This document shows positions 1 to 64,000 of a stretch of 64,000 nucleotides of DNA, one piece after another. Location of the stretch: assembly GCA_022821965.1 (NCBI GenBank), contig JAJECN010000022.1, positions 248,001 through 312,000 of the forward strand. The letters run 5' to 3'. The DNA comes from Candidatus Poribacteria bacterium. GTDB taxonomy: Bacteria; Poribacteria; WGA-4E; WGA-3G. A program made the position numbers and the translations under genes. The notes under the pieces are model-generated. The model had not been told where the DNA came from. It saw only the letters and a program-made list of their open reading frames with translations, and ran no database searches. Within the stretch, counting starts at the first letter, position 1; each line of letters starts with the position of its first letter.

Positions 1-219
1 CTTGGCACGCGTGAACCCGGACTCTACCATAGCGAACCCTGCCTGCATAAAGAAAACAAGAAATGCAGCAACAAGTACCCACAATGTGTCTCCCATATAT
101 TTGGAAGTTTCAACCTTTTCGAGCTTGCCATCGGTATCTACCAATCCATTTAGCGCGAAAGCATTCAAACTCAGCAAGCAGGTGATCACAAAAACTGTTA
201 TGATAACCTTTCTTTTCAT
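1..219 (-). CDS. amt: Ammonium transporter Amt, N-terminal part (cut by window edge)
   Basis: The minus-strand frame from the ATG at 219 runs off the left edge after 73 codons. It begins with a hydrophobic signal-like segment (residues 1-22). After a short polar stretch comes a second membrane segment with LWVLVAAFLVFFMQ followed by AGFAMVESGF, the characteristic first conserved block of Amt/MEP/Rh channels. These proteins are inner-membrane trimers that admit ammonia/ammonium. A good Shine-Dalgarno, AAGGAGA, sits about 8 bases before the ATG. Only the first of about eleven expected helices is visible, so pore residues cannot be checked. No GlnK/PII gene is visible, though one could lie beyond the edge. 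The next gene on the same strand is a barrel-like outer-membrane protein. Confidence 0.88.
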   Translation of the reverse strand, partial: MKRKVIITVFVITCLLSLNAFALNGLVDTDGKLEKVETSKYMGDTLWVLVAAFLVFFMQAGFAMVESGFTRAK

Positions 220-394
220 TTGGAACATCTCCTTTGTGTCAATTCACCACTAAAAACTGTCGTGTCGCGAACGGCGAAGGCGGACGATTCTGCGTGGGAT
301 CTGCCTACAATACGCCGTTGGGGGGAGGGTGTTTATCGCGAACCATAAGCTCCTTGCGATAATTCCAGTTCGCGAAAACACAGATACACTTCCG

Positions 395-1114
395 TTACCA
401 TGTGCGGACGAAAGTCATTCTTCCAGTAATTCCTGTATGATCGTCATCCTTTTGGGTTTCAAATCCGACAAAGACACCGAGCGTATTATTTTCCCCATAG
501 CCGACATTAGCACGGAGACCGGGAGCTAAACTGCTGAGACCACCTTCATCTCCTAAACCGAGGGTTACTTCCACTTGTGGACCAACAGAGAGCGTATCAT
601 TGAGAGACAGGAGCACAAAATTTCGGGTGTAGATGGAGTCGTCCCCGTAATCAAAAGGCGAATTGAAAAATCCTTGTATCCAGGACTCAAAATAGATAGA
701 ACCAGCAGTGAGATAGGTAAAAAGCTGCGGCGCAATCAAGGAAGAAGGACCATTTGGGTCGGCGTAATCAAATCCAATACCTACCATGGGGAGAAAACTG
801 AGAGAGAGTGAATCGCTATCAACAACCGGAATGCCGAGTCCGATATCCAACTCACCGAACGTCCCAACGACGTAAATGTCGGTATCTAATGAGAGACCAC
901 CGAGGAAACTCGGAGAATGGCTGGCACCGACCCAGATCTGCGTTCCTAAACTATCCGTATCGGTCCGGAACCAACCGGAAGCACCTGATGACTCTTCCTC
1001 TGCCATCTCTTCACCTGCTTCATGAGCGTCCGCGTAGACCATGGGGACACTACCAACTGCAAAAATACAAACCAACACTAACAATCGAACCAACCAAAAC
1101 TTATGCGTTTTCAT
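395..1114 (-). CDS. Secreted beta-barrel-like outer-membrane protein (paralogue of 3011-3763)
   Basis: This is a 239-residue protein read from the ATG at 1114, which has AGAGGT upstream. An upstream in-frame extension to 1303 lacks a signal peptide at its start and was not used. Residues 1-27 form a signal peptide ending near VYADAHE. An acidic stretch rich in Glu follows, then about 200 residues of alternating polar/hydrophobic strands with many Gly, Asp and aromatic residues. The last residue is Trp (FVRTW), as is usual for BAM-inserted barrels. The C-terminal part contains VGYGENNTLGVFVGFET, nearly the same as in the protein at 3011-3763. I do not recognise a named family. The amt gene lies downstream on the same strand, about 175 bp away, so a link to nitrogen uptake is possible but only inferred. 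Confidence 0.72.
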   Translation of the reverse strand: MKTHKFWLVRLLVLVCIFAVGSVPMVYADAHEAGEEMAEEESSGASGWFRTDTDSLGTQIWVGASHSPSFLGGLSLDTDIYVVGTFGELDIGLGIPVVDSDSLSLSFLPMVGIGFDYADPNGPSSLIAPQLFTYLTAGSIYFESWIQGFFNSPFDYGDDSIYTRNFVLLSLNDTLSVGPQVEVTLGLGDEGGLSSLAPGLRANVGYGENNTLGVFVGFETQKDDDHTGITGRMTFVRTW

Positions 1115-1288
1115 TATTTTACCTCTTGGAGTTTTACTCCGATTTTTCTGTTTTAAAATCAGATGTGGGGTCATTCCCCTGCTAATATGCGCGTCCAAAA
1201 CGCGCCTACATAGCCATAATACATTTAAGCAATCTACAATCACGGTGCGATCGTGCCAATCTGTGGCTTTTACGGAGAAAGAGAGCAC

Positions 1289-1317
1289 TTGACTTTGGCA
1301 CAAACCTGTGATATAGT
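1289..1317 (+). promoter_or_regulatory. Candidate sigma-70 promoter
   Basis: TTGACT (1289-1294) and TATAGT (1312-1317) are separated by exactly 17 bases, with TGA just before the -10 hexamer (extended -10). It points toward the glycosyltransferase gene that starts at 1547, with a long leader of about 220 bases. The 432-base gap 1115-1546 otherwise holds the repeats listed next. Confidence 0.45.
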
Positions 1318-1396
1318 GATGCCTACAAACGGCAGACTTTCACCAGTGCCTACTACGCACCTATTTTCATTTAAAGCAAAACGCGTGCCAATTAAT

Positions 1397-1543
1397 AGTT
1401 ATCAGTTGTCAGTGCGCCCTCTTCGCTCACTTTTTAGTTGTTAGTAATGTAAACACCACAAGCATTTAACCGATAATGGATAACTCTTGCTGTGAGGCAA
1501 ACTCTTAAAACTGATAACTCTTACTGCGAGGCAAACTCTTAAA
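1397..1543. repeat. Inverted and direct repeats upstream of the glycosyltransferase
   Basis: AGTTATCAGTT (1397-1407) is matched by its exact complement AACTGATAACT at 1509-1519. Overlapping this are two direct copies of a 31-base unit, 1479-1509 and 1513-1543, which differ at two positions and share the core GAGGCAAACTCTTAAA. The second copy ends 3 bases before the ATG at 1547. TCAGTTGTCAGT-type sequence recurs near 19417 and 54305, so this is probably a dispersed intergenic repeat. Confidence 0.6.
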
Positions 1544-1546
1544 GAA

Positions 1547-2953
1547 ATGCTGAAATTTTCAACAAAACATTGCTCAAAAAAGATGCAAATCGCGCTTTTG
1601 AGTGTTGTCGTGCTGTTCGGGGCAGCACTCCGATTTTGGAACTTAGGGCAGTGGAGTTTTTGGATTGATGAGGTCTTCACGGTTCGGGATGCACAAAGCC
1701 TCTCATTCGAGAGTTGGCGGAACATCCCGAACCCGATCCCGTATCTTGCAGTGAAGTTGTCAATCTTGCTTGCTGGCAGTAGTGAATGGGGAAGTCGGTT
1801 GATCCCCTGTCTCATCGGTATTATTTCAATCCCAGCAGTCTTTGGATTAGGTAGAACACTTTTCAATTGGCAGATTGGACTTCTCGGTGGAACATTTGCG
1901 GCATGCTCAAGTTGGCATCTGTTTTGGGCACAGAACGCTCGTTATCCTGTCTTTACCTTTCTCTTTGCTATCCTGACAGCGTGGTTTTTCTACACATCTC
2001 TTGAACGGGATTCAACGCTTTTGACGATAGGCGCGCTCGTTTCCTGTTTCTGTTTAATTCTTTCGCATACCCTTTCTGTAGTGATTGTTCCGGCTTTAGC
2101 GGCGTATGCTGTGATCTGTTTGTTAGAAACCTCTAACAGCAAGCGGTGGCTGAATTTGCTTGTTTTCTTCATCCCGTTTGCGATTCCGGTGTTGGCACTC
2201 GCGCTCCCTGATGTTCGCGGTTATCTCTTCTCCGGTTGGGGACGCAACGAATGGCAGCGGAGTCCTCTCTATATTGTGCTAACGCTTGTCCAAGGTGTGG
2301 GTATCCCGGTAGCCGTTTCCGCTTTTTTCGGATTTGTCGCGACACCCCTCAACAAGTCCACACGCTTTTTACTCTGTTATGCCGGTGTCCCGTTGGTCCT
2401 TTTCCTCGTTGCATCGCAGCTTCAGAATGTCGCCGGCTATTACCTATTCTGGACGACACCCGCCTATTTTATTCTCGCTGGTGTTGTATGTGAACGGGTC
2501 TGGAAAGCAATAGAGACGAACCAAGGGAGCGTGCTCAGCATACTCGTGCCGTGTGTCCTTCTGGTGACGCTTCTATCGCAAGACTATCTCTATTTTAAAA
2601 TTGAGAATGGCGGGAGACCGAAATGGCGGGAGGCATTTAAATTCATCCAAACAGAGAAACAATCTACCGATAAAATGGTACTTTCGGAGCCTGAGATGGG
2701 TAGGTATTATCTTCCAGAATTGACCCCAATCTACATTGGCGGACTATTAGACAACTCGGAAGCGTTTGAAAGGGAGTGGGAAACTTCGGGCAGAGAGCGG
2801 TTATGGTTTCTTGTGGACGTGGCGAGTTTTAATGTTTTCGATGCAAATGAAAATGTCCGCAATTGGATTCGCCAACGCGGACATCTCATAGAAACGTTTC
2901 CTGCCTTCTCACGTGCCAAAGACAGGACGATTCACGTTTATCTGTTGGAGTAA
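1547..2953 (+). CDS. Membrane glycosyltransferase, ArnT/PMT-like (GT39 type)
   Basis: This 468-residue protein has about ten hydrophobic segments in its first 350 residues and a soluble C-terminal part of about 110 residues. Near the N-terminus, FWNLGQWSFWIDEVFTVRDA carries the acidic Asp-Glu pair typical of the first periplasmic loop of GT-C enzymes such as ArnT and protein mannosyltransferases. These take a sugar from a polyprenyl-phosphate donor on the outer side of the inner membrane. The acceptor cannot be read from the sequence. The ATG at 1547 has only weak ribosome-binding sequence; Met13 (1583) is a possible alternative start. The gene stands alone, in opposite orientation to both neighbours, which are the two barrel-like paralogues. 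Confidence 0.75.
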   Translation: MLKFSTKHCSKKMQIALLSVVVLFGAALRFWNLGQWSFWIDEVFTVRDAQSLSFESWRNIPNPIPYLAVKLSILLAGSSEWGSRLIPCLIGIISIPAVFGLGRTLFNWQIGLLGGTFAACSSWHLFWAQNARYPVFTFLFAILTAWFFYTSLERDSTLLTIGALVSCFCLILSHTLSVVIVPALAAYAVICLLETSNSKRWLNLLVFFIPFAIPVLALALPDVRGYLFSGWGRNEWQRSPLYIVLTLVQGVGIPVAVSAFFGFVATPLNKSTRFLLCYAGVPLVLFLVASQLQNVAGYYLFWTTPAYFILAGVVCERVWKAIETNQGSVLSILVPCVLLVTLLSQDYLYFKIENGGRPKWREAFKFIQTEKQSTDKMVLSEPEMGRYYLPELTPIYIGGLLDNSEAFEREWETSGRERLWFLVDVASFNVFDANENVRNWIRQRGHLIETFPAFSRAKDRTIHVYLLE

Positions 2954-2971
2954 GAAGCGGGAGCAGTGTGC

Positions 2972-2995
2972 AGGCGCGGTCTTTTAACCACGCCT
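2972..2995. terminator. Hairpin between convergent genes
   Basis: AGGCGCGGT (2972-2980) pairs with ACCACGCCT (2987-2995) with one mismatch and a six-base loop. It lies between the ends of the glycosyltransferase and the convergent barrel gene, and is likely a two-way terminator. Confidence 0.45.
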
Positions 2996-3010
2996 TTATC
3001 TAAATTTGCG

Positions 3011-3763
3011 CTACCATCTACGCGTAAAATTCATTCTACCGGTCAGTCCGGTTTCACCTTCATCTTTTTTCGTTTCATACCCAACATATATGCCGAGTGT
3101 GTTATTTTCGCCATACCCGAGGTTCAAACGTCCACCGAAATTCATAGCCCACAGTCCACCACCCTCACCAAGACCAAGCACCGTTTCAAACTGTGGACCA
3201 ACTGCGACAATGTCGTTTAAGGCGTAAGTAAGGTAAGTCCGGTTGTAGAGTTCATCAAGGCTTTCACTATCAAATATGGTTTTGACCGTGCTAATTGTCC
3301 AATGGAAACCGAAGATTTTACCGGCGGGTAGGATAGCAAAGATTTGGGGGTATAAGGCATAAGGTCCGTCTGGACTGGTATAATTGAACCCAACGCCGAG
3401 CATCGGTGTTAGCAGCAGTGCCATGCTATCATTTGCGATAACAGGGAACGAAATGCCCATATCAAACTCGCCCAAATGATCGTTCACATAGATATTAGAA
3501 TCAAATGAAATGCCACCGCTGAGTGGATGACTTGCACCAACTAAAAAATAGGTGCCTAAACTATCGACATCAATCTGAAACCATCCGGTAATCTTTGGTT
3601 TTTCTTCCATCGGTTTCTCTTCTGCCTCTTCACCCTCCATTTCATGAGCATCGGCGAAGGCAGTAGAAAAACTAACAAGAGACATCATACAAATCATTAA
3701 GATAACAGCTAATTTAAAGAGGTTGTTGAAAATCTGTACAGGACATGCGAGAAGGTTATTCAT
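3011..3763 (-). CDS. Secreted beta-barrel-like outer-membrane protein (paralogue of 395-1114)
   Basis: This 250-residue protein starts at the ATG at 3763, with AAGGAG seven bases upstream. A signal peptide of about 38 residues ends near STAFADAHE. It is followed by an acidic Glu/Lys-rich linker and a strand-rich body ending in Trp (NFTRRW). It matches the protein at 395-1114 along its length: GWFxxDxDSLGT near the start, GASHxxSxG and the final LGYGENNTLG-FET-TGLTGRM block are shared. The two look like a diverged duplication interrupted by the glycosyltransferase gene on the other strand. The family is not recognised. The likely role is an outer-membrane channel or barrel, inferred from the signal peptide, strand pattern and C-terminal aromatic. 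Confidence 0.72.
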   Translation of the reverse strand: MNNLLACPVQIFNNLFKLAVILMICMMSLVSFSTAFADAHEMEGEEAEEKPMEEKPKITGWFQIDVDSLGTYFLVGASHPLSGGISFDSNIYVNDHLGEFDMGISFPVIANDSMALLLTPMLGVGFNYTSPDGPYALYPQIFAILPAGKIFGFHWTISTVKTIFDSESLDELYNRTYLTYALNDIVAVGPQFETVLGLGEGGGLWAMNFGGRLNLGYGENNTLGIYVGYETKKDEGETGLTGRMNFTRRW

Positions 3764-3854
3764 GCGAATCTCCTTTTTAATGGTTGTTAGTTGTCGGTTA
3801 AGAGATGGGTTGTTAAACCAGCGTTCGCTTTAGTTGACGGCTGACAATTATTTT

Positions 3855-4544
3855 TTAATCAGCTTGCTCAATTTGTTCCATAAGGCGTTTCAGTTTACTC
3901 GGATCTTTGATGCCCTTTGATGCCTCAACACCAGAACAGAGATCGATACCGTGCGGACGGATTGTTTCAATCGCAGCTTTGACATTTTCGGGACGGATGC
4001 CGCCCGCAAAGAATACAGGTAGCGGACTGTCTGTGATAAGCTCGGCGGCAACATTCCAATCGCAGGTTTTTCCTGTACCACCGTATCTCGGTTTCTCAAG
4101 ACTCATATCAACACTATCAAACAGCAGGAAATCCGCACCGGCATCCCGGTAGGCTCGCATCTCTGTCCGAACAGCAGACATATCAACATTCTCTGGTTTA
4201 CCTGCAGGCAGATAGACCGACTTCCAGAGTTGACATGAGACAGTGCTCTTAAGTTCTTCAACCTGTTGTGGGGATTCTTGCCCAAGAAGTTGCACAGCAA
4301 ACGGCTGAGTTTGCGATACCACTTCTTCTATGTCGGATGTCGTGCGATTGTATAGTAAAAGGACAGTTGGGATAGGGCTTGCGCTTGCGATTTCGACGGC
4401 TTGGACAGTGGAGCGTGTCCGTTCAGATACGGCAACATCTACTAACACCCCGACGTAATCCGCGCCTGCATCAGCGGCAAGTCGAGCATCATGGATAGAG
4501 GTAATGCCACAGATTTTGACACTACAGCGCGATTCTTTGGACAT
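3855..4544 (-). CDS. trpF: Phosphoribosylanthranilate isomerase
   Basis: This 229-residue enzyme matches the normal length of the family. It opens with VKICGIT (Lys10, with Cys12 as the expected general base). Later come the LLFDSVD block, carrying the likely catalytic Asp, the phosphate-binding FAGGIRPENV and the closing GIDLCSGVEASKGIKD motif. It carries out the Amadori rearrangement of phosphoribosylanthranilate in tryptophan synthesis, in the cytoplasm. No other trp gene is in the window. It is the last gene of a minus-strand run from 8891. Its leader carries CGCAAGGTAAAATTAAAAA just before the ATG, a variant of the leader seen before three other genes in the window. Confidence 0.93.
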   Translation of the reverse strand: MSKESRCSVKICGITSIHDARLAADAGADYVGVLVDVAVSERTRSTVQAVEIASASPIPTVLLLYNRTTSDIEEVVSQTQPFAVQLLGQESPQQVEELKSTVSCQLWKSVYLPAGKPENVDMSAVRTEMRAYRDAGADFLLFDSVDMSLEKPRYGGTGKTCDWNVAAELITDSPLPVFFAGGIRPENVKAAIETIRPHGIDLCSGVEASKGIKDPSKLKRLMEQIEQAD

Positions 4545-4549
4545 TTTTT

Positions 4550-4563
4550 AATTTTACCTTGCG
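4550..4563 (-). promoter_or_regulatory. Repeated ribosome-binding leader, variant copy
   Basis: Read on the minus strand this is CGCAAGGTAAAATT, then A-rich sequence and the trpF ATG. It resembles the longer leader found before the genes at 37879, 49860 and 52597. Confidence 0.5.
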
Positions 4564-4592
4564 TAGGATAAGGTCCGGATTACAAATCCTTC

Positions 4593-4952
4593 CTACTCTT
4601 CAAAGATGGTTTGTCGGTCGGCATCTGAATAACAAATAATCATCGTTACGGGTTGCCAGCCGGTGTTGACGGCGTTATGTTTGACATTGCGCGGAATACG
4701 CAACATCATTCCGGGTCTGAGTGGGATGACTTCATCCCCCAATTTGTGGTCACACTCACCGGAGAGGACATAGATAAGTTCTTCACAGTTCGGGTGGTAG
4801 TGGGTAGGATTGCCCTCACCGGCGTTAATGTAGACGACTCCGAATGTCATCTCAGCCTCTGGGTCAATCTGATCGTTACAGAGCCATTTAATCGCGCCCC
4901 ACGGAAATTCAAGGGCACCGGCATCGTTACTATTGGTTAAGGTTACTTCCAT
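4593..4952 (-). CDS. Single-domain cupin
   Basis: This is a 119-residue small beta-barrel protein. The first cupin motif is complete: GNPTHYHPNCEELIYVLSGE holds the His-x-His metal pair, the Glu three residues later and the closing Gly. The second motif has PRNVKHNAVNTG with the third His. The start is the ATG at 4952, with AAGGA seven bases upstream; an in-frame TTG at 4982 abuts the stop of the previous gene and has no supporting ribosome site. Stand-alone cupins bind a metal and act as isomerases, dioxygenases or small-molecule sensors, and the substrate cannot be read here. It follows the metallophosphoesterase by 30 bases and is probably co-transcribed with it and with trpF. Confidence 0.82.
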   Translation of the reverse strand: MEVTLTNSNDAGALEFPWGAIKWLCNDQIDPEAEMTFGVVYINAGEGNPTHYHPNCEELIYVLSGECDHKLGDEVIPLRPGMMLRIPRNVKHNAVNTGWQPVTMIICYSDADRQTIFEE

Positions 4953-4982
4953 AATTGTTTCCTTTCTATTTTCCGAATTCAA

Positions 4983-5819
4983 TCATACGTTGAAACAAGC
5001 CAAACATTGGGCTGCATAAGTCTGCAATTCCATAGCAGGTTTTTCGTATAGATAACCGACAGGAGCAGAGATCGCCCGGACACTGCGAATTTGCATATCA
5101 AGTGCCCGATGCGTATGTCCGAAGAGTGCATGCGTGACAAGTGGTTCCTGCAAGCATTGTTCTCCGAGACGTTTACTACCCATAAACGCACGAAAGAAAT
5201 CCCACGGTAATTCGCCGCGGTATCGGATACACTCTCGAAACGGGACGTGATGTGTGACGACAATGATACGCGATACATCGTCCCGAATAGTAGCGATTTG
5301 CGTCTCAAGCTCCGCTTCAAAACGCCGAGCAACAGCGCGATCCGTGTCCGCCCATTTGGCGTATCGCTTATCGTTCCAAACCGCTCCCATCAACTCTTTT
5401 TCGGCATACTGCGCATCGGAAAAATCATAATCCTCCGGTGCGAAACTATAATCGTACCAACCGATTGTCCCGCAGAAACCGATCTTCTCCTTGACTAACG
5501 GGACATCCATAAGTGGATGAAAATCGCACTCACGGCAGAGTTCTGAAATGATACTGCATTTCTGTTCGCTTGTGACATCGGGGGTCTCAATCGCCCAGAT
5601 GTCGTGGTTACCAGGGACGAATAATTTCTCACACGCCAGATCTGCGAGTTGAAAGGCATTGAGCGTCTCAGAAAGTTGGACTAAGTGCCGTGCGAGATCG
5701 CCTGCGATCACTAAAACATCAAGTTTTGCTGCCTTCACAGCCTCGATGAGATGTGGCACGAGCTGCTTGTTCAAGGGCGTAACATCTGTGTGCAGGTCTG
5801 AAATGAGTCCAACTTTCAT
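4983..5819 (-). CDS. Calcineurin-like metallophosphoesterase
   Basis: This 278-residue protein has the full set of metallophosphoesterase motifs: ISDLHTD at residues 6-12, AGDLARH near 40, GNHDIW near 71, VTHHVPF near 188 and GHTHRAL near 233. These place Asp, Asn and His ligands around a two-metal centre that hydrolyses phosphodiesters or phosphomonoesters. There is no signal peptide, so it is cytoplasmic. The start is 8 bases after the stop of the HEAT/PDZ gene and has only a weak ribosome site, suggesting translational coupling. The substrate is unknown. Confidence 0.85.
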   Translation of the reverse strand: MKVGLISDLHTDVTPLNKQLVPHLIEAVKAAKLDVLVIAGDLARHLVQLSETLNAFQLADLACEKLFVPGNHDIWAIETPDVTSEQKCSIISELCRECDFHPLMDVPLVKEKIGFCGTIGWYDYSFAPEDYDFSDAQYAEKELMGAVWNDKRYAKWADTDRAVARRFEAELETQIATIRDDVSRIIVVTHHVPFRECIRYRGELPWDFFRAFMGSKRLGEQCLQEPLVTHALFGHTHRALDMQIRSVRAISAPVGYLYEKPAMELQTYAAQCLACFNV

Positions 5820-5827
5820 TCAACTAC

Positions 5828-7273
5828 TTACATCGATCCGTTGTCCAAGCTTTTGAAAACCTCGTCTAAAAAGATGCGTATCCCGCTGTCATCATCCTGC
5901 TGATACTGTTGGCGTTGACGTTCCAATGCTTGGATCGAAGGCGCATCGCCAATTTTGGCAATCGCATCAACAAGCGTGAGTTGAATAGCGGGTTCACTGT
6001 TACCTTCCAGTGCATTAATCAACCGATCTCGCGCCTTCGCTCCGCCGATGCCGCCGAGTGCTGAAGCAGCGATATCCTTCGTGCTTGCATTCCCCTTTTC
6101 AAATGCGGCGATGAGCGCGTCAACAGCGGGCTGCCCAATCTGACTGAGTGCCAACCCCGCTTGGAAGCGAATACCGGGTATTTCTGCTGGATTTTCAAGA
6201 ACAGCGATGAGGACATCAATAGCAGAAACAGGCTTAAGAATTCCGAGTATTGAGAGGCATGCGCGTCGAATTTCCTGTTCCGGTTCCACCGAAATCTGGA
6301 TATACTCCTGGGCAAGTTCAGCGAGTTGTCCCTCGTTAATCTTCTGATAGAGCCTTTCGGATCTGTGTCTGAATTGCGTCCCGAAGGGGGCTTTGAGCGT
6401 AGCAGTATTCTCGATTCTGTCTACAGTAAGCAAACCAAGAATCGCGGCGGACTCCAACTGCTGCGGTTGAAGGCTATCGGTTGGAAGCTGATCCACATTG
6501 GCACTCTGGAACTGCTGGAACAGCTCGTTTAGGACGCTCAATTCCACAAGGCGCTGAAGGCTACTAATTGACGCTTTTCGGAGTGAGAACTCCGGGCTAC
6601 TCTTGAAGAGATCCACGAGTGGCTCAATTGCCCGGATATCGCCTAAATCGCCAAGTGCGGTCACAGCGGCAATTTTCACGCCTATCAATTCAGAGGTTCG
6701 GAAGGTAACCTGCTTTTCAGAGAGTTTTCCGAGTATCTTCTTGTAGTCATCAATGCTGTAAATTTTGCGCTCATCAACAATCTTCTCAACAATGTCCCCT
6801 ACCTGAATATCAGTATTTGCTGCGGGGGTGCCGTGCTGAATCTGTTTGACGCGCACGGTGCCGTTTCCTTCAACACTCAGTCCGACCTTATCGCCCTGTC
6901 TTCGGAGAGCGATACGGAGCGGGGGCTTGTCTTTCAAATAAAGAAGAAAGTTATTATCCTCATCAAGTGCCTTCTTCATCGCGCTTTTAAAGTCCCCGGC
7001 ACTTCGGACAGGATACTCAGCAATGACATAAGAGATGAGTTCGCCTGTCTCAAGTTGCGCTTTATGTGCCGGTCCATTGGGTGTGGTATTTAAAACGACA
7101 ACACCGCTTGTCGACCATCGGTTTTTGAGGTCGCTGTCCAATTGTTGTACCTGCATCTTCAGGCGGTCATCGTGATACTGATTGTCACATCCGAGACCGA
7201 GTATCAGTACAAAAAGCAGCACAATAGAGACGTAACAGTGAGGTCTGCTAAACCGCGTTATTTTTTTTATCAT
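5828..7273 (-). CDS. Membrane-anchored protein with two PDZ-like domains and HEAT repeats
   Basis: This is 481 residues from the ATG at 7273 (AAAGGA upstream); a longer frame to 7348 overlaps the previous gene and has no signal sequence at its start. Residues 10-32 form a hydrophobic export signal ending in a Cys (GLGC), a weak lipobox. Two PDZ-like segments follow: one around GPAHKAQLETGELI and one around GTPAANTDIQVGDIV. The second half is a series of HEAT/PBS-lyase-like helical repeats, such as IRAIEPLVDLF and GIRFQAGLALSQIGQPAVDALI. Such proteins are usually envelope scaffolds. The preceding gene is another HEAT lipoprotein, so the two may form one periplasmic complex. The pairing of PDZ and HEAT modules without a protease domain is unusual. 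Confidence 0.78.
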   Translation of the reverse strand: MIKKITRFSRPHCYVSIVLLFVLILGLGCDNQYHDDRLKMQVQQLDSDLKNRWSTSGVVVLNTTPNGPAHKAQLETGELISYVIAEYPVRSAGDFKSAMKKALDEDNNFLLYLKDKPPLRIALRRQGDKVGLSVEGNGTVRVKQIQHGTPAANTDIQVGDIVEKIVDERKIYSIDDYKKILGKLSEKQVTFRTSELIGVKIAAVTALGDLGDIRAIEPLVDLFKSSPEFSLRKASISSLQRLVELSVLNELFQQFQSANVDQLPTDSLQPQQLESAAILGLLTVDRIENTATLKAPFGTQFRHRSERLYQKINEGQLAELAQEYIQISVEPEQEIRRACLSILGILKPVSAIDVLIAVLENPAEIPGIRFQAGLALSQIGQPAVDALIAAFEKGNASTKDIAASALGGIGGAKARDRLINALEGNSEPAIQLTLVDAIAKIGDAPSIQALERQRQQYQQDDDSGIRIFLDEVFKSLDNGSM

Positions 7274-7344
7274 ACAGAATCCTTTCCATCTAACAACATG
7301 TTTCGGCTTGTAAGCAGCGCGAACGGATCGTCGTTCAATTAAGT

Positions 7345-8229
7345 TCAATTAAGAGGAATGACGACCTCTCGACTGCTCTGTTCCTTCAAAGCATCTAAGA
7401 GGGGTTCCACAACTTTTTCGTCCCCGAGTATAGCCAAAGCGCGGATAGCATCAACGCGCAGCGATGAACCCTTGTTCTGTACAATCTTGACTAACTCAGG
7501 AACAGCAGCACCCCCAATTTTTCCGAGTGCTTCCACAGCGAGTTGCCGAACCTCAGGTTCTTCCCGGTCACGCTTCCATTTCGCAGAACCGGACTCAATC
7601 AGTGCAGCGAGTGCTGGAATAGCCTCTTCGCTTCCAGCTTCTCCGAGCGCCTTGACAACATTCAAACGAGTTTCCATTCTCCCATGATCCAAAAGTTTTA
7701 CTAAAATAGGAACAACTGTTCCCGGGTCATCCTTACCGAGGTGCCCCAAAACCCAATGTGCATTATGCCTATCACGATTGTCTTTGGACTTAAGTGCCTT
7801 TTGGAGTTGGTTGAGGAGCCGTTTCCGATCGCCTTTGTTATAGATCTGTTTTAGCGCGTCAAGCGCAGCATTTTGGACATCCAGATCGTCATCGCGGAGT
7901 GTCTCAAAAACGAGTCTTTCAAGATATTTACCCTGTTCCGCTTGATATGCAAGGAACATTTGCTCGCCTCGCGCAGCAATTGATGCTTCCTGCCAATCCG
8001 TGGTGTCAGGTTCATAGAATTCCTGAGAGTTGTAAAACCCGAGCAGATAGTGTGCCTCGGCATTATCAGTCGGCTGCTGGAGTGCAAGTTTAAATTCTCG
8101 GACAGCGCGTTCCTCTTTGCGTCGCTTATCCGATTTAATTAATTCTTTTCCCTTCGCGAGGTTCTCGTTCTGGGTGCCGCACCCCACAACAAAGAGGACA
8201 AGTGTAAGAACAAGCCAGATTTTTTTCAT
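7345..8229 (-). CDS. HEAT-repeat lipoprotein
   Basis: This is 294 residues from the ATG at 8229, with AGGAGA eight bases upstream; a longer frame from 8301 was rejected. The N-terminus is a clear lipoprotein signal, LVLTLVLFVVGCGTQ, with Cys near residue 17. A TPR-like segment (VREFKLALQQPTDNAEAHYLLGF) comes next. At least four HEAT units follow, including HNAHWVLGHLGKDDP, TRLNVVKALGEAGSEEAIPAL, VRQLAVEALGKIGGAAVPEL and LRVDAIRALAILGDEKVVEPL. It is likely anchored to an envelope membrane and binds partners rather than acting as an enzyme. It lies 72 bases before the start of the PDZ/HEAT gene. Confidence 0.8.
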   Translation of the reverse strand: MKKIWLVLTLVLFVVGCGTQNENLAKGKELIKSDKRRKEERAVREFKLALQQPTDNAEAHYLLGFYNSQEFYEPDTTDWQEASIAARGEQMFLAYQAEQGKYLERLVFETLRDDDLDVQNAALDALKQIYNKGDRKRLLNQLQKALKSKDNRDRHNAHWVLGHLGKDDPGTVVPILVKLLDHGRMETRLNVVKALGEAGSEEAIPALAALIESGSAKWKRDREEPEVRQLAVEALGKIGGAAVPELVKIVQNKGSSLRVDAIRALAILGDEKVVEPLLDALKEQSSREVVIPLN

Positions 8230-8339
8230 AATCCATTCTCCTACGCGTTCATGTGTGGTGGGAACGAACCGCTCCACAGAAGCATTGTTGGGACGGTTCA
8301 CTCCGATACCAAATTAGATTGAACAGGACCTACGTGCCG

Positions 8340-8891
8340 TTAGGTACCAAGGAGTTCCTGCTGTTCTGCGCCTGTCTCAGCAGATTCATCGACCTCTGCC
8401 ATTTCCTCTTCCACCTCTTCTTCTACCTCTTCCACCTCTTCTTCAGGCGCGAGTGCTTTCTGGAGGATAACAAGCGGTTTTTCAGAAAATCCCCAGTCTT
8501 TATATCGCTGGATGACATTCGTTTCTGAGGACGGGAGTTCAATTTCAAGGGTTTTCGCGCCGTCTCCAGCAGCGGTATCTTCAGCGGCTTTCATAAGGTG
8601 ATCTGCTACCCCTAACTGACGAAAGGGACCGGAGACAGCGAGGTTTCCAACTTCTGCGATGTCGGGATCGCTGGCGTTCCGCCTCACAGTAATCTGTCCA
8701 ATTGGATATCCACTGGCTTCCGCGACGAGTCGGTGTGTTCCACTATCCGCTTCTAAGTCGGCTTGCAGTTCTTCTGTAACTTCTGTTTCGGTTTTTTCAG
8801 GGAAACAATACGCGTGTAAATGTGCCGCATCATCTTCTTCAGCCGGGCGTACCTTGAGGGCACCGGTCAAGTCAAAGGCTTGATTTGCCAT
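8340..8891 (-). CDS. GNAT-family N-acetyltransferase with acidic tail
   Basis: This is 183 residues with AAGGAG before the ATG. Residues 12-140 form a GNAT fold: VRPAEEDDAAHLHAY at the start, AEVGNLAVSGPFRQLGVADHLM as the acetyl-CoA binding strand-helix (a degenerate R/Q-x-x-G-x-G/A), and NVIQRYKDWGFSEK near the end. The last 35 residues are almost all Glu, Val, Ala and Gln, an acidic low-complexity tail not needed for the fold. The acceptor is unknown. A promoter with 17-bp spacing lies about 110 bases upstream, so this is probably the first gene of the run that ends with trpF. Confidence 0.8.
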   Translation of the reverse strand: MANQAFDLTGALKVRPAEEDDAAHLHAYCFPEKTETEVTEELQADLEADSGTHRLVAEASGYPIGQITVRRNASDPDIAEVGNLAVSGPFRQLGVADHLMKAAEDTAAGDGAKTLEIELPSSETNVIQRYKDWGFSEKPLVILQKALAPEEEVEEVEEEVEEEMAEVDESAETGAEQQELLGT

Positions 8892-8998
8892 ATATGGTTC
8901 TCCTTTATTTTATTACCTTACTTAGGGGGTGCTGGTATCTTCGCACACTGAATGGCAATGCGTCTGGATAGCCAGTATTTACACCCATTTATTACACG

Positions 8999-9027
8999 AT
9001 TGTAATATAATTTATTTCACATTACAA
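8999..9027 (-). promoter_or_regulatory. Candidate sigma-70 promoter for the GNAT-trpF run
   Basis: On the minus strand TTGTAA (9027-9022) and TACAAT (9004-8999) are separated by 17 bases, upstream of the GNAT gene. Confidence 0.45.
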
Positions 9028-9063
9028 GCAATTTTCAGATCGTAACGCTCTGAAAGCAACTCA

Positions 9064-11526
9064 CTAAGAAAGCGGTGTTCGATTCTCTGCTTCAGCATCA
9101 TCGGAATTCTCAAGCGCAACAGGCGGGGGTTGTTCAATATCCACAATATCTTCTTCTGTCGTTCCATCAACCCCCTCTTGTCCAATGCGTAATTGTCGTT
9201 CCGCATCCACAACGTCCCTGTTAATCTTGGCAATACACCGGTTAAGTTTATCAACAAGCGTCGTGTGGCCAGCCATAGCACGGCGAATCTGACGGAGTTG
9301 ATCGATGACGAGTCGAAAGGACCGGACGAAATCACCGGCATCTAAACGGGCATATTTTTCGAGTCTATCAAAGTCACAACCACGACTCCACGCGAGCATC
9401 GCTGTACAAAGTCGAAGTTCTAACAAAGGTGTAACTTCGGTTACATTGTGCTGAACTTCTAAATATTGAATCAACGAAATTTCGGAACTAACCTCATAGA
9501 GGATATCTAACAAGCGGTCCTCCTTGAGGGGTTTAAAGTATCCATCTTTACGTGGTTCAGAGACAATCGCCACCATGAGACAGTTAATTTCGTCCTCCGT
9601 GAGCTTTTCAAAAAAACCGCTGAACAGGAGTTGGGTCAATAGAACCTCATACCCATAGATATGAGCGGCAGTACTCCCGCGTGGTAGAAGCGTTTGCGCT
9701 TCAATGTAGCCGAGTTCTTCAAGTACTTTAAGACGAGCTGCTATCTGCCGCCTTGGGTCATTCTCAATTAGCGTTGTTCTCTTTTTAAGTTTTTGAATCC
9801 GCTCTTCCGCTTTGCGAATAGCTTTATATCTTCCATTACATGTGGACAAGTGCTGGCATCCATCGCAAAGGCTCTGCTCGATATCCGCTTGAAAACGTTT
9901 AATTTTCTTGTGAAGGCTCTTCAACTTCTTAGTGCGTTCCGTTTTCCGCTTCTTCCCCCGCATTTTCGATTTAATCTGTGCCCTCTCTACATGCAAACGC
10001 TGAATATTTTTTTCATGATCCCGTTTGTGGCGATAATGCGTCTGAATTTGTTCGGTACCGTCAATACCATCGTGAATACATTCAGGTTTAGGTAGTGTCT
10101 GAAGTCTCTCGGTTTTTGTCTCAATTTCGTTGCTGAGGTTAGCGACCCGCCTGCGGTTTTGATGATTACTCAGACTCATCGTGTAGACATCGTAAATGTC
10201 ATCGCCATATTTCTGATAAAGATTGAGAATACTCGAATAGGAAAGATTAAACTGACTCTCTATAGGTTCTATCTTCTCAGAAACAACTCCTCGAATCTCA
10301 CCTGAATCGGCATAAGCGGGTTCAATTTGGGCATAGACATAACCGATGGTGTCAATACCGCGCCTGCCAGCGCGTCCAGCCATCTGGTGATATTCTCGTG
10401 CCTTGAGGTACCGAAATCCGATGCCATCAAATTTTTCGAGGCTGTCAAAAACTACTGAGCAGGCTGGCATATTAATACCAACAGCGAACGTTTCCGTGGT
10501 AAAGAGGAGTTGAATCAATCCAGAAGTAAACAACCTTTCAACAACCTCTTTAAGCGTCGGTAGCATGCCAGCGTGATGATAGGCAATCCCGCAGCTAACT
10601 AACCTACGAAATTCGGTAATCTTTTTTTCTTCAACAATGTCAAATTGGTGACAAAGCTCATCAAACTGCCTCAAAATCTGTGTTTTTTGTTTTTTATCAA
10701 GTAACTGTAGCTGCGATCCGTATACCAATGACTTAGCATTCTCTTCACAACCCTTGCGGCTAAAACAGAAATACAAGCAAGGTAACTGCTTTTTTCGACG
10801 AAGATGGGGAATAAGCTTTGTCTCTGTAAAATCAGGGGGAAGTGCTTGGGGCTTCTTATCATCAGGCGGATCAGATTTTCGTTGACGCGCATCGCGTTTC
10901 GATATATTGCGAAGGGCAGCGATATGCGCCACACTACCGACACCGTAATCTTTAAAATAGAGATGATGCTCCAACGGGACCGGACGTTCTAATTCTTCAA
11001 CGATCTCAATGTGAATATCGCGCACGCTCTGCATCCATTCTGTAAATGGATTAATGTTCGGGATCGTCGCACTCAGACAAACAAATTTGATATGTTGAGG
11101 TGCGAAGATGAGACTTTCTTCCCACACCGTGCCGCGCTCAATATCATTGATATAATGGATTTCGTCAAAGATGACGTAAGAGACATCTTGTAGCCTTTCA
11201 ATGTCGTCAAAGATGGTATTTCTAAAGATCTCCGTCGTCATCAACAAGACCTGAGCATACGGATTGAGTACGACATCGCCCGTGACAATACCAATCTTCT
11301 CCCCGTATTCGGCGTAAAAGTCCCTATATTTTTGGTTACTTAAGGCTTTGATCGGTGCGGTATAGATAACGCGGCGGTCTTCCTGAATGCACTTTTCGAC
11401 AGCGTACTCAGCGATGACAGTTTTACCTGCGCCTGTTGGTGCGGTGACAATCACCGAGGTATCCCGGTTAATCGCCGCTATGGCTTCCTCTTGAAACCGA
11501 TCCAGTTTTAAGCCCTTGTAAAGCAT
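9064..11526 (-). CDS. Ski2/Mtr4-like DExH-box helicase
   Basis: This is an 820-residue superfamily 2 helicase. Visible motifs are the Q-like LDRFQEEAI at the start, Walker A APTGAGKT at 29-36, DEIHYIND (motif II), CLSATIPN (motif III) and AGRAGRRGID (motif VI). The body after motif VI resembles the Ski2/Mtr4/HelY group, ATP-driven 3'-5' RNA or DNA unwinding enzymes. A highly basic coiled-coil region, about 470-590, contains C554, C557 and C563, a three-Cys cluster that may bind metal. No exoribonuclease or degradosome partner lies next to it. It is encoded upstream of the GNAT run with a 170-base gap. Confidence 0.85.
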   Translation of the reverse strand: MLYKGLKLDRFQEEAIAAINRDTSVIVTAPTGAGKTVIAEYAVEKCIQEDRRVIYTAPIKALSNQKYRDFYAEYGEKIGIVTGDVVLNPYAQVLLMTTEIFRNTIFDDIERLQDVSYVIFDEIHYINDIERGTVWEESLIFAPQHIKFVCLSATIPNINPFTEWMQSVRDIHIEIVEELERPVPLEHHLYFKDYGVGSVAHIAALRNISKRDARQRKSDPPDDKKPQALPPDFTETKLIPHLRRKKQLPCLYFCFSRKGCEENAKSLVYGSQLQLLDKKQKTQILRQFDELCHQFDIVEEKKITEFRRLVSCGIAYHHAGMLPTLKEVVERLFTSGLIQLLFTTETFAVGINMPACSVVFDSLEKFDGIGFRYLKAREYHQMAGRAGRRGIDTIGYVYAQIEPAYADSGEIRGVVSEKIEPIESQFNLSYSSILNLYQKYGDDIYDVYTMSLSNHQNRRRVANLSNEIETKTERLQTLPKPECIHDGIDGTEQIQTHYRHKRDHEKNIQRLHVERAQIKSKMRGKKRKTERTKKLKSLHKKIKRFQADIEQSLCDGCQHLSTCNGRYKAIRKAEERIQKLKKRTTLIENDPRRQIAARLKVLEELGYIEAQTLLPRGSTAAHIYGYEVLLTQLLFSGFFEKLTEDEINCLMVAIVSEPRKDGYFKPLKEDRLLDILYEVSSEISLIQYLEVQHNVTEVTPLLELRLCTAMLAWSRGCDFDRLEKYARLDAGDFVRSFRLVIDQLRQIRRAMAGHTTLVDKLNRCIAKINRDVVDAERQLRIGQEGVDGTTEEDIVDIEQPPPVALENSDDAEAENRTPLS

Positions 11527-11676
11527 TCAACTCCCCCTTGCACTCCAACCCCCTTCGCGTAACGTGTCGTCATCTGAGGCATAATGTTAGAAATAATTGT
11601 AATAGATACGTTACTTTTTGTCAAGCGCAATTTTTACTGGACACCTTTCAGTCAATGTTTCGTGTGCTGTTTAAAC

Positions 11677-11705
11677 TTGACATCCTCTGCTTCACATGTT
11701 ATTAT
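11677..11705 (+). promoter_or_regulatory. Strong sigma-70 promoter with extended -10
   Basis: TTGACA (11677-11682), a 17-base spacer and TATTAT (11700-11705) preceded by TGT. It lies about 50 bases before the Spy-like gene at 11758. Confidence 0.65.
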
Positions 11706-11757
11706 GGTATAGGCGTATCTAAACATGTTTCATATCTAAAGTCAGAGGTGAGAATTT

Positions 11758-12267
11758 ATGCAAAACGTCAAAGGGATACGAAACCAGCAAAGACATAACT
11801 GGGTAAAGCATATCTTGGGTATTCTGATATGTGTTTCGCTCTGTGGCGTTATCGCATGGGCACAAAAGAATGGCAGTGAAAACAAACAGGAGCAAACCCT
11901 CGCAGACCTCGGCGTAACAGAAGCACAGCAAACACAACTGAAAGCACTGTGGGATCTGAAACGGCAAAAATATATTCAAGCAGTTGATGACTTGAAAACC
12001 CTAAATCGATTTGCAAAGGATTCGCTTGCTGAAGACGCGGAAATCCAAGAAACTTTGGACAAATTTCGTGCAAAACGGACGGAAATACAGGAACAAATTG
12101 ATGGGATTGAGGAAGAGTTAATTCAGACTTTGCCGACACGTGCCCAACTTCATTTAACGCTTTTAGGTGTGCTGGATAATGGTATCCCGCGCAGAACCAC
12201 GAAGGCTCAAACTAACAAGAAGAGTGGCGAAGCACCTAAGCCATCTTCGGAGCAGCAGAGAAAATAA
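11758..12267 (+). CDS. Spy/CpxP-like periplasmic helical protein
   Basis: This is 169 residues with GAGGTGAG upstream of the ATG. Residues 17-36 are a signal peptide ending in AWAQ. The mature part is nearly all helix and highly charged: LGVTEAQQTQLKALWDLKR begins with the L-x-x-x-Q pattern of Spy/CpxP/ZraP proteins, and LPTRAQLHLTLLGVLDNGIP repeats the idea near the end. A Lys/Ser-rich tail follows. The family acts as ATP-independent periplasmic chaperones or stress/metal sensors. Sequence similarity in this family is loose, so the exact role is uncertain. Confidence 0.6.
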   Translation: MQNVKGIRNQQRHNWVKHILGILICVSLCGVIAWAQKNGSENKQEQTLADLGVTEAQQTQLKALWDLKRQKYIQAVDDLKTLNRFAKDSLAEDAEIQETLDKFRAKRTEIQEQIDGIEEELIQTLPTRAQLHLTLLGVLDNGIPRRTTKAQTNKKSGEAPKPSSEQQRK

Positions 12268-12273
12268 AAAAGG

Positions 12274-12346
<73 letters not shown>

Positions 12347-12363
12347 ACGCAAATATTGTGTTA

Positions 12364-12392
12364 ATTATACACTATATTTTCAGGGAATGCAA
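12364..12392 (-). promoter_or_regulatory. Promoter of tRNA-Ala
   Basis: On the minus strand TTGCAT (12392-12387), a 17-base spacer and TATAAT (12369-12364) end 17 bases before the tRNA 5' end. The -35 box overlaps an ATG at 12387 that would otherwise be a possible start of the next plus-strand gene, which argues for its later start. Confidence 0.65.
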
Positions 12393-12416
12393 GAAAAATT
12401 TACTTTTTTTGGAAAA

Positions 12417-13253
12417 ATGACAAAAAAATCGCAAACAGACCCATTTTTCTCCTTCGCGAACCTTGATACTGGCGAAACACAACTCGCAACAGGTGCCCTG
12501 CTTATTGCGCAAAGCGAGTATTGTGAACTGAATATTGAGAACTACCTCCAGCAACTGGATGAGATGGCAGAGGTCGTCCGAGAACGGATTCAAGAGGTAA
12601 CACTGCCTGAGCAACACATCGCTGAACTGAACCGTTACCTCTTTGAAGAAAAAGGGTTCACAGGAAATACCGATAACTATTACGCTTTAGGTAACAATTT
12701 TCTGAACTTTGTCATCGACAAAAAGACAGGTATTCCGATTACGCTGGGAGTTGTCTATATCGAAGTGGGTAGGCGCGCGGGTTTGCCGCTCGTCGGTGTC
12801 AATTTTCCAGGGCACTTTCTTGTGAAATACCAGTCTGAACATTTGGATATTCTGCTTGACGTATTTGAAAATGGGGCATTCATGACCGAGGATACGCTTC
12901 GGGCAAAACTCCAAGCAAATTTCGACGAAGTGGTATCATTAGAACCAAATATGTTAGCCGAAGCAACGGACAAGGAAATTTTAGCACGTATTCTGCGGAA
13001 TCTAACGCGTGCCTATACACTCCTTGAGAACTATGACAAGGCACTTACCGCGACTGAACGCATCACTTGGTTGCTGCCGAACGGCGCAGCCGATTACCGC
13101 CTGCTCGGTTATCTATACTATAAAAATCACGCATATAGTGAAGGTATCACAGCCTTTGAGAAGTACCTTCAACTTGCAGAAACACCACTGGATGCTACAG
13201 AAATCGAACGAAACATACAACATCTCGAAAAACTACTCTCGTGTCTGAATTAA
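12417..13253 (+). CDS. SirB1-like transglutaminase-fold protein with TPR
   Basis: This is about 278 residues from the ATG at 12417 (GGAAAA upstream); an earlier in-frame ATG at 12387 sits in the tRNA promoter and has a badly placed ribosome site. The first half has the SirB1 pattern: NYLQQLDEMAEVVRERI, YYALGNNFLNFVIDKKTGIP, ITLGVVYIEVGRRAGLPLVGVNFPGHFLVKY. The last 100 residues hold two TPR-like units (NLTRAYTLLENYDKALTATER and YRLLGYLYYKNHAYSEGITAFEKYL). SirB1-family proteins have a transglutaminase-like fold, but a clear Cys-His-Asp triad is not evident here, so enzyme activity is doubtful. The role is unknown. Confidence 0.78.
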   Translation: MTKKSQTDPFFSFANLDTGETQLATGALLIAQSEYCELNIENYLQQLDEMAEVVRERIQEVTLPEQHIAELNRYLFEEKGFTGNTDNYYALGNNFLNFVIDKKTGIPITLGVVYIEVGRRAGLPLVGVNFPGHFLVKYQSEHLDILLDVFENGAFMTEDTLRAKLQANFDEVVSLEPNMLAEATDKEILARILRNLTRAYTLLENYDKALTATERITWLLPNGAADYRLLGYLYYKNHAYSEGITAFEKYLQLAETPLDATEIERNIQHLEKLLSCLN

Positions 13254-13495
13254 GATCAGGACGACACACGCATTATCGCCCACAGAAAAATAGATATTCC
13301 GAAAAATACGACGCTTTTCCCCGGACGTGATATACTGAGTCCGGATATGTAATTGTTAGCGGATGCACGCTGTGAGGTAAATTCCTGCTTCCAAATCCGT
13401 AGCAGTCCGCAAAATGGATAGAGGCAAACACTGTATTTGAATTTCAGCGGTCTTTAGAAAAATCTCAACCCTAATTAACAATGGAGGAGACAATC

Positions 13496-14278
13496 ATGAA
13501 GGACCTGAAACACTGTGGCATCTGGGTGTGCTCGGTGCTGCTTCTGCTCAACGTATCAATACCGGTGTTTGGACAGGCAGAAAAGGCAGACACCCTTGTT
13601 GGACACTGGACCTTTGAGAAAGGTGTTGAACTGGAAGATATTACGGGAAACTTTGCCGACATTACACTCATGGGTGCTGAAATCAAGGATGGACAATTGA
13701 ATGTCGATCTCGGTAAGTGGGCAATCGCCAGTGGGTATGACGGGCCCGACATCGGAGAAAAGACTTTGGTGTCGTGGGCGATCATGGATGACCTTGACGT
13801 TCAGAAAGGCTCGATATTGACGATCGACCGCCTTTCCGATCCCACATTTGACGCGATTGTCTTTGGCGAACGCCAGCATCATCGTTGGATGGCAGGTAGT
13901 GGATGGTTTCACCGCACCAAGGACCCAGAGCCTGGGTTTGAGGAAAAGAAAGCAGGTGAGTTGATTATGATGGCGATCTCGTATGAAGATGATGGTGGAA
14001 CGGCGCGTGTGAGAATATATCGTAACGGGGACGAAATTGGCGATTACACATTTGGTCAATTTGTCACTTTTGACAATAACGATGCCGAGGCGATTTGGGG
14101 CAAGCGGCACGGCGGTTTGGGCGGCGGTCCCGGTGATCTTGACGCTCACATCGAAGATTCACGAATCTACGCCTCTGTGCTCAGTCAGGCAGAGATAAAA
14201 AAATTGCTGCCAGACACGCTTGATGTGGATGCCTCCGGCAAACTTGCCGCCACCTGGGCAAGGTTAAAAATGAAGTAG
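13496..14278 (+). CDS. Secreted LamG (concanavalin-A-like) domain protein
   Basis: This is 260 residues from the ATG at 13496 with a strong GGAGGAG upstream. A signal peptide of about 27 residues ends at VFGQA. The body is a lectin/glucanase-like beta sandwich: VGHWTFEKGVELEDITGN at the start, a central KTLVSWAIMDDL, and the closing HIEDSRIYASVLSQAEIKKLL, the usual last strands of LamG domains. The final 19 residues, with DVDASGKLAATWARLK, resemble the end of the LamG protein at 60870-61709. It is exported and probably binds glycans. A strong terminator follows. The 240 bases upstream (13254-13495) hold no gene that I can recognise. Confidence 0.75.
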   Translation: MKDLKHCGIWVCSVLLLLNVSIPVFGQAEKADTLVGHWTFEKGVELEDITGNFADITLMGAEIKDGQLNVDLGKWAIASGYDGPDIGEKTLVSWAIMDDLDVQKGSILTIDRLSDPTFDAIVFGERQHHRWMAGSGWFHRTKDPEPGFEEKKAGELIMMAISYEDDGGTARVRIYRNGDEIGDYTFGQFVTFDNNDAEAIWGKRHGGLGGGPGDLDAHIEDSRIYASVLSQAEIKKLLPDTLDVDASGKLAATWARLKMK

Positions 14279-14309
14279 ATGTTTGAAACGCTCGTTTTTG
14301 TGTTAGATT

Positions 14310-14334
14310 CCCGAAGGGTTTGAAACCCTTCGGG
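14310..14334 (+). terminator. Rho-independent terminator
   Basis: CCCGAAGGGTT (14310-14320) pairs perfectly with AACCCTTCGGG (14324-14334) over a TGA loop, followed by ATTTTC. It separates the LamG gene from tsaB. Confidence 0.75.
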
Positions 14335-14395
14335 ATTTTCACGAGAAAAATTACGCTTTATAATTCCAGAGGTTAGGGAACACGAAAATCGAAGG

Positions 14396-15076
14396 ATGAA
14401 AATCTTAGGTATTGATACGTCAACTCCCATCGGGAGCGTCGCCTTAATAGATGGTGAGAACTTAATCGCAGAACATACGCTCAATATTGTCCAAGCACAC
14501 TCCTCCAGACTCATGCCCGCTATGGATCGTGTCTTGAAATGGGGGAACATCACGGCAGATGCTTTAGACGGATGTGCTGTCGGTATTGGACCCGGATCGT
14601 TCACAGGTATCCGTATCGGCGTGGCGACGATCAAATCCCTCTGCTACGCTCTCGATAAACCAATTGTGGGAATTTCAACGCTGGAAGCAATCGCCTATAA
14701 CCTCCGATGGACAAATGGTGTTGTCTGTCCACTTCTTGATGCAAGACGGAGTGAAGTCTACGGCGCGATTTTTGATGGTGGGACCGAATGGCAACGCCTC
14801 AGTGATGACCTCTGTTTATCCATTGATGCTTTCCTTGACCATCTCAGCACACATATCTCTCCAAATTGTGCGCCTATTTTTGTCGGCGATGGTTTGGAAA
14901 TATACGGAGATGCAGTTCGTGAAAGACTCAGCGAGCATGTCCACTTTGCTGATGCTATTTTCAATGTCCCACGCGGTGCGACTATCGCTCACCTTGGGGC
15001 GCAATACCTACAGCACGGAGAAAGTGATAGCTACTGGACTTTGGTGCCAAATTATGTTAGAATTGGATTGTATTGA
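14396..15076 (+). CDS. tsaB: tRNA threonylcarbamoyladenosine biosynthesis protein TsaB
   Basis: This 226-residue protein has the TsaB hallmarks: ILGIDTSTPIGSVAL at the N-terminus, HSSRLMPAMDRVL, and GIGPGSFTGIRIGVATIKSL near 65-85. TsaB forms a complex with TsaD and TsaE to place threonylcarbamoyl on A37 of ANN-reading tRNAs, and is a structural partner rather than the catalyst. tsaE is present at 26446; tsaD and tsaC are not in the window. The ribosome site is GAAGG. It is followed by the small CopG-type gene. Confidence 0.92.
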   Translation: MKILGIDTSTPIGSVALIDGENLIAEHTLNIVQAHSSRLMPAMDRVLKWGNITADALDGCAVGIGPGSFTGIRIGVATIKSLCYALDKPIVGISTLEAIAYNLRWTNGVVCPLLDARRSEVYGAIFDGGTEWQRLSDDLCLSIDAFLDHLSTHISPNCAPIFVGDGLEIYGDAVRERLSEHVHFADAIFNVPRGATIAHLGAQYLQHGESDSYWTLVPNYVRIGLY

Positions 15077-15144
15077 GAATAAACATCTGGTTGGTAGTAG
15101 GGCAATTCATTGTCCCGTGTGTTTGACTTTAGGAGGCACAGAAG

Positions 15145-15408
15145 ATGAAAGCGTTGCAGGTACCCGAGTTTTCAACCTATGAAGAGGAGGCTGATTTCTG
15201 GGATAACTTAGATACCGCCGATTTGATGGAAGACGATGACCAGTGGTTTCACTTTGAAACATTACACAAGCGGGCGATTCGTGTCGCAATTCTTCCCGAA
15301 ATCGCTGAAGAACTCAGTCAAAAAGCACAAGCGCAAGGGGTATCAATTGAAACTTTAGTGAATACCGTTTTGATCGAACATGTACGGGAATCAACGTTGT
15401 CGCATTAG
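15145..15408 (+). CDS. CopG-type antitoxin-like protein, no toxin beside it
   Basis: This is an 87-residue acidic protein with AGGAGG upstream. Its start, VPEFSTYEEEADFWDNLDTADL, matches the CopG_antitoxin pattern of antitoxins found with BrnT-like toxins. The C-terminal half (RVAILPEIAEELSQKAQAQGVSIETLVNTVLIEHV) is a ribbon-helix-helix DNA-binding segment. The expected toxin is absent on either side: tsaB precedes it and a flippase starts at the very next base. It may be a solitary regulator or the remnant of a toxin-antitoxin pair. Confidence 0.7.
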   Translation: MKALQVPEFSTYEEEADFWDNLDTADLMEDDDQWFHFETLHKRAIRVAILPEIAEELSQKAQAQGVSIETLVNTVLIEHVRESTLSH

Positions 15409-16839
15409 ATGAACCGCATCTTTAAAAACACGTCCAGCCTTTTTAGTGCACACCTTATCGGCCGCCTCGGCTCACTCGTGATAACAGTTTGGCTCATGCC
15501 GCGTTATTTCTCAGAAAGTGAGTTCGGCGGTTATTTTGTTGCAATCGCGCTCACCAATCTGGTGGCAAGCCTGACAGAACTCGGCATACAAAACCCGCTC
15601 ATCCGAGAGATGACGTTGCATCTGCAACAGACGAAGCAGTATCTCGGCAACGCGCTTATCGTGCGCTGTATCCTGTCAATCATCGCTTATGGCATCATGA
15701 TTGTCAGCGGTATATACCTCTATACCCCGATCATCGTAGAGATGATAGTGTTCTTAGGCCTCGCAGAGATTGCGAATTCCTTAGCGCAATTATACAGATG
15801 CGTCTTTCGGGCACACGAGGAGATGAAATATGAAGCCTTGACCGTAATAGCCGAGCGCGCTGGGTTTCTCTTAATCGGTGGTGGCGCGATTCTGTTTGAC
15901 TACGGACTGGTGGCTGTCTGTCAAGCAACGTTGATAGCGAGTTGTATTAACCTGATTTTGAGCGTTGGATTTACCCGATACCGCTTCACTCCCCTCCGTT
16001 TTCAACCGAGTCGAGAGATTGTGAGGGTGCTGATGCAGCAAGCGCTCCCGTTTGCAATCGGTAACCTTTTCAACCTACTCTATTTCCGTGTGGATGCGAT
16101 TCTGTTGTCAAAACTGAGTCCAGATGGGGTAGATGCCAATGCGTGGTACGGCTTAGCGTATACGATCGTCAATGCGTTCACGATTCTACCGGGAGCGTTT
16201 ATGATGGGTGCGATGTTCCCCGTCCTGTCTCGTGCTTATGAAAGGGAAAAAGGGAGATTTCCGGGGGCATATACGTTCGGTACGCGATGGATGGTTCTGA
16301 GTGGACTTCCGCTCGCGGTTGGGCTTTCGACACTATCTCCCCAAATTACAGCGGTGCTTCTTCCGACCTATACACCGGACGAATTAAATAGAGTGGCAAA
16401 AGCACTGCAATGGCTCAGTTGGGCAGGCGGACTCATCTTCATAACAACAGCGGTACTGGCGGTGCTTCGGGCAACAGACAAACGCCGTGCTTTTTCGGTC
16501 CTCATGGGGGCAACTGCGCTTTTGAACATCTGTCTGAATCTATATCTGATTCCGCGTTCCAGCCACGTCGGGGCAGCAATAGCAATGGTTATAAGTGAGG
16601 CATTTCTACTCATCTTTGGGATCGGCTATATCTCAAGGAACATTGTCAAATTCCGAGAAACGCCTCTCATATTCCGCACGCTTTTGAAAGCAGTCATTCT
16701 CTCTGGTGTGATGGGCATCGGTTTGACACTACTGAAGGGCTTTCTGTCGATTTGGGTGTTGATTCCGTTAGCGATGTTGTTCTATGGCGGGGGAATTACT
16801 ATTTTAGGGGAATTCCGAGCGAGACTTCGGTTTGATTAA
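15409..16839 (+). CDS. Oligosaccharide flippase (Wzx/MOP-type)
   Basis: This 476-residue protein has twelve to fourteen hydrophobic helices, beginning LFSAHLIGRLGSLVITVWLMPRYF, the usual first helix of polysaccharide flippases with the RYFSESEFGGYF motif. Later segments include LFNLLYFRVDAILLSKL and a C-terminal row of helices ending in LGEFRARLRF. Such proteins move lipid-linked sugar units across the inner membrane. The ATG directly follows the stop of the antitoxin-like gene with no spacer, so translation is probably coupled. The glycosyltransferase at 26903 is not adjacent, so no complete polymer cluster is visible. Confidence 0.85.
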   Translation: MNRIFKNTSSLFSAHLIGRLGSLVITVWLMPRYFSESEFGGYFVAIALTNLVASLTELGIQNPLIREMTLHLQQTKQYLGNALIVRCILSIIAYGIMIVSGIYLYTPIIVEMIVFLGLAEIANSLAQLYRCVFRAHEEMKYEALTVIAERAGFLLIGGGAILFDYGLVAVCQATLIASCINLILSVGFTRYRFTPLRFQPSREIVRVLMQQALPFAIGNLFNLLYFRVDAILLSKLSPDGVDANAWYGLAYTIVNAFTILPGAFMMGAMFPVLSRAYEREKGRFPGAYTFGTRWMVLSGLPLAVGLSTLSPQITAVLLPTYTPDELNRVAKALQWLSWAGGLIFITTAVLAVLRATDKRRAFSVLMGATALLNICLNLYLIPRSSHVGAAIAMVISEAFLLIFGIGYISRNIVKFRETPLIFRTLLKAVILSGVMGIGLTLLKGFLSIWVLIPLAMLFYGGGITILGEFRARLRFD

Positions 16840-16880
16840 TGTGATCTCAAATAAGAATTCAGAGAAAACTTATAGGTATA

Positions 16881-16960
16881 AAATGCCGCCCCTACGGGGC
16901 TGAAAGGTGGAGAAGGAACACCTTTCTATAAAGATATCGTCCCTACAGGACTAAAGAGGC
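16881..16960. repeat. Pair of CCCTAC hairpins (dispersed repeat)
   Basis: GCCCC-TAC-GGGGC (16888-16900) and GTCC-CTACA-GGAC (16939-16951) are two short hairpins embedded in related text (TAAA-ATGCCGCC and AAAG-ATATCGTC). They lie in the 253-base gap after the flippase. Similar CCCTACGGGG hairpins are common intergenic repeats in environmental bacteria. Confidence 0.5.
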
Positions 16961-17092
16961 GAACGCTACAATAAACTTACAATCAACAAAACAGAGTGAA
17001 ACTATGAGATTAGGACACCTTGTCCACCGTAGCAAGACAGTTTCTCATCTACAGTTCACCGGAATGTTTACTTATTACCCGAACCTATACAC

Positions 17093-18364
17093 TCAGGTGT
17101 ACAACTCCTCAAACGCCTCAAAATAATTAGGAAACGTTTTACTGACACACTCTGGATCGTTAATTCGGATCCCGGGAACCTTTAAACCAACAAGCGCAAA
17201 CGCCATCGCCATCCGGTGGTCTTCGTAGGTATCAATTGCAGCGGGGGTAATTGGGGCGGGTGAAATTTCGAGTCCATCTCGGTGTTCAACGACAGGCACG
17301 CCTAACTTCCGCAGTTCCGTCACCATCGCATGAATCCGATCGGTTTCCTGCCAGCGTGTGTGTTCAATGTTTCGGATGGTTACTTTGCTATCGGCAAAGG
17401 GAGCGATCGCTGCGAGGGTCAGAGATGTGTCTGAAATCGCCCTCATATCCACATCAATTCCTTTTAACTGGCGCGGTCCGGTGACAGTAATGCCAGCGTC
17501 AGAAACAGTGATCTGACATCCCATCTGCTCCAAGATATTTAGAAACTGAACGTCCCCTTGTGCGGAATCCAAGTGTAGGTGCTGGACAGTAACACGTCCG
17601 CCGGTAAGCGCAGCAGCTCCGAAAAAGTATGAAGCGTTAGAGGCATCCGGTTCAATGTTGTAGATCCGCGGCTGATACTGCTGTCCGCTTTCAATTTGAA
17701 AATACTTATAGCCTTCGTTGATAACCTGTCCGCCAAACGCCTCCATGACCGCCAGTGTAATATCAATATAAGGCATTTCGCGGGCACCGACAACCTCAAT
17801 CTCCATGTCGTTTTTGGCACACGGCGCGATGAGCAGCAACGCAGTTAAGAATTGACTGCTCTTACTGACATCAAGTCGAGTTTTTCCACCCGTAAGTCCA
17901 TTTGCTTCGACGATAACAGGAAGATGTCCGTTCTCAAATTGTGAGCGCGCCGAAACCCCAATTTGCCGTAACGCGCCCAGTAAATCGAAGATAGGACGAC
18001 CGTGTCGCATCGGTTCATCACCATCAATGACGAATTTCCCATGACCTAACGAAACGTAAGCGGTAAGAGAACGCGAAGTGGTACCTGAGTTCCCGATATA
18101 GAGTTCGGCACCCGAAACTGGAATACTGCCCCCATTTCCGTGTACATTGAATGTTGTCTGCTTCTCATCAGCGTCAATCTCAACACCGAGCTTTCGTAGT
18201 GACGCAGACATATAACGTGTATCATCGCTAAAGAGCGCGCCTGTCAGCGTTGAAACGCCACGTGCCATTGCAGCAACCAATAAAGCCCGGTTGGTATAAC
18301 TTTTAGAACCGGGTACCGTTATCGTGGCATCAAGGGGTTTGCGGATGGGTTGTATCTCAATCAT
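17093..18364 (-). CDS. aroA: 3-phosphoshikimate 1-carboxyvinyltransferase (EPSP synthase)
   Basis: This 423-residue enzyme has the normal length. Key blocks are VPGSKSYTNRALL at 18-30 (phosphate/PEP binding), YIGNSGTTSRSL near 85, GDEPMRHGRP near 115 and DVSKSSQFLTALLL near 165. The late TYEDHRMAMAFAL holds the Asp-His-Arg active-site group. It joins PEP to shikimate-3-phosphate in the pathway to chorismate. Its ATG overlaps the stop of the DapA-like gene by four bases (ATGA), so the two are translationally coupled. aroQ is at 49312. Confidence 0.95.
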   Translation of the reverse strand: MIEIQPIRKPLDATITVPGSKSYTNRALLVAAMARGVSTLTGALFSDDTRYMSASLRKLGVEIDADEKQTTFNVHGNGGSIPVSGAELYIGNSGTTSRSLTAYVSLGHGKFVIDGDEPMRHGRPIFDLLGALRQIGVSARSQFENGHLPVIVEANGLTGGKTRLDVSKSSQFLTALLLIAPCAKNDMEIEVVGAREMPYIDITLAVMEAFGGQVINEGYKYFQIESGQQYQPRIYNIEPDASNASYFFGAAALTGGRVTVQHLHLDSAQGDVQFLNILEQMGCQITVSDAGITVTGPRQLKGIDVDMRAISDTSLTLAAIAPFADSKVTIRNIEHTRWQETDRIHAMVTELRKLGVPVVEHRDGLEISPAPITPAAIDTYEDHRMAMAFALVGLKVPGIRINDPECVSKTFPNYFEAFEELYT

Positions 18365-19260
18365 TCACGCACTCCCAATTCCGTTAACAATGCTCGGAGT
18401 TCCGCTTTCTCGGCATCAGTGAGCGGTAGGAGTGGGCTTGTGGTGCGTGCGCTGCAGACCCCCAAAATTTCCAGACACGCCTTCATACCGCTGACACCCT
18501 GTCCGTAGGTATACATTTTACTGAGCTGTAGCATCCACTTTTGTAACCGATGGACTTCATCAATATCACGTGCCTTCGCAGCATTGTAGAGCGCAACGGA
18601 TTCTTTCGGGGCGACGTTTGCAATTGAGACCACACCACCGTCCGCACCGAATAGGAGTGCTGCACCGAGTGCGACATGCGAACCGAGGAAGATAGAGAAA
18701 TCTGTTCGCTCACCGAGCAGTGCTATGAGATTGAGGGAGTTCGTCCAATCACCGGTACTGTCCTTGACTCCGACAATATTCTCACAGGTTTCTGCAAGTT
18801 CGACGACGATCTGCGGCTTAATGAAGGTTTTAACGGTGGAGGGGATATTGTAGATGAAAACTGGGAGTTCCGTACTCGCGGCGATCGTTTGATAGAATTC
18901 GATCAGATCCGCATCGTCGGTGGAGGGATAGTAGTAGCCCGGTGTTGCAGCGACTGCATCAACACCAAACTGTTCGGCGATTTCAATGTTTTGGATAACG
19001 CGTTGGGTGCTTGTATCCATTACACAACAAATAACCGGGATACGACCCCCAATTGCTTTGAGAGCGATGTCCATTGCACGTTCGCGTTCTGTATTTGTTA
19101 ACGTCGTAAATTCACCCGAACTCCCGAGTAGGTAGATGCCGTGAACACCGCTGTTAATCAGTCGGTTAAGTTGATTGACGAACCCGCGTTCATCGACGCG
19201 CTCTTTTTCGTCAAGTGGTGTTACTGTCGGTGTAAAAATGCCTTTGAATTGGATACTCAT
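18361..19260 (-). CDS. DapA/NanA-family pyruvate-dependent aldolase
   Basis: This is a 299-residue TIM barrel with GGGAGG before the ATG. GIYLLGSSGEFTTLTNTER is the substrate-binding loop. The family's catalytic Tyr lies in FIYNIPS and the Schiff-base Lys in GVKDSTGDW. In true dihydrodipicolinate synthases the Tyr motif is followed by an Arg that binds the substrate carboxylate (YNxPSRT). Here it reads YNIPSTV, so DapA function is doubtful and a sugar-acid or N-acetylneuraminate-type aldolase/dehydratase is equally possible. It is coupled to aroA. Confidence 0.8.
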   Translation of the reverse strand: MSIQFKGIFTPTVTPLDEKERVDERGFVNQLNRLINSGVHGIYLLGSSGEFTTLTNTERERAMDIALKAIGGRIPVICCVMDTSTQRVIQNIEIAEQFGVDAVAATPGYYYPSTDDADLIEFYQTIAASTELPVFIYNIPSTVKTFIKPQIVVELAETCENIVGVKDSTGDWTNSLNLIALLGERTDFSIFLGSHVALGAALLFGADGGVVSIANVAPKESVALYNAAKARDIDEVHRLQKWMLQLSKMYTYGQGVSGMKACLEILGVCSARTTSPLLPLTDAEKAELRALLTELGVRE

Positions 19261-19451
19261 GCATACCTCCCATGAGGCGTAATTGTAATCTTTGCGGTAA
19301 TATGGCTTGCAAGGAACGCCTTACACATCTGTCAGCCTTGAGATTTCAGTTTAGCAAAATTTGATTTAGATGTCAAAGAAATATACGTAATCAAACAGGC
19401 ATTCAGTCTTCGGTTTTCAGTTGTCAGTAGTTGTATGTTACAAATCCTCAC

Positions 19452-19480
19452 TTGCAAGTTACGCTAAAACGTGCTATTAT
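19452..19480 (+). promoter_or_regulatory. Candidate promoter of the histidine kinase
   Basis: TTGCAA (19452-19457), a 17-base spacer and TATTAT (19475-19480) preceded by TGC. The 312-base gap 19261-19572 otherwise holds only a TCAGTTGTCAGT repeat relic near 19417. Confidence 0.55.
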
Positions 19481-19572
19481 TATATCGAAATTTGACGTCT
19501 ATCATCTATAGATTGTCTGCTATGTATTTAGGTTACGAGGAATAGCATCGCGCGCTGAAGGACGCATCACAA

Positions 19573-21402
19573 ATGAACATCCGTACACAACAGACCCTCA
19601 GGTACATAGGCATTGTGCTTTTAGTGATGCTCGCCATGTATTTCTATCTCGGCACAATGCTTAAAGACTCAATGAGCAAACGAATTACCAGTGAATTGGA
19701 AATTCAGGCAGCACTGATCACAGAATTCTTCATCGACAAACTCCCCACCGAAGCTAACTTTAGTTACGATGCAATAGATCCTCTCGTTGATAGACTCGGA
19801 AAGACCGAAAAGGCACGGGTGACCTTCATCGGGACGGATGGAACTGTCTGGGGTGATACAGAACGGAATGGACAGGCACTGCGAGCAATGGACAACCACC
19901 TTGCCCGTCCAGAGGTTCAAGCGGCTCTTAAAGACGGCATCGGGATCCGGGATCGGTACAGCGATACGACGCAGACAGAATTTCGTTACTTCGCGATGCC
20001 GATATATCGCAATGCTGGTACAGAAGATTCGTCAAATGGGACCGGAACGTTGATTGGCATCTGCCGTGTCGCGCTCCCAATGGAAGCCGTCAATACAGCG
20101 ATTGGCAACCTCCGACAGGTGGTCCTAATTGCGAGTGTAGCCGGACTCATCCTTGCAATCGTGTTTAGTGTCCTCAGCACCGGTGCCATCATAAAACCAA
20201 TTGAGAAATTAACACAGATGACCCAATCGCTTGCTGCTGGCAACATAACCTCGCGTGTCCCGGTCGATTCTCGGAATGAATTGGGACAACTCTCCCAGAA
20301 TTTCAACCTAATGGCGGACAGGGTCCAGGAACAGATTGACAAAATTTCAGAAGAACACCGACGGTCCGAAACCATCTTAAGGAACATGGGCGAAGGTGTA
20401 CTACTCGTGAACGGGGTGTCTGAAATTACTTATGCCAACCCAACGGCTATCTCCATGTTGGGCCTACCTGATGATTATATCGGCAAAGCATTGATTGAAA
20501 TCAACCGGATCCCTGAACTCCAAGCACTGCTACAGAAGGCAGAACAGATAGAAACTGTTGCATTCGCAGAAATCCGTCTCGGTAACCTAACAGAACCGGA
20601 GGTAGAGGTCACAGTCGTGCCTGTTTCTGCCGGTCAAGAATACGTTATCGTTATCCATGATGTCACGAGGGAACGGCAATTAGAGCGGATTCGCGCTGAT
20701 TTTGTGGCGAATGTTTCACATGAACTCCGGACACCACTCACAACAATTCGAGGGTACGCCGAAACTTTACTCGGTGAGGATTTCGTTCGGACGAAGAAGG
20801 GTGAACAATTTATAGTGAAAATCCTCAATCATTCAACGCGACTTTCAAGACTGGTTTCAGACCTGTTGGAACTCTCTCGGTTGGAGTTAGGTGAAGTGGA
20901 ATTGAAACGCTCACCACACCACCTCAATACCTTCTACGAACCAATCTTAGACGTGTTTGAACCGCTATTAGAAGAATCGGGGCTGGCTTTAAAATGGGAG
21001 ATTCCTGACGAACTTCCAGAGGTCAATATAGATAAACAACTTTTCATGCAGATTTTTGTAAATCTGATCGACAACGCGATTAAATATACACCAGACGGCG
21101 GCACCATCACGGTCTCGGCAGAGACTGACATAAGCGACGTATTTGACGAACTCAATATGAGCGTGGAGGAAGTCATAGTGCATGTAAAAGATACAGGTAT
21201 CGGTATCCCGATGGAATCCCAACCTCGCGTGTTTGAGCGATTTTACCGAGTGGACAAAGGACGCGCGCAAGAAATGGGAGGAACCGGCTTAGGACTCGCG
21301 ATCGCTAAGCACATTGTCCTCCGTCATAACGGAAGGATATGGCTGGACAGCGTTTTAGGGCAAGGGAGCGTATTCCATGTCGCCGTGCCGCTATCAGACT
21401 AA
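19573..21402 (+). CDS. Membrane sensor histidine kinase (HAMP-PAS-HisKA-HATPase)
   Basis: This 609-residue kinase has the PhoR/VicK layout. One membrane helix is at about 12-30, a periplasmic sensor domain spans 32-180 and a second helix lies at about 182-205. HAMP (PIEKLTQMTQSLAAGNITSRV) is at 213-265, followed by a PAS domain at 275-370 and HisKA with phospho-acceptor His383 in VSHELRTPLTTIRGYAE. HATPase_c has NLIDNAIKYTP (N box), DTGIGIP (G1) and GGTGLGLAIAKHI (G2). No response regulator is adjacent, so it is an orphan here. The signal sensed is unknown. Confidence 0.92.
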   Translation: MNIRTQQTLRYIGIVLLVMLAMYFYLGTMLKDSMSKRITSELEIQAALITEFFIDKLPTEANFSYDAIDPLVDRLGKTEKARVTFIGTDGTVWGDTERNGQALRAMDNHLARPEVQAALKDGIGIRDRYSDTTQTEFRYFAMPIYRNAGTEDSSNGTGTLIGICRVALPMEAVNTAIGNLRQVVLIASVAGLILAIVFSVLSTGAIIKPIEKLTQMTQSLAAGNITSRVPVDSRNELGQLSQNFNLMADRVQEQIDKISEEHRRSETILRNMGEGVLLVNGVSEITYANPTAISMLGLPDDYIGKALIEINRIPELQALLQKAEQIETVAFAEIRLGNLTEPEVEVTVVPVSAGQEYVIVIHDVTRERQLERIRADFVANVSHELRTPLTTIRGYAETLLGEDFVRTKKGEQFIVKILNHSTRLSRLVSDLLELSRLELGEVELKRSPHHLNTFYEPILDVFEPLLEESGLALKWEIPDELPEVNIDKQLFMQIFVNLIDNAIKYTPDGGTITVSAETDISDVFDELNMSVEEVIVHVKDTGIGIPMESQPRVFERFYRVDKGRAQEMGGTGLGLAIAKHIVLRHNGRIWLDSVLGQGSVFHVAVPLSD

Positions 21403-21514
21403 ATTTTCCATGCTCGCCATAGGTATTGTCGAAACGTCTTAGAAATATGCGATAATCTCAGTTGTATATCATACTTTATAGTAAAACCAATAATTACCTA
21501 TATACCAACTTAAT

Positions 21515-21596
21515 GGCGAGGTTACAAACCTCGCCAGCGGTGGTGGGGTTCCTGTTTACTGACGACTTGTAAACATATTTTCGGATTTTGCTATAA
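21515..21596. repeat. GGCGAGG palindrome followed by a repeated promoter-like segment
   Basis: GGCGAGGTT-ACA-AACCTCGCC (21515-21535) is a perfect nine-pair hairpin. The text from 21531 (CGCCAGCGG to TTTGCTATAA at 21596) recurs at 60532-60614. The last 42 bases of each copy are about 80 percent alike by eye and end in an extended -10-like TTTGCTATAA. Here it ends 19 bases before the TIM-barrel gene, too close for a normal leader but possibly its promoter. Confidence 0.55.
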
Positions 21597-21614
21597 GACG
21601 AAAAGGATGTCAAA

Positions 21615-22511
21615 ATGTTTGAGAAACTCGGAATTGTAACTAATATCTGGGCTGAAGAGGTAGAAAAAGGGGCACGCTTCGATGAACTCATGGTTGAATT
21701 CGGTGCAAACGGATTCAAAGATATGGAGGTACGCGAAGGCGATTACCTCCGCAACTCTGAATTCGGCGAACTCGTTCAACAACTCGAATCTGCAATGCTT
21801 ACGTACACCGATGCGGAATTCAAAACCATCTGTGATGCTGTTTGGACTGGTCAGTCTTACGAAACGAAGCACCCCACGCTTTTTGAAGAGGTCGCACGCT
21901 TCGCAGAAAAAGCATCCGAACTTACCTTGAGTTATGCGATGTCTCACCCTTGGCTTTCACTCCCAAAGGACAGTGAAGCAGATACACAGCAGATTATCAG
22001 TGCGAAGAAACTGGCATATTTACTCTGTCCAACGCGACCTCGCCTCCGCCTTGTTGATCTCGACAGCGAAGGAGACATCAACGAATCTGCTGCTATTGCG
22101 AACCTAAAGCGTTACAAAGCACTCTTACCGAGCTACCCGATGATTTTCGCTGTAGAGAATGCCCGACAAACCGCTACACTAACCTTAACGTTAGCAGTCG
22201 CGGGCGGTGCCAAACTCACGTACGATGAGACAAATACCTATCGCGCTGACGGGACAACGGTGAATCCACCGGACGAATTCTGGAGTGCTGTCAAGACGGA
22301 GGTTCTCACGTCGGTACACTTCAAGCAAAAAACAGAGGACGGGGTTCTCTCAGAGGTGGGTGATGGGTTCGTTGACTTCCGTGCAATTGCGGAACACCTG
22401 AAAACGCGGCAGTATACAGGGGATCTACTCCTTGAGAACACACCGACTGCGCATTCGTTGCAAGATGCCTTGCGGAGCCGAGAGTATCTACTCAGTTTGA
22501 CAGCTGTTTAA
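21615..22511 (+). CDS. Xylose-isomerase-like TIM barrel protein
   Basis: This 298-residue protein has AAGGATG before the ATG. The pattern is that of the sugar phosphate isomerase/epimerase superfamily (endonuclease IV-like barrel): LGIVTNIWAEEV at strand 1, GFKDMEVREGDYL at strand 2, YPMIFAVENARQT with the metal Glu, LTYDETNTYRADG, VHFKQK and GDLLLENTP with a second Glu. Some metal ligands usual in the family, such as the His pair, are not obvious, so activity is uncertain. It stands alone and ends 170 bases from the convergent gene. Confidence 0.68.
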   Translation: MFEKLGIVTNIWAEEVEKGARFDELMVEFGANGFKDMEVREGDYLRNSEFGELVQQLESAMLTYTDAEFKTICDAVWTGQSYETKHPTLFEEVARFAEKASELTLSYAMSHPWLSLPKDSEADTQQIISAKKLAYLLCPTRPRLRLVDLDSEGDINESAAIANLKRYKALLPSYPMIFAVENARQTATLTLTLAVAGGAKLTYDETNTYRADGTTVNPPDEFWSAVKTEVLTSVHFKQKTEDGVLSEVGDGFVDFRAIAEHLKTRQYTGDLLLENTPTAHSLQDALRSREYLLSLTAV

Positions 22512-22614
22512 TTGTGAAACTGCTTCAAGCCCACCCTTTCTTCGTGTATAGATTACCTGACTCAGACGTTCATCGATAATAGTGAAGGTGTCCCGCTTTT
22601 CCACATAAAAATTG

Positions 22615-22655
22615 CTCCGCTGCTGGTGTGGTCTGAAACCGTGCCAACAGCGGAG
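22615..22655. terminator. Hairpin between convergent genes
   Basis: CTCCGCTG (22615-22622) pairs with CAGCGGAG (22648-22655), with three more pairs (TGG/CCA) after one mismatch, then TTTATTG. It lies between two convergent gene ends. Confidence 0.5.
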
Positions 22656-22680
22656 TTTATTGTTCGTTTAAAAGTAGAAA

Positions 22681-23526
22681 CTAAAAGGGGGAATCTTGAG
22701 TTTGTGCGGTTTCTGCCTGACCGTCATTGGAAGATACAGTTTCCTGATTCGCGGGTTCCTCAGATGCCGGAACGTCACTCTCCTGTGCAGCTGCCGTTAA
22801 TTGCTTAATACGTTCGCACAGTTCATCCAGCAACTTCGGTGCTGTTTCTGCTGCTTTCAGTTCAGCGGAAAGTTGGGTCCATTGCATTTCACTCATATCG
22901 TTCCGGGATTCTACACTGTATTTACGTTTGATGTAATTCCAGAGATCCGCCTTAGTAATGCCCTTCTCTCCAAGAGGTCCTTCCAGATTGTTCGCAATCG
23001 CGAAGGCAGCCTTCTGTGCGTTAGCGATATTTCCATCACTCTGTTGCGGCAGGGGTTGTTGTGTTGCATTACCACTCCCTGCTTTTCGGTGCAGATAGAA
23101 ATTCAGCACCTCACGGATAACCGGCACCGGTATTAACTGTTTAATTGCGTTACGTTGTGCTTTATGAATTGCTTTGGTGAAAGCGAACGGATCGGGACGG
23201 CTCCCAGCCATCTTTTGTTGTTCATACGCGCCATAGCGAGACGAACCCGTGATTGTATCAACAGCTTTGGCAGTCGCGATCCAAGAATGTTCGCGTTCCT
23301 CGTAATCGATTTCTTCAATCTGGATGCCACCACGACGGTTTGCGGCTTCGTTAATGCCCGCTAAGGTCAATCCCTCAACGGTGCGTCCGCCTTGTTTAAA
23401 GGAATAGACATAATCCTGAATCGTCTGCCCAGTCATCAATTCAATGATCGCCTGATCGTCCACCTGATCAACGACTTCATATTCAGCCGTAACCGGTACC
23501 ATTTCGTCCTTTTTTTCTTCAGCCAT
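22681..23526 (-). CDS. Unrecognised protein with SSB-like C-terminal tip, possibly a DNA-annealing factor
   Basis: This is 281 residues with CGGAGG six bases before the ATG. Residues 10-150 form one globular domain: VDQVDDQAIIELMTG, GLTLAGINEAANRRGG, WIATAKAVDTITGSSRYGAYEQ, then DPFAFTKAIHKAQRNAIKQLIPVP. A Gln/Asn-rich linker and a short helical domain (residues 165-235) follow. The last 40 residues are acidic and disordered and end in QDSPF, like the D-x-P-F tip by which SSB recruits repair proteins. The block with KAxxKAQRNAIxxLIP is reminiscent of phage and plasmid recombination proteins, but I cannot name a family. No phage genes surround it. Confidence 0.55.
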   Translation of the reverse strand: MAEEKKDEMVPVTAEYEVVDQVDDQAIIELMTGQTIQDYVYSFKQGGRTVEGLTLAGINEAANRRGGIQIEEIDYEEREHSWIATAKAVDTITGSSRYGAYEQQKMAGSRPDPFAFTKAIHKAQRNAIKQLIPVPVIREVLNFYLHRKAGSGNATQQPLPQQSDGNIANAQKAAFAIANNLEGPLGEKGITKADLWNYIKRKYSVESRNDMSEMQWTQLSAELKAAETAPKLLDELCERIKQLTAAAQESDVPASEEPANQETVSSNDGQAETAQTQDSPF

Positions 23527-23572
23527 AATATCCTCCGATTTCCAAACACATCAGATTTCTAAACATATAATT

Positions 23573-23601
23573 AGTATAACATATTTTTAGATATATATCA
23601 A
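23573..23601 (-). promoter_or_regulatory. Candidate promoter of the SSB-tip gene
   Basis: On the minus strand TTGATA (23601-23596), a 17-base spacer and TATACT (23578-23573) preceded by TGT. It lies about 47 bases before the start at 23526. Confidence 0.55.
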
Positions 23602-23719
23602 AGAAAAAATGTGATTTTGTTAGTTCATAGTTTTTTTATATTCAAGCTGATGTGCCCCCCGATATGAGGTGTATGATACCACCTTATATCCGATTTTTCA
23701 AGTAAATAATTCATCTACA

Positions 23720-24529
23720 TCAATCGTCAGCAATGCCTGTAGTGATCTCGACCTGTTCTCCCTCTGTCACGATCCTTTCAATGTAGAGTGTGAACGTATA
23801 CGTCTGATGGTTCTTATATTTTTGAAGGTTGGACGGAAAGAGACCATCTCCTGCGACATCATCTATAATCCAAAATGTCACATTTCTACTGTTTGTGGCA
23901 AGTGTCATCGCGCCTGAATAAACCTTTATCAATTCCGGGTCCACATCATCTCGAATGCCCAGCAGTCTATTTAGCCTATCAAGTGCAACGGTCGCTTGAA
24001 GACGCACTGTTTCGCCAGCATACCTTTGACCACCAGCCACAATCTGTTCAAGCGTCGTGTCGATAACCTCAATATCTGCTTTCCCGGTGTGTTCGGGGAC
24101 ATCAGACCGGATGATGAAGAAACGATCCCCGTGTATGGTTGTGTCTTCGGAAATATCTTTTATCAGAAGTGTGAAGGTGTAAGTTGTATAACTCCGAATA
24201 GGTGCCAGATCACTCTCCATGTAGTTTGTATAATAGTGATTGGACACAGACTTAGCGTCCGAATCCGTGATGAAAAAATGTACTTTATTGTGATGCGTAA
24301 ACAATTCTAACGTTGGAGGATCCCCATCAGCACTCGGATAAATTCTGCCGGCAGCGGTAATTGTAACCTTCTGTCCTTTGTATTTTGAGCTGGCTCCGTG
24401 TTTTGCAACATCGTTGACAATATCAGTGAGGGTAGCAGGTTCAATGCTGCGGGTTCTCAGGTGAGATTTTGCACACCCACCAAAGATCATAATAGCAAAG
24501 CAGGTAATCAAAGACGTAAAAAGTTTCAT
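23720..24529 (-). CDS. Lipoprotein with two repeated beta domains
   Basis: This is 269 residues with AAAGGA before the ATG. Residues 1-19 are a lipoprotein signal with IFGGC at the cleavage site. Two similar halves follow, each beginning T-L-x-x-I-V (TLTDIVNDVAKHG and TLEQIVAGGQRYAG). Each then has G-x-x-V-x-x-x-A (GQKVTITAAG and GETVRLQATV), and ends with a YTFTLxI strand (TYTFTLLIKDI and TYTFTLYIERI). The pattern suggests tandem OB-like barrels. The family is not recognised. It is likely envelope-anchored, with ligand unknown. Confidence 0.6.
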   Translation of the reverse strand: MKLFTSLITCFAIMIFGGCAKSHLRTRSIEPATLTDIVNDVAKHGASSKYKGQKVTITAAGRIYPSADGDPPTLELFTHHNKVHFFITDSDAKSVSNHYYTNYMESDLAPIRSYTTYTFTLLIKDISEDTTIHGDRFFIIRSDVPEHTGKADIEVIDTTLEQIVAGGQRYAGETVRLQATVALDRLNRLLGIRDDVDPELIKVYSGAMTLATNSRNVTFWIIDDVAGDGLFPSNLQKYKNHQTYTFTLYIERIVTEGEQVEITTGIADD

Positions 24530-24673
24530 GGAAGGATCCTTTCACAGGGGTAATATCCGTGTCAAATTAGTTATGTTGTCAACAAAATAGTTTCTATACG
24601 GAAATCATAATGATTCTGATTTAATTATGTCAAATTAAATTTGTAAAATATATTTAAACATCGTTCTATAAAC

Positions 24674-24702
24674 TTGATTTCCATCCTGAATTCTGCTATA
24701 AT
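24674..24702 (+). promoter_or_regulatory. Promoter with extended -10
   Basis: TTGATT (24674-24679), a 17-base spacer and TATAAT (24697-24702) preceded by TGC, 34 bases before the ABC ATPase gene. Confidence 0.65.
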
Positions 24703-24736
24703 AGCAAAAAACCGAGTATCGGAGCATTGACAAACA

Positions 24737-26326
24737 GTGACAGCCCCACTTCTCCAGATGCAGGCAATCACCAAAGATTTCCCCGGCGTGCGTGCCCTTG
24801 ACAACGTCTCTTTTGAGGTGCGTTCGGGTGAAATCCATGCGCTGTGTGGAGAGAACGGCGCAGGTAAATCAACGCTGATTAAGATTCTCGGTGGTGTTTA
24901 TCCGTCCGGAACCTACGAAGGGCAACTATATATCAATGGAAACGGACAGCAATTTCATACCGTGCGCGACGCAGAACGTGCGGGGATCGCAATTATCCAC
25001 CAGGAATTAGCACTTATCCCGGAGATGACAGTCGCTGAGAACATTTATCTCGGTAAGGAACCGTGCCAATTCGGAACTATTGACAGGCATCGTCTCTATC
25101 ATGAAGCAGGTGAACTCCTTTCGCAGTTTGGATTGACGATTCCACTCCATAAACCTGTCCATGAACTCGGTATCGGACAACAACAACTCGTAGAAATCGC
25201 AAAGGCTTTAGGGCGCAGCTTGCAAGCCCACATTGAGCAGCGACACAGTTTGCAGTCTGGCAGTGCCCTGTTACTTGTGTTGGACGAACCGACAGCCGCT
25301 TTGACCGAAAGCGAAGTGGAGATCCTTCGCCAGATTCTGACCGAACTCCGAGAGAAAGGTGTCGCCTGTATCTATATCACTCATAAACTCAAGGAGATCT
25401 TTCAAATTGCTGACCGAGTGACGGTACTACGAGATGGTAAAACAGTAGCGACACAATCCATTGAATCGCCTGAATGTACCGAAGAAACACTCATCTCTCA
25501 AATGGTTGGACGAGAGTTGACCGCACTCTTTCCGAAACGAAGAACAAACCCTATTGCTGAAAATGGAGCAAGCCAAGAAAATATAGCACTCCGGGTGGAA
25601 AACTTAAGCACTTATCCGTCAGAACCACCGCAGCTTGAAGACATAAGTTTTGAGGTGCAGCGAGGTGAAATCCTCGGCATTGCCGGCTTGATGGGTGCTG
25701 GGAGAACAGAATTGATTAGCACCATCTTCGGTGCTTACGAAGGTAGACGAAACGGAGAAATCGTTATAGACGGGAGTGCTGTTCAGATTCATTCCCCGTG
25801 GGAGGCGATCCAGCACGGGATGGCACTCGTCAGTGAGGACCGGAAACGCTACGGATTACTTTTAGATGTGGACGTCGTCCGCAACATGACGCTTGCGAGT
25901 CTCGGTTTAGCGTCAGATATCACATCTTATGGATTAATTGACCAAAACACGGCGTTTCAAAAAAGCGAACACTTTGTGGATTCCCTTCAGATTAAGACGA
26001 CTTCGCTGAATATTCCCGTGAACCATCTCAGCGGTGGAAATCAGCAGAAAGTTGTATTAGGTAAATGGTTGATGACACACCCGAAAGTGCTGTTTCTTGA
26101 CGAACCGACCCGCGGCATCGATGTCGGTGCGAAAGCAGAAATCCATGCCCTGATGGCAAAACTCGCACAAGAGGGTGTCGCGATCGTGTTTGTATCCTCC
26201 GAACTCCCAGAAATCTTGGGCATGAGCGATAGGGTTTTAGTACTACATGAAGGTAAAATTACAGGGGAATTTCTCAACGACAATTTGACCCAAGAAGACA
26301 TTTTAAGGTGTGCAGCTGGGGGTTGA
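24737..26326 (+). CDS. Sugar-type ABC transporter ATPase with two nucleotide-binding domains
   Basis: This is 529 residues from a GTG start. The first domain has GENGAGKST (Walker A), ELGIGQQQLVEIAKAL (signature) and LLVLDEPTAAL (Walker B). The second has the altered Walker A GLMGAGRTELI typical of RbsA/MglA/XylG, then LSGGNQQKVVLGKWL and VLFLDEPTRGIDVG. These proteins drive uptake of ribose, galactose or xylose and need a permease and a binding protein. Neither is next to this gene, which is unusual. There is an extra stretch of about 15 residues (near QAHIEQRHSLQSGSA) between signature and Walker B of the first domain. An ATG seven codons in (24758) is an alternative start. Confidence 0.87.
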   Translation: MTAPLLQMQAITKDFPGVRALDNVSFEVRSGEIHALCGENGAGKSTLIKILGGVYPSGTYEGQLYINGNGQQFHTVRDAERAGIAIIHQELALIPEMTVAENIYLGKEPCQFGTIDRHRLYHEAGELLSQFGLTIPLHKPVHELGIGQQQLVEIAKALGRSLQAHIEQRHSLQSGSALLLVLDEPTAALTESEVEILRQILTELREKGVACIYITHKLKEIFQIADRVTVLRDGKTVATQSIESPECTEETLISQMVGRELTALFPKRRTNPIAENGASQENIALRVENLSTYPSEPPQLEDISFEVQRGEILGIAGLMGAGRTELISTIFGAYEGRRNGEIVIDGSAVQIHSPWEAIQHGMALVSEDRKRYGLLLDVDVVRNMTLASLGLASDITSYGLIDQNTAFQKSEHFVDSLQIKTTSLNIPVNHLSGGNQQKVVLGKWLMTHPKVLFLDEPTRGIDVGAKAEIHALMAKLAQEGVAIVFVSSELPEILGMSDRVLVLHEGKITGEFLNDNLTQEDILRCAAGG

Positions 26327-26353
26327 ACGGGGCATTACTAAAAACCATAGGAA

Positions 26354-26413
26354 AAAGATGAGTTTCAAGTTCACAAAAAGACCCGAAATCACCAGAACAC
26401 GAGTGAAACCCAA
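26354..26413 (+). repeat. 60-base repeat, copy 1
   Basis: This matches 36404-36463 at 48 of 60 positions without gaps and ends in the identical AGTGAAACCCAAC. Both copies start at an ATG that could encode a short peptide (MSFKFTKR... here, MTFKFIKK... there). The second copy lies inside the MITE-like element at 36357-36592. Confidence 0.65.
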
Positions 26414-26445
26414 CGTTTTCTCTAAAGCAAGTCTTCTAATCAATT

Positions 26446-26949
26446 ATGGAAAATAGAAACGAAACCTTTAGAACAGAGAGTCCAGAGGAAACACAAGCAC
26501 TCGGCGAAAAGCTGGGGAAGACCCTTACACAGGGGGATGTCATCGCGCTCATCGGCGATCTCGGTACTGGCAAAACCTGCTTGACGCAAGGCATTGCGCG
26601 CGGCATCGGTACTGCGTCTGATGAGGTCGTCAGTAGTCCGTCCTATATCCTGATTAACGAATATAACGGGAAGGTGCCAATCTACCACATTGACTTGTAT
26701 CGGCTTGAAAACAGTGAGGAAATCGCCGAACTCGGACTCAGTGAATATATGGAAGGCGATGGGATTTGCATCATTGAGTGGGCAGAACGGATGACAGACG
26801 CTTTGCCGGATACCTGCATAAAGATCCACATAACGCTTGTGGACGCAACCGCCTCACACGGCGATAACGAAACTCATACGTCAATATTACAAAGCCCTGA
26901 AGATGAAAACATCCGACACATTGAAATCCAACATCCTATACCTCGATAG
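26446..26949 (+). CDS. tsaE: tRNA threonylcarbamoyladenosine biosynthesis ATPase TsaE
   Basis: This is a 167-residue protein. It has the P-loop GDLGTGKTCLTQGIARGIG near 42-60 and SSPSYILINEY (switch/Thr region). IYHIDLYRLENSEEIAELGL follows, and CIIEWAERM is the closing Trp-Ala motif of TsaE. It hydrolyses ATP to reset the TsaBDE complex that modifies A37 of tRNA. A C-terminal extension of about 30 residues (from about 138) lies beyond the usual end of the family and overlaps the next gene by 47 bases. Confidence 0.92.
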   Translation: MENRNETFRTESPEETQALGEKLGKTLTQGDVIALIGDLGTGKTCLTQGIARGIGTASDEVVSSPSYILINEYNGKVPIYHIDLYRLENSEEIAELGLSEYMEGDGICIIEWAERMTDALPDTCIKIHITLVDATASHGDNETHTSILQSPEDENIRHIEIQHPIPR

Positions 26950-28075
26950 CGGTTCGGGCATTGGCGGTGGGCAACGGAGCCTCCTGCTCCTGCTAAACTT
27001 ACTCGACAAGGATCGTTTTACACCCTTTGTCGGATGCCTTGGTGATAGCGAGTTTGCAGCGGAGGTGGAAAAGACAGAGGCGAGTGTCGTTCCACTGTCT
27101 CTCCCTGCCGCACACAATAAGAAGGATAAGGTGAGACGGTTTACCCTCAGTGATCTGCTTGAAGATTTCCGTCAACTTCAGGTCATCCGTCAACTCCATC
27201 GGACAGTAAAGCAGCACTCGATTGACCTTATCCATGCGAATTCCCTGTCGGTAGCACTGCTTGGGGGTATTGTGGCAAGAATAAATGGCATCCCGATCCT
27301 GATGCACAAACGCTATGCGACCTCCTACGGTATTCTGGACCGACTCTGCGAAAGGCTCCTGCATCGGGTGATTCTGGTATCGGAAGCGACTCGGTGGAAC
27401 TTTGCTTCCGAGGCAAAGCAGACCTTAATCTACAACGGTGTCGATTTAGAGGCATTTCAGGCATCGTCAGAAGAGGTAGAAACCCTTCGTACCGAACTCT
27501 TTCCCAATGCCTCTGATGCTTCACTACTCGCCGGAGTCGTGACTCGGATTACACCGGAAAAAGGGATCCACTTTTTAATCCGTGCGATGGCAGAACTCAA
27601 GGGAAAAATACCAATCAGATTGCTGATTGTTGGCGGTCCCTATTTTGAAAAAGATGTTGACTATATGGAAGAACTAAAACAGGAAGTCGCAGATTTAGGC
27701 GTTGAAGATTCGGTCATTTTCACCGGATTTTTGTCGGATACGCGGGTTGTAACAAGTCTACTTGACATTGTGCTGGTCCCGTCTATTATTCCAGAGGCGT
27801 GTCCGCGCACCATCATTGAAGCGATGGCAGTCGGCAAACCCGTAATCGCCACGCCATTAGGGGGCAGCAAAGAACTCGTCACCTCCGAAACAGGGATTTT
27901 AGTGCCACCTGAAGACGCATCGGCAGTTGCTGAGGCGATCGCGACCCTCGCCGCCGATCAAGAACGACTGACAGCAATAGGTAGAACCGCACGCACACGC
28001 GCCGTGCAACTCTTTAGTAGCGAAAAGAATACCGCTTTGACGGAAGCCGTCTACACAGAATTATTAACAGCATAA
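26903..28075 (+). CDS. Glycosyltransferase family 4
   Basis: This is about 390 residues from the ATG at 26903, inside the end of tsaE; an in-frame TTG at 26837 is less likely. ILYLDSGSGIGGGQRSLLLLL is the N-terminal donor/acceptor loop of GT-B enzymes, with IDLIHANSLSVALLGG next. VTRITPEKGIHFLIRAM starts the second domain. PSIIPEACPRTIIEAMAVGKPVIATPLGG is the E-x7-E nucleotide-sugar motif of GT4. It transfers a sugar from a nucleotide donor, in the cytoplasm at the membrane face. The overlap with tsaE suggests coupling rather than shared function. Confidence 0.88.
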   Translation: MKTSDTLKSNILYLDSGSGIGGGQRSLLLLLNLLDKDRFTPFVGCLGDSEFAAEVEKTEASVVPLSLPAAHNKKDKVRRFTLSDLLEDFRQLQVIRQLHRTVKQHSIDLIHANSLSVALLGGIVARINGIPILMHKRYATSYGILDRLCERLLHRVILVSEATRWNFASEAKQTLIYNGVDLEAFQASSEEVETLRTELFPNASDASLLAGVVTRITPEKGIHFLIRAMAELKGKIPIRLLIVGGPYFEKDVDYMEELKQEVADLGVEDSVIFTGFLSDTRVVTSLLDIVLVPSIIPEACPRTIIEAMAVGKPVIATPLGGSKELVTSETGILVPPEDASAVAEAIATLAADQERLTAIGRTARTRAVQLFSSEKNTALTEAVYTELLTA

Positions 28076-28122
28076 CAAAATATTGAGACTTAAGTAAACT
28101 TCCTCACCAAAAAGGAACTATT

Positions 28123-29133
28123 ATGAGAGAGAAAACAGTCAGCCCACCACAAGGTGCCCAAGCGAGTCGAGGGCAAGTAAGACAGGTATCCGAGTTGTTC
28201 GGTGAAGCTATTGGCGATACCAGCGAATGGGTAGAAATCCACCGCACCAGTGATGAATGGGAAGCGCAGCTGGTTCAGACCACCTTGAACGCGCAACAAA
28301 TTCGGTGCCGACCCATCGAACTGAAAAAAGAACGCCAAACAGTGCTCCTCGTGGCACCAGAACATGAAGTAGAAGCCATGGAACTGGTCAGTCGTATCGG
28401 TGTAGCCGTCACGGATAATGAAATGGTGGCACAATCCGAAGAGGCGGCGGAGGCACTCAAGCAACGGGATATGGCTGTCGTCCAGGACGATACAAACCAA
28501 CAGACTGCGCCAGAAGACTCATCAGAACTCATAATGGCAGAACGTGAAGGTATCGGCAGTGTCGTCTATGTCGCCGGACACGGATATGAGCTCCGCGCCG
28601 GTCCTGAACCCTACGTCACCGTGCCAGAGAACGATTGGGAAGAGTTCACAGACTTTAGTGCACAACGTCAAGAGTTTGTCATCCTCCTACGCCACGAATA
28701 TCCTGATCTTTTCGAGTGGATTCAAGAGGAAAAATTACTCGCCGAATTCATCTGTCTTATTGAGATGACATATCAAGAGGGCGCGCCGACTCCCGTTCCA
28801 CACCGATCCAGCGATGCTGAGGAATTCGATGCGACACCTTACCATCCGCTTGCGCAATTGAGTCTCACTGTCGCTGTGGTTTCAGTGATCGCTGTGCTTT
28901 TCCAAGTGCCTTGGACTGTAAACCTCGTGTTGGCAGTTGTTGCTGTGGCATCGGCGGTCGTTGCGAAATATCAGATTGATGCGAGCGAGGGGAAATCGAC
29001 AGGTATTCCGATGGCACTCGGTGCGATTGTGCTTGCGTGTCTCGTGGTCGTTTTTGCGTGGTGGTTAGATCAGCGTCCTGAACCGGTGGAGCCAGCGAGG
29101 CCACCTGTCCGTGAGGTAATTGAGGATCGGTAG
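28123..29133 (+). CDS. DUF2007-like domain protein with C-terminal membrane helices
   Basis: This is 336 residues with AAGGAACT before the ATG. Residues 36-85 (WVEIHRTSDEWEAQLVQTTLNAQQIRCRP and VLLVAPEHEVEAMELV) fit the DUF2007 'putative signal transducing' fold, a PII-like small alpha/beta domain. A middle region contains WEEFTDFSAQRQEFVILLRHEYPDLFEWIQEE, of unknown type. Three hydrophobic helices lie near residues 245-265, 267-285 and 298-315, and a proline-rich tail ends the protein. It is probably an inner-membrane protein with a large cytoplasmic sensor part. The partner is unknown. Confidence 0.6.
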   Translation: MREKTVSPPQGAQASRGQVRQVSELFGEAIGDTSEWVEIHRTSDEWEAQLVQTTLNAQQIRCRPIELKKERQTVLLVAPEHEVEAMELVSRIGVAVTDNEMVAQSEEAAEALKQRDMAVVQDDTNQQTAPEDSSELIMAEREGIGSVVYVAGHGYELRAGPEPYVTVPENDWEEFTDFSAQRQEFVILLRHEYPDLFEWIQEEKLLAEFICLIEMTYQEGAPTPVPHRSSDAEEFDATPYHPLAQLSLTVAVVSVIAVLFQVPWTVNLVLAVVAVASAVVAKYQIDASEGKSTGIPMALGAIVLACLVVVFAWWLDQRPEPVEPARPPVREVIEDR

Positions 29134-29186
29134 ACGAACTCACCACTTCTAAGAATTTGTTTTGGTTTGATGGGTTTGAGGATTAA

Positions 29187-29483
29187 TGCTATACTGATGC
29201 TATCCTTGTTTACGCCCTTTTCGGACTGACCAGGGAAACACTTAAGACACACGGCAGATCATGTATCAATTTTACACGTATTGCTATCATCATTTTAGAT
29301 CAAGTGATTCGTCCATTTACCACAAAATGGCACAGACTCAGTGAACAAGGCGCGTTTGATGATCCAGAAAATTGTAAGACATTTCGACAGGAACTCCAAG
29401 AATTGCCAGTAGCACTGCGGAACTATACAAAATTGCTTTCCGACCTTGCTGATGTAGAAAATTTGACGGAGATTACGGAATAG
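29187..29483 (+). pseudogene. Remnant open frame without a start codon
   Basis: An open frame of 98 codons runs from just after a TAA (29184-29186) to a TAG (29481-29483) but has no ATG; the first GTG is about 38 codons in. The translation looks like real protein, for example ILDQVIRPFTTKWHRLSEQG and FRQELQELPVALRNYTKLL. The RPFxTKWH pattern occurs near the end of some large bacterial effector or signalling proteins, so this may be the C-terminal end of a lost gene. It fills most of the 412-base gap between the DUF2007-like gene and the first HicA-like gene. Confidence 0.45.
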
Positions 29484-29545
29484 AAACCGATGAAATTTTG
29501 CCCTCAGGCATATAGAACAGCCGAAGCACGCTTACGGCTATAATG

Positions 29546-29812
29546 ATGAATCGACGCTTAAACAAAAGGCATCAAAAGACATTAGAGGCTGTTTTTAGTA
29601 GGGAAGTTCCCGCTACGTTGCAATGGCGGCGAATTGAAGCTCTTTTCACGGCACTTGGTGCCACGAAAGACGAGAAAAGAGGATCTTCCGTGACTTTTGA
29701 ATTGAATGGAAAAACTGTCACGCTTCACCGACCGCATCCTCGGAAAGAGGCGAACCGATACCAAATACGAGACGCTCGAGATTTTTTAAAACGGGTAGGA
29801 ATAACGCTATGA
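29546..29812 (+). CDS. HicA-like toxin, copy 1
   Basis: This is 88 residues from the second of two adjacent ATGs (the first is at 29543). The form is the small double-stranded-RNA-binding-like fold of HicA: TLEAVFSREVPATLQWRRIEALFTALGA, then RGSSVTFELNGKTVTLHRPHP, then RDARDFLKRVGI. The classic HicA catalytic His in 'GSH' is Ser here, while HRPHP supplies His residues, as in one known HicA subgroup. HicA toxins cleave mRNA. Its stop overlaps the next start by four bases (ATGA). A similar pair occurs at 32277-32785. Confidence 0.8.
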   Translation: MNRRLNKRHQKTLEAVFSREVPATLQWRRIEALFTALGATKDEKRGSSVTFELNGKTVTLHRPHPRKEANRYQIRDARDFLKRVGITL

Positions 29813-30063
29813 AAACAATGACGTATAAAGGTTATACGGCCGAAATTATCTATAGTGAAGAAGACGGTTTCTTCGTCGGTCATGTTGTTGATATTGGTGA
29901 TGATATCGTCTCTTTTCACGGTGATACCGACGCGGAACTGCAGAATGCTTTTGAAGGCGTACTAGATCACTATCTTGAGGTCAAAGGGCGATCGGAGAAT
30001 CCGCCCCAAAAGCATTTCGCGTGGAGATTTCTGGCGCGTCTCCGTCAAGCCTTTCACCTATAG
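29809..30063 (+). CDS. HicB-like antitoxin, copy 1
   Basis: This 84-residue protein opens with MTYKGYTAEIIYSEEDGFFVGHVVDI and continues FHGDTDAELQNAFEGVLDHYLE, the standard partial RNase-H-like fold of HicB. Longer HicB proteins then carry a ribbon-helix-helix DNA-binding region. Here the protein stops right after NPPQKHFAWRFLARLRQAFHL, so that part seems missing. It would neutralise the HicA-like protein but may not repress the operon. Confidence 0.8.
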   Translation: MKTMTYKGYTAEIIYSEEDGFFVGHVVDIGDDIVSFHGDTDAELQNAFEGVLDHYLEVKGRSENPPQKHFAWRFLARLRQAFHL

Positions 30064-30178
30064 CTACACTGATGAAAAAGCATTTTAACAGGAAGACAAG
30101 TTTCTGCCGAATTAAGTTAAGACGCTGCTTATACCAACACTATTCAGCCTAAGGTGGTACTTGGTACGGAAGGCAGTT

Positions 30179-32107
30179 ATGTCAGAAAAAGGGCATCAAC
30201 CTCAAATCGGCACTGAAACGACTTCGCTCCTACTTCCGCTCGCCATCGGTGTGGTCCTGATCCTCATCAACGCGTATTGGATTGCGCTCGTCAGTGGTAT
30301 CCACCATTCCCTGAATCCTGCCTATGCCTCTCTGTTTATCACCCCGGTTGTTAACCTTTTTTTCGGGGTACTACTCAATACATTACTAAAGCGATTCCGT
30401 CCGCAACTCGCTTTGAGCCGCGCCCAACTCCTTTTAGTTTATCAGATGTTGGTGATACTCTGTGTCGTCTCTGGACACAATCCAATGGACTTCATCTTGG
30501 GGATTCTTGCGCATCCGTTCTGGTTCGCTACCTTTGAAAACGAATACGCAGCACTTTTTCATCGGTATATTCCGTCGTGGTTCACGACCCAAGATAAAAG
30601 TGCACTCACCGGTTTCTTTGAAGGCAATTCGAGTTTATACACCGCAAAACACCTGTCAGCATGGATCGGTCCCATTCTGCTTTGGTCGTTTGTTACGTTT
30701 GTTCTCTTTTTCATTCTGATGTGTTTTAACAGCATTCAGCGTTTGCAGTGGAGTGAACGGGAACGGCTGAGTTATCCGATTGCGCAACTCCCGATAGAGA
30801 TGACCACGCCGCGCTTTTTCTCAAGGAGATTGTTGTGGCTTGGATTCGGCATCTGCGCGGCGGTAGAACTCCTCAATGGATTACACTTTCTCTACCCCTT
30901 TGTGCCCGGCGTGCCACTCAAAATCCCTGACTTCGGCGCGAAAATTTTTACGACAAAACCGTGGAGTGCTATTGGTTGGCTCCCTCTTTTCTTCTATCCG
31001 TGGGTTATCGGTTTGACCTTCTTTGTACCGCTTGAACTTTCGTTTTCGGTCTGGTTCTTTTTTCTGTTTACAAAATTTCAGTTGATTTTAGGGAGTATCG
31101 GTGGGTGGAAATCGCTACCGGGGTTCCCGTATTACAATCAGCAGGGGATTGGCGCGTGGTTGACACTTGGGATTTTAATCCTATGGGTAAGTCGTCCGCA
31201 TCTCAAAACGGTGTTTACGATGGCTTTGAAGCCTACCACTCTAACAAACGAGCCATTTCAATACCGTACTGCCCTGCTCGGCATCTTGATAGGTACTACG
31301 GTTCTCGTCTTTATTTTTCAGCAGGCGGGTATGTCTGTCCGAATTCTCCTCGCCTTTCTATTTCTCTACTTTCTTATGTCCATCGCCATAACTTATGCGC
31401 GGGCAGCAGTCGGTGTGCCTTACCATGAGGTCATCTGGACGCACCCGCAATTGATGCTCGTCTCAGCTTTAGGGGTCCGACGGATCGGCGCGTCGAATTT
31501 AACACTTCTTTCTTTTTTATACCCATACGTTCGAGATAATGTCTCGCACCCGATGCCGAGTCAGTTAGAAGGGTTTAAAATCGCGGAACGCGCGCCGGTT
31601 TCAGAGAAAAAGATGGCGATTGCGATGATCGTCGCCCTGTTAGTCGCTACCCCTGTTTCATTCTGGGCGTACTTGCATCTCATATATCAACACGGTGCGG
31701 TTCGTACCGAGGGATACATTATCGGTATCGGCTTTGAAACCTTTGAACGGATGCTTCTGCCGTGGCTGCAGCAACCGCACGCTATGGACAGCACAGGCTT
31801 GAGTTTCACGGCGTTTGCTTCGTTGTTCACGTTGGGATTAATGTTTCTGAGAAGACAATTTATTTGGTTTCCTTTTCATCCAGCCGGTTATGCGCTCGGT
31901 TTATCGGCTGGGATGGTTTGGGTCTGGAGTGCGGTATGTGTCGGTTGGATCATCAAGGCGGTTCTCCTCAAATTCGGCGGATTGCGAATCTATCGGAGGG
32001 CAGCCCCATTTTTTGTTGGCGTGATTTTGGGCGATTTTCTGACCGGAACGTTTTGGAGTTTAGTGGGTGCTGTCTTTGAGGTGCCGGTGTATCGCGTCTG
32101 GTACTGA
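30179..32107 (+). CDS. Large polytopic membrane protein (OPT/DUF6785-like)
   Basis: This is 642 residues from the ATG at 30179 (GGAAGG upstream); an in-frame TTG at 30161 has no ribosome site. There are about 14 hydrophobic helices. Typical stretches are LPLAIGVVLILINAYWIAL, FFVPLELSFSVWFFFLFTKFQ and the loop GFPYYNQQGIGAWLTLG. ERERLSYPIAQLPIEM is a conserved cytoplasmic loop. The size and pattern fit the DUF6784/DUF6785 proteins, distant relatives of oligopeptide (OPT) transporters, abundant in Poribacteria and Planctomycetes. The substrate is unknown. It is enclosed by two HicA/HicB-like pairs in the same direction. Confidence 0.75.
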   Translation: MSEKGHQPQIGTETTSLLLPLAIGVVLILINAYWIALVSGIHHSLNPAYASLFITPVVNLFFGVLLNTLLKRFRPQLALSRAQLLLVYQMLVILCVVSGHNPMDFILGILAHPFWFATFENEYAALFHRYIPSWFTTQDKSALTGFFEGNSSLYTAKHLSAWIGPILLWSFVTFVLFFILMCFNSIQRLQWSERERLSYPIAQLPIEMTTPRFFSRRLLWLGFGICAAVELLNGLHFLYPFVPGVPLKIPDFGAKIFTTKPWSAIGWLPLFFYPWVIGLTFFVPLELSFSVWFFFLFTKFQLILGSIGGWKSLPGFPYYNQQGIGAWLTLGILILWVSRPHLKTVFTMALKPTTLTNEPFQYRTALLGILIGTTVLVFIFQQAGMSVRILLAFLFLYFLMSIAITYARAAVGVPYHEVIWTHPQLMLVSALGVRRIGASNLTLLSFLYPYVRDNVSHPMPSQLEGFKIAERAPVSEKKMAIAMIVALLVATPVSFWAYLHLIYQHGAVRTEGYIIGIGFETFERMLLPWLQQPHAMDSTGLSFTAFASLFTLGLMFLRRQFIWFPFHPAGYALGLSAGMVWVWSAVCVGWIIKAVLLKFGGLRIYRRAAPFFVGVILGDFLTGTFWSLVGAVFEVPVYRVWY

Positions 32108-32276
32108 TGCTTAACAGGCACAATATAAGGACTGATTCCGTACCAATCTATCTCCCGATAAACCGATTTTAAGTTGACTTTTTAACAAATAGAAGATAAA
32201 GTTAATAAACACAATAATCAACATTATTCATTCACAGTTGCCGCTCTCAAAGCGTGCTTACGGTACGGGGATAGAT

Positions 32277-32537
32277 GTGCGTTTAAACAGAAAGCATCAA
32301 AGGACATTGGAGGCCATCTTTAGTCCACGAGTCCCTGCCACGTTGCAATGGCGGCGTATTGAAGCCCTTTTCATGGCACTTGGCGCTACAAAAAAAGAAA
32401 GAGGCGGATCAATTGTGACTTTTAAATTGAAAGATGAAGACGCTCTTTTTCATCGACCTCACCCTCAAAAAGAGGCAAAACGATATCATGTCCGAAAAGC
32501 GAAAGAATTTTTAGAACAGGTAGGAATCACACCATGA
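32277..32537 (+). CDS. HicA-like toxin, copy 2
   Basis: This is 86 residues from a GTG at 32277 with GGGGATA upstream; a TTG 39 bases earlier is an alternative. It is close to the copy at 29546: HQRTLEAIFSPRVPATLQWRRIEALFMALGATK is nearly the same. The central strand has changed from LNGKTVTLHRPHP to LKDEDALFHRPHP. Similarity extends upstream of the start (AGC-CG-CTTACGG), so the duplicated unit includes leader sequence. The stop overlaps the following ATG by four bases. Confidence 0.78.
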   Translation: MRLNRKHQRTLEAIFSPRVPATLQWRRIEALFMALGATKKERGGSIVTFKLKDEDALFHRPHPQKEAKRYHVRKAKEFLEQVGITP

Positions 32538-32785
32538 AGACAATGACGTACAAAGGCTATACAGCGGAAATTATCTATAGCGACGAAGATGAATGCTTTG
32601 TCGGCCATATTGTCAATATTGACGCGATCTCAGGTTTTCATGGCGATACCGACGAAGAATTGCGCGACGCTTTTGAAAACATGGTAGAACTCTATATTGA
32701 GACATTAAAGGAACCAGAAAATCCACCGCAAAAACATTTTGCGGGGAGATTGCTATCGCGTCTACGTCAAGCACTCCATCTGTAG
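32534..32785 (+). CDS. HicB-like antitoxin, copy 2
   Basis: This 83-residue protein shares MKTMTYKGYTAEIIYSDED and FHGDTDEELRDAFEN with the copy at 29809. It also ends just after NPPQKHFAGRLLSRLRQALHL, without the DNA-binding ribbon-helix-helix found in longer HicB proteins. The two copies differ mainly in the middle (HVVDIGDDIVS against HIVNIDAISG), the sort of change that could alter toxin pairing. Confidence 0.78.
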   Translation: MKTMTYKGYTAEIIYSDEDECFVGHIVNIDAISGFHGDTDEELRDAFENMVELYIETLKEPENPPQKHFAGRLLSRLRQALHL

Positions 32786-32845
32786 AAGCAGCGTGTCTAT
32801 TCTGCCCATTATTAGAATAAAACCGTAAGAATAAGGAATTTATCA

Positions 32846-33532
32846 GTGAAAACTTGTGTTATTGTTTTCGCTAAAAATCCGGTGCCGAACCAGGTCAAGA
32901 CGCGGCTCGTGCCGTCCATCTCGGCGGAACAAGCGGCAACATTATACACAGCGTTCCTCAGAGATTGGTGCGAGACACTCGGTAAACTCTCCGAGGTAGA
33001 CCTTGTTATCACGTACACACCCGCAGAGGCACAGTCGGACTTACAAGCGTTAATCGGCGACAGTGCTACCTACATACCACAGATTGGAGCAGGTCTTGGG
33101 GAACGACTCACTTCAGCAACGCAGTGGGCAGTGGAACACGGATATACGAAAATTCTACTCGTCGGCTCCGATAGTCCGACACTACCACTTTCATACATCT
33201 CACAAGCACTTACATTGCTTGACTCACGAGACATCGCTATCGGACCGAGTACAGATGGCGGTTATTACCTCATCGGCTTTTCTGCAGTGAACGTGGCAAT
33301 GACAGTGCCATCCGTATTTGAAGACATCGCATGGAGTACAGCGAACGTTTTTCACCAAACACTGGCACGTATCCGATCGCTAAAGGCAACGGTGGGACTC
33401 CTACCGCCATGGTATGACATAGATACGGCTGAAGACTTGGCGTTCTTGTATGCGCACATATCGGCGATGCGACTTGCTGGTGGGACGGTGCAAGCAGTTA
33501 GAACAGAATCCCTATTAACAGAAATGTTTTGA
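32846..33532 (+). CDS. DUF2064 / TIGR04282-type nucleotidyltransferase-like glycosyltransferase
   Basis: This is 228 residues from a GTG with ATAAGGAAT upstream. FAKNPVPNQVKTRLVPSIS is the diagnostic first motif. VGSDSPTLPLSYISQAL gives the Asp pair for a metal and nucleotide, and GPSTDGGYYLIGF is the third block of the family. Members have a GT-A-like fold; some are linked to arsenosugar synthesis, but most are uncharacterised. No arsenic gene is adjacent. It precedes the SDR gene by 20 bases and likely shares its transcript. Confidence 0.85.
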   Translation: MKTCVIVFAKNPVPNQVKTRLVPSISAEQAATLYTAFLRDWCETLGKLSEVDLVITYTPAEAQSDLQALIGDSATYIPQIGAGLGERLTSATQWAVEHGYTKILLVGSDSPTLPLSYISQALTLLDSRDIAIGPSTDGGYYLIGFSAVNVAMTVPSVFEDIAWSTANVFHQTLARIRSLKATVGLLPPWYDIDTAEDLAFLYAHISAMRLAGGTVQAVRTESLLTEMF

Positions 33533-33552
33533 TAAAAAAAGGAGAATCGATA

Positions 33553-34284
33553 ATGGGACAATTAGATGGAAAATTTGCGATTGTAACGGGTGGAAACCGC
33601 GGGATCGGTAAAGGGATTGCGAAAGGACTCGCCGCTGAAGGTGCGAGTTTAACAATCGCTGCAAGGAATGCCGAACTTCTTGAGGAAACCGCTAACGAAC
33701 TCCGGGCAAACGGGACAAAGGTATTGGCTGTGCCGACCGATGTAACGGATGAGGCACAGATAAAAGCACTCTTTGAAAAGGCGATGGCGGAATATGGTCG
33801 CTTGGACATCCTCGTGAACAATGCTGGTGCATTCGATGCCGGTCCTATAGACGAACTCTCAACAGAGGCATGGGACTGGGTTGTCGGTGTGAACCTCCGC
33901 GCGCCGTTTCTCTGCACGCGTGAGGCATTCGGGATTATGAAGGCACAAGGTGAAGGTGGACGTATCATCAACGTTGGAAGTATCTCATCGCATCGGGTTC
34001 GTCCGCGCACTGCCCCTTACAGTGCCACTAAATTCGGTATCTGGGGACTGACACAGGTAACAGCACTTGAAGGCAGACCGCACGGGATTACGGCGAGTTG
34101 TTTGAAACCCGGTAACACTTATGTGGAACGCATCCAGAACCGTCCAGATGAACCTATGGAACCGATGATGGACGTTGACGATCTCGCGCAAGCCGCTGTT
34201 CTGATGGCAACGCTGCCACCGAATATAAATATGTTAGACGCGACTGTCCTACCGGTCGGTCAACTCTATGTCGGACGCGGATAA
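33553..34284 (+). CDS. Short-chain dehydrogenase/reductase
   Basis: This is 243 residues from the ATG at 33553, with AAGGAGAAT upstream. It is a classical SDR: TGGNRGIGKG binds NAD(P), TDVTD contacts the adenine, and NNAGAF follows. Ser in NVGSISSH, Tyr in YSATK and the following Lys form the active site. A C-terminal segment PDEPMEPMMDVDDLAQAAVLMATLPPNIN is common in 3-oxoacyl-ACP-reductase-like members. The substrate is not readable. It lies 20 bases ahead of a PhyH dioxygenase, so a shared oxidative pathway is likely. Confidence 0.88.
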   Translation: MGQLDGKFAIVTGGNRGIGKGIAKGLAAEGASLTIAARNAELLEETANELRANGTKVLAVPTDVTDEAQIKALFEKAMAEYGRLDILVNNAGAFDAGPIDELSTEAWDWVVGVNLRAPFLCTREAFGIMKAQGEGGRIINVGSISSHRVRPRTAPYSATKFGIWGLTQVTALEGRPHGITASCLKPGNTYVERIQNRPDEPMEPMMDVDDLAQAAVLMATLPPNINMLDATVLPVGQLYVGRG

Positions 34285-34304
34285 CGCATAACCGGAGACA
34301 CATC

Positions 34305-35525
34305 ATGAAAGTCAACCGGGCACAATTCATGGAAGAAGGGTATCTCGTTCTGCGGGAAGTGATCCCGCCGGAAGAACTGGACGCGCTTCGAGAGAGTTAT
34401 GAACTGATGGTATCTCGTCAGCGAGAAATCTGGGCGGGAGAACGTGGACCAAACGACCCACCCGGCGGCGTATGGGAGACTTCGCCACAACCGCGTTTGC
34501 TCCTCGGACGTGAGCCACTCGCTGGACATGTTGATGAAAAGACAGCAAGTGCCGTTGAGATATGGGCACACGAAAACATGCAAGGAGCCAGCACCGAGCT
34601 GCTTGGTGAAGAAGATGCCGGTGTTACCGAAATGATGCTCATGTGTAGCCCTGTCCGAGACTGCGGCCCTGCTGCATGGCATCGAGATCATCACCCAATT
34701 GATACCGCGCCACTACAAGGCTATATTGACGATATCGTGGAGACGGGACCGCGCTATGTTCAGTGGAACCTTTCACTCTACGATGACAGTGTGCTGTGGG
34801 TACTCCCGGGCAGTCATCTACGCGTCAATACTGAAGCGGAAAATGAGCAATTGCTGGCAGATCCGAAAGTCCCACTACCGGGTGCTGTGCAGACACATCT
34901 TAACGCAGGCGATGGTGTTGTTTATATTCTGCCGATCTTGCACTGGGGCAGCAACTACAGCAGAAAGATGCGGCGCACGATTCACGGTGGGTTCGCAAAC
35001 CACACTCATTACCAAGCGTTTGACTATATAGACTACCTATCGCCTGAAGTGCAAGAAAAGTTCAACCGATGGAACGAACGCAGCAATCAAATGCAAGCGT
35101 GGACAGAAAAAGCACTTCGGGCTGTTGTCGAAAAGAGTCCCGATACTTACCACACGGCACTCGAAAATTTGCACCCAGGCAGAGGCGAAAAAGGGAAGAT
35201 ACTCTCAACCGTCTTTTTGTGCAAAGCCGCCTGTTTTGTAGCAATGGTACACGGTTGTGAACTCTCGGACATCCCCGATGAACTCAAGAACCGCGGGAAG
35301 GGTTTTCACCCCATCACCTTGAATTGGGGACCCCCGTTTGCGGAACGGTTCACGAAGGACGAAGCGGCTATTGTGTGGGAACGTTTTAAGCCGCTTGACG
35401 CGCGCCTTAAAACCGACGAAGAGATGTATCTACCGGGTTTCCAATCCGGTCCGATGCATTACTATTTCAATGAAATGCCTACTAACTTCGGTGTTGCTGA
35501 TTTCATTAAAACGTGGGAACTATAG
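34305..35525 (+). CDS. Phytanoyl-CoA dioxygenase-family protein (1)
   Basis: This is 406 residues with CCGGAGA before the ATG. The start EEGYLVLREVIPPEELDALRESY is the usual PhyH opening. PAAWHRDHHPIDT carries the iron His-x-Asp pair near residue 126. VLPGSHLRVNTEAENEQL and TIHGGFANHTHYQ supply the later strand and the likely distal His. These enzymes are non-haem Fe(II)/2-oxoglutarate oxygenases that hydroxylate small molecules. Its end overlaps the convergent TIM-barrel gene by six bases. It shares little sequence with the two other PhyH proteins in the window. Confidence 0.85.
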   Translation: MKVNRAQFMEEGYLVLREVIPPEELDALRESYELMVSRQREIWAGERGPNDPPGGVWETSPQPRLLLGREPLAGHVDEKTASAVEIWAHENMQGASTELLGEEDAGVTEMMLMCSPVRDCGPAAWHRDHHPIDTAPLQGYIDDIVETGPRYVQWNLSLYDDSVLWVLPGSHLRVNTEAENEQLLADPKVPLPGAVQTHLNAGDGVVYILPILHWGSNYSRKMRRTIHGGFANHTHYQAFDYIDYLSPEVQEKFNRWNERSNQMQAWTEKALRAVVEKSPDTYHTALENLHPGRGEKGKILSTVFLCKAACFVAMVHGCELSDIPDELKNRGKGFHPITLNWGPPFAERFTKDEAAIVWERFKPLDARLKTDEEMYLPGFQSGPMHYYFNEMPTNFGVADFIKTWEL

Positions 35526-36314
35526 CGGTAAACCGAGCATTCCGCTGAGATAGAAATACGCTTCCTCAGTATAGCGAGGCAGATTCTCTGGATCTTCAAC
35601 TTCCAATTCCAATGTCAGGTCGCCCTGGTAGTCTATCTCTTGGAGCGTTTCGATAATCTGTTTGAGGTTAAGTTCGCCACGCCCAATGCCGACGGATACG
35701 GTGCCGAGATGGTCCTTGAGATGTATCGCATAGATACGGGAACCGAATTGACGAATCGCGGCAAGTGTATCCACGCCGGACGAATGGAAGTGTCCTGTAT
35801 CTATGCAGACCCCAACCCGCTCATCGGGAATAGCATCTAAAACTGCTTGGAAATCCTCTGGCTGTTCAAGCACATTCCCGTGGTGCGGTTCAAGCGTCAA
35901 CTTAATTTGACTCTCTGCTGGCATACGCTGCAAAACCCCGTTCACACAAGCAGCAACTCTGTCCAATGCCCCAGGTTCTGTTCTCCGCTGCGCACCGCTT
36001 GTTGTTAGATGTGTCGCGCCGAGTCCTTCAGCAACCTCCACACACCTCGCGATTGCCTCGGCGCGTGTGTCAACATCAGCAGTGTCTTGTCCACCCCATC
36101 CAGGTGGGTAGAGTCCGGCACATTTCAAGCCAGATGCGTCAATTTTTGCTTTCATAGCGTCTATATCAAACGCGTGTGCGGCCTCTACGCTCCAGATGAG
36201 TGGTCCATGAATTTCCATCAGTCGATAGCCAATTTGTGGTGCGTACGCCAATGTTGCGGCGACCTCATCCTCAGCGTAGCCGCGGTAACAGATAGAAGCA
36301 CAGATAATGTCCAT
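35520..36314 (-). CDS. Sugar phosphate isomerase/epimerase-like TIM barrel (2)
   Basis: This 264-residue protein has AAGGAG before the ATG. Strands and ligands fit the family: ICASICYRGY, LMEIHGPL, THLTTSGAQRR, LTLEPHHGNVLEQPEDF (metal Glu), VCIDTGHFHSSG (Asp-His), AIHLKDH and LTLELEVEDPENL (last Glu). The Glu-Asp-His-Glu set looks complete, so it is probably an active divalent-metal isomerase or epimerase of a sugar or inositol-like compound. It converges on the PhyH gene. Confidence 0.82.
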   Translation of the reverse strand: MDIICASICYRGYAEDEVAATLAYAPQIGYRLMEIHGPLIWSVEAAHAFDIDAMKAKIDASGLKCAGLYPPGWGGQDTADVDTRAEAIARCVEVAEGLGATHLTTSGAQRRTEPGALDRVAACVNGVLQRMPAESQIKLTLEPHHGNVLEQPEDFQAVLDAIPDERVGVCIDTGHFHSSGVDTLAAIRQFGSRIYAIHLKDHLGTVSVGIGRGELNLKQIIETLQEIDYQGDLTLELEVEDPENLPRYTEEAYFYLSGMLGLPL

Positions 36315-36356
36315 AAAAACTCCTTATATTTATAGCAGTCAGCCATCAGTTAGCAT

Positions 36357-36592
36357 CGTAGGTTGGGTTGAACGAAAACTTACTGAAAATCCTATTTTGA
36401 AAGAAGATGACTTTCAAATTTATCAAGAAATCTGAAATCACCAAAATACAAGTGAAACCCAACACATCTTCACACCGACAGCATTTCGGATGTTGGGTTT
36501 CGCCATCCCTATCTACACGGATGGTTCATTGAAAATTGGGATACTCCCTATAAATTAGGGGATTGGTCTTTCACCGTTCAACCCAACCTACG
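36357..36592. repeat. MITE-like element with 17-bp inverted ends
   Basis: CGTAGGTTGGGTTGAAC (36357-36373) and its exact reverse complement (36576-36592) bound a 236-base non-coding stretch. Inside are a second inverted pair, GAAACCCAACA (36454-36464) with TGTTGGGTTTC (36491-36501), and a 60-base segment shared with 26354-26413. There is no transposase. GTTGGGTT/AACCCAAC repeats are known from many environmental genomes. It fills most of the 361-base gap 36315-36675. Confidence 0.6.
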
Positions 36593-36627
36593 GCATTAAA
36601 ATTGACTATTAAGTCTTTCTCCAATTG

Positions 36628-36636
36628 TGTTATAAT
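36628..36636 (+). promoter_or_regulatory. Extended -10 element of the YjbQ gene
   Basis: TGTTATAAT lies about 40 bases before the gene. A TTGACT at 36602-36607 is 23 bases away, too far for a standard -35, so the extended -10 would have to do most of the work. Confidence 0.4.
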
Positions 36637-36675
36637 ACACCAGAATTAACCATCAAACTCGGAGCATACGAAAAA

Positions 36676-37086
36676 ATGATTCAGCAAATCGAAATAACCT
36701 TACCCGAATACTCGCGCGGCTTTCATCTCGTCACCGATGAGATTATGAAATCGCTCGGTGAATTGCCGAGAGAAGGTATTCTACACCTCTTCATTAAGCA
36801 CACTTCAGCAGGATTGACCATCAACGAAAACGACGATCCGACGGTCCGCGAAGATTTCGCCAATAGTTTCGATCGGCTCGTCAAGGAACGCGAACCGTTT
36901 TACAAACACACGATCGAAGGCGATGACGATATGCCAGCGCATATCAAAGCGTCGCTTGTCGGCTTTACCGTCTCCATTCCGATCACGAACCATCGTCCTA
37001 ATTTAGGTATATGGCAAGGCATCTATCTCTGCGAATTTCGGAATCATGGCGGTAGGCGAAATTTAACGGCAACGCTCTATTCCTAA
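36676..37086 (+). CDS. YjbQ / UPF0047 family protein
   Basis: This is 136 residues from the ATG at 36676, with GGAG eleven bases upstream; an earlier TTG at 36625 falls in the -10 region. The family signature HTSAGLTINENDDPTVREDF is complete, as is GDDDMPAHIKASLVG and the closing GIWQGIYLCEFRNHGGRR. YjbQ proteins form trimers with a metal-like site and have a weak thiamine-phosphate synthase activity in E. coli; their main role is unsettled. A thiamine-kinase-like gene lies far away at 52597, not in the same operon. Confidence 0.88.
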   Translation: MIQQIEITLPEYSRGFHLVTDEIMKSLGELPREGILHLFIKHTSAGLTINENDDPTVREDFANSFDRLVKEREPFYKHTIEGDDDMPAHIKASLVGFTVSIPITNHRPNLGIWQGIYLCEFRNHGGRRNLTATLYS

Positions 37087-37120
37087 TCACCAGATCAGAA
37101 GCCTGTCCGCCAGAGACCGT

Positions 37121-37879
37121 TTATAACGCGTTATAGAGTTCTATATGCCGTTGCAGCACCGCATCGGAATCCGGCGGGTTGATAACCTCTATGGAGATAA
37201 ACCCGTTATATCCGTCTTCTGCAAGGAGCGTGAGCGAGTCCCGTTCTGTATCTGGTAGCGGTCCGCTGTCGCCGAAGTTGACATGTGCGTGTCGGACTTT
37301 ACCACGTAGATGGACATACGCTACATTGACCGGTTCTCCGTGCCGGACATGATGCGCTGCATGCCAATTCACATAAGTGCTCTGTGCTTCAGCGCGATGC
37401 AGTGTTTCCGCAACGTAACTGCCGATGAGATTGCCGTGTGTCTCCAAACAGAGTGCAACGCCTGCGTCGCCTGCCAATCCATCGCATTCACGAATGCCAT
37501 CCGCTTCCCAATCCAAGGTCTGCGACACTTCAACCGGTGTCTCTGGCACTCTATCGCCGAAAATACGGATATTCTTCGCACCCATTGTTTCAGACAAGTC
37601 GATATATCGCTTGAGAAGTTCGACCTGTTCGGCGCGTTTTTGCGCGTCTGGATCAATGAACCGGACACCCGTTGCGATACAGGAGAGATCAATCCCGCTA
37701 TCGACAAATTGGGCGCGTGCGTCGCGGAGCTGTTGCGGTGTAGAATCCAGTTCGACACCGTGTCCGTGATCCCATTCGACGCGAAGTTCCAAGTGTTTAT
37801 AGTCATACTGTTTTGCTTTGTCAATGAGTTCCGCCAGTGTTAGTGGTGGACAGACAGACGACATAAAACCAAATTTCAT
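37121..37879 (-). CDS. Sugar phosphate isomerase/epimerase-like TIM barrel (3)
   Basis: This 252-residue barrel starts FGFMSSVCPPLTLAELIDKA. KHLELRVEWDHGHGVELD is strand 2, GAKNIRIFGD strand 4, ALCLETHGNLIGS the metal Glu, VNWHAAHHVRHGEP replaces the usual Asp-His strand, and FISIEVINPPDSD gives the last Glu. The usual D-x-x-H is replaced by N-W-H, so metal binding may differ. The start follows the repeated leader CCGAACCGCAAGGAAAATT. It converges on the YjbQ gene. The 256 bases between it and sbcC (37880-38135) show no gene. Confidence 0.8.
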   Translation of the reverse strand: MKFGFMSSVCPPLTLAELIDKAKQYDYKHLELRVEWDHGHGVELDSTPQQLRDARAQFVDSGIDLSCIATGVRFIDPDAQKRAEQVELLKRYIDLSETMGAKNIRIFGDRVPETPVEVSQTLDWEADGIRECDGLAGDAGVALCLETHGNLIGSYVAETLHRAEAQSTYVNWHAAHHVRHGEPVNVAYVHLRGKVRHAHVNFGDSGPLPDTERDSLTLLAEDGYNGFISIEVINPPDSDAVLQRHIELYNAL

Positions 37880-37885
37880 ATTTTT

Positions 37886-37904
37886 AATTTTCCTTGCGGT
37901 TCGG
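37886..37904 (-). promoter_or_regulatory. Repeated ribosome-binding leader
   Basis: The minus strand reads CCGAACCGCAAGGAAAATT and runs via AAAAAT into the ATG at 37879. The same 19 bases precede the genes at 49860 and 52597. AAGGA inside it is the Shine-Dalgarno. Confidence 0.65.
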
Positions 37905-38135
37905 TCAGGTTAATTGGATAAATAACGTTAATCGACGTAGATCCGCCTTCCGCTTCGCTTACAGACTACAGTTTCGTTAAAGCTGCTTTTTAATACTTTG
38001 CGGATAAGCATCAATTGCTTCTCTCAACGGTTTGTGTGTTCAAGTCGCTTACGCCGTTGTTGCAGGCTTGCAGTTTAGGAACATCAAAGAACGGTAGCAT
38101 ATTTGCGTTATGGCTTCGTTTAATATTTCGTTAGG

Positions 38136-41100
38136 TTAACCTTGAATTTTAACAGATGAACTGCCGTTTCCTTTTTTATTAACTTGAATTTTGACAGGTA
38201 AGCGTCTTGTTAATTCCTGAATATGGCTGATGAGAAAGATGCTTCGTCCCTGCATGCGGAGTCCTTCGAGTGCAGCGATAGCAATGTCAAGTGTCTCGGC
38301 ATCAAGCGTGCCGAATCCCTCGTCGAGGAACAGCGAATTGAGTTGCGCCCGTCCGCGGCTGAGTTCGGAGAGCGCGAGTGCCAAAGCGAGACTTGTTAGG
38401 AACGATTCCCCACCGGAGAGGGTCTCAACGGGACGTTCTTCGTTGGCATTCCACCGGTCAATAACAGTCAAATCCCCGATGCTCTCAACTTTAAGTTGGT
38501 AACGCTCCGAGGTGAGGTATTTCAACTGTTCATTTGCTAAATTCCCCATCTGCCTGAACATAATTTCCAAAGCAAAATCCCGTAAGGCATTAGCGGGAAT
38601 TGTCTCCTGCAACCGCTGCCAGCGTTCCAATTCTTGCTGCGCCGCACCGAGTTCATCACCGAGAGCCTCGCGTTTCTCAAGTGCATCTTTCAAGTCATCA
38701 ATTTTCTGCTGTTGCGCGCCAATCTCTTGTTGTGTTTCTTGAAGCTGCTGTCCAATTTCTTCGGCTTGGGCTTCAATTCGCCCTAATGCCTCCGGATCAA
38801 ACGGCGTTTCGCCAAACCGGGTTCGTAACTCAGTAATCTCTAACGTGAGTTGCTGCTCCTCATCCTTATGAGCATTAATTTGGTTGGCTATCTCTTGCAA
38901 CTGCGCTTCGTCTCGAAAGGCGTTGTCGTGCTCTTCCGGTGAGTTAAATCCTGCGTCCGCTAATTTATTAAAATAAGTCTGATGCGCAGTTTCAAGTTCT
39001 TTATTGCTTTCTCCATGTTGTTTCTCGCAAATCTCATAGATAGTCTGTTTTTGGGTGAGCAACTCTCGGCTTTTTTGTAATTGCTGATCAGCTTCATCTC
39101 GTTCATTTTCTTTTTTTAGCAGCTCGGTTTCTAATGTATCAATAGCCACGTTAATCTCGTCTGCCGTTTCCAACCCACCTATTTTCTCACGAACATCATC
39201 GAAAATCGTTTCTCCCTCACGTTGATATTTTTCCATTTCAGATTGCAGCCCTTCATGGCGATTTTTCAGACCCTCAAGGTTGCTTTGATCTGCCTCAACG
39301 TTGACTTTAAGCACTTGAAGTTGTGTCTCCGCACTCTGAAGTTCAACTTCACGCGCTTCGACCTCTTCAATCTTACTTTCAAACTGATCTATAGCCTCCT
39401 TCGGTGTAACACCGTGAAAAGTGTCAGGCAGCGATCCCCAAAAACGGGTTTCAATAGATTTGATGTCCACTTTCAAATCTTCAACGGTATCACTCACATT
39501 TTGCAACTGTGTCTCAGTTTCGCTCAAGGACTTCTCCTCGTTAGCGATGTTGTTTTCACAGTTTTCGAGTTGCTGCGATGCTGTTTGGTAAGTATGCGAC
39601 GCGTGTGTATGTGCCTGTTCGGCTTCCCTGAGACTATCAATAGCAATATCCGCATCCGTAATCCGTTCAGCTGCCCAGTCGGATGAAATATCAACGTTCG
39701 GGTAGATTTCCCGCCATTCTGCAAGAAATTGCGCTATCTCGTTTTGAAACGTTCCTATTTTCGTATTACAATCCTCAATTTGTTCAGCGATGTTGCACCT
39801 ATCTTGTTCAATCTGAACCTTTCTTGTTGTCAAAGTCTGCAGATGCTCTTGCGCGGCTTGCGCGTCGGTTTTCGCAGTTGTTAAAGCATTTTCAGCATCT
39901 TGCAGTTGTTTTTCGCTTTCCGGTTCAACAAGATCAGCGTACGGATGCTCCGTAGCACCACACACTCTACAGGGTTCCCCCGCGTGGAGATGCTGCCGAA
40001 GTTGATTGATAGGGTTTACCAACATTACAGATTTTAGTGCGTCTTCACAATGCCGAACTGCTTCTCCAGTTTGCTGACATACCTCTGCTTGGTCTGTTAA
40101 TTCGGCTTCAAGATGCCGAAGTCCTGCATCTATTTCTGTTGAAGCTTCTCTCAGTTCACGCAACTGATCTTCAGCATCCGCCAAGTTCCGCTTCGACGTT
40201 TCGTACTTCTGGGCAATAGGTTGGACTTTATTCGCCTGCTGTTTTCGGGCATTCCACTCCTCCAAGGTGCCAGTTGTCAGCAATGCATTTAAAGTATCTG
40301 AAGCATTTTCTAATGTAACCGATACTTCTGCCTTTTCTGAAAGCTGCCCTTCGTGAGTCTTAGATAATTTTTCAATTTCATGCTTTAAAGACGACACCTT
40401 CTTTTCGTGCTTTACCTTGCTTGCGGATGCTGCTTCCAACTGCCTCTCTTGTGAATCAAGTTGCGCCAGAAAACCTGTTGCTCGGTTGAGACGGTGTTGT
40501 CGATCTGATGGAAGCGGATTCTCTTCAAAAAAACACTGAGCGTCATCAATCTGTTCCTGCAATTGTTCTTGCTTAGTTCGTCTCTCGTCCAATTGGCTCT
40601 CCAATGTGTCAATCTGTTTGCCCAAATCCGCTAAATCTGTATCCCGCTTCTTCGCCTCTGCAAATCGCTCTTCTGCACGTTGGACATTTAATTTTGCAGC
40701 AGTATAGACTTCCAATTTCCGATCACGTTCAGCGGATGCGCCCTGGTAGACCGCCTCTTTTGCATCGAAATCCTCTTGAGCGGATTTAACCTGTTTCTCT
40801 GCCGCTGTTTTCTCTCCCGCTACTATATGAAGTGCCTCCTCTGCATCTTCAAGTTCCGATGTCGCGGCATCAAACGCTTGTTTTTCAGGACGAAGCCGCT
40901 GGGCTTTCTCTGCGAGTTCTCGCTCTGATTCAAGTGCGTCAATCTCTGTCCGCTGATCTAAGAGTTCTGCTTGACGTTTTTCAGAAGATTGGAGTTTCTC
41001 AAATTCCTCTTTGCGTTTCGTTTCTCGGTCCCTCTCGTCCTGAATTTCCCCGATCTTCGCACCTGATGCATCGACATTCGCTTGTAGTCTATCACGTTCT

Positions 41101-41780
41101 GTCTCAGCTTCCGAGAGTTGCTTACACGAGGCCGGTGGTATTCTGTTGAGTCTTTCGTTGATCTCATCATAATCTTCCTGGACCTCACGCACCTTGTCGT
41201 TTAACACCTGTCTGAGGCTGTCATAGATATGGATTCCCGCAGTCGCCTCCAAAATTGTGCGTCTATCCTCATTGCTCGCTTTTAAGAACGCTGCAAATTC
41301 TCCTTGTGCCAACATCACCGACCGTCTGAAAGCATCAAAATCAAGCCCTAAAATGGACTCCACCTCTTCACTGACCGTGTTTTGGCTCGAACCAAGAGAT
41401 TTGCCACGCGTTGATAGTTTATCGCTAATCAATTTGCCATCATCGGCGTAAAATAACTGTACCTTCGGGGTCCCTTTCTGCCTAATAGACCACGTCGCGA
41501 GATAACGGGTGCCGTTCGCCATAAAAAGCACTTCGGCGAAACCTTCTTTTTCACCATGACTAATGAGATGATTCGGATTTTGGCTCCCAGTTCCACTCAA
41601 TCGCGGGGTTCTTCCGTAAAGCGCGACACAGATCGCATCCAATAACGTCGTTTTTCCCGCACCTGTCGGACCCGTAATTGCGACAAGCGAGGCATCCTCC
41701 AATAGAGGCTTTTCAAAATCAATATCCACTGGATCACGAAAACTATTTAGATTTTTAAGTTTCAGTCTACATACTTTCAT
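38136..41780 (-). CDS. sbcC: SbcC/Rad50-like exonuclease ATPase subunit
   Basis: This is a 1214-residue SMC-like protein. Walker A GPTGAGKT is at 37-44. Long coiled coils of mainly Glu, Gln, Lys and Leu occupy about 170-1080. The zinc hook CRVC (C604, C607, in GEPCRVCGATEHPYA) sits in the middle. The signature LSGGESFLTSLALALALSEL lies near 1120 and Walker B LFLDEGFGTLD near 1150. With SbcD it clears hairpins and blocked DNA ends. Its ATG overlaps the sbcD stop by four bases, so translation is coupled. Confidence 0.95.
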   Translation of the reverse strand: MKVCRLKLKNLNSFRDPVDIDFEKPLLEDASLVAITGPTGAGKTTLLDAICVALYGRTPRLSGTGSQNPNHLISHGEKEGFAEVLFMANGTRYLATWSIRQKGTPKVQLFYADDGKLISDKLSTRGKSLGSSQNTVSEEVESILGLDFDAFRRSVMLAQGEFAAFLKASNEDRRTILEATAGIHIYDSLRQVLNDKVREVQEDYDEINERLNRIPPASCKQLSEAETERDRLQANVDASGAKIGEIQDERDRETKRKEEFEKLQSSEKRQAELLDQRTEIDALESERELAEKAQRLRPEKQAFDAATSELEDAEEALHIVAGEKTAAEKQVKSAQEDFDAKEAVYQGASAERDRKLEVYTAAKLNVQRAEERFAEAKKRDTDLADLGKQIDTLESQLDERRTKQEQLQEQIDDAQCFFEENPLPSDRQHRLNRATGFLAQLDSQERQLEAASASKVKHEKKVSSLKHEIEKLSKTHEGQLSEKAEVSVTLENASDTLNALLTTGTLEEWNARKQQANKVQPIAQKYETSKRNLADAEDQLRELREASTEIDAGLRHLEAELTDQAEVCQQTGEAVRHCEDALKSVMLVNPINQLRQHLHAGEPCRVCGATEHPYADLVEPESEKQLQDAENALTTAKTDAQAAQEHLQTLTTRKVQIEQDRCNIAEQIEDCNTKIGTFQNEIAQFLAEWREIYPNVDISSDWAAERITDADIAIDSLREAEQAHTHASHTYQTASQQLENCENNIANEEKSLSETETQLQNVSDTVEDLKVDIKSIETRFWGSLPDTFHGVTPKEAIDQFESKIEEVEAREVELQSAETQLQVLKVNVEADQSNLEGLKNRHEGLQSEMEKYQREGETIFDDVREKIGGLETADEINVAIDTLETELLKKENERDEADQQLQKSRELLTQKQTIYEICEKQHGESNKELETAHQTYFNKLADAGFNSPEEHDNAFRDEAQLQEIANQINAHKDEEQQLTLEITELRTRFGETPFDPEALGRIEAQAEEIGQQLQETQQEIGAQQQKIDDLKDALEKREALGDELGAAQQELERWQRLQETIPANALRDFALEIMFRQMGNLANEQLKYLTSERYQLKVESIGDLTVIDRWNANEERPVETLSGGESFLTSLALALALSELSRGRAQLNSLFLDEGFGTLDAETLDIAIAALEGLRMQGRSIFLISHIQELTRRLPVKIQVNKKGNGSSSVKIQG

Positions 41781-42949
41781 TCGGATTTCTCAATCATCTG
41801 GACTAATTCACTGAATGTTTGGGTCAAGGCTTCATCCGGTAGTTCACCGTTGAAATTTGTCTTGTGAAACTGTTCAAAGATTTCTTCTGGACGTTTCATG
41901 TCTTCAACAGGAATTGTCGTGCCCTGCACCATTTCTGGCAGCTCAAGTTCCACGCTGAGAACATCGCCCCCACGGTCACCGAACGCTTGCCGAATTTCAT
42001 CACTGATGCCCACCCTTGGCGCGTCTAATTTCAGTTTGACTTGGATATACTTTCCAACCCAATCCCCTGTTATCGCTTGTGACAAAACCGAAACTTCATC
42101 ACCTTCAATAGTACACAATTCCTTGAAGATAGGAATCTTAATTTCTTCGTCTCGTATGAGTGTACCATCATTGGCTAACTCCAGCAAATACAGCTTCTTG
42201 AGATAACCGGTTTCGTTAAATCTTAGCGGAATTGGCGAGCCTGAATAGCGGATTGGATAATGGGTGCCGTTGATCGTCTGTGGTCTATGGAGGTGTCCTA
42301 AAGCGACATAACTGACATTCTCAGGGAAATCGTTGGCGTGGGTAGCAGTCGCGCCGCCAATCTGGACATTCCGTTCAGAATTGCCTATTCTTCCACCTTG
42401 AACGAAGAGATGTCCCATTAAAATTTTAGGGAGTTCCGCTGGCATGGCGGCAACGCAATCCGCATAAAATGCCTTAAACCATTCCCGATACCGTTCGTTC
42501 CGATCTACTTCTGTTTCGTATGAGAGATAGCGGAGGTCGCTTTCTGAGAGAAAGGGGACAGCCGCAACCGCAATCCGTGGATTATCACGCGGTAAGGTAA
42601 CGACACATTTGGCAGGTTCCTCCGCTGTTCCGATGACATAAATCCTGCCCATCTCAAGGAACTCGCGTGGTGCTTCCAAGTGGCGCGGTGAATCGTGATT
42701 GCCAGCAGTAATCACGGTGTACGCATCAGTCTCATCAAAAAGACGGTAGAGGAATCGGTAGTAGAGGTTCGTTGAGTCCGAGGAGGGAAGTGCCGTATCA
42801 AAGATGTCGCCTGAAACGAGGAGGAGTTCGACCTGATATTCTTGGATTGTGTTGAGAAGCCAGTCAAGGAATTGCCCGTGTTCGTCAAGTCGAGAACGTT
42901 CGTGGAGTCGTTGTCCGATGTGCCAATCGGCGGTGTGTATGATTTTCAT
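41777..42949 (-). CDS. sbcD: SbcD/Mre11-like nuclease
   Basis: This 390-residue Mn-dependent nuclease has the phosphoesterase motifs HTADWHIGQ (residues 5-13), LLVSGDIFDTA near 45, ITAGNHDSPRH near 80, ILMGHLFVQGG near 175 and VALGHLHRPQ near 215. A C-terminal capping domain follows. It is the nuclease partner of SbcC in double-strand break and hairpin processing. It is the first gene of the two-gene unit. Confidence 0.95.
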   Translation of the reverse strand: MKIIHTADWHIGQRLHERSRLDEHGQFLDWLLNTIQEYQVELLLVSGDIFDTALPSSDSTNLYYRFLYRLFDETDAYTVITAGNHDSPRHLEAPREFLEMGRIYVIGTAEEPAKCVVTLPRDNPRIAVAAVPFLSESDLRYLSYETEVDRNERYREWFKAFYADCVAAMPAELPKILMGHLFVQGGRIGNSERNVQIGGATATHANDFPENVSYVALGHLHRPQTINGTHYPIRYSGSPIPLRFNETGYLKKLYLLELANDGTLIRDEEIKIPIFKELCTIEGDEVSVLSQAITGDWVGKYIQVKLKLDAPRVGISDEIRQAFGDRGGDVLSVELELPEMVQGTTIPVEDMKRPEEIFEQFHKTNFNGELPDEALTQTFSELVQMIEKSE

Positions 42950-43060
42950 AGTCGTCCGTGAATTACACCAAAGCGTATGTTAAAGATATAGTACAGGTAT
43001 CATAACAAATTTCAGACATATTTTCAAACAGATTCATTATAAAATTTTTCCATATCCTAC

Positions 43061-43089
43061 TTGACAATACATAGGGGCTTTGCTAAAAT
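43061..43089 (+). promoter_or_regulatory. Promoter with extended -10
   Basis: TTGACA (43061-43066), a 17-base spacer and TAAAAT (43084-43089) preceded by TGC, 62 bases before the Uma2-like gene. Confidence 0.65.
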
Positions 43090-43151
43090 TATACCAGGGA
43101 CGTTTCACGGTCCTATCAAGTGAGGACATCCCAACATGGACGGAGGAAATC

Positions 43152-43994
43152 ATGGATACCGTAAATGCCTTTAAATTCAAGCAAAGAAAATACATGCCTG
43201 CCTTTCCAAAAGCAATCGGAAAACCGACCGTTTACATCGAAGGTTACCCCTATGAGGACGATGAACCTATGCCAGCAGGCGGATTTCACACTATGCAGAT
43301 GCATAGCTTATTTGACCAATTCTTACGATATTTTCAAGTCCATGAAAACATCCACGTCGGTATGGACAACTTCATCTACTACCGAGAAGGCGATCTCAGA
43401 AAGGTCGTCGCTCCTGATGTATATGTCGTCCTCGGTGCCGCGAAACTTCCACTGCGCCGGAGTTTTTATACATGGGCAGAAGGTGCCGTGCCTACGGCAG
43501 TTTTTGAGTTCCTCTCAGACACAACAGCGTCTGAGGATCGTCATGAAAAAGTTGAGGTATATCTGCGTGATATGGGGGTTCAGGAGTATTTTATCCATCA
43601 ACCGGATATGAATCGCCCTATAGAATGTCGGGGGTGGCGGCGGGATGCCGTGGGCAACATCGTTGAGATTGAAGAAGATGGGGCGGTTGGTTTGTTTAGT
43701 GCGTCGTTAAATCTCTATTTTCGGTGGGAACTTCATGAGTCATCGGAGCTGCGACTATTACGCCCGTATCTTCCGGATGGCACTCCGATTACGACTTCTA
43801 TTGAGGAGCATCACCTTCGAGTGGAAGAGACACAACGGAGAGAAGAAGCAGAAATACGCGAAGCTGAAGAAGTACAACGGCGGCATCAAGCGGAAACACT
43901 CGCCGCTGAAGAAGCAAAACGCAGACGGGACGTAGAAGCGGAGCTAGAACGACTCCGTGCACAACTCGCTAACCGCCAAGATAGCGATATTTAA
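43152..43994 (+). CDS. Uma2-family (DUF820) PD-(D/E)xK nuclease-like protein with coiled-coil tail
   Basis: This is 280 residues from the ATG at 43152 with a near-perfect GGAGGA site; the upstream TTG at 43080 lies in the promoter. VAPDVYVVLG holds the first active-site Asp. PTAVFEFLSDTTASEDRHEKVEVYLRDMGVQEYFI matches the Uma2 core with its Glu and Lys. The last 70 residues are a coiled coil of Glu, Arg and Ala (RVEETQRREEAEIREAEEVQRR). Uma2 proteins are common in cyanobacteria and related genomes, often in many copies; the function is unknown. The gene stands alone. Confidence 0.82.
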   Translation: MDTVNAFKFKQRKYMPAFPKAIGKPTVYIEGYPYEDDEPMPAGGFHTMQMHSLFDQFLRYFQVHENIHVGMDNFIYYREGDLRKVVAPDVYVVLGAAKLPLRRSFYTWAEGAVPTAVFEFLSDTTASEDRHEKVEVYLRDMGVQEYFIHQPDMNRPIECRGWRRDAVGNIVEIEEDGAVGLFSASLNLYFRWELHESSELRLLRPYLPDGTPITTSIEEHHLRVEETQRREEAEIREAEEVQRRHQAETLAAEEAKRRRDVEAELERLRAQLANRQDSDI

Positions 43995-44128
43995 TAGATT
44001 GCGCGGCTACAAACAAGAATTATGCCCTCTCATATCGTTAAAATCCGTGATTTGAAAGAGGACAAAGAAGCGGATATCCCATTTTATCATACGTAGACTT
44101 TCCATAATTTCCTTTTCAAAACCTATTC

Positions 44129-44170
44129 GGCGAGGTTTTCTTGCAGAAATGCCCCAATAAACACCTCGCC
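44129..44170. repeat. GGCGAGGT inverted repeat
   Basis: GGCGAGGT (44129-44136) and ACCTCGCC (44163-44170) are complementary over a 26-base loop. It belongs to the same family as 21515-21535 and 63941-63960, and lies in the 365-base gap 43995-44359. Confidence 0.5.
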
Positions 44171-44211
44171 TCTTTCAATTGTCAGAATGTTGTTTCCAAG
44201 CAAATTAACCG

Positions 44212-44240
44212 TTGCTCAAAAAAGCAGAGCATGCTAAATT
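44212..44240 (+). promoter_or_regulatory. Candidate promoter of the PhyH/oxidoreductase run
   Basis: TTGCTC (44212-44217), a 17-base spacer and TAAATT (44235-44240) preceded by TGC, 120 bases before the first gene of the run. Confidence 0.4.
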
Positions 44241-44359
44241 AAAATCCATTCCAAACTCGATTGTTCTCATACTCTTTGTCTACAACGAAATCCAATATTT
44301 TTCGGATAGGAACATAGATTTCCCAATGATACCATCGCGGGAAACAAGGAGTTAGCTTC

Positions 44360-45559
44360 ATGAAAGACAACAAACGAACCTTAACCCCAGAACTCGAAGA
44401 GATGCAAGTCTATGGGGAAACACAAGTCGGATGGGATGAAAACACACCGGTTAATGAAACCGTTGATGCCAACGGAAACCCACCCCCCAGCAACAGAGGC
44501 TTCGGTGTGGCGGATCCCAACTCGCCCAAGCATCGGGTCTACGATGACCCTGAAGTTGAGGCACTTCGCGAAAAACTACGCGAACACAATGGCATTCGCG
44601 GACTTGAAATTTGCGAACCCCACGAAACGGAGAAAATCGCTCGTATCTTCCATCGCGATGGCTTCGCTGTCGTCAAAGACCTTCTCAATGCGGAGCAACT
44701 CGCGCGCTGGAGAGAGGGATGTGCTGAAGCACTGCGCGATATTCTCTCAGTACCGGGACCAGGGAATAGAAAATACGTCACCGAAACCGGTCGGCTGCCA
44801 CACCGCTATAGTTATGGCACCTCTTCCGCTTCAAGACAGATGTTGCACCATCCCGCTTGGGCAAGCATGATCGACTTGCCGACAACAACCCCTATTGTCG
44901 CAGAAATCTTCGGGTCTTCAGATTATCGGGTCTGGGGTTCCGGCGGCGATCTCTGCCTCCCTGGTGCAATAGAGTATCAACACTTGCACCCGGACGGCAG
45001 GGACCCACAGTACCCTTCCGAAGCACGCACCAAACAAGCGGAATTACTCGGCGTTCAACTCCATAGAGACAACGACGGGAACCTTGATGTCCCGACGCAA
45101 AAAATGATTATGGAGATGACACCACCAACGGTAACGATTAACTTTGTGATGTGCGATCTGACATGGGAAAACGGACCAATCCGTCAGATTCCGGGGACAC
45201 ACACTCTGCAACAGAATCCACCACCCCCGGGTAATGAACCCGATTGGATGAAACATTCAACGCTTGTCGGTGCAACGGCTGGCTCCGGTGTGTTCCGTGA
45301 CAATCGGGCATGGCACGGGGCGACCCCCAATCTCTCAAAGGAAATCCGTGCACTCCCAAACGTTGAGTACGCTGCGCCGTGGCGCTCACAACACGGTTTT
45401 AGTCGGATTATGCCCCACGAAATCTGGGAGACATTGACACCATACGCCCAGAAATTGTGCGACTGGATCAAGGCGGAACCGGGAGTCTGGCCTGCAGGTG
45501 CTGGTATTATGCATCCACTCGCAAGTAATCGCGAAGCCGCAAAGAAATCAAACAATTAG
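44360..45559 (+). CDS. Phytanoyl-CoA dioxygenase-family protein (2)
   Basis: This is 399 residues with CAAGGAG before the ATG. After an extended N-terminus, FHRDGFAVVKDLLNAEQLARWREG begins the PhyH fold near residue 94. VQLHRDNDGNLD holds the likely iron His-x-Asp. NGPIRQIPGTHTLQQNPPPP is the mid-domain strand, and NRAWHGATPNLS gives the distal His. It is an Fe(II)/2-oxoglutarate-type oxygenase with an unknown small-molecule substrate. It is the first of four alternating genes read in one direction with short spacers. Confidence 0.85.
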   Translation: MKDNKRTLTPELEEMQVYGETQVGWDENTPVNETVDANGNPPPSNRGFGVADPNSPKHRVYDDPEVEALREKLREHNGIRGLEICEPHETEKIARIFHRDGFAVVKDLLNAEQLARWREGCAEALRDILSVPGPGNRKYVTETGRLPHRYSYGTSSASRQMLHHPAWASMIDLPTTTPIVAEIFGSSDYRVWGSGGDLCLPGAIEYQHLHPDGRDPQYPSEARTKQAELLGVQLHRDNDGNLDVPTQKMIMEMTPPTVTINFVMCDLTWENGPIRQIPGTHTLQQNPPPPGNEPDWMKHSTLVGATAGSGVFRDNRAWHGATPNLSKEIRALPNVEYAAPWRSQHGFSRIMPHEIWETLTPYAQKLCDWIKAEPGVWPAGAGIMHPLASNREAAKKSNN

Positions 45560-45572
45560 GAGGAGACAAGAG

Positions 45573-46613
45573 ATGTTAAACTGGGGCGTTATGGGCGCAG
45601 GTGGCATCGCCTATGTGTTTTGTAATGGGATACGTTTTACAGACTCAGGACAGATCCTTGCTGCCGCGAGTCGCACACAAGAACGTTTAGATAGACTGGC
45701 TAACGATTTCGGCATCCCCCGCCGATACAACGATTACGCAGACCTATTGACAGATGACGATATTGATGCTGTCTATATAGCGACGATTCATCCACTTCAT
45801 GCGGAGTGGGCGATAAAGTGTGCCGAAGCAGGAAAACACCTTCTCATCGAGAAACCGATCAGTATGAACCACGCCGAAGCAGCGGCGATGGTAGATGCAG
45901 CACGCGAAAATGACGTGTTTCTCATGGAAGCTTTTATGTCCCGGTGCCATCCACAGATAGCAAAAATGGTTGAACTGATACAAGATGGCACCATCGGCGA
46001 GATTCAAGTTATCCGGGCGACATTCGGCTATCGTTCAGGTTTCAATCCACAGAGTCGTATCTATAACCGTGAAATGGGAGGCGGCGGTATTCTCGATATT
46101 GGGTGTTATACCGCTTCAATAGCACGAAAAGTCGCAGGTGCAGCGGCAAACAAACTGTTTCTGAATCCTATCTCTGTAAAAGGGAACGGAAAAATTGGTC
46201 CCACAGGTGTAGATCAAATCGCGGCAGCGACCCTGAAATTTGAGAACGACATTATCGCGGAAATTATTTGCGCCGTTGAATGCAACTATGGGAGTAACGT
46301 CACTATCTACGGCACAGAGGGCACACTAACGATTCCAAACCCATGGCTGCCATCATCGCCTTGCCGCGGTGCGCGAGAACCGCTGCCGCTCGACACAATC
46401 TTCCCCGCAACCCAGCTTATTGTTCAATCGTCCCAAAGTCGGGAAACGACTGAAGTGACAATACCTGTCGATAGGGACCTGTTTACATACGAAGCCGATA
46501 CGGTCGCTGCGCATATTCCCGACCGACAGGCACCAGCAATGTCTTGGAATGATACGCTTGGTAACATGCAAGTGCTGGACGCTTGGCTTGCAGAAGTAGG
46601 TGTCGTTCATTGA
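45573..46613 (+). CDS. Gfo/Idh/MocA-family oxidoreductase (1)
   Basis: This is 346 residues from the ATG at 45573 with AGGAGGAGA upstream; a longer frame overlapping the PhyH gene was rejected. GVMGAGGIAYVF is the NAD(P)-binding loop, and HLLIEKPISMNHAEAAAM holds the EKP motif with the catalytic Lys. MGGGGILDIGCYTASIAR provides the sheet-domain D-x-G-x-Y motif. Such enzymes oxidise sugars, inositols or related polyols. It follows the PhyH gene by 13 bases. Confidence 0.9.
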   Translation: MLNWGVMGAGGIAYVFCNGIRFTDSGQILAAASRTQERLDRLANDFGIPRRYNDYADLLTDDDIDAVYIATIHPLHAEWAIKCAEAGKHLLIEKPISMNHAEAAAMVDAARENDVFLMEAFMSRCHPQIAKMVELIQDGTIGEIQVIRATFGYRSGFNPQSRIYNREMGGGGILDIGCYTASIARKVAGAAANKLFLNPISVKGNGKIGPTGVDQIAAATLKFENDIIAEIICAVECNYGSNVTIYGTEGTLTIPNPWLPSSPCRGAREPLPLDTIFPATQLIVQSSQSRETTEVTIPVDRDLFTYEADTVAAHIPDRQAPAMSWNDTLGNMQVLDAWLAEVGVVH

Positions 46614-46660
46614 TATACACACCAATATAGAATTGCGCAATCATTCAGGAGTCAATATCG

Positions 46661-47872
46661 ATGGTGAAAGACGAACTTTTTCAGGAACGCGTTGTCCGGG
46701 TTGAAAAGCCGTCGGCGCATTTTACACTACTCCGCAACCCCGACGGAGAATTCCTTGGTGTCTCTGATACGAATGCACCGGCAATCTTTGACTATGTAGA
46801 CGACAAGGTAATATGGGAACAGGTCAAAGGCACCAATGCCTATCGCCATGTTGCCACTGGCATCCAACTTGAAGCTGGCCCCACTGATGCTGGCGACGGC
46901 TGCTACTTGCGTCATAACGCGGCTCTACTCGCGGGCGATGGAAACGTAGCAAACGAAGGTGCCGTGTTTCACGCTGGACACGGTCCTGCGGATCTACCCT
47001 CTGAGTCCCTGGAATCATTCAAACAAAATGGATGGGTCTGCTTGCCGTCCATCATTGCACCTGATATTGTTGAAGAGTTGGAACGGGTGAGCTGCACCGG
47101 TAGATGGGAAGAGGGAACCTATGATCGAAGTATCTCGCCTCTGAATCAAACTGCTGCAGTCGCAAAAATTGCAACGGAACCTGTCTCCTTGTGGTTGATG
47201 CGCCAATACATGGAGACTCAGGAAATCCGTCTCGGACACTCTCCCAGTTTCGCCATACTCCCTAAAGATGACGGCAAACGAAACGTTCAAGGTTGGCACT
47301 CAGACTTCCCATATCTTTGGGGTATTGCTGGCAGCGAAGTTGTTAACCGAATACCCGTTCACAAAGTCGATGGTTTGGTTATGGGGGTACAGCGTAACCT
47401 CTGCGTCTCGGAATTCCGCAAGGAGAATGGAGCGACCTGCTTTAAACTCGGATCACACGTCCGAGGCGAAGGGCCGCCGGTAGAGTGGGGAAACGGAAAT
47501 ACCACAAGGCAAGAAGGATACCGCGAAACCAAAGGATTGCCATATACTGGACCGGATGCAGATGTCGTAGAGGCACCGCCGGGCAGCTACATCGTCTACG
47601 ATTCTCGGATTTGGCACCGTGCGGGTGTAAATCGGACACCGCACAAGCGCGCCGCGATGTTGCAGGCAGTGATCCCGATGTACATTATGCCGTTCATGGA
47701 TACAAGTCGTCCGTACAAGGATTTCATCCACAGTTCTTTTGTAGAGGAACTAACACCGCTTGAACGGAAAGAACTTGAGGAAATCATGGTAAATAAGATG
47801 GTCGGTCCAGCCGGACATCTGGCGATTACCGTTGATGCGGAATTGACTGAGAAAATTCGTGGGACCCAGTAG
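46661..47872 (+). CDS. Phytanoyl-CoA dioxygenase-family protein (3)
   Basis: This 403-residue protein has TCAGGAG before the ATG. Residues 1-110 (from VVRVEKPSAHFTLLRNPDGEFLG to CYLRHNAALL) form an extra beta-rich domain not found in minimal PhyH enzymes. The oxygenase begins at FKQNGWVCLPSIIAPDIVEEL. VQGWHSDFPYLWG holds the His-x-Asp, and DSRIWHRAGVNRTPHKR the distal His and the Arg that binds 2-oxoglutarate. The iron set looks complete. It is the third gene in the alternating run. Confidence 0.85.
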   Translation: MVKDELFQERVVRVEKPSAHFTLLRNPDGEFLGVSDTNAPAIFDYVDDKVIWEQVKGTNAYRHVATGIQLEAGPTDAGDGCYLRHNAALLAGDGNVANEGAVFHAGHGPADLPSESLESFKQNGWVCLPSIIAPDIVEELERVSCTGRWEEGTYDRSISPLNQTAAVAKIATEPVSLWLMRQYMETQEIRLGHSPSFAILPKDDGKRNVQGWHSDFPYLWGIAGSEVVNRIPVHKVDGLVMGVQRNLCVSEFRKENGATCFKLGSHVRGEGPPVEWGNGNTTRQEGYRETKGLPYTGPDADVVEAPPGSYIVYDSRIWHRAGVNRTPHKRAAMLQAVIPMYIMPFMDTSRPYKDFIHSSFVEELTPLERKELEEIMVNKMVGPAGHLAITVDAELTEKIRGTQ

Positions 47873-47896
47873 TATCTGTACGAAGGAGATAAATGA

Positions 47897-49111
47897 ATGC
47901 GGAAGGCCAAGATAGCATCGGTAGGTTGTGGCTGGGTGGCAAAACGTTGGCACCTCCCTACAATCGCTGAATTGGCGAAAAGAAGGGATTTGGATTACGT
48001 CGCTGTTTGCGATGCAGATGCAGACACAGCACGCGAAGCGGGTGAAGCGTACGGACTCCCGTATTATACAGACATCGAGCAGATGCTGGAAAAGCACAGC
48101 GACATTGACGTTGTAGACATCAGCACCGGTGACTATACACACCATCCGATCGCGAAGATAGTTGCTGAACACAAGATGCACCCCATCGTTGAAAAACCGA
48201 TGGCACCGACTCTCGCCTGTTGTGATGTAATAATCGATAGCTGCAGAAAAAATGGTGTGCATTTTGAAGTCGCCGAGAACTACTTTCGGATGCCGGGGGA
48301 CAGAATTATCATAAAGCTGATTCAAGAAGGGGTGCTTGGTGATATTGTGCGGGTTCATTTTATCGAACCCTTCGGACGCGGGAAGTTCGTACACGGCGCG
48401 GGAAAACCGCGCGGTATAGCGTCGCCTATATCAACATTTACTTCCCATTCCGGGGTCTGCATTGACATGGGCGTTCATCGGATGTCCCAAATTCGATTTT
48501 ACGCTCAAAGCGAACCGAAAACAATCGTTGGAATCACCAAGCAATTCGTTCCCGGACCCGACAGAATTTACGAAGATTGGGGGCACGCCATCATCAATTT
48601 TGAAAGTGGCGCAGTCGGAATTTATGAGACAACTCAGGTCGGAGAAGAGACAATCAAGTACAGACAGATTATGGGAACAAAAGGCGTGATAACAGACGTT
48701 GATTTCTGGACCTCCGATTTTCCGCTGCGTGCCCTCGTCAACGGTGAAATGAAAGACATTCCAATAGAGACGGAACGACACAAGGTTGATGGAGTGGATG
48801 TCCTTTCCAGAATCGTTGTGCATACAGATCCACAGATTGTGTATGAAAATCCTTTTAGAAATTATGCAATAGACGATTGGAATGTCGGAACTGCTGAAGA
48901 AATTATGACCATTGCGAGGGCGGCACTCACAGGAGAGCCACCGGAGTACGGCATCGGCGGTAGGAAAGATGTGGAGATGTGTATCGTTTTATATGAATCC
49001 TCACGGACGGGAATGATGCCTATCGACCTTCCGATAACGAAAACAACCGGTTATGAGCAGATGATTCATGACGAGTTTCGTCAAAAATTCGGGCGCGCCA
49101 TTGATGAATAA
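47897..49111 (+). CDS. Gfo/Idh/MocA-family oxidoreductase (2)
   Basis: This 404-residue enzyme has GAAGGAGAT before the ATG. ASVGCGWVAKRWHLP is the nucleotide-binding loop, and HPIVEKPMAPTLACCDV holds the EKP Lys. CIDMGVHRMSQIRF supplies the D-x-G-x-H of the sheet domain. A C-terminal extension ends MIHDEFRQKFGRAID. It is only distantly like the oxidoreductase at 45573, so the two are not a recent duplication. It ends the alternating run and is followed by a hairpin. Confidence 0.9.
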   Translation: MRKAKIASVGCGWVAKRWHLPTIAELAKRRDLDYVAVCDADADTAREAGEAYGLPYYTDIEQMLEKHSDIDVVDISTGDYTHHPIAKIVAEHKMHPIVEKPMAPTLACCDVIIDSCRKNGVHFEVAENYFRMPGDRIIIKLIQEGVLGDIVRVHFIEPFGRGKFVHGAGKPRGIASPISTFTSHSGVCIDMGVHRMSQIRFYAQSEPKTIVGITKQFVPGPDRIYEDWGHAIINFESGAVGIYETTQVGEETIKYRQIMGTKGVITDVDFWTSDFPLRALVNGEMKDIPIETERHKVDGVDVLSRIVVHTDPQIVYENPFRNYAIDDWNVGTAEEIMTIARAALTGEPPEYGIGGRKDVEMCIVLYESSRTGMMPIDLPITKTTGYEQMIHDEFRQKFGRAIDE

Positions 49112-49155
49112 CATGCAAAATTTGATATTTATCAACACCTCAAAAAGGCATGACC

Positions 49156-49176
49156 CCCTCGATTTAGAATCGAGGG
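49156..49176 (+). terminator. Hairpin terminator after the oxidoreductase run
   Basis: CCCTCGATT (49156-49164) pairs perfectly with AATCGAGGG (49168-49176) over a three-base loop, followed by ATTTGTT. Confidence 0.6.
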
Positions 49177-49237
49177 ATTTGTTACGTTGAAGTGATTTGT
49201 CCGAAAACCAATCACTTCAATGGCTCCGCAAAAAACT

Positions 49238-49266
49238 TTGCTAATTTTTCGCATTCATTATATACT
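49238..49266 (+). promoter_or_regulatory. Candidate promoter of aroQ
   Basis: TTGCTA (49238-49243), a 17-base spacer and TATACT (49261-49266), 46 bases before the start. Confidence 0.5.
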
Positions 49267-49311
49267 CTCTGTGGCAAAGAGCTGATTTCACGAAAAAAGG
49301 AAACCATACGC

Positions 49312-49764
49312 ATGAACATCCTCGTCCTACATGGACCGAATCTACATCTTTTGGGAAAACGCCAACCAGAGATTTACGGACACCAAACGTTATCGGACAT
49401 TAACGCCACACTTGACCGGTACGCAGCGGCATCACCTCACGCTGTTGTTCTCAAAATCTTCCAATCTAATCACGAAGGCGAACTCGTCTCCATCATCGGG
49501 GATCATATCGACTGGGCAGATGGCATTCTGATTAACCCTGCAGCTTACACACATACCAGCGTTGCCATCCGAGATGCACTTTCTACTGTCGCACGACCCG
49601 TCATCGAGATTCACCTCTCTAACATTTACGCCCGTGAAGAATTTCGGCATCATTCTTATATATCAGCGGTTGCTGTTGGTGTCATCGGTGGTTTCGGAAC
49701 GCATAGTTACACGCTTGCCCTTGAGGCAATGATTCACACTTTGGAAACAAGTAAGGAAAATTAA
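49312..49764 (+). CDS. aroQ: Type II 3-dehydroquinate dehydratase
   Basis: This is 150 residues from the ATG at 49312 with AAAGGAAAC upstream; an earlier in-frame ATG at 49192 precedes the promoter. VLHGPNLHLLGKRQPEIYG carries the conserved Arg and catalytic Tyr. FQSNHEGELVSII follows, then GILINPAAYTHTSVAIRDAL (catalytic His) and EIHLSNIYAREEFRHHS. It removes water from 3-dehydroquinate in the shikimate pathway, as a dodecamer in the cytoplasm. Confidence 0.95.
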   Translation: MNILVLHGPNLHLLGKRQPEIYGHQTLSDINATLDRYAAASPHAVVLKIFQSNHEGELVSIIGDHIDWADGILINPAAYTHTSVAIRDALSTVARPVIEIHLSNIYAREEFRHHSYISAVAVGVIGGFGTHSYTLALEAMIHTLETSKEN

Positions 49765-49834
49765 AAAACGCGAAACCTGAAACGAAGTGGAAGAGGGTAT
49801 ACGAAGGTGATCCTGAAACCCCAGACAAACCTCA

Positions 49835-49853
49835 CCGAACCGCAAGGAAAATT
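49835..49853 (+). promoter_or_regulatory. Repeated ribosome-binding leader
   Basis: CCGAACCGCAAGGAAAATT followed by TAAAAA and the ATG at 49860. It is identical over 19 bases to the leaders at 37886-37904 (minus strand) and 52572-52590. Confidence 0.65.
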
Positions 49854-49859
49854 TAAAAA

Positions 49860-51005
49860 ATGGCAAAAAACCCGTTTGTACCGTTTAGTCGTCCTTGGAT
49901 TGATGATACCGAAATAGAAGCTGTTAGCCAAGTGCTTGCCTCTAAGTGGATTAGCACAGGCAACAGAGTGCGTGAGTTTGAACGCTCTTTCGCCGAATAC
50001 CTCGGTGTCAAGCATGCTATTGCCGTCAGTTCTTGCACGGCTGCGTTGCATTTGAGCCTCGTTGTCGCCGGAGTCAGTAACGACGACGAAGTCATCACAA
50101 CGCCTTATACCTTCACCGCTACGGCTGAGGCAATTCGATACGTCGGTGCAAAGCCGGTTTTTGTGGACATCCACCCCGATACGTTGAACATCGACACAAC
50201 CAAGATTGAACGGGCGATAACGCCACGCACTAAGGCGATACTGCCTGTGCACATCGCTGGTATCGCATGCGATATGGATGCGATACAGGACATCTGTCGA
50301 AATCACAATCTCGTTCTTATCGATGACGCAGCCCACGCGATTCCAACCGAATACAAAGGGCAATCCATCGGCAATATCGGCGATCTGTCCGCTTTTAGTT
50401 TTTATGCGAATAAAAATCTAACAACAGGCGAAGGTGGTATGATTACCACCAACAGTGACGCATTCGCTAAACCGCTCCGAACAATGCGGCTTCATGGTAT
50501 CGACAAAGACGCTTGGGCACGCCAATCACAGCGCGATATTTGGCGGTATGACATTACCACTGAAGGCTATAAATACAATATGACCGATATTCAAGCGGCG
50601 ATGGGATTGTGCCAACTGATGAAACTCAACAAACAGCATGAACGCCGCCGAAATTTCGCGCAGATTTACCAAACGGAACTGGCGAATTTTCCACAAATAA
50701 GCACGCCCGCGGTACCGGATAATCCTCGCGAACATTCGTGGCACCTCTATATTATCCAACTCCACACCGGCAATCGCGACGAAGTTGTGGCATCCTTAAG
50801 GGAAGCGAATATCGAATGCAGCGTCCACTATATTCCGTTACATCTCTTTGAATTTTATCAGGAGCGATACGGCTACCGTGTCGGCGATTTTCCCTGCGCT
50901 GAAGCAGCATTTGAACGCGTTGTGAGTCTCCCGCTCCATCCCGGGTTAACCGAAGGAGACCTTCACACTGTGATTGCGGCGATAGGAAAGATTTTCAACG
51001 CATAA
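49860..51005 (+). CDS. DegT/DnrJ/EryC1/StrS aminotransferase
   Basis: This is a 381-residue PLP-dependent sugar aminotransferase. VPFSRPWIDDTEIEAVSQVLASKWISTG opens it. AVSSCTAALHLSL binds PLP phosphate, and VLIDDAAHAIPTEY carries the PLP-ring Asp. SFYANKNLTTGEGGMI carries the Schiff-base Lys (K185). EHSWHLYIIQL and CSVHYIPLHLF complete the fold. Members convert keto-sugars of nucleotide donors to amino sugars for surface glycans or antibiotics. No nucleotide-sugar dehydratase is adjacent. Expression probably uses the repeated leader. Confidence 0.9.
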   Translation: MAKNPFVPFSRPWIDDTEIEAVSQVLASKWISTGNRVREFERSFAEYLGVKHAIAVSSCTAALHLSLVVAGVSNDDEVITTPYTFTATAEAIRYVGAKPVFVDIHPDTLNIDTTKIERAITPRTKAILPVHIAGIACDMDAIQDICRNHNLVLIDDAAHAIPTEYKGQSIGNIGDLSAFSFYANKNLTTGEGGMITTNSDAFAKPLRTMRLHGIDKDAWARQSQRDIWRYDITTEGYKYNMTDIQAAMGLCQLMKLNKQHERRRNFAQIYQTELANFPQISTPAVPDNPREHSWHLYIIQLHTGNRDEVVASLREANIECSVHYIPLHLFEFYQERYGYRVGDFPCAEAAFERVVSLPLHPGLTEGDLHTVIAAIGKIFNA

Positions 51006-51040
51006 TCAAGCCCTAAAAATCTTATATTTACAGTCCCCAA

Positions 51041-51610
51041 ATGAGAGAAACATCCAGTGCAGCAAACGCCAAACTTTATCAAATCATCCCCAGCGAGGTC
51101 TGCTTCTCTTGTGATGTCTGTTGTCGGTTTTTGGAAGCGGACAGTCCGCTTGCACCTATCTTCACCGAAAAAGAGAAAGAGAACGCCGTCGCACACGGTG
51201 CCGATCCTACGCTGTTTCGTCCACAAGCAGATGGAAAAAGTGCACAGATCCAGCTAAAACCCCACAAAGATTTCTATATCTGCCCCTTTTTTGATCCAGA
51301 AACAAGTCATTGTACCATCTATCCGATTCGTCCGCTCGACTGCCAACTCTACCCGTTCGCCCTCATGTTCAGCGAGGACAGGAATGAGGTTGTGCTCGGT
51401 GTGGATACACTCTGTCCGTTTGGTGAAGAACACCTCGAAACGGAAGCCTTTCAGCGACACATCCGCCACGTCATTGATTATGTTGAATCCGAAGCGGTTA
51501 CCGCGCAGATCGCTGCCAACTGGAGTCTCATCGGCGATTACCAAGACACCGTGAAGATTGTCCATACTTTGGCACAATTGACAGATGCAACTTCACTCGC
51601 TAACACTTAA
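51041..51610 (+). CDS. YkgJ-type cysteine-cluster protein
   Basis: This is a 189-residue protein. CFSCDVCC (residues 21-28) and the later C-P-F-F-D, SHCTIYPIRPLDCQLYPFAL give the C-x2-C-x2-CC...C...C pattern of the zinc/iron-chelating YkgJ family. A further Cys lies in VDTLCPFGEE. The function of the family is unresolved; a metal-binding or maturation role is usually assumed. Its last 26 bases overlap the start of the DUF2156-like gene, which suggests linked roles. Confidence 0.82.
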   Translation: MRETSSAANAKLYQIIPSEVCFSCDVCCRFLEADSPLAPIFTEKEKENAVAHGADPTLFRPQADGKSAQIQLKPHKDFYICPFFDPETSHCTIYPIRPLDCQLYPFALMFSEDRNEVVLGVDTLCPFGEEHLETEAFQRHIRHVIDYVESEAVTAQIAANWSLIGDYQDTVKIVHTLAQLTDATSLANT

Positions 51611-52490
51611 AGATAAACCAATTTTCGATGCATACGCGGATCGGACATGTACACGTCTTTCCAACTACGCCTTCGCACCGATCTATGTATGGCGGGAGCA
51701 TTTTCAGTTTTATTGGACATTGCTAACGGACTATCTGTGCATTTTCGCGAAGCAGGGTGACGACTATTTCATGCCGATTCTGCCGATGCCGTATAAAATC
51801 GAAAACCGAGATTACCTAAGCGTCGTTCGCGAAGTGTCTCAGTTTATGTTAGCATCAAATCGGAACCCACACATCGCCCGGATTGAAAACGTTCCACAGG
51901 AGATGATTTCTTCCTTTGAAAAGAATGGGTTTCGCGCTACCTTGAAGGAGACTGAATATCTCTATGAAACGGAAGTACTTGTGGGGCTGCGCGGTGATCG
52001 CTACAAGCAACAACGCCATGCCTACAACGTTTTTGTAACAGAGTATCCGTCAGCGAAATTGTGTCCGTACACTACTGCGGATCAGAATGCGTGTCCCGCG
52101 CTTTATGACAGATGGTGTGAGATGCGGTCAGAAAAATCCGATGACCCCATCTATAATGCAATGCTTAATGATTCACGATCAGCGCACCGAATTGGGGTTT
52201 CACACGCGGATGCGCTTGGACTTATCGGTAGGGTTGTCTGCCTTGACGGAGAAATCAGAGGCTATACTTTTGGTTATCCACTGAATGTAGAGACCTTTTG
52301 CGTGCTGTTTGAAATCACTGACCTTGATATAAAGGGACTCGCGCAGTTTATCTATCGCGAATTCTGTAAGGAATTGATGGGTTCCTACAAGTGGATTAAC
52401 GCTATGGACGATTCAGGGTTGGAAAATCTAAAGCGCGTCAAACGTTCCTATCACCCCATCCAACTGCTCCCGTCATACAATATTGCATAA
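51585..52490 (+). CDS. DUF2156-like (phosphatidylglycerol lysyltransferase C-terminal type) protein
   Basis: This 301-residue protein fits two tandem GNAT-like folds. ADRTCTRLSNYAFAPIYVWREHFQFYW is the typical DUF2156 start. SFEKNGFRATLKETEYLYETEVLVGLRGDRYKQQRHAYNVF is the central hallmark. GEIRGYTFGYPLNVETFCVLFEITD and WINAMDDSGLENLKRVKRSYHP close the second domain. In MprF this domain moves lysine from tRNA to a lipid; free-standing members are uncharacterised. No membrane helices are seen. Confidence 0.82.
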   Translation: MQLHSLTLKDKPIFDAYADRTCTRLSNYAFAPIYVWREHFQFYWTLLTDYLCIFAKQGDDYFMPILPMPYKIENRDYLSVVREVSQFMLASNRNPHIARIENVPQEMISSFEKNGFRATLKETEYLYETEVLVGLRGDRYKQQRHAYNVFVTEYPSAKLCPYTTADQNACPALYDRWCEMRSEKSDDPIYNAMLNDSRSAHRIGVSHADALGLIGRVVCLDGEIRGYTFGYPLNVETFCVLFEITDLDIKGLAQFIYREFCKELMGSYKWINAMDDSGLENLKRVKRSYHPIQLLPSYNIA

Positions 52491-52571
52491 CGAAAAATAA
52501 AAAAGAACGCAGCCCAAGCATCGCGCCGGGCGGGTCCACGAAAAGGAACGTTAAGTACCTAACCCACCCCA

Positions 52572-52590
52572 CCGAACCGCAAGGAAAATT
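52572..52590 (+). promoter_or_regulatory. Repeated ribosome-binding leader
   Basis: CCGAACCGCAAGGAAAATT, then AAAAAG and the ATG at 52597. It is the third exact copy of this 19-base leader in the window. Confidence 0.65.
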
Positions 52591-52596
52591 AAAAAG

Positions 52597-53322
52597 ATGA
52601 AATCGGCACTTATTTTTCTCAACGGCTACTATGACAAACGGCATTTCGATTTTTACCGCCAAGAAATCGAAAAGGCAATGGAAAGCCATTCTCCGCTTAT
52701 TTGTGCTGACGGAGGTATTAGAATATTCGACGAATTAAATCAACGAGGGGACGCGCCGCTCACACCAGATATCCTCATCGGTGATATGGACTCGGTCCAA
52801 CATCGGGGTTCCAACCCCCTCGCACAAGCAAAACATATCGTTCAGGAATGGATTGGACAGACAGACAAAGACTACACTGATGGGCAACTCGCTGTGGATT
52901 ACGCCTTGGAAGAATACGGATGCCGACATATCATTATTTATGGAGGTTTACCACGTCCGGAAACATACGAGACCGACCAGTTTCTTGGTAATCTAAAACT
53001 GATGCGCTTTGGACATTATCGGGTATCCACAGACGAACCTTACAGTGCCGAAATGCGTGACCCCAAACAAACAATCCACTATGTCTTGCCAGTAGTGCGG
53101 TTAACTCGAAAAAATAGCAACCTACAACGCGTCTCGCTCATCGCCGAATCCGACAACGTTATCGTGGAAAGCAGTGAGAATTTACGATGGGATCTTGCAT
53201 CGCTACACATCCACCCCGACCTGACAAACGCCCTTCGCAACGAATTTGTAGAAGGGGCAGAATGGGCAACGATCCAACTGGCAGATGGCTCTGATCCGGT
53301 CTACGTGATTCACAACTGGTAG
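52597..53322 (+). CDS. Thiamine pyrophosphokinase-like protein
   Basis: This is 241 residues. LICADGGIRIFDEL, PDILIGDMDSVQ and TDKDYTDGQLAVDYALEEYG are the metal and ATP motifs of thiamine diphosphokinases. The order A-D-G-G, G-D-x-D-S, K-D-x-T-D is complete. A beta-rich C-terminal part (from about 150) would form the thiamine-binding half, but it does not closely resemble standard members, so another pyrophosphokinase substrate is possible. It lies downstream of the DUF2156-like gene and converges on the dehydratase, overlapping it by 13 bases. Confidence 0.75.
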   Translation: MKSALIFLNGYYDKRHFDFYRQEIEKAMESHSPLICADGGIRIFDELNQRGDAPLTPDILIGDMDSVQHRGSNPLAQAKHIVQEWIGQTDKDYTDGQLAVDYALEEYGCRHIIIYGGLPRPETYETDQFLGNLKLMRFGHYRVSTDEPYSAEMRDPKQTIHYVLPVVRLTRKNSNLQRVSLIAESDNVIVESSENLRWDLASLHIHPDLTNALRNEFVEGAEWATIQLADGSDPVYVIHNW

Positions 53323-54275
53323 CCAAGCACTTTTTTGAGTGTTTCGGTGTCCAGATTCCCACCACTCATCACCATCACAACATGTTTCCCCGCCAATGTA
53401 TCAGTGAGTTTATGCGCAGCTGCTATTGGTGACGCGCCTGCCCCTTCTGCGAGGTTGTGCGTCCATCGCAATGCCAAACGGATGCCTTCCTTAAGTTCTT
53501 CTTCGCTGAGCAATACCATATCGTGAATGCCGTTTTTAATAATGGAAAACGGCAACGAGAACGGCACGCGGGTCGCAATGCCGTCCGCGATAGTATCGCA
53601 GGAATCGGTTTCTACACACTGTCCGGTCTTCCAAGAGCGGTAGATAGCAGGCGCGTTCTCCGCTTGCACACCGATGACCTTGACCTTTGGATTAATCGCT
53701 TTCGCAACGGTGATAGCCCCGCAGCAACCACTTCCACCACCGATTGGCACAATGATAGCGTCCAGATTCGGAAGGCTTTCAAAAATCTCAAGCGAATAGG
53801 TGCCAACACCGTGGAAGAGTCCTGGCTCCATACACGGATGAACGTAATAAAGCCCGCGTTCTGCTTGGAGTGTTTCACACAACGCAAGTGCCTCATCAAA
53901 ATCGTTACCGTGTTCGATGAGTTCCGCGCCAAACGCTCGCATTGCGCTATTCTTTTCAGGGTTATTTCCGTGTGGGACAACAACTGTAGTTTTGACTCCG
54001 AACTGCGCCGCTGCATAAGCGATCGACTGTCCATGATTGCCACGTGTCGCCGTAAGCACTCCTTTTTCACGCTGGGCTGGTGGTAGGTGGTGCATGAAAT
54101 TCAACCCACCGCGCACCTTAAAACTTCCCGTTGGGTGATGATTTTCGTGTTTGATGTATGCCTGAAATCCGAGTCGTTCGGACAATTCTGGATAATGAAT
54201 TAATGGTGTCTGTTTTAAAAACCGTGCCACGACCTTTCTCGCGGCAATGATGTCTTGAAATTTAAGAGTTTCCAT
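53310..54275 (-). CDS. Serine/threonine dehydratase-like PLP enzyme (fold type II)
   Basis: This 321-residue enzyme has AAAGGAAT before the ATG. The PLP Lys is K53 in HPTGSFKVRGG. TATRGNHGQSIAYAA binds the substrate carboxylate, and PIGGGSGCCGAI is the Gly-rich phosphate loop. MVMSGGNLDTETL closes the site. It would deaminate Thr or Ser to a 2-oxoacid, or racemise Ser. There is no ACT regulatory domain, so it is the catabolic or racemase-like type. Confidence 0.88.
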   Translation of the reverse strand: METLKFQDIIAARKVVARFLKQTPLIHYPELSERLGFQAYIKHENHHPTGSFKVRGGLNFMHHLPPAQREKGVLTATRGNHGQSIAYAAAQFGVKTTVVVPHGNNPEKNSAMRAFGAELIEHGNDFDEALALCETLQAERGLYYVHPCMEPGLFHGVGTYSLEIFESLPNLDAIIVPIGGGSGCCGAITVAKAINPKVKVIGVQAENAPAIYRSWKTGQCVETDSCDTIADGIATRVPFSLPFSIIKNGIHDMVLLSEEELKEGIRLALRWTHNLAEGAGASPIAAAHKLTDTLAGKHVVMVMSGGNLDTETLKKVLGYQL

Positions 54276-54393
54276 TTTATTCCTTTAGTATAGTTGTTGG
54301 TTATCAGTCGTCAGTGGTCAATTGCCGGAAAAGCATTTACTTATCCAACTAAGAGTTAACAACCAAAAACTGATGATTCCTAAAAATAGTATC

Positions 54394-54422
54394 TTGTAAA
54401 CGTAAAAAATCTATGCTAATAT
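54394..54422 (+). promoter_or_regulatory. Promoter with extended -10
   Basis: TTGTAA (54394-54399), a 17-base spacer and TAATAT (54417-54422) preceded by TGC, 42 bases before the next gene. TCAGTCGTCAGT repeat relics lie just upstream at about 54305. Confidence 0.5.
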
Positions 54423-54464
54423 GATAACATATCTTACGGCACACATTCAAGAAAGGAAACGCAG

Positions 54465-55406
54465 ATGGCACAAGAATGGCACTCCACAGAACTTGAAATT
54501 GACGAGACCGATGACCTCATTGAGGTCTGCTATGAAAATGGATGGACAGATGGTCTCCCTGTCGTTCCACCGACCCTTGAGCGCGTTGAACGAATGCTCA
54601 GTGCTACAGATCGGGATCCGGACGAACTCATCGCCGCAGTTCCACCGAAATGGGGTAGAGCCACAGTCGAAAAGGTTGCTATTAATGCTGTTATGGCGGG
54701 ATGTAAACCGGCGTATCTGCCGCTCATTCTCACCGCAGTAGAAGCGATGACAACCGAGCAGTTCAACCTTCACGGTGTTCAAGTTACGACTTCCCATGTT
54801 GGACCGATGCTCGTTGTGAACGGACCTATCCGAAAACAATTAGAAATCAACGGTGGATTCAATCTCTTTGGACAAGGGTGGCGTGCAAATGCAACCATCG
54901 GTCGCACGCTGAGACTTGTTTGCACCAATATCGGCGGTGCATTACCCGGTGAACTCGACCGTGCCGCATTCGGACACGCTGGAAAATACACGTGTTGTAT
55001 CGCTGAAAAAGAGGAGGCGAGTCCTTGGGAACCCTTGCATGTCGAACGCGGGTTTCAAGCGGATGATAGCACTATTACCGTTTTCGCCGCCGCCGGTCCT
55101 CAAACCGTCAACGATCACGGTAACAACACCGCGGAAGGCATCCTCAACACAATTGCCCAGAATATCGCTGCTCCGGGTAACAGCAGCGGAGAGACCCTTC
55201 TTGTCATAGGCGTTGAGCACGCGAAAACAATCTCAGAAGACGGATTCAGTAGAGCCGACATCCGGCAGTACATCGCTGACACTACACAGCAATACTCAGC
55301 AGGAGATCTGCTGCTTATGGTAGCGGGTGGACCAGCAGGCAGGTGGACCATTGTTGTCCCCGGCTGGGGTTCACCGAGTTCCCGTGCAGTTACAATGGTT
55401 GTATAG
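54465..55406 (+). CDS. Conserved protein of unknown function (GWTDGLPVVPPT type)
   Basis: This 313-residue cytoplasmic protein has AAGGAAACG before the ATG. It opens with CYENGWTDGLPVVPPTLERVERML. Conserved-looking blocks follow: INAVMAGCKPAYLPLILTAVEAM, GPMLVVNGPIRKQL, RANATIGRTLRLVCTNIGGALPGELD and the Glu-rich CIAEKEEASPWEPLHVERGF. I recall this pattern from uncharacterised bacterial proteins but cannot name a function. Conserved Cys, Asn, Arg and Glu suggest an enzyme. Confidence 0.55.
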   Translation: MAQEWHSTELEIDETDDLIEVCYENGWTDGLPVVPPTLERVERMLSATDRDPDELIAAVPPKWGRATVEKVAINAVMAGCKPAYLPLILTAVEAMTTEQFNLHGVQVTTSHVGPMLVVNGPIRKQLEINGGFNLFGQGWRANATIGRTLRLVCTNIGGALPGELDRAAFGHAGKYTCCIAEKEEASPWEPLHVERGFQADDSTITVFAAAGPQTVNDHGNNTAEGILNTIAQNIAAPGNSSGETLLVIGVEHAKTISEDGFSRADIRQYIADTTQQYSAGDLLLMVAGGPAGRWTIVVPGWGSPSSRAVTMVV

Positions 55407-55468
55407 ATACCACCGAAACCGGGATTAAAGTTCCAAAATTCAGTAGGAATCCTTCGCTGTAAATATTT

Positions 55469-55497
55469 TTGCAAATCGGTAAAAAATGTGGTATCCT
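55469..55497 (+). promoter_or_regulatory. Candidate promoter of the CBS/oxidoreductase run
   Basis: TTGCAA (55469-55474), a 17-base spacer and TATCCT (55492-55497) preceded by TGG, 64 bases before the first CBS gene. Confidence 0.45.
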
Positions 55498-55561
55498 TTT
55501 TAAGGAAGAGAATAAGAAACTGAAACCTGTTTTTAACGTTATACTATAAGGAATAGATGCG

Positions 55562-55990
55562 ATGGACGCGAGAACGCTGTCTTTACCGATTAGCACATTA
55601 GACTACAAACAACCCGCTGCCGTGCCGATTGGATCCCCCGTCTCTATCGTCATTGATATGATGCAGGAGAGCGGACGCGGTTCTGTTCTCGTTGTTGATG
55701 AGGATGAACAACTTGTCGGAATCATCACCGAACGGGACTTGCTACAGCATGTGAGTGGGCAGCGCGCTGCACCTACAGAATTTAAGGTTGAACAGGTAAT
55801 GACCCCGGATCCAGAAGCACTTCGCGCCAGTGATCCGATTGCCTTCGCATTAAACTTGATGCACCTCGGGCACTTCCGACATGTCCCCCTCTGCGTCTGG
55901 GATGACCAAGAAGAAGCATATCCCATCGGCATAATTTCAACCCGCGATATTCTCGAACATATCGCTATATTCATAGAAAATCAGGAGTAG
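55562..55990 (+). CDS. CBS-domain-pair protein (1)
   Basis: This 142-residue protein is one Bateman module. PVSIVIDMMQESGRGSVLVVDEDEQLVGIITERDLLQHV and VMTPDPEALRASDPIAFALNLMHLGHFRHVPLCV are the two CBS repeats, with TRDILEHIA at the end. Such modules bind AMP, ATP or SAM and act as energy sensors. It is followed, after 11 bases, by a second CBS protein and then the 2-oxoacid oxidoreductase. Confidence 0.88.
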   Translation: MDARTLSLPISTLDYKQPAAVPIGSPVSIVIDMMQESGRGSVLVVDEDEQLVGIITERDLLQHVSGQRAAPTEFKVEQVMTPDPEALRASDPIAFALNLMHLGHFRHVPLCVWDDQEEAYPIGIISTRDILEHIAIFIENQE

Positions 55991-56001
55991 GAGGCGTAAC
56001 C

Positions 56002-56535
56002 GTGCTGTACGACTTGGCAATTGATGAAGAATTAGAGCAGATGGACGAAGATGCTGCGTTAAAGGCATGGAGCGCGCAAGAGATTCAGATTTCGCTTAAA
56101 GAGCTGATGCGTCCTATTGTCACTATTGATATCAACTGTAGCACAAACGAAGCAATTGATCTGCTCTTAGTACACAAAATCGGTGCAGCACCTGTTGTGG
56201 AGAACGGCACGCTCCGTGGGATTTTTAGTGAGCGAGACGTTTTAAACAAAATCCTCAACAAGCAAGTCGGAGATTTAGATGTCATCGGTGTTAAAGAATT
56301 CATGATAGCAGATCCACAGACAGCACGACCAGAAGATTCGCTGAACATCGCTATTCTCTATATGGCGCGGGGTGGTTACCGACACGTTCCTATTGTTGAT
56401 GCTGAGAATCGTCCGGTCGGCATGGTATCTATTCGTGACGTGATTTCCTATCTCGTAGAAGAATTCCCGCAAGAGGTTTTAACGCTGCCTCCGAAACCCG
56501 TTCGAGATGCCTTTAAAGCCCGCGAGGGAGCGTAG
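56002..56535 (+). CDS. CBS-domain-pair protein (2)
   Basis: This is 177 residues from a GTG with GGAGG upstream. After about 45 N-terminal residues, ELMRPIVTIDINCSTNEAIDLLLVHKIGAAPVVENGTLRGIFSERDVLNKI and FMIADPQTARPEDSLNIAILYMARGGYRHVPIVDAENRPVGMVSIRDVI are two CBS repeats. It has diverged from the previous gene but has the same module. A joint heteromeric sensor for the downstream oxidoreductase is plausible. Confidence 0.88.
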   Translation: MLYDLAIDEELEQMDEDAALKAWSAQEIQISLKELMRPIVTIDINCSTNEAIDLLLVHKIGAAPVVENGTLRGIFSERDVLNKILNKQVGDLDVIGVKEFMIADPQTARPEDSLNIAILYMARGGYRHVPIVDAENRPVGMVSIRDVISYLVEEFPQEVLTLPPKPVRDAFKAREGA

Positions 56536-56655
56536 ATGTTTTTTTAAATTTTATATTTTTCAGGTGCGGTTTTCGAGTGCGGACCCTATGTTTGAATATC
56601 CTGAAGGCGCGTCTCCCAAGCGCGCACCTATCACAGAAAAAAGGAAACGATTGTA

Positions 56656-58509
56656 ATGCGTAAGCCAGTAGAGCAAATTGAGGAAGCGACAATCCTATTT
56701 GCTGGCGACTCCGGCGATGGGTCACAGACCATTGGCACGCAAATGACAGAAACCACCGCCCTCATTGGTAACGATGTCGCTACACTACCCGATTACCCTG
56801 CCGAGATTCGCGCACCCGCTGGATCATTAGCAGGAGTGTCTGGGTTCCAACTCCATTTCTCAAGCGAACAGATTCATACTCCTGGAGATCTTTGCGATGT
56901 CCTCGTCGCAATGAACCCCGCCGCTTTAAAGGTCCAGCTAAATAAACTCAAACCTAACGGCATTTTGATTGTAAATGTCGATAATTTTGCGCGCCGCAAT
57001 CTACGCTTGGCAGGATACGAAAGTAATCCGCTTGAAGACGATACCCTTACAAAATATCAAGTTTTCAAAGTCGAACTAACGCAGCTGACCCGCAAAGCAC
57101 TCGAAACAACGAACTTGACAACAGGAGAAATTGATCGGTGTAAAAACTTTTTCGCACTCGGTATGATCCTCTGGTTCTACAATCGCCCGATGGAATACAC
57201 GATGAAGTGGATAAAGGCGAAGTTCGCTAAAAAACCTGAGTACATTGAATCAAACATCCTTGCACTCCGCGCCGGAAATACCTATTGCGAAGCGACCGAA
57301 CAGTTCGCTGTTTCCTATGATGTCAAACCGGCTGTTTTTGAACCGGGTACCTACCGAAATATTGAGGGCAATATGGCAACGGTACTTGGACTTGTCGCAG
57401 CTTCACACCAATCCGGTTTACCACTGGTGTACGGCAGTTATCCGATAACACCCGCGAGCGATATTCTCCACGGACTCGCCCAGTATCGAAATTTCGGGGT
57501 CGTCACAATGCAGATGGAAGACGAAATTGCTGCTGTGGGTGTTGCGATAGGTGCTGCCTTTAGTGGTGCGCTCGGTGTCACTGGCAGTAGTGGTCCCGGT
57601 CTCGCGCTCAAATCGGAAGCCATCAACCTCGCCATGATTGCCGAACTCCCGATCGTGATATGTAATATTCAACGTGCGGGTCCTTCAACGGGAATGCCGA
57701 CCAAAACGGAACAGTCGGATCTGCTGCAAATGTTTTACGGTAGAAACGGTGAGTCGCCTGTTCCAATCATTGCCTCATCACGTCCTTACGACTGTTTTGA
57801 GGCGGTCTATGAAGCGTGTCGTATCGCCGTGAAATATAGAACACCGGTAATTTTCCTTTCGGATCTCTATATTGGCATGGGGGCTGAACCGTGGAAAATC
57901 CCGCAACTCTCTGAATTACCAGAAATTAGACCGGATTTCGCAGCGAGCGCGGATAGCAATAATGGGTTTGAACCTTACCTACGCGACCCAGAAACATTGG
58001 CACGTCCGTGGGCAAAACCTGGTACCCCCGGTTTAGAACACCGTATTGGTGGGTTGGAGAAATCGGATGTGACGGGACACGTCAGTTACGATGCCGAGAA
58101 CCACGAGAAGATGGTGGAAATCCGTGCAGAAAAGGTCGCCCGCATCGCAGATGACATTCCACCTACCGAGGTATTTGGGGCGCAGGAAGGCGAAATCCTC
58201 TTACTTGGTTGGGGTGGTACCTACGGTGCTATCCGAACAGTCGTTGAAAACTGCGTTGCCGAAGGACTCCCGATAGGACATGTCCATCTCCGACACCTCA
58301 ATCCGTTCCCAAAAGACTTAGACGACATTCTACAGAGATTCAAAAAGGTTTTAATCCCTGAACTCAACAGTGGTCAGCTCCTCCAACTCATTCGTAGCAC
58401 CTATCTCATCAATGCAGTCGGACTTAACAAGGTGCAAGGGCAACCCTTCCACGTTTTTGAGTTGCATGCCAAAATTGACGAGATACTCAAAGAAATAGGA
58501 CACCTTTAG
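56656..58509 (+). CDS. korA: 2-oxoacid:ferredoxin oxidoreductase, fused gamma-alpha subunit
   Basis: This is 617 residues with AAGGAAACG before the ATG. Residues 1-190 are the gamma domain (FAGDSGDGSQTIGTQ, DYPAEIRAPAGSL). Residues 210-600 are the alpha pyrimidine-binding and transketolase-C parts: YGSYPITPASDILHGLA, MEDEIAAVGVAIGAAF, ITGSSGPGLALKSEAI-like GVTGSSGPGLALK, GPSTGMPTKTEQSDL and LLGWGGTYGAIR. With the beta subunit it oxidises 2-oxoglutarate (or another 2-oxoacid) with CoA and ferredoxin, in the cytoplasm. The two-subunit form is typical of aerobic KorAB. Which 2-oxoacid it prefers is inferred. Confidence 0.92.
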   Translation: MRKPVEQIEEATILFAGDSGDGSQTIGTQMTETTALIGNDVATLPDYPAEIRAPAGSLAGVSGFQLHFSSEQIHTPGDLCDVLVAMNPAALKVQLNKLKPNGILIVNVDNFARRNLRLAGYESNPLEDDTLTKYQVFKVELTQLTRKALETTNLTTGEIDRCKNFFALGMILWFYNRPMEYTMKWIKAKFAKKPEYIESNILALRAGNTYCEATEQFAVSYDVKPAVFEPGTYRNIEGNMATVLGLVAASHQSGLPLVYGSYPITPASDILHGLAQYRNFGVVTMQMEDEIAAVGVAIGAAFSGALGVTGSSGPGLALKSEAINLAMIAELPIVICNIQRAGPSTGMPTKTEQSDLLQMFYGRNGESPVPIIASSRPYDCFEAVYEACRIAVKYRTPVIFLSDLYIGMGAEPWKIPQLSELPEIRPDFAASADSNNGFEPYLRDPETLARPWAKPGTPGLEHRIGGLEKSDVTGHVSYDAENHEKMVEIRAEKVARIADDIPPTEVFGAQEGEILLLGWGGTYGAIRTVVENCVAEGLPIGHVHLRHLNPFPKDLDDILQRFKKVLIPELNSGQLLQLIRSTYLINAVGLNKVQGQPFHVFELHAKIDEILKEIGHL

Positions 58510-58536
58510 TCTCAAACGCCAAAGGGGTAACACACC

Positions 58537-59586
58537 ATGAAAAGGAAAAGAACTTCTCGCATCCCCGCCGGAGCACCGACTCTCACAAGAGCGGATTTTA
58601 AATCCGATCAGGACACACGCTGGTGCCCGGGTTGCGGCGACTACTCCATCCTGACGCAGACCCAACAAATCATGCCTGAACTCGGCATCCCGAAAGAAAA
58701 CATCGTCTTTATCTCTGGCATCGGGTGTTCAAGCCGATTTCCATACTACATGAACACCTACGGCTTCCACACCATTCACGGCAGAGCACCTACCATCGCG
58801 TCTGGCGTGAAAATGGCGAACCCTGACCTCTCCGTATGGGTTATCACGGGGGACGGCGATGCGCTCTCAATTGGGGGCAACCACTTCATCCACTTGATGC
58901 GTCGGAATTTCGACATCAACGTGCTGCTGTTCAACAACCGTGTCTACGGGCTCACAAAGGGACAATATTCACCGACATCTGAACGAGGCCAGAAAATGTA
59001 TCAGTCCACCCCACTCGGTTCATTGGACACACCTTTTAATCCGATCAGTCTCGCACTGGCTTCAGGGGCTACGTTCGTCGCACGTTCCGTTGACATAGAT
59101 TCAGGTCACCTGCGTCCCATGCTTAAGGCTGCTTTTGAACATAAAGGCACTTCTTTCATCGAAATCTATCAAAACTGCCACATCTATAACGACGCAACCT
59201 TCGAACTATACAGAGAAAAAGAGTTTAAGACCGACCATACGGTGCTTCTCGAACATGGCGAACCGCTCGTCTTCGGTGCAGCGCGCGATAAGGGTATCCG
59301 ACTCAATGGCTTCCAACCCGAAGTCGTTGACACTACGAACGGCGAATATTCTATCGACGACCTCATCGTCCACGACCAATACGCTGAGGATACCACCTTA
59401 GCAAATTTCCTCGCGGGGATGAGCGACACACCTGACATGCCACATCCGATGGGTATCTTTCGTAGTGTTCGTCACCCGTGCTACGAGGATCTGATGACAA
59501 ACCAGGTCCGCACTGCCAAAGAACGCATGGGCGACGGGGACCTTGAGGCACTCCTCAACGACGGCGAAACGTGGACTGTGCCATAG
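58537..59586 (+). CDS. korB: 2-oxoacid:ferredoxin oxidoreductase, beta subunit
   Basis: This 349-residue subunit has AAAGGGG before the ATG. RWCPGCGDYSILTQ supplies iron-sulphur Cys residues and GIGCSSRFPYYMNTYGFHTIHGRAPTIASGVKMA a further Cys. WVITGDGDALSIGGNHFIHLMRRN is the thiamine diphosphate/Mg motif. NNRVYGLTKGQYSPTSERG is a substrate loop. It pairs with the gene 27 bases upstream. Confidence 0.93.
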   Translation: MKRKRTSRIPAGAPTLTRADFKSDQDTRWCPGCGDYSILTQTQQIMPELGIPKENIVFISGIGCSSRFPYYMNTYGFHTIHGRAPTIASGVKMANPDLSVWVITGDGDALSIGGNHFIHLMRRNFDINVLLFNNRVYGLTKGQYSPTSERGQKMYQSTPLGSLDTPFNPISLALASGATFVARSVDIDSGHLRPMLKAAFEHKGTSFIEIYQNCHIYNDATFELYREKEFKTDHTVLLEHGEPLVFGAARDKGIRLNGFQPEVVDTTNGEYSIDDLIVHDQYAEDTTLANFLAGMSDTPDMPHPMGIFRSVRHPCYEDLMTNQVRTAKERMGDGDLEALLNDGETWTVP

Positions 59587-59600
59587 CATTGTACGATACC

Positions 59601-59630
59601 TTGACGTATTCTCGGATAGATATTGATAAT
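59601..59630 (+). promoter_or_regulatory. Weak candidate promoter of the M55 peptidase
   Basis: TTGACG (59601-59606), an 18-base spacer and GATAAT (59625-59630), 60 bases before the start at 59691. Confidence 0.35.
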
Positions 59631-59690
59631 ACACATTTGGTCATCCCGATTCAAAGTTGATTGGCTGTTAAATTGGGCAGGATTCCAACA

Positions 59691-60464
59691 ATGAAGATTT
59701 ACATTTTGACCGACTTAGAAGGTGTCGCGATGGTATCCCGCTTCAGCCAAACCCGTGAAGAGGGTCCCCAGAAACAGACCGCCATGAAATTGTTAACGCA
59801 GGAGTTAAATGCTGCTGTTGATGGCATTCTTGATGTGGATTCGGACGCAGAGATTGTCGTCTGGGATGGACACGGGACTGGCGGGATTGATGTGCTCGAA
59901 TTTCATCCGAAGGCGAAACTCATTGCGCGGGGTCCTATTCGTCCGCCCTACTATCTTGACGCGACCTACGACGCGCTGTTTTTCTTAGGACAACACGCGA
60001 TGGCAGGCACGCCAAACGCGCCGCTGAGTCATACATATTCTTCGTTATCAATTGAATACTACAAACTCAACGGTGAAATGATCGGAGAATTCGGATGCCG
60101 TGCAGCACTTGCAGGTACTTTCGATGTTCCCACAGTTTTCATCTCCGGCGACGATAAAGCGGTTGCAGAAGCGAAGCAACTTATCCCCGGAATTTATGGC
60201 GTTGAAACGAAACAAGGACTCGGACAGGAACTCGCATTGCATCTATCACCGCAGCGGTCGCGAGAATTGATTCGAGAGACTGCTGCGGATGCCTGCCAAA
60301 ATATCTCTGAGATTGCTCCATTGAAAATCGATCCGCCTTATGTGTTTGAAGTCCGAGTCCTTGAAGGCAAATCAATTGATGGGTACCTAAAACGGGGTGC
60401 ATTGAAGATTGATGATCGCACCGTTAGCTGGCACAGCGATGACCTATGCGCCCTGTCTATTTAG
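59691..60464 (+). CDS. M55-family D-aminopeptidase-like peptidase
   Basis: This is 257 residues from the ATG at 59691 (GCAGGATT upstream); a TTG 30 bases earlier is less likely. YILTDLEGVAMV gives the first zinc Asp/Glu. VVWDGHGTGGID, FLGQHAMAGT and LSHTYSSLSIEYYKLNGEMIGEFG add the His and Glu ligands of the DppA family. These self-compartmentalised decamers release D-amino acids from short peptides such as cell-wall fragments. No dpp transport genes are adjacent. Confidence 0.88.
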   Translation: MKIYILTDLEGVAMVSRFSQTREEGPQKQTAMKLLTQELNAAVDGILDVDSDAEIVVWDGHGTGGIDVLEFHPKAKLIARGPIRPPYYLDATYDALFFLGQHAMAGTPNAPLSHTYSSLSIEYYKLNGEMIGEFGCRAALAGTFDVPTVFISGDDKAVAEAKQLIPGIYGVETKQGLGQELALHLSPQRSRELIRETAADACQNISEIAPLKIDPPYVFEVRVLEGKSIDGYLKRGALKIDDRTVSWHSDDLCALSI

Positions 60465-60531
60465 TATTCCAAATCAGAAGACACCTCTCCAGTCCGATAT
60501 CCGAGACAACCTCCGTCAAACAAAAACTCCT

Positions 60532-60614
60532 TCGCCAGCGGCGGTGAGGTGTTTTGCTTGGTGTTTCCCCGTTCACTGACCGACTGTCCATATATTTTCG
60601 GGCTTTGCTATAAT
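60532..60614. repeat. Repeated promoter-like segment, copy 2
   Basis: This runs from CGCCAGCGG to TTTGCTATAAT and matches 21531-21596, with an insertion of about 17 bases near the start. It ends in an extended -10-like sequence. It lies in the 405-base gap 60465-60869, which also holds the promoter below and no gene. Confidence 0.5.
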
Positions 60615-60653
60615 AGCTTAACCGATACACTTGCTTCCCCTTTGAAAATAATA

Positions 60654-60682
60654 TTGACAAATTCACCTATAACTCATACAAT
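60654..60682 (+). promoter_or_regulatory. Candidate promoter of the second LamG gene
   Basis: TTGACA (60654-60659), a 17-base spacer and TACAAT (60677-60682). The gene begins 188 bases later, so the leader would be long. Confidence 0.55.
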
Positions 60683-60869
60683 TTAGCAAACTTTAGGACT
60701 TACGCAAATTCGCTTTCATTGCTGGTGAGGTTTGCAACCATATCTTCTGTGAAGGTAGCAACGTTCGGTTAGGACCTCTCCCCTGCAATCGCAGAGTCTG
60801 CGGAATTACTTATGTTTTGGAACAGTAGCGTTTTTGAAAATATACGCTTGCATAGTAAGGAAAACACGA

Positions 60870-61709
60870 ATGAAAACTTCTTTTATGTTCAGATTTTTGA
60901 TGTTAGGTCTGATGGTGACAGGAGCGGCACTGACAAGCCACGCACAGAGTGTTAGTAGCAACGACCTTGTTATCTACTATAGTTTCAACCAAGATACGCA
61001 GGAAGGGGACGATGTTCTTGACGTGTCTGGCAACGGGAATGACGGCTTTCTCCACGGCGACGATTTGCAGATTGTGTCAGGTAAAGTGGGGGGTGCTATG
61101 GAGCTCCCAGGGGATTCTGCTCAATACATTTCGGTGCGGGAGCACATGTACGCAGAACCGTTCGCAGAAATAACTCTCGCCGTTTGGGTTAAGACGAGTG
61201 TAAGAGGGATGGTCGCTTCGTGGGATCGGAGCGAATTCTTCCGTTTCGCTGTCGGCGATGACGTAGGTGGAAACAACGGAACAACCTTCGTTGCTTTCGA
61301 CACCTGTTGCCCATGCTGCCATGACTGGTTCGGGAAAACGGATGTCGCCGATGATCAGTGGCACCATATAGCAGCAACGTTTGATGGGGAAACGAAACGT
61401 ATCTATGTTGATGGGAAATTAGATGACCAAATTGAGGCACCTGCAGAAGTCATTGGTGCCGGAGCTGCACGGTTCGGGTTCATCGGGATCGGTTCAGAGG
61501 CGGCTGCCTTTGATGCCAACGTGGGACCTACATGGGCGTACAATGGGCTGCTCGACGAGTTCCTCCTGTTCCATCGATCGCTCAGTGACGATGAGATCGC
61601 GCATCTCGCCACCGGTCCTGAAGATCCGTTTGTCGATACAACGACCAGCGTTGATCCAGCTGACAAATTGAGCACAACATGGAGTAGCCTGAAGTCTGCC
61701 TATAAATAG
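60870..61709 (+). CDS. Secreted LamG-domain protein (2)
   Basis: This is 279 residues from the ATG at 60870 with TAAGGAA upstream; a TTG 36 bases earlier lacks a signal at its start. A signal peptide of about 25 residues ends at SHAQS. The LamG fold is clear: LVIYYSFNQDTQEGDDVLDVSGNGNDG, AEITLAVWVKTS, DQWHHIAATFDGETKRIYVDGKLDDQ and GLLDEFLLFHRSLSDDEIAHLATG. An unusual CCPCCHDW loop sits in the middle. The tail SVDPADKLSTTWSSLK resembles that of the LamG protein at 13496. It is exported and probably binds carbohydrate. Confidence 0.82.
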   Translation: MKTSFMFRFLMLGLMVTGAALTSHAQSVSSNDLVIYYSFNQDTQEGDDVLDVSGNGNDGFLHGDDLQIVSGKVGGAMELPGDSAQYISVREHMYAEPFAEITLAVWVKTSVRGMVASWDRSEFFRFAVGDDVGGNNGTTFVAFDTCCPCCHDWFGKTDVADDQWHHIAATFDGETKRIYVDGKLDDQIEAPAEVIGAGAARFGFIGIGSEAAAFDANVGPTWAYNGLLDEFLLFHRSLSDDEIAHLATGPEDPFVDTTTSVDPADKLSTTWSSLKSAYK

Positions 61710-61875
61710 AGTCAGGCGTTCTTGTGAACTAAAGGTTTCATTATTATATGACGGTGGTACATAAGTTTAGTGTAGGATTCCGTTTACATTCGGAAACCAC
61801 CCTGATTTATTAACCACCGTTATATATTTAACTCTCTAAGACATTGCTATTGTAGCGGCAGAAACATAAATTGTT

Positions 61876-61915
61876 TGAATCGCGGATTACGCGGCGTACA
61901 CATAGTTACGCGGAT
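61876..61915. repeat. Dispersed repeat, left copy (inverted to 63747-63785)
   Basis: TGAATCGCGGATTACGCGG followed by a related 21 bases. The reverse complement of 63747-63785 gives nearly the same sequence, with only one change in the first 19 bases. It lies in the 343-base gap 61710-62052. With the right-hand copy it brackets the FRG/TPR genes. Confidence 0.65.
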
Positions 61916-61979
61916 TTTTAACGGTGTCATTCGTATAATTTGGGACAATTCTCGATTTAGACGCTTTTCTAAATTGAGA

Positions 61980-62008
61980 TTGACAAACTCATCGCCAAGT
62001 TGTATAAT
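61980..62008 (+). promoter_or_regulatory. Strong promoter of the FRG gene
   Basis: TTGACA (61980-61985), a 17-base spacer and TATAAT (62003-62008) match the consensus exactly. The start at 62053 is 44 bases downstream. Confidence 0.75.
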
Positions 62009-62052
62009 TGACATTAGATTCATCGGAGAAATATAGAACAGAACATCAAGGT

Positions 62053-62442
62053 ATGAACACACCGATTGAGATATCCAGTTTAACAGAATATATCACCCAA
62101 ATAGATGAAATAACTCGCCCTGAAACAAGTTATCTCTATCGCGGTCAAGAAAATGAGGTATGGCGCGTGACCAGCAGTGCTTACCGTCGTTTGGAAAAGC
62201 AAGTTGACGCTGACCCCGATTTGTTAGACGACCTGTTTGTAGGCTATGTGAAACAAATTGTTGACGAAGTTCAACTAAAGTATCCCTCTATATACAGAGA
62301 TTTGTTTCCGTTAGAGTGTATGGCACATTTGCAGCATAATAAAGTCTCAACAGGCCTGATTGATTTTACATTCAGTCCTTTGGTCGCACTTTGGTTTGCT
62401 TGTGATAATAGAGAAGACGCAAATGGAAAAGTTCTTGTATAG
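62053..62442 (+). CDS. FRG-domain protein, short
   Basis: This is 129 residues from the ATG at 62053. SYLYRGQENEVWRVTSSAYRRLE is the FRG opening (F/Y-R-G). MAHLQHNKVSTGLIDFTFSPLVALWFACDN is the hallmark second block, with the His and the L-x-D-F/W-T. The domain stops right after NGKVLV, where other members usually continue for 60 or more residues. The downstream TPR frame begins inside this gene's last 20 bases. FRG domains occur in defence-like and signalling proteins, with an NAD-related fold suggested by some analyses; the function is not established. Confidence 0.75.
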   Translation: MNTPIEISSLTEYITQIDEITRPETSYLYRGQENEVWRVTSSAYRRLEKQVDADPDLLDDLFVGYVKQIVDEVQLKYPSIYRDLFPLECMAHLQHNKVSTGLIDFTFSPLVALWFACDNREDANGKVLV

Positions 62443-63694
62443 GCAGACTGAAGTGGAAAAGGTTTATCACAATTATTTTCAACGAGGTAATTTTCGATTA
62501 GCTTCAAACAAGTACGATGAAGCAATTCAGGACTACAATGAAGCAATCATCCTAAACCCGGACTATGCCAAATCTTACAAAAATCGCGGTCTTGCTTACT
62601 TCGCCAAAGGTGAACTTGACCGTGCCATCACGGACTATAACAGAGCAATAGAATTGGATCCAAATAATGCACACGCCTATAACAATCGTGGGACTGCTTA
62701 CAGCACTAAAGGTGATTTTCACCTTGCCATCAAAGATTTCAATAAAGCAATACAGCTCAAATCAGATCTTGCTGAAGCATATAATGGACGAGGTTTAACA
62801 TACCACGCCAAAGGTGAAATTGATCAAGCTATTGAAGATTATAATACGGCGACAAAACTGAGATACGACTATGCCAAAGCTTATAACAATCGTGGCATCA
62901 CTTACCGTGATAAAGGCGATGTTGAGCAAGCTATTGAAGACATCAGTAAAGCAATAGAATTCCGCCCAACTTTTGCCGAAGCCTACAGCAACCGCGGCAA
63001 TGCTTATATGAGAAAAGGCTTAATAAACCTTGCTCTTAAAGACTATAACGAGGCAATACGCTTGAAGCCAAATCTTGCTGAAGCCTATTGCAATCGTGGT
63101 GTCGCTTACGAGCATACAGGTGAATTTGATCATGCTATCGAAGACCAGACCAAAGCGATAGAACTGCAACCTGATTATGCTGAAGCGTATAACAATCGGG
63201 GAGTGATTTACAATAAAAAGGGCGCGGCTGATCTCGCCATCAAAGACTTTAGCAAAGCGATAGAACTCAAGCCAGATTTTGCTGAGGCATACGGCGGTCG
63301 CGGTACCGCTTATTGCGCCAAAGGTGAACTGGAACGCGCTATTGAAGACTATGATAAGGCGATACAACTCAACCCAGACTTCGCTGAAGTATATAACAAT
63401 CGCGGTCTTGCTTACCTCGCCGAAGGTGAGCTGGAACTTGCCATGGAAGACATTGACAAAGCAATTGAATCTAATCCCAATTATGCCGAGGCATATTATA
63501 ATCGTGGCGTGGTATGGTCGCAGATGCAACGGTGGGAAGATGCGAGATTAGACCCAACTGTCGCTAAAATCATCGGAAAAGACAGTATTCGTTCATCCCA
63601 ACACATCAATAGAAGCATCATCAACTTCAAACAGCCCCCCGATGTTAAACTACCAGAAGATATCGCCGCAATGCTAACTCCGCTGCAAGGATAA
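62423..63694 (+). CDS. TPR-repeat protein
   Basis: This is 423 residues from the ATG at 62423, overlapping the FRG gene by 20 bases in the +1 frame. Residues about 10-385 are ten and a half consecutive 34-residue TPR units with the pattern Y-N-N-R-G-x-A-Y-x-x-K-G-(E/D)-x-x-x-A-I-x-D-Y-x-x-A-I. A tail of about 40 residues ends DVKLPEDIAAMLTPLQG. TPR arrays bind partner proteins. There is no signal peptide, so it is cytoplasmic. The overlap suggests coupled expression with the FRG protein, or a former FRG-TPR fusion. Confidence 0.88.
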   Translation: MEKFLYRQTEVEKVYHNYFQRGNFRLASNKYDEAIQDYNEAIILNPDYAKSYKNRGLAYFAKGELDRAITDYNRAIELDPNNAHAYNNRGTAYSTKGDFHLAIKDFNKAIQLKSDLAEAYNGRGLTYHAKGEIDQAIEDYNTATKLRYDYAKAYNNRGITYRDKGDVEQAIEDISKAIEFRPTFAEAYSNRGNAYMRKGLINLALKDYNEAIRLKPNLAEAYCNRGVAYEHTGEFDHAIEDQTKAIELQPDYAEAYNNRGVIYNKKGAADLAIKDFSKAIELKPDFAEAYGGRGTAYCAKGELERAIEDYDKAIQLNPDFAEVYNNRGLAYLAEGELELAMEDIDKAIESNPNYAEAYYNRGVVWSQMQRWEDARLDPTVAKIIGKDSIRSSQHINRSIINFKQPPDVKLPEDIAAMLTPLQG

Positions 63695-63746
63695 TATAAA
63701 CAAAAAACTGTCTCCTTAACGGATTACCTGATGTTACAGATTATTG

Positions 63747-63785
63747 ATCCGTGTCATCTGTGTAATCCGCGTAATCCGTGATTCA
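63747..63785. repeat. Dispersed repeat, right copy
   Basis: ATCCGTGTCATCTGTGTAAT continues into CCGCGTAATCCGTGATTCA. It is inverted relative to 61876-61915 and sits 53 bases after the TPR stop. Confidence 0.65.
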
Positions 63786-63940
63786 GAAAATTAACGCCAA
63801 TACCTCCCAACGACTCCTTCACCTCCATAGAACCTCACCGCTAAGACAACTCACCTTTCCCTTGACTTTGCTCTCCAGAATCTGGTATTCTGTTACAGGA
63901 ACTTATACAATATAACCTTTTGCCGGCACGCCTTGAAAAA

Positions 63941-63960
63941 GGCGAGGTTAACCCCTCGCC
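63941..63960. repeat. GGCGAGG palindrome
   Basis: GGCGAGG-TTAACC-CCTCGCC is a perfect seven-pair hairpin, the third member of the family at 21515 and 44129. The rest of the 306-base end region 63695-64000 shows no gene. Confidence 0.6.
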
Positions 63961-64000
63961 TGCAAAGAACTAAAATTGACAAACGCGCCCTATTATTTCA

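Follow-up and report, generated by a model that had tools for sequence, protein, structure and literature searches.

The window analysed here, a stretch of 64,000 nucleotides from a Candidatus Poribacteria genome, carries on its minus strand a gene for a protein of 281 amino acids (22681..23526), which we annotate as a putative single-strand annealing protein gene. Its ATG-initiated reading frame, its conservation and its dN/dS mark it as a real gene. A ribosome-binding site, GGAGGA, is found just upstream of the start codon (23531..23536, minus strand), and a consensus scan places a promoter-like site, TTGATA-17-TATACT with a TG before the second hexamer, at 23573..23601 on the same strand. 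The preliminary description of this DNA had credited the gene with a promoter of its own. Such a site is indeed present, but it is weak by itself because the upstream region holds four promoter-like sites versus 2.3 expected. Behind the gene, at 22605..22655 (minus strand), lies a strong intrinsic terminator, consisting of a 12-bp hairpin followed by the U-run CAATTTTTAT (z = -5.0). The gene is a separate transcription unit, flanked by a TIM-barrel gene and a lipoprotein-like gene, neighbours that stand outside any phage context. Within the window no phage genes surround it, as had been stated before, and neither the window nor the gene order of the genus shows an exonuclease beside the chromosomal gene.

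Orthologs, with identities of 52-98%, were found in 77 of the 98 genomes searched, and all 77 belong to one class of the Poribacteria, 82 genomes of which were included. The absence of the gene from the remaining five genomes of this class may represent real loss or incomplete assembly. It was not found in two genomes of other classes, nor in any other phylum of the 98-genome set; when 387 genomes were searched with a profile, a single further and distant relative came from a different phylum (G105, L179). This relative lies on a 3.4-kb contig (L179:33-2763), where its neighbour is a 553-aa protein resembling, by eye, Ro/TROVE-vWA proteins. In most genomes of the class the gene is present in single copy. 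Two adjoining copies are seen at L060:2476-4424, one of them having its N-terminus replaced and containing stretches of N, which is probably an assembly artefact, and a 143-kb contig of genome G038 (C1; L058, L124), possibly a plasmid or phage, carries a core-only copy of 170 aa with ~65% identity, as well as a second SSB ending in EDDIPF.

Gene order in the genus is largely kept, running TsaE, ABC transporter, (lipoprotein), the gene itself, TIM barrel and histidine kinase. These neighbours were not found at the examined loci of other orders and families, nor at two loci from other genera of the same family (L020, L022). The core of the protein is under strong purifying selection, with a dN/dS of 0.02-0.05; values for the C-terminal domain are ~0.04 where synonymous sites are unsaturated, and those for the tail are higher, about 0.18-0.34 where measurable. 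Presence in 77 of the 82 class genomes, conserved synteny in the genus and the low dN/dS of the core thus support the earlier suggestion of a chromosomally fixed gene.

AlphaFold2 models the full-length protein with a pLDDT of 81 and the core by itself with a pLDDT of 85.6 and a pTM of 0.79. The core, predicted to be an annealase fold, spans residues 20-131 (23134..23469, minus strand) and starts with an N-terminal helix followed by ββαβββα (E-E-H-E-E-E-H). In a Foldseek search of the PDB, lambda Redbeta ranks first for both models (E=2.2e-3 for the full length and 4e-4 for the core, probability 1.00), with modest fold scores, the TM-score of 0.46/0.41 being below the usual 0.5. RecT of Listeria phage A118 appears at rank 9 for the full length and rank 4 for the core, a match that is not significant alone. 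Furthermore, a search of BFVD gave 48 matches with E<=1e-3, of which the informative names are mostly Rad52/59/22, RecT, ERF, SAK3 and DNA single-strand annealing protein. The Rad52/Redbeta superfamily is characterized by a beta-hairpin and beta-sheet core followed by a helix (PMC11783212), and the model of the window protein has this arrangement at the level of the fold, given the modest TM-scores. The preliminary description had likened a block of the core, DPFAFTKAIHKAQRNAIKQLIPVP (residues 112-135 of the 281-aa protein), to phage annealing proteins, had proposed a comparison with RecT/Redbeta, Erf, Sak and Rad52 folds, and had named a fold unrelated to nucleic-acid binding as the outcome that would speak against it. 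The comparison instead returned Redbeta from the PDB and Rad52, RecT, ERF and Sak3 names from BFVD, in support of that likeness.

The core contains a signature helix, KAIHKAQRNA (residues 118-127; 23146..23175, minus strand). An alignment of 46 members, from Poribacteria, viruses and other sources, shows invariant residues at D23, G99, K118, K122, A123, R125, N126, A127 and P133. The sequence K118-A-I-H-K-A-Q-R125-N-A shares its K-to-R spacing with K154-A-M-I-Q-C-A-R161-L-A of Redbeta (K-A-x5-R-x-A), in which K154 and R161 are DNA-binding residues (PMC9512822). From the position of the helix, rather than from a residue-level superposition, we infer that K118 and R125 are the equivalents of K154 and R161. 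As such, the family has invariant basic residues, K118, K122 and R125, at places where contact with DNA would be expected, an equivalence that is positional.

At the level of sequence families, no credible match was found in Pfam, NCBIfam, PADLOC or PDB sequences; matches to Ribosomal_S5, transhydrogenase and GemA fell below threshold and were rejected. The Rad52_Rad22 and Sak3 (DUF1071) Pfam families gave no match, either with the window protein at E<=10 or with 23 members at E<=1. RecT (PF03837) and ERF (PF04404) likewise gave no Pfam match and no significant profile comparison, and in the Poribacteria genomes searched PF03837 and the ERF Pfam were not found at all. Similarity to Redbeta profiles was not significant either, with hhalign giving P=0.033 and a probability of 1.5% against Redbeta alone and P=0.19 against a two-sequence Redbeta alignment. 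The same was true for the C-terminal domain against the tails of Redbeta and RecT/ERF, the small RecT, Redbeta and ERF alignments making all of these weak tests. A weak match to the core is shown by phrog_3657, found with 22 of 23 members of the family (best E=7e-5) and also with the viral relatives L139 and L140. This group, to which PHROGs assigns no function, probably belongs to the same superfamily, the relation being at the edge of detection. Since the placement is based on fold, context and motif, and profile comparisons are not significant, we assign the protein to the superfamily and not to any named family.

Downstream of the core, residues 163-250 (22777..23040, minus strand) form a helical C-terminal domain whose conservation is apparent from the alignment, the AlphaFold2 model and dN/dS. 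It is followed by an acidic, disordered and variable tail that lacks K and R (residues 251-281; 22684..22776, minus strand) and closes with the SSB-like tip DSPF (residues 278-281; 22684..22695), just as the preliminary description had read it. Among 60 distinct orthologs, 42 end in PF and eight in LF, and 54 end in F of any kind. When all long ORFs of these loci are taken, 391 with the orthologs included, 44 end in PF and 62 in F, and since the ORFs other than orthologs supply only about two of the former and eight of the latter, the ending is preserved beyond chance. Moreover, the linker before the tip varies among orthologs while the terminal F stays, which answers the earlier concern that the C-terminus might not be conserved. 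A disordered acidic tail whose terminal PF is conserved beyond its linker is what characterizes the C-terminus of bacterial SSB, and one viral member of the family ends exactly in DDIPF, the ending of the sampled Poribacteria SSBs (EDDIPF in the window host). Unlike SSB, the family has no OB fold, and its tip varies (DSPF, EDPF, KAPF, DSLF). We found no signal of covariation with the tip of SSB, which stays DDIPF where orthologs at the level of the class end in DSLF or DDLF.

Relatives were also sought among the viral contigs of IMG/VR with a degenerate, hand-made DNA pattern of the signature helix, FAxxK[AV]hxKAxRNA. Divergent relatives are present in 23 non-redundant contigs, a count that leaves out three contigs duplicating others (L145, L143 and L197) and the match in L194, dropped as a false one in an unrelated protein of 1,328 aa. 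When the neighbouring ORFs are read by eye, 15 of the 23 contigs (L138, L139, L142, L144, L146, L147, L185, L186, L187, L189, L190, L192, L193, L196 and L199) have a nuclease-like gene adjoining the relative or within about 3.2 kb of it. The other eight show no such gene in the available sequence, several of them having short flanks. Most of the nuclease-like genes are recognisable PD-(D/E)XK exonucleases: among ten of the proteins tested with Pfam, seven pass the cut-off of PDDEXK_1 and two more match with scores under it; the tenth, that of L193, gives no match and was called solely by its likeness, by eye, to L199. PHROGs calls exonuclease in L187, L189, L196, L147 and L138, the nuclease of L142 is nearly the same as that of L139, and the calls for L185, L190 and L192 were made by eye. 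In L189, L190 and L193 an SSB gene follows, a neighbour typical of erf/rad52/sak3 modules (PMC8093625). This gene layout is that of phage exonuclease-annealase modules such as lambda exo-bet, and the pairing with an exonuclease and/or SSB holds for the viral relatives but not for the chromosomal gene itself. In L142, an SbcC/RecF-like ATPase that matches phrog_1499 (of unknown function) lies between the PD-(D/E)XK gene and the relative (L142:5407-9594), with a RuvC-like resolvase downstream.

When the window protein, two mobile relatives from Poribacteria and four viral ones served as tblastn queries against phage and plasmid records, no credible match emerged, and the viral relatives therefore appear to be uncultivated. 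Genome G017 holds a relative with 32% identity on its third contig (C3, loci L180-L183; 80 kb). The first part of this contig recurs at its end, some 66.8 kb further on, which would fit a complete circular phage genome. Terminase-like and other virion-type genes were recognised on the contig by eye, and it has one unusually long ORF of 4,113 codons. The relative in G073 lies near genes that by eye are DnaB-like, Hjc-like and serine-recombinase-like. Most viral relatives lack an SSB-like tip; the endings found among mobile relatives are DDIPF, DLPF, MPF, SNIPF (G017) and DEVPF (G073). The first three of these stand behind an extra C-terminal zinc ribbon, in L191:2018-2914, L195:4039-4863 and L200:265-1134, and the ribbon of L191 matches Zn_ribbon_recom (E=2.8e-6).

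In the tree, the chromosomal proteins and two divergent copies (L057 and L058) form one clade with a support of 99/92, inside which the branching is host-like. The viral protein L140 stands next to this clade (89/93), among viral lineages. The tree was midpoint-rooted, so that its root is arbitrary, and many of its deep branches are weak; for these two reasons we regard a viral origin of the chromosomal gene as no more than likely.

Taken together, we think it probable that the gene codes for a single-strand annealing protein that works without ATP and belongs to the Rad52/Redbeta superfamily, representing an undescribed family that was acquired long ago from a lineage associated with viruses and is now a stand-alone chromosomal gene. 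Its closest known counterpart is lambda Redbeta, with which it has in common the predicted fold, the spacing of the putative DNA-contact helix, a smaller helical C-terminal domain and, in the viral members, a place beside an exonuclease as bet adjoins exo. It differs in showing no significant sequence or profile similarity, in being fixed and solitary in bacterial chromosomes, and in carrying an SSB-like tip. To the RecT family it is linked through the fold match with A118 RecT, and to ERF, Rad52 and Sak3 through annotated viral members among the BFVD matches and the SSB gene beside some viral relatives, whereas family matches to any of these are lacking.

How might such a protein work? Monomers would oligomerise on single-stranded DNA through the beta-sheet core, with the basic helix K118-x3-K122-x2-R125 holding the phosphate backbone, and the core would then anneal complementary strands without ATP. 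The host genome encodes RecA, RecO and SSB, and PDDEXK_1 matches just two of its proteins, 1035 and 1157 aa long, which we take to be of the size of AddA/AddB-type enzymes; the single-stranded DNA would therefore come from host resection or from replication gaps. The helical C-terminal domain may contact partners, and the flexible acidic tail with its terminal PF could dock in the SSB-tip pockets of host proteins, RecO being one that is present, and so connect annealing with repair or with the restart of replication.

The protein could also have kept the annealase fold without annealing at present, and act as a recombination mediator or DNA-end binder whose PF tail recruits, or competes for, partners of the SSB tip such as RecO and RecJ. 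A solitary gene without an exonuclease partner, a tail resembling the SSB tip and the presence of RecA and RecO would fit such a role; the putative DNA-contact residues, however, are the most conserved ones and are common to the viral members that are paired with an exonuclease, and we consider this role rather unlikely. Somewhat more doubtful is an autoinhibitory tail, covering the basic DNA groove until single-stranded DNA or a partner displaces it, which would make the likeness to SSB a matter of convergence. The variable linker, the acidic character and the terminal hydrophobic anchor agree with this, but by itself it leaves unexplained why mobile relatives end exactly in DDIPF, DLPF or SNIPF, and it is compatible with docking rather than exclusive of it. 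We find it improbable that a small alpha/beta domain (dsRBD-like or NTF2-like), with some other role in binding nucleic acid or protein, resembles Redbeta here by chance. NTF2-like and dsRBD structures do come after Redbeta in the PDB list and TM-scores are low, but annealases dominate the BFVD annotations, the K/R helix agrees with Redbeta, and the exonuclease neighbours constitute independent evidence. Finally, a recently integrated prophage remnant, as the viral or prophage-borne relatives might suggest, is rejected as highly improbable in view of the single copy in most class genomes, the host-like branching within its clade, the synteny kept in the genus, the low dN/dS and the lack of phage genes nearby.

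None of Pfam, NCBIfam, PHROGs and PADLOC offers a functional assignment that covers the annealase family proposed here, and in the part of the literature covered we found no description of an annealase with an SSB-like tip. Annealases of the Redbeta, RecT and ERF types have been described chiefly in phages and prophages (PMC11783212 reports 90% bacterial or phage), and the C-terminal domain of Redbeta is thought to contact SSB; here the usual arrangement is reversed, in that the annealase itself bears an SSB-type tip. A structural screen listed 3,143 unannotated candidate annealases, so that further families are to be expected (PMC11783212). The unusual part is therefore not the existence of another family, but its fixation in a bacterial class together with the SSB-like tip. 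The viral branch adds unannotated, exonuclease-paired putative annealases, which are possible recombineering tools. For the Poribacteria themselves, single-copy presence in most genomes, vertical inheritance and strong purifying selection across the class suggest that strand annealing has a housekeeping role in bacteria also possessing RecA and RecO. Tentatively, a virus-derived annealase with its own docking tip may thus have become a core gene of the class, providing single-strand annealing repair besides RecA, and would be the bacterial equivalent of Rad52, brought in through the pockets that bind the SSB tip.
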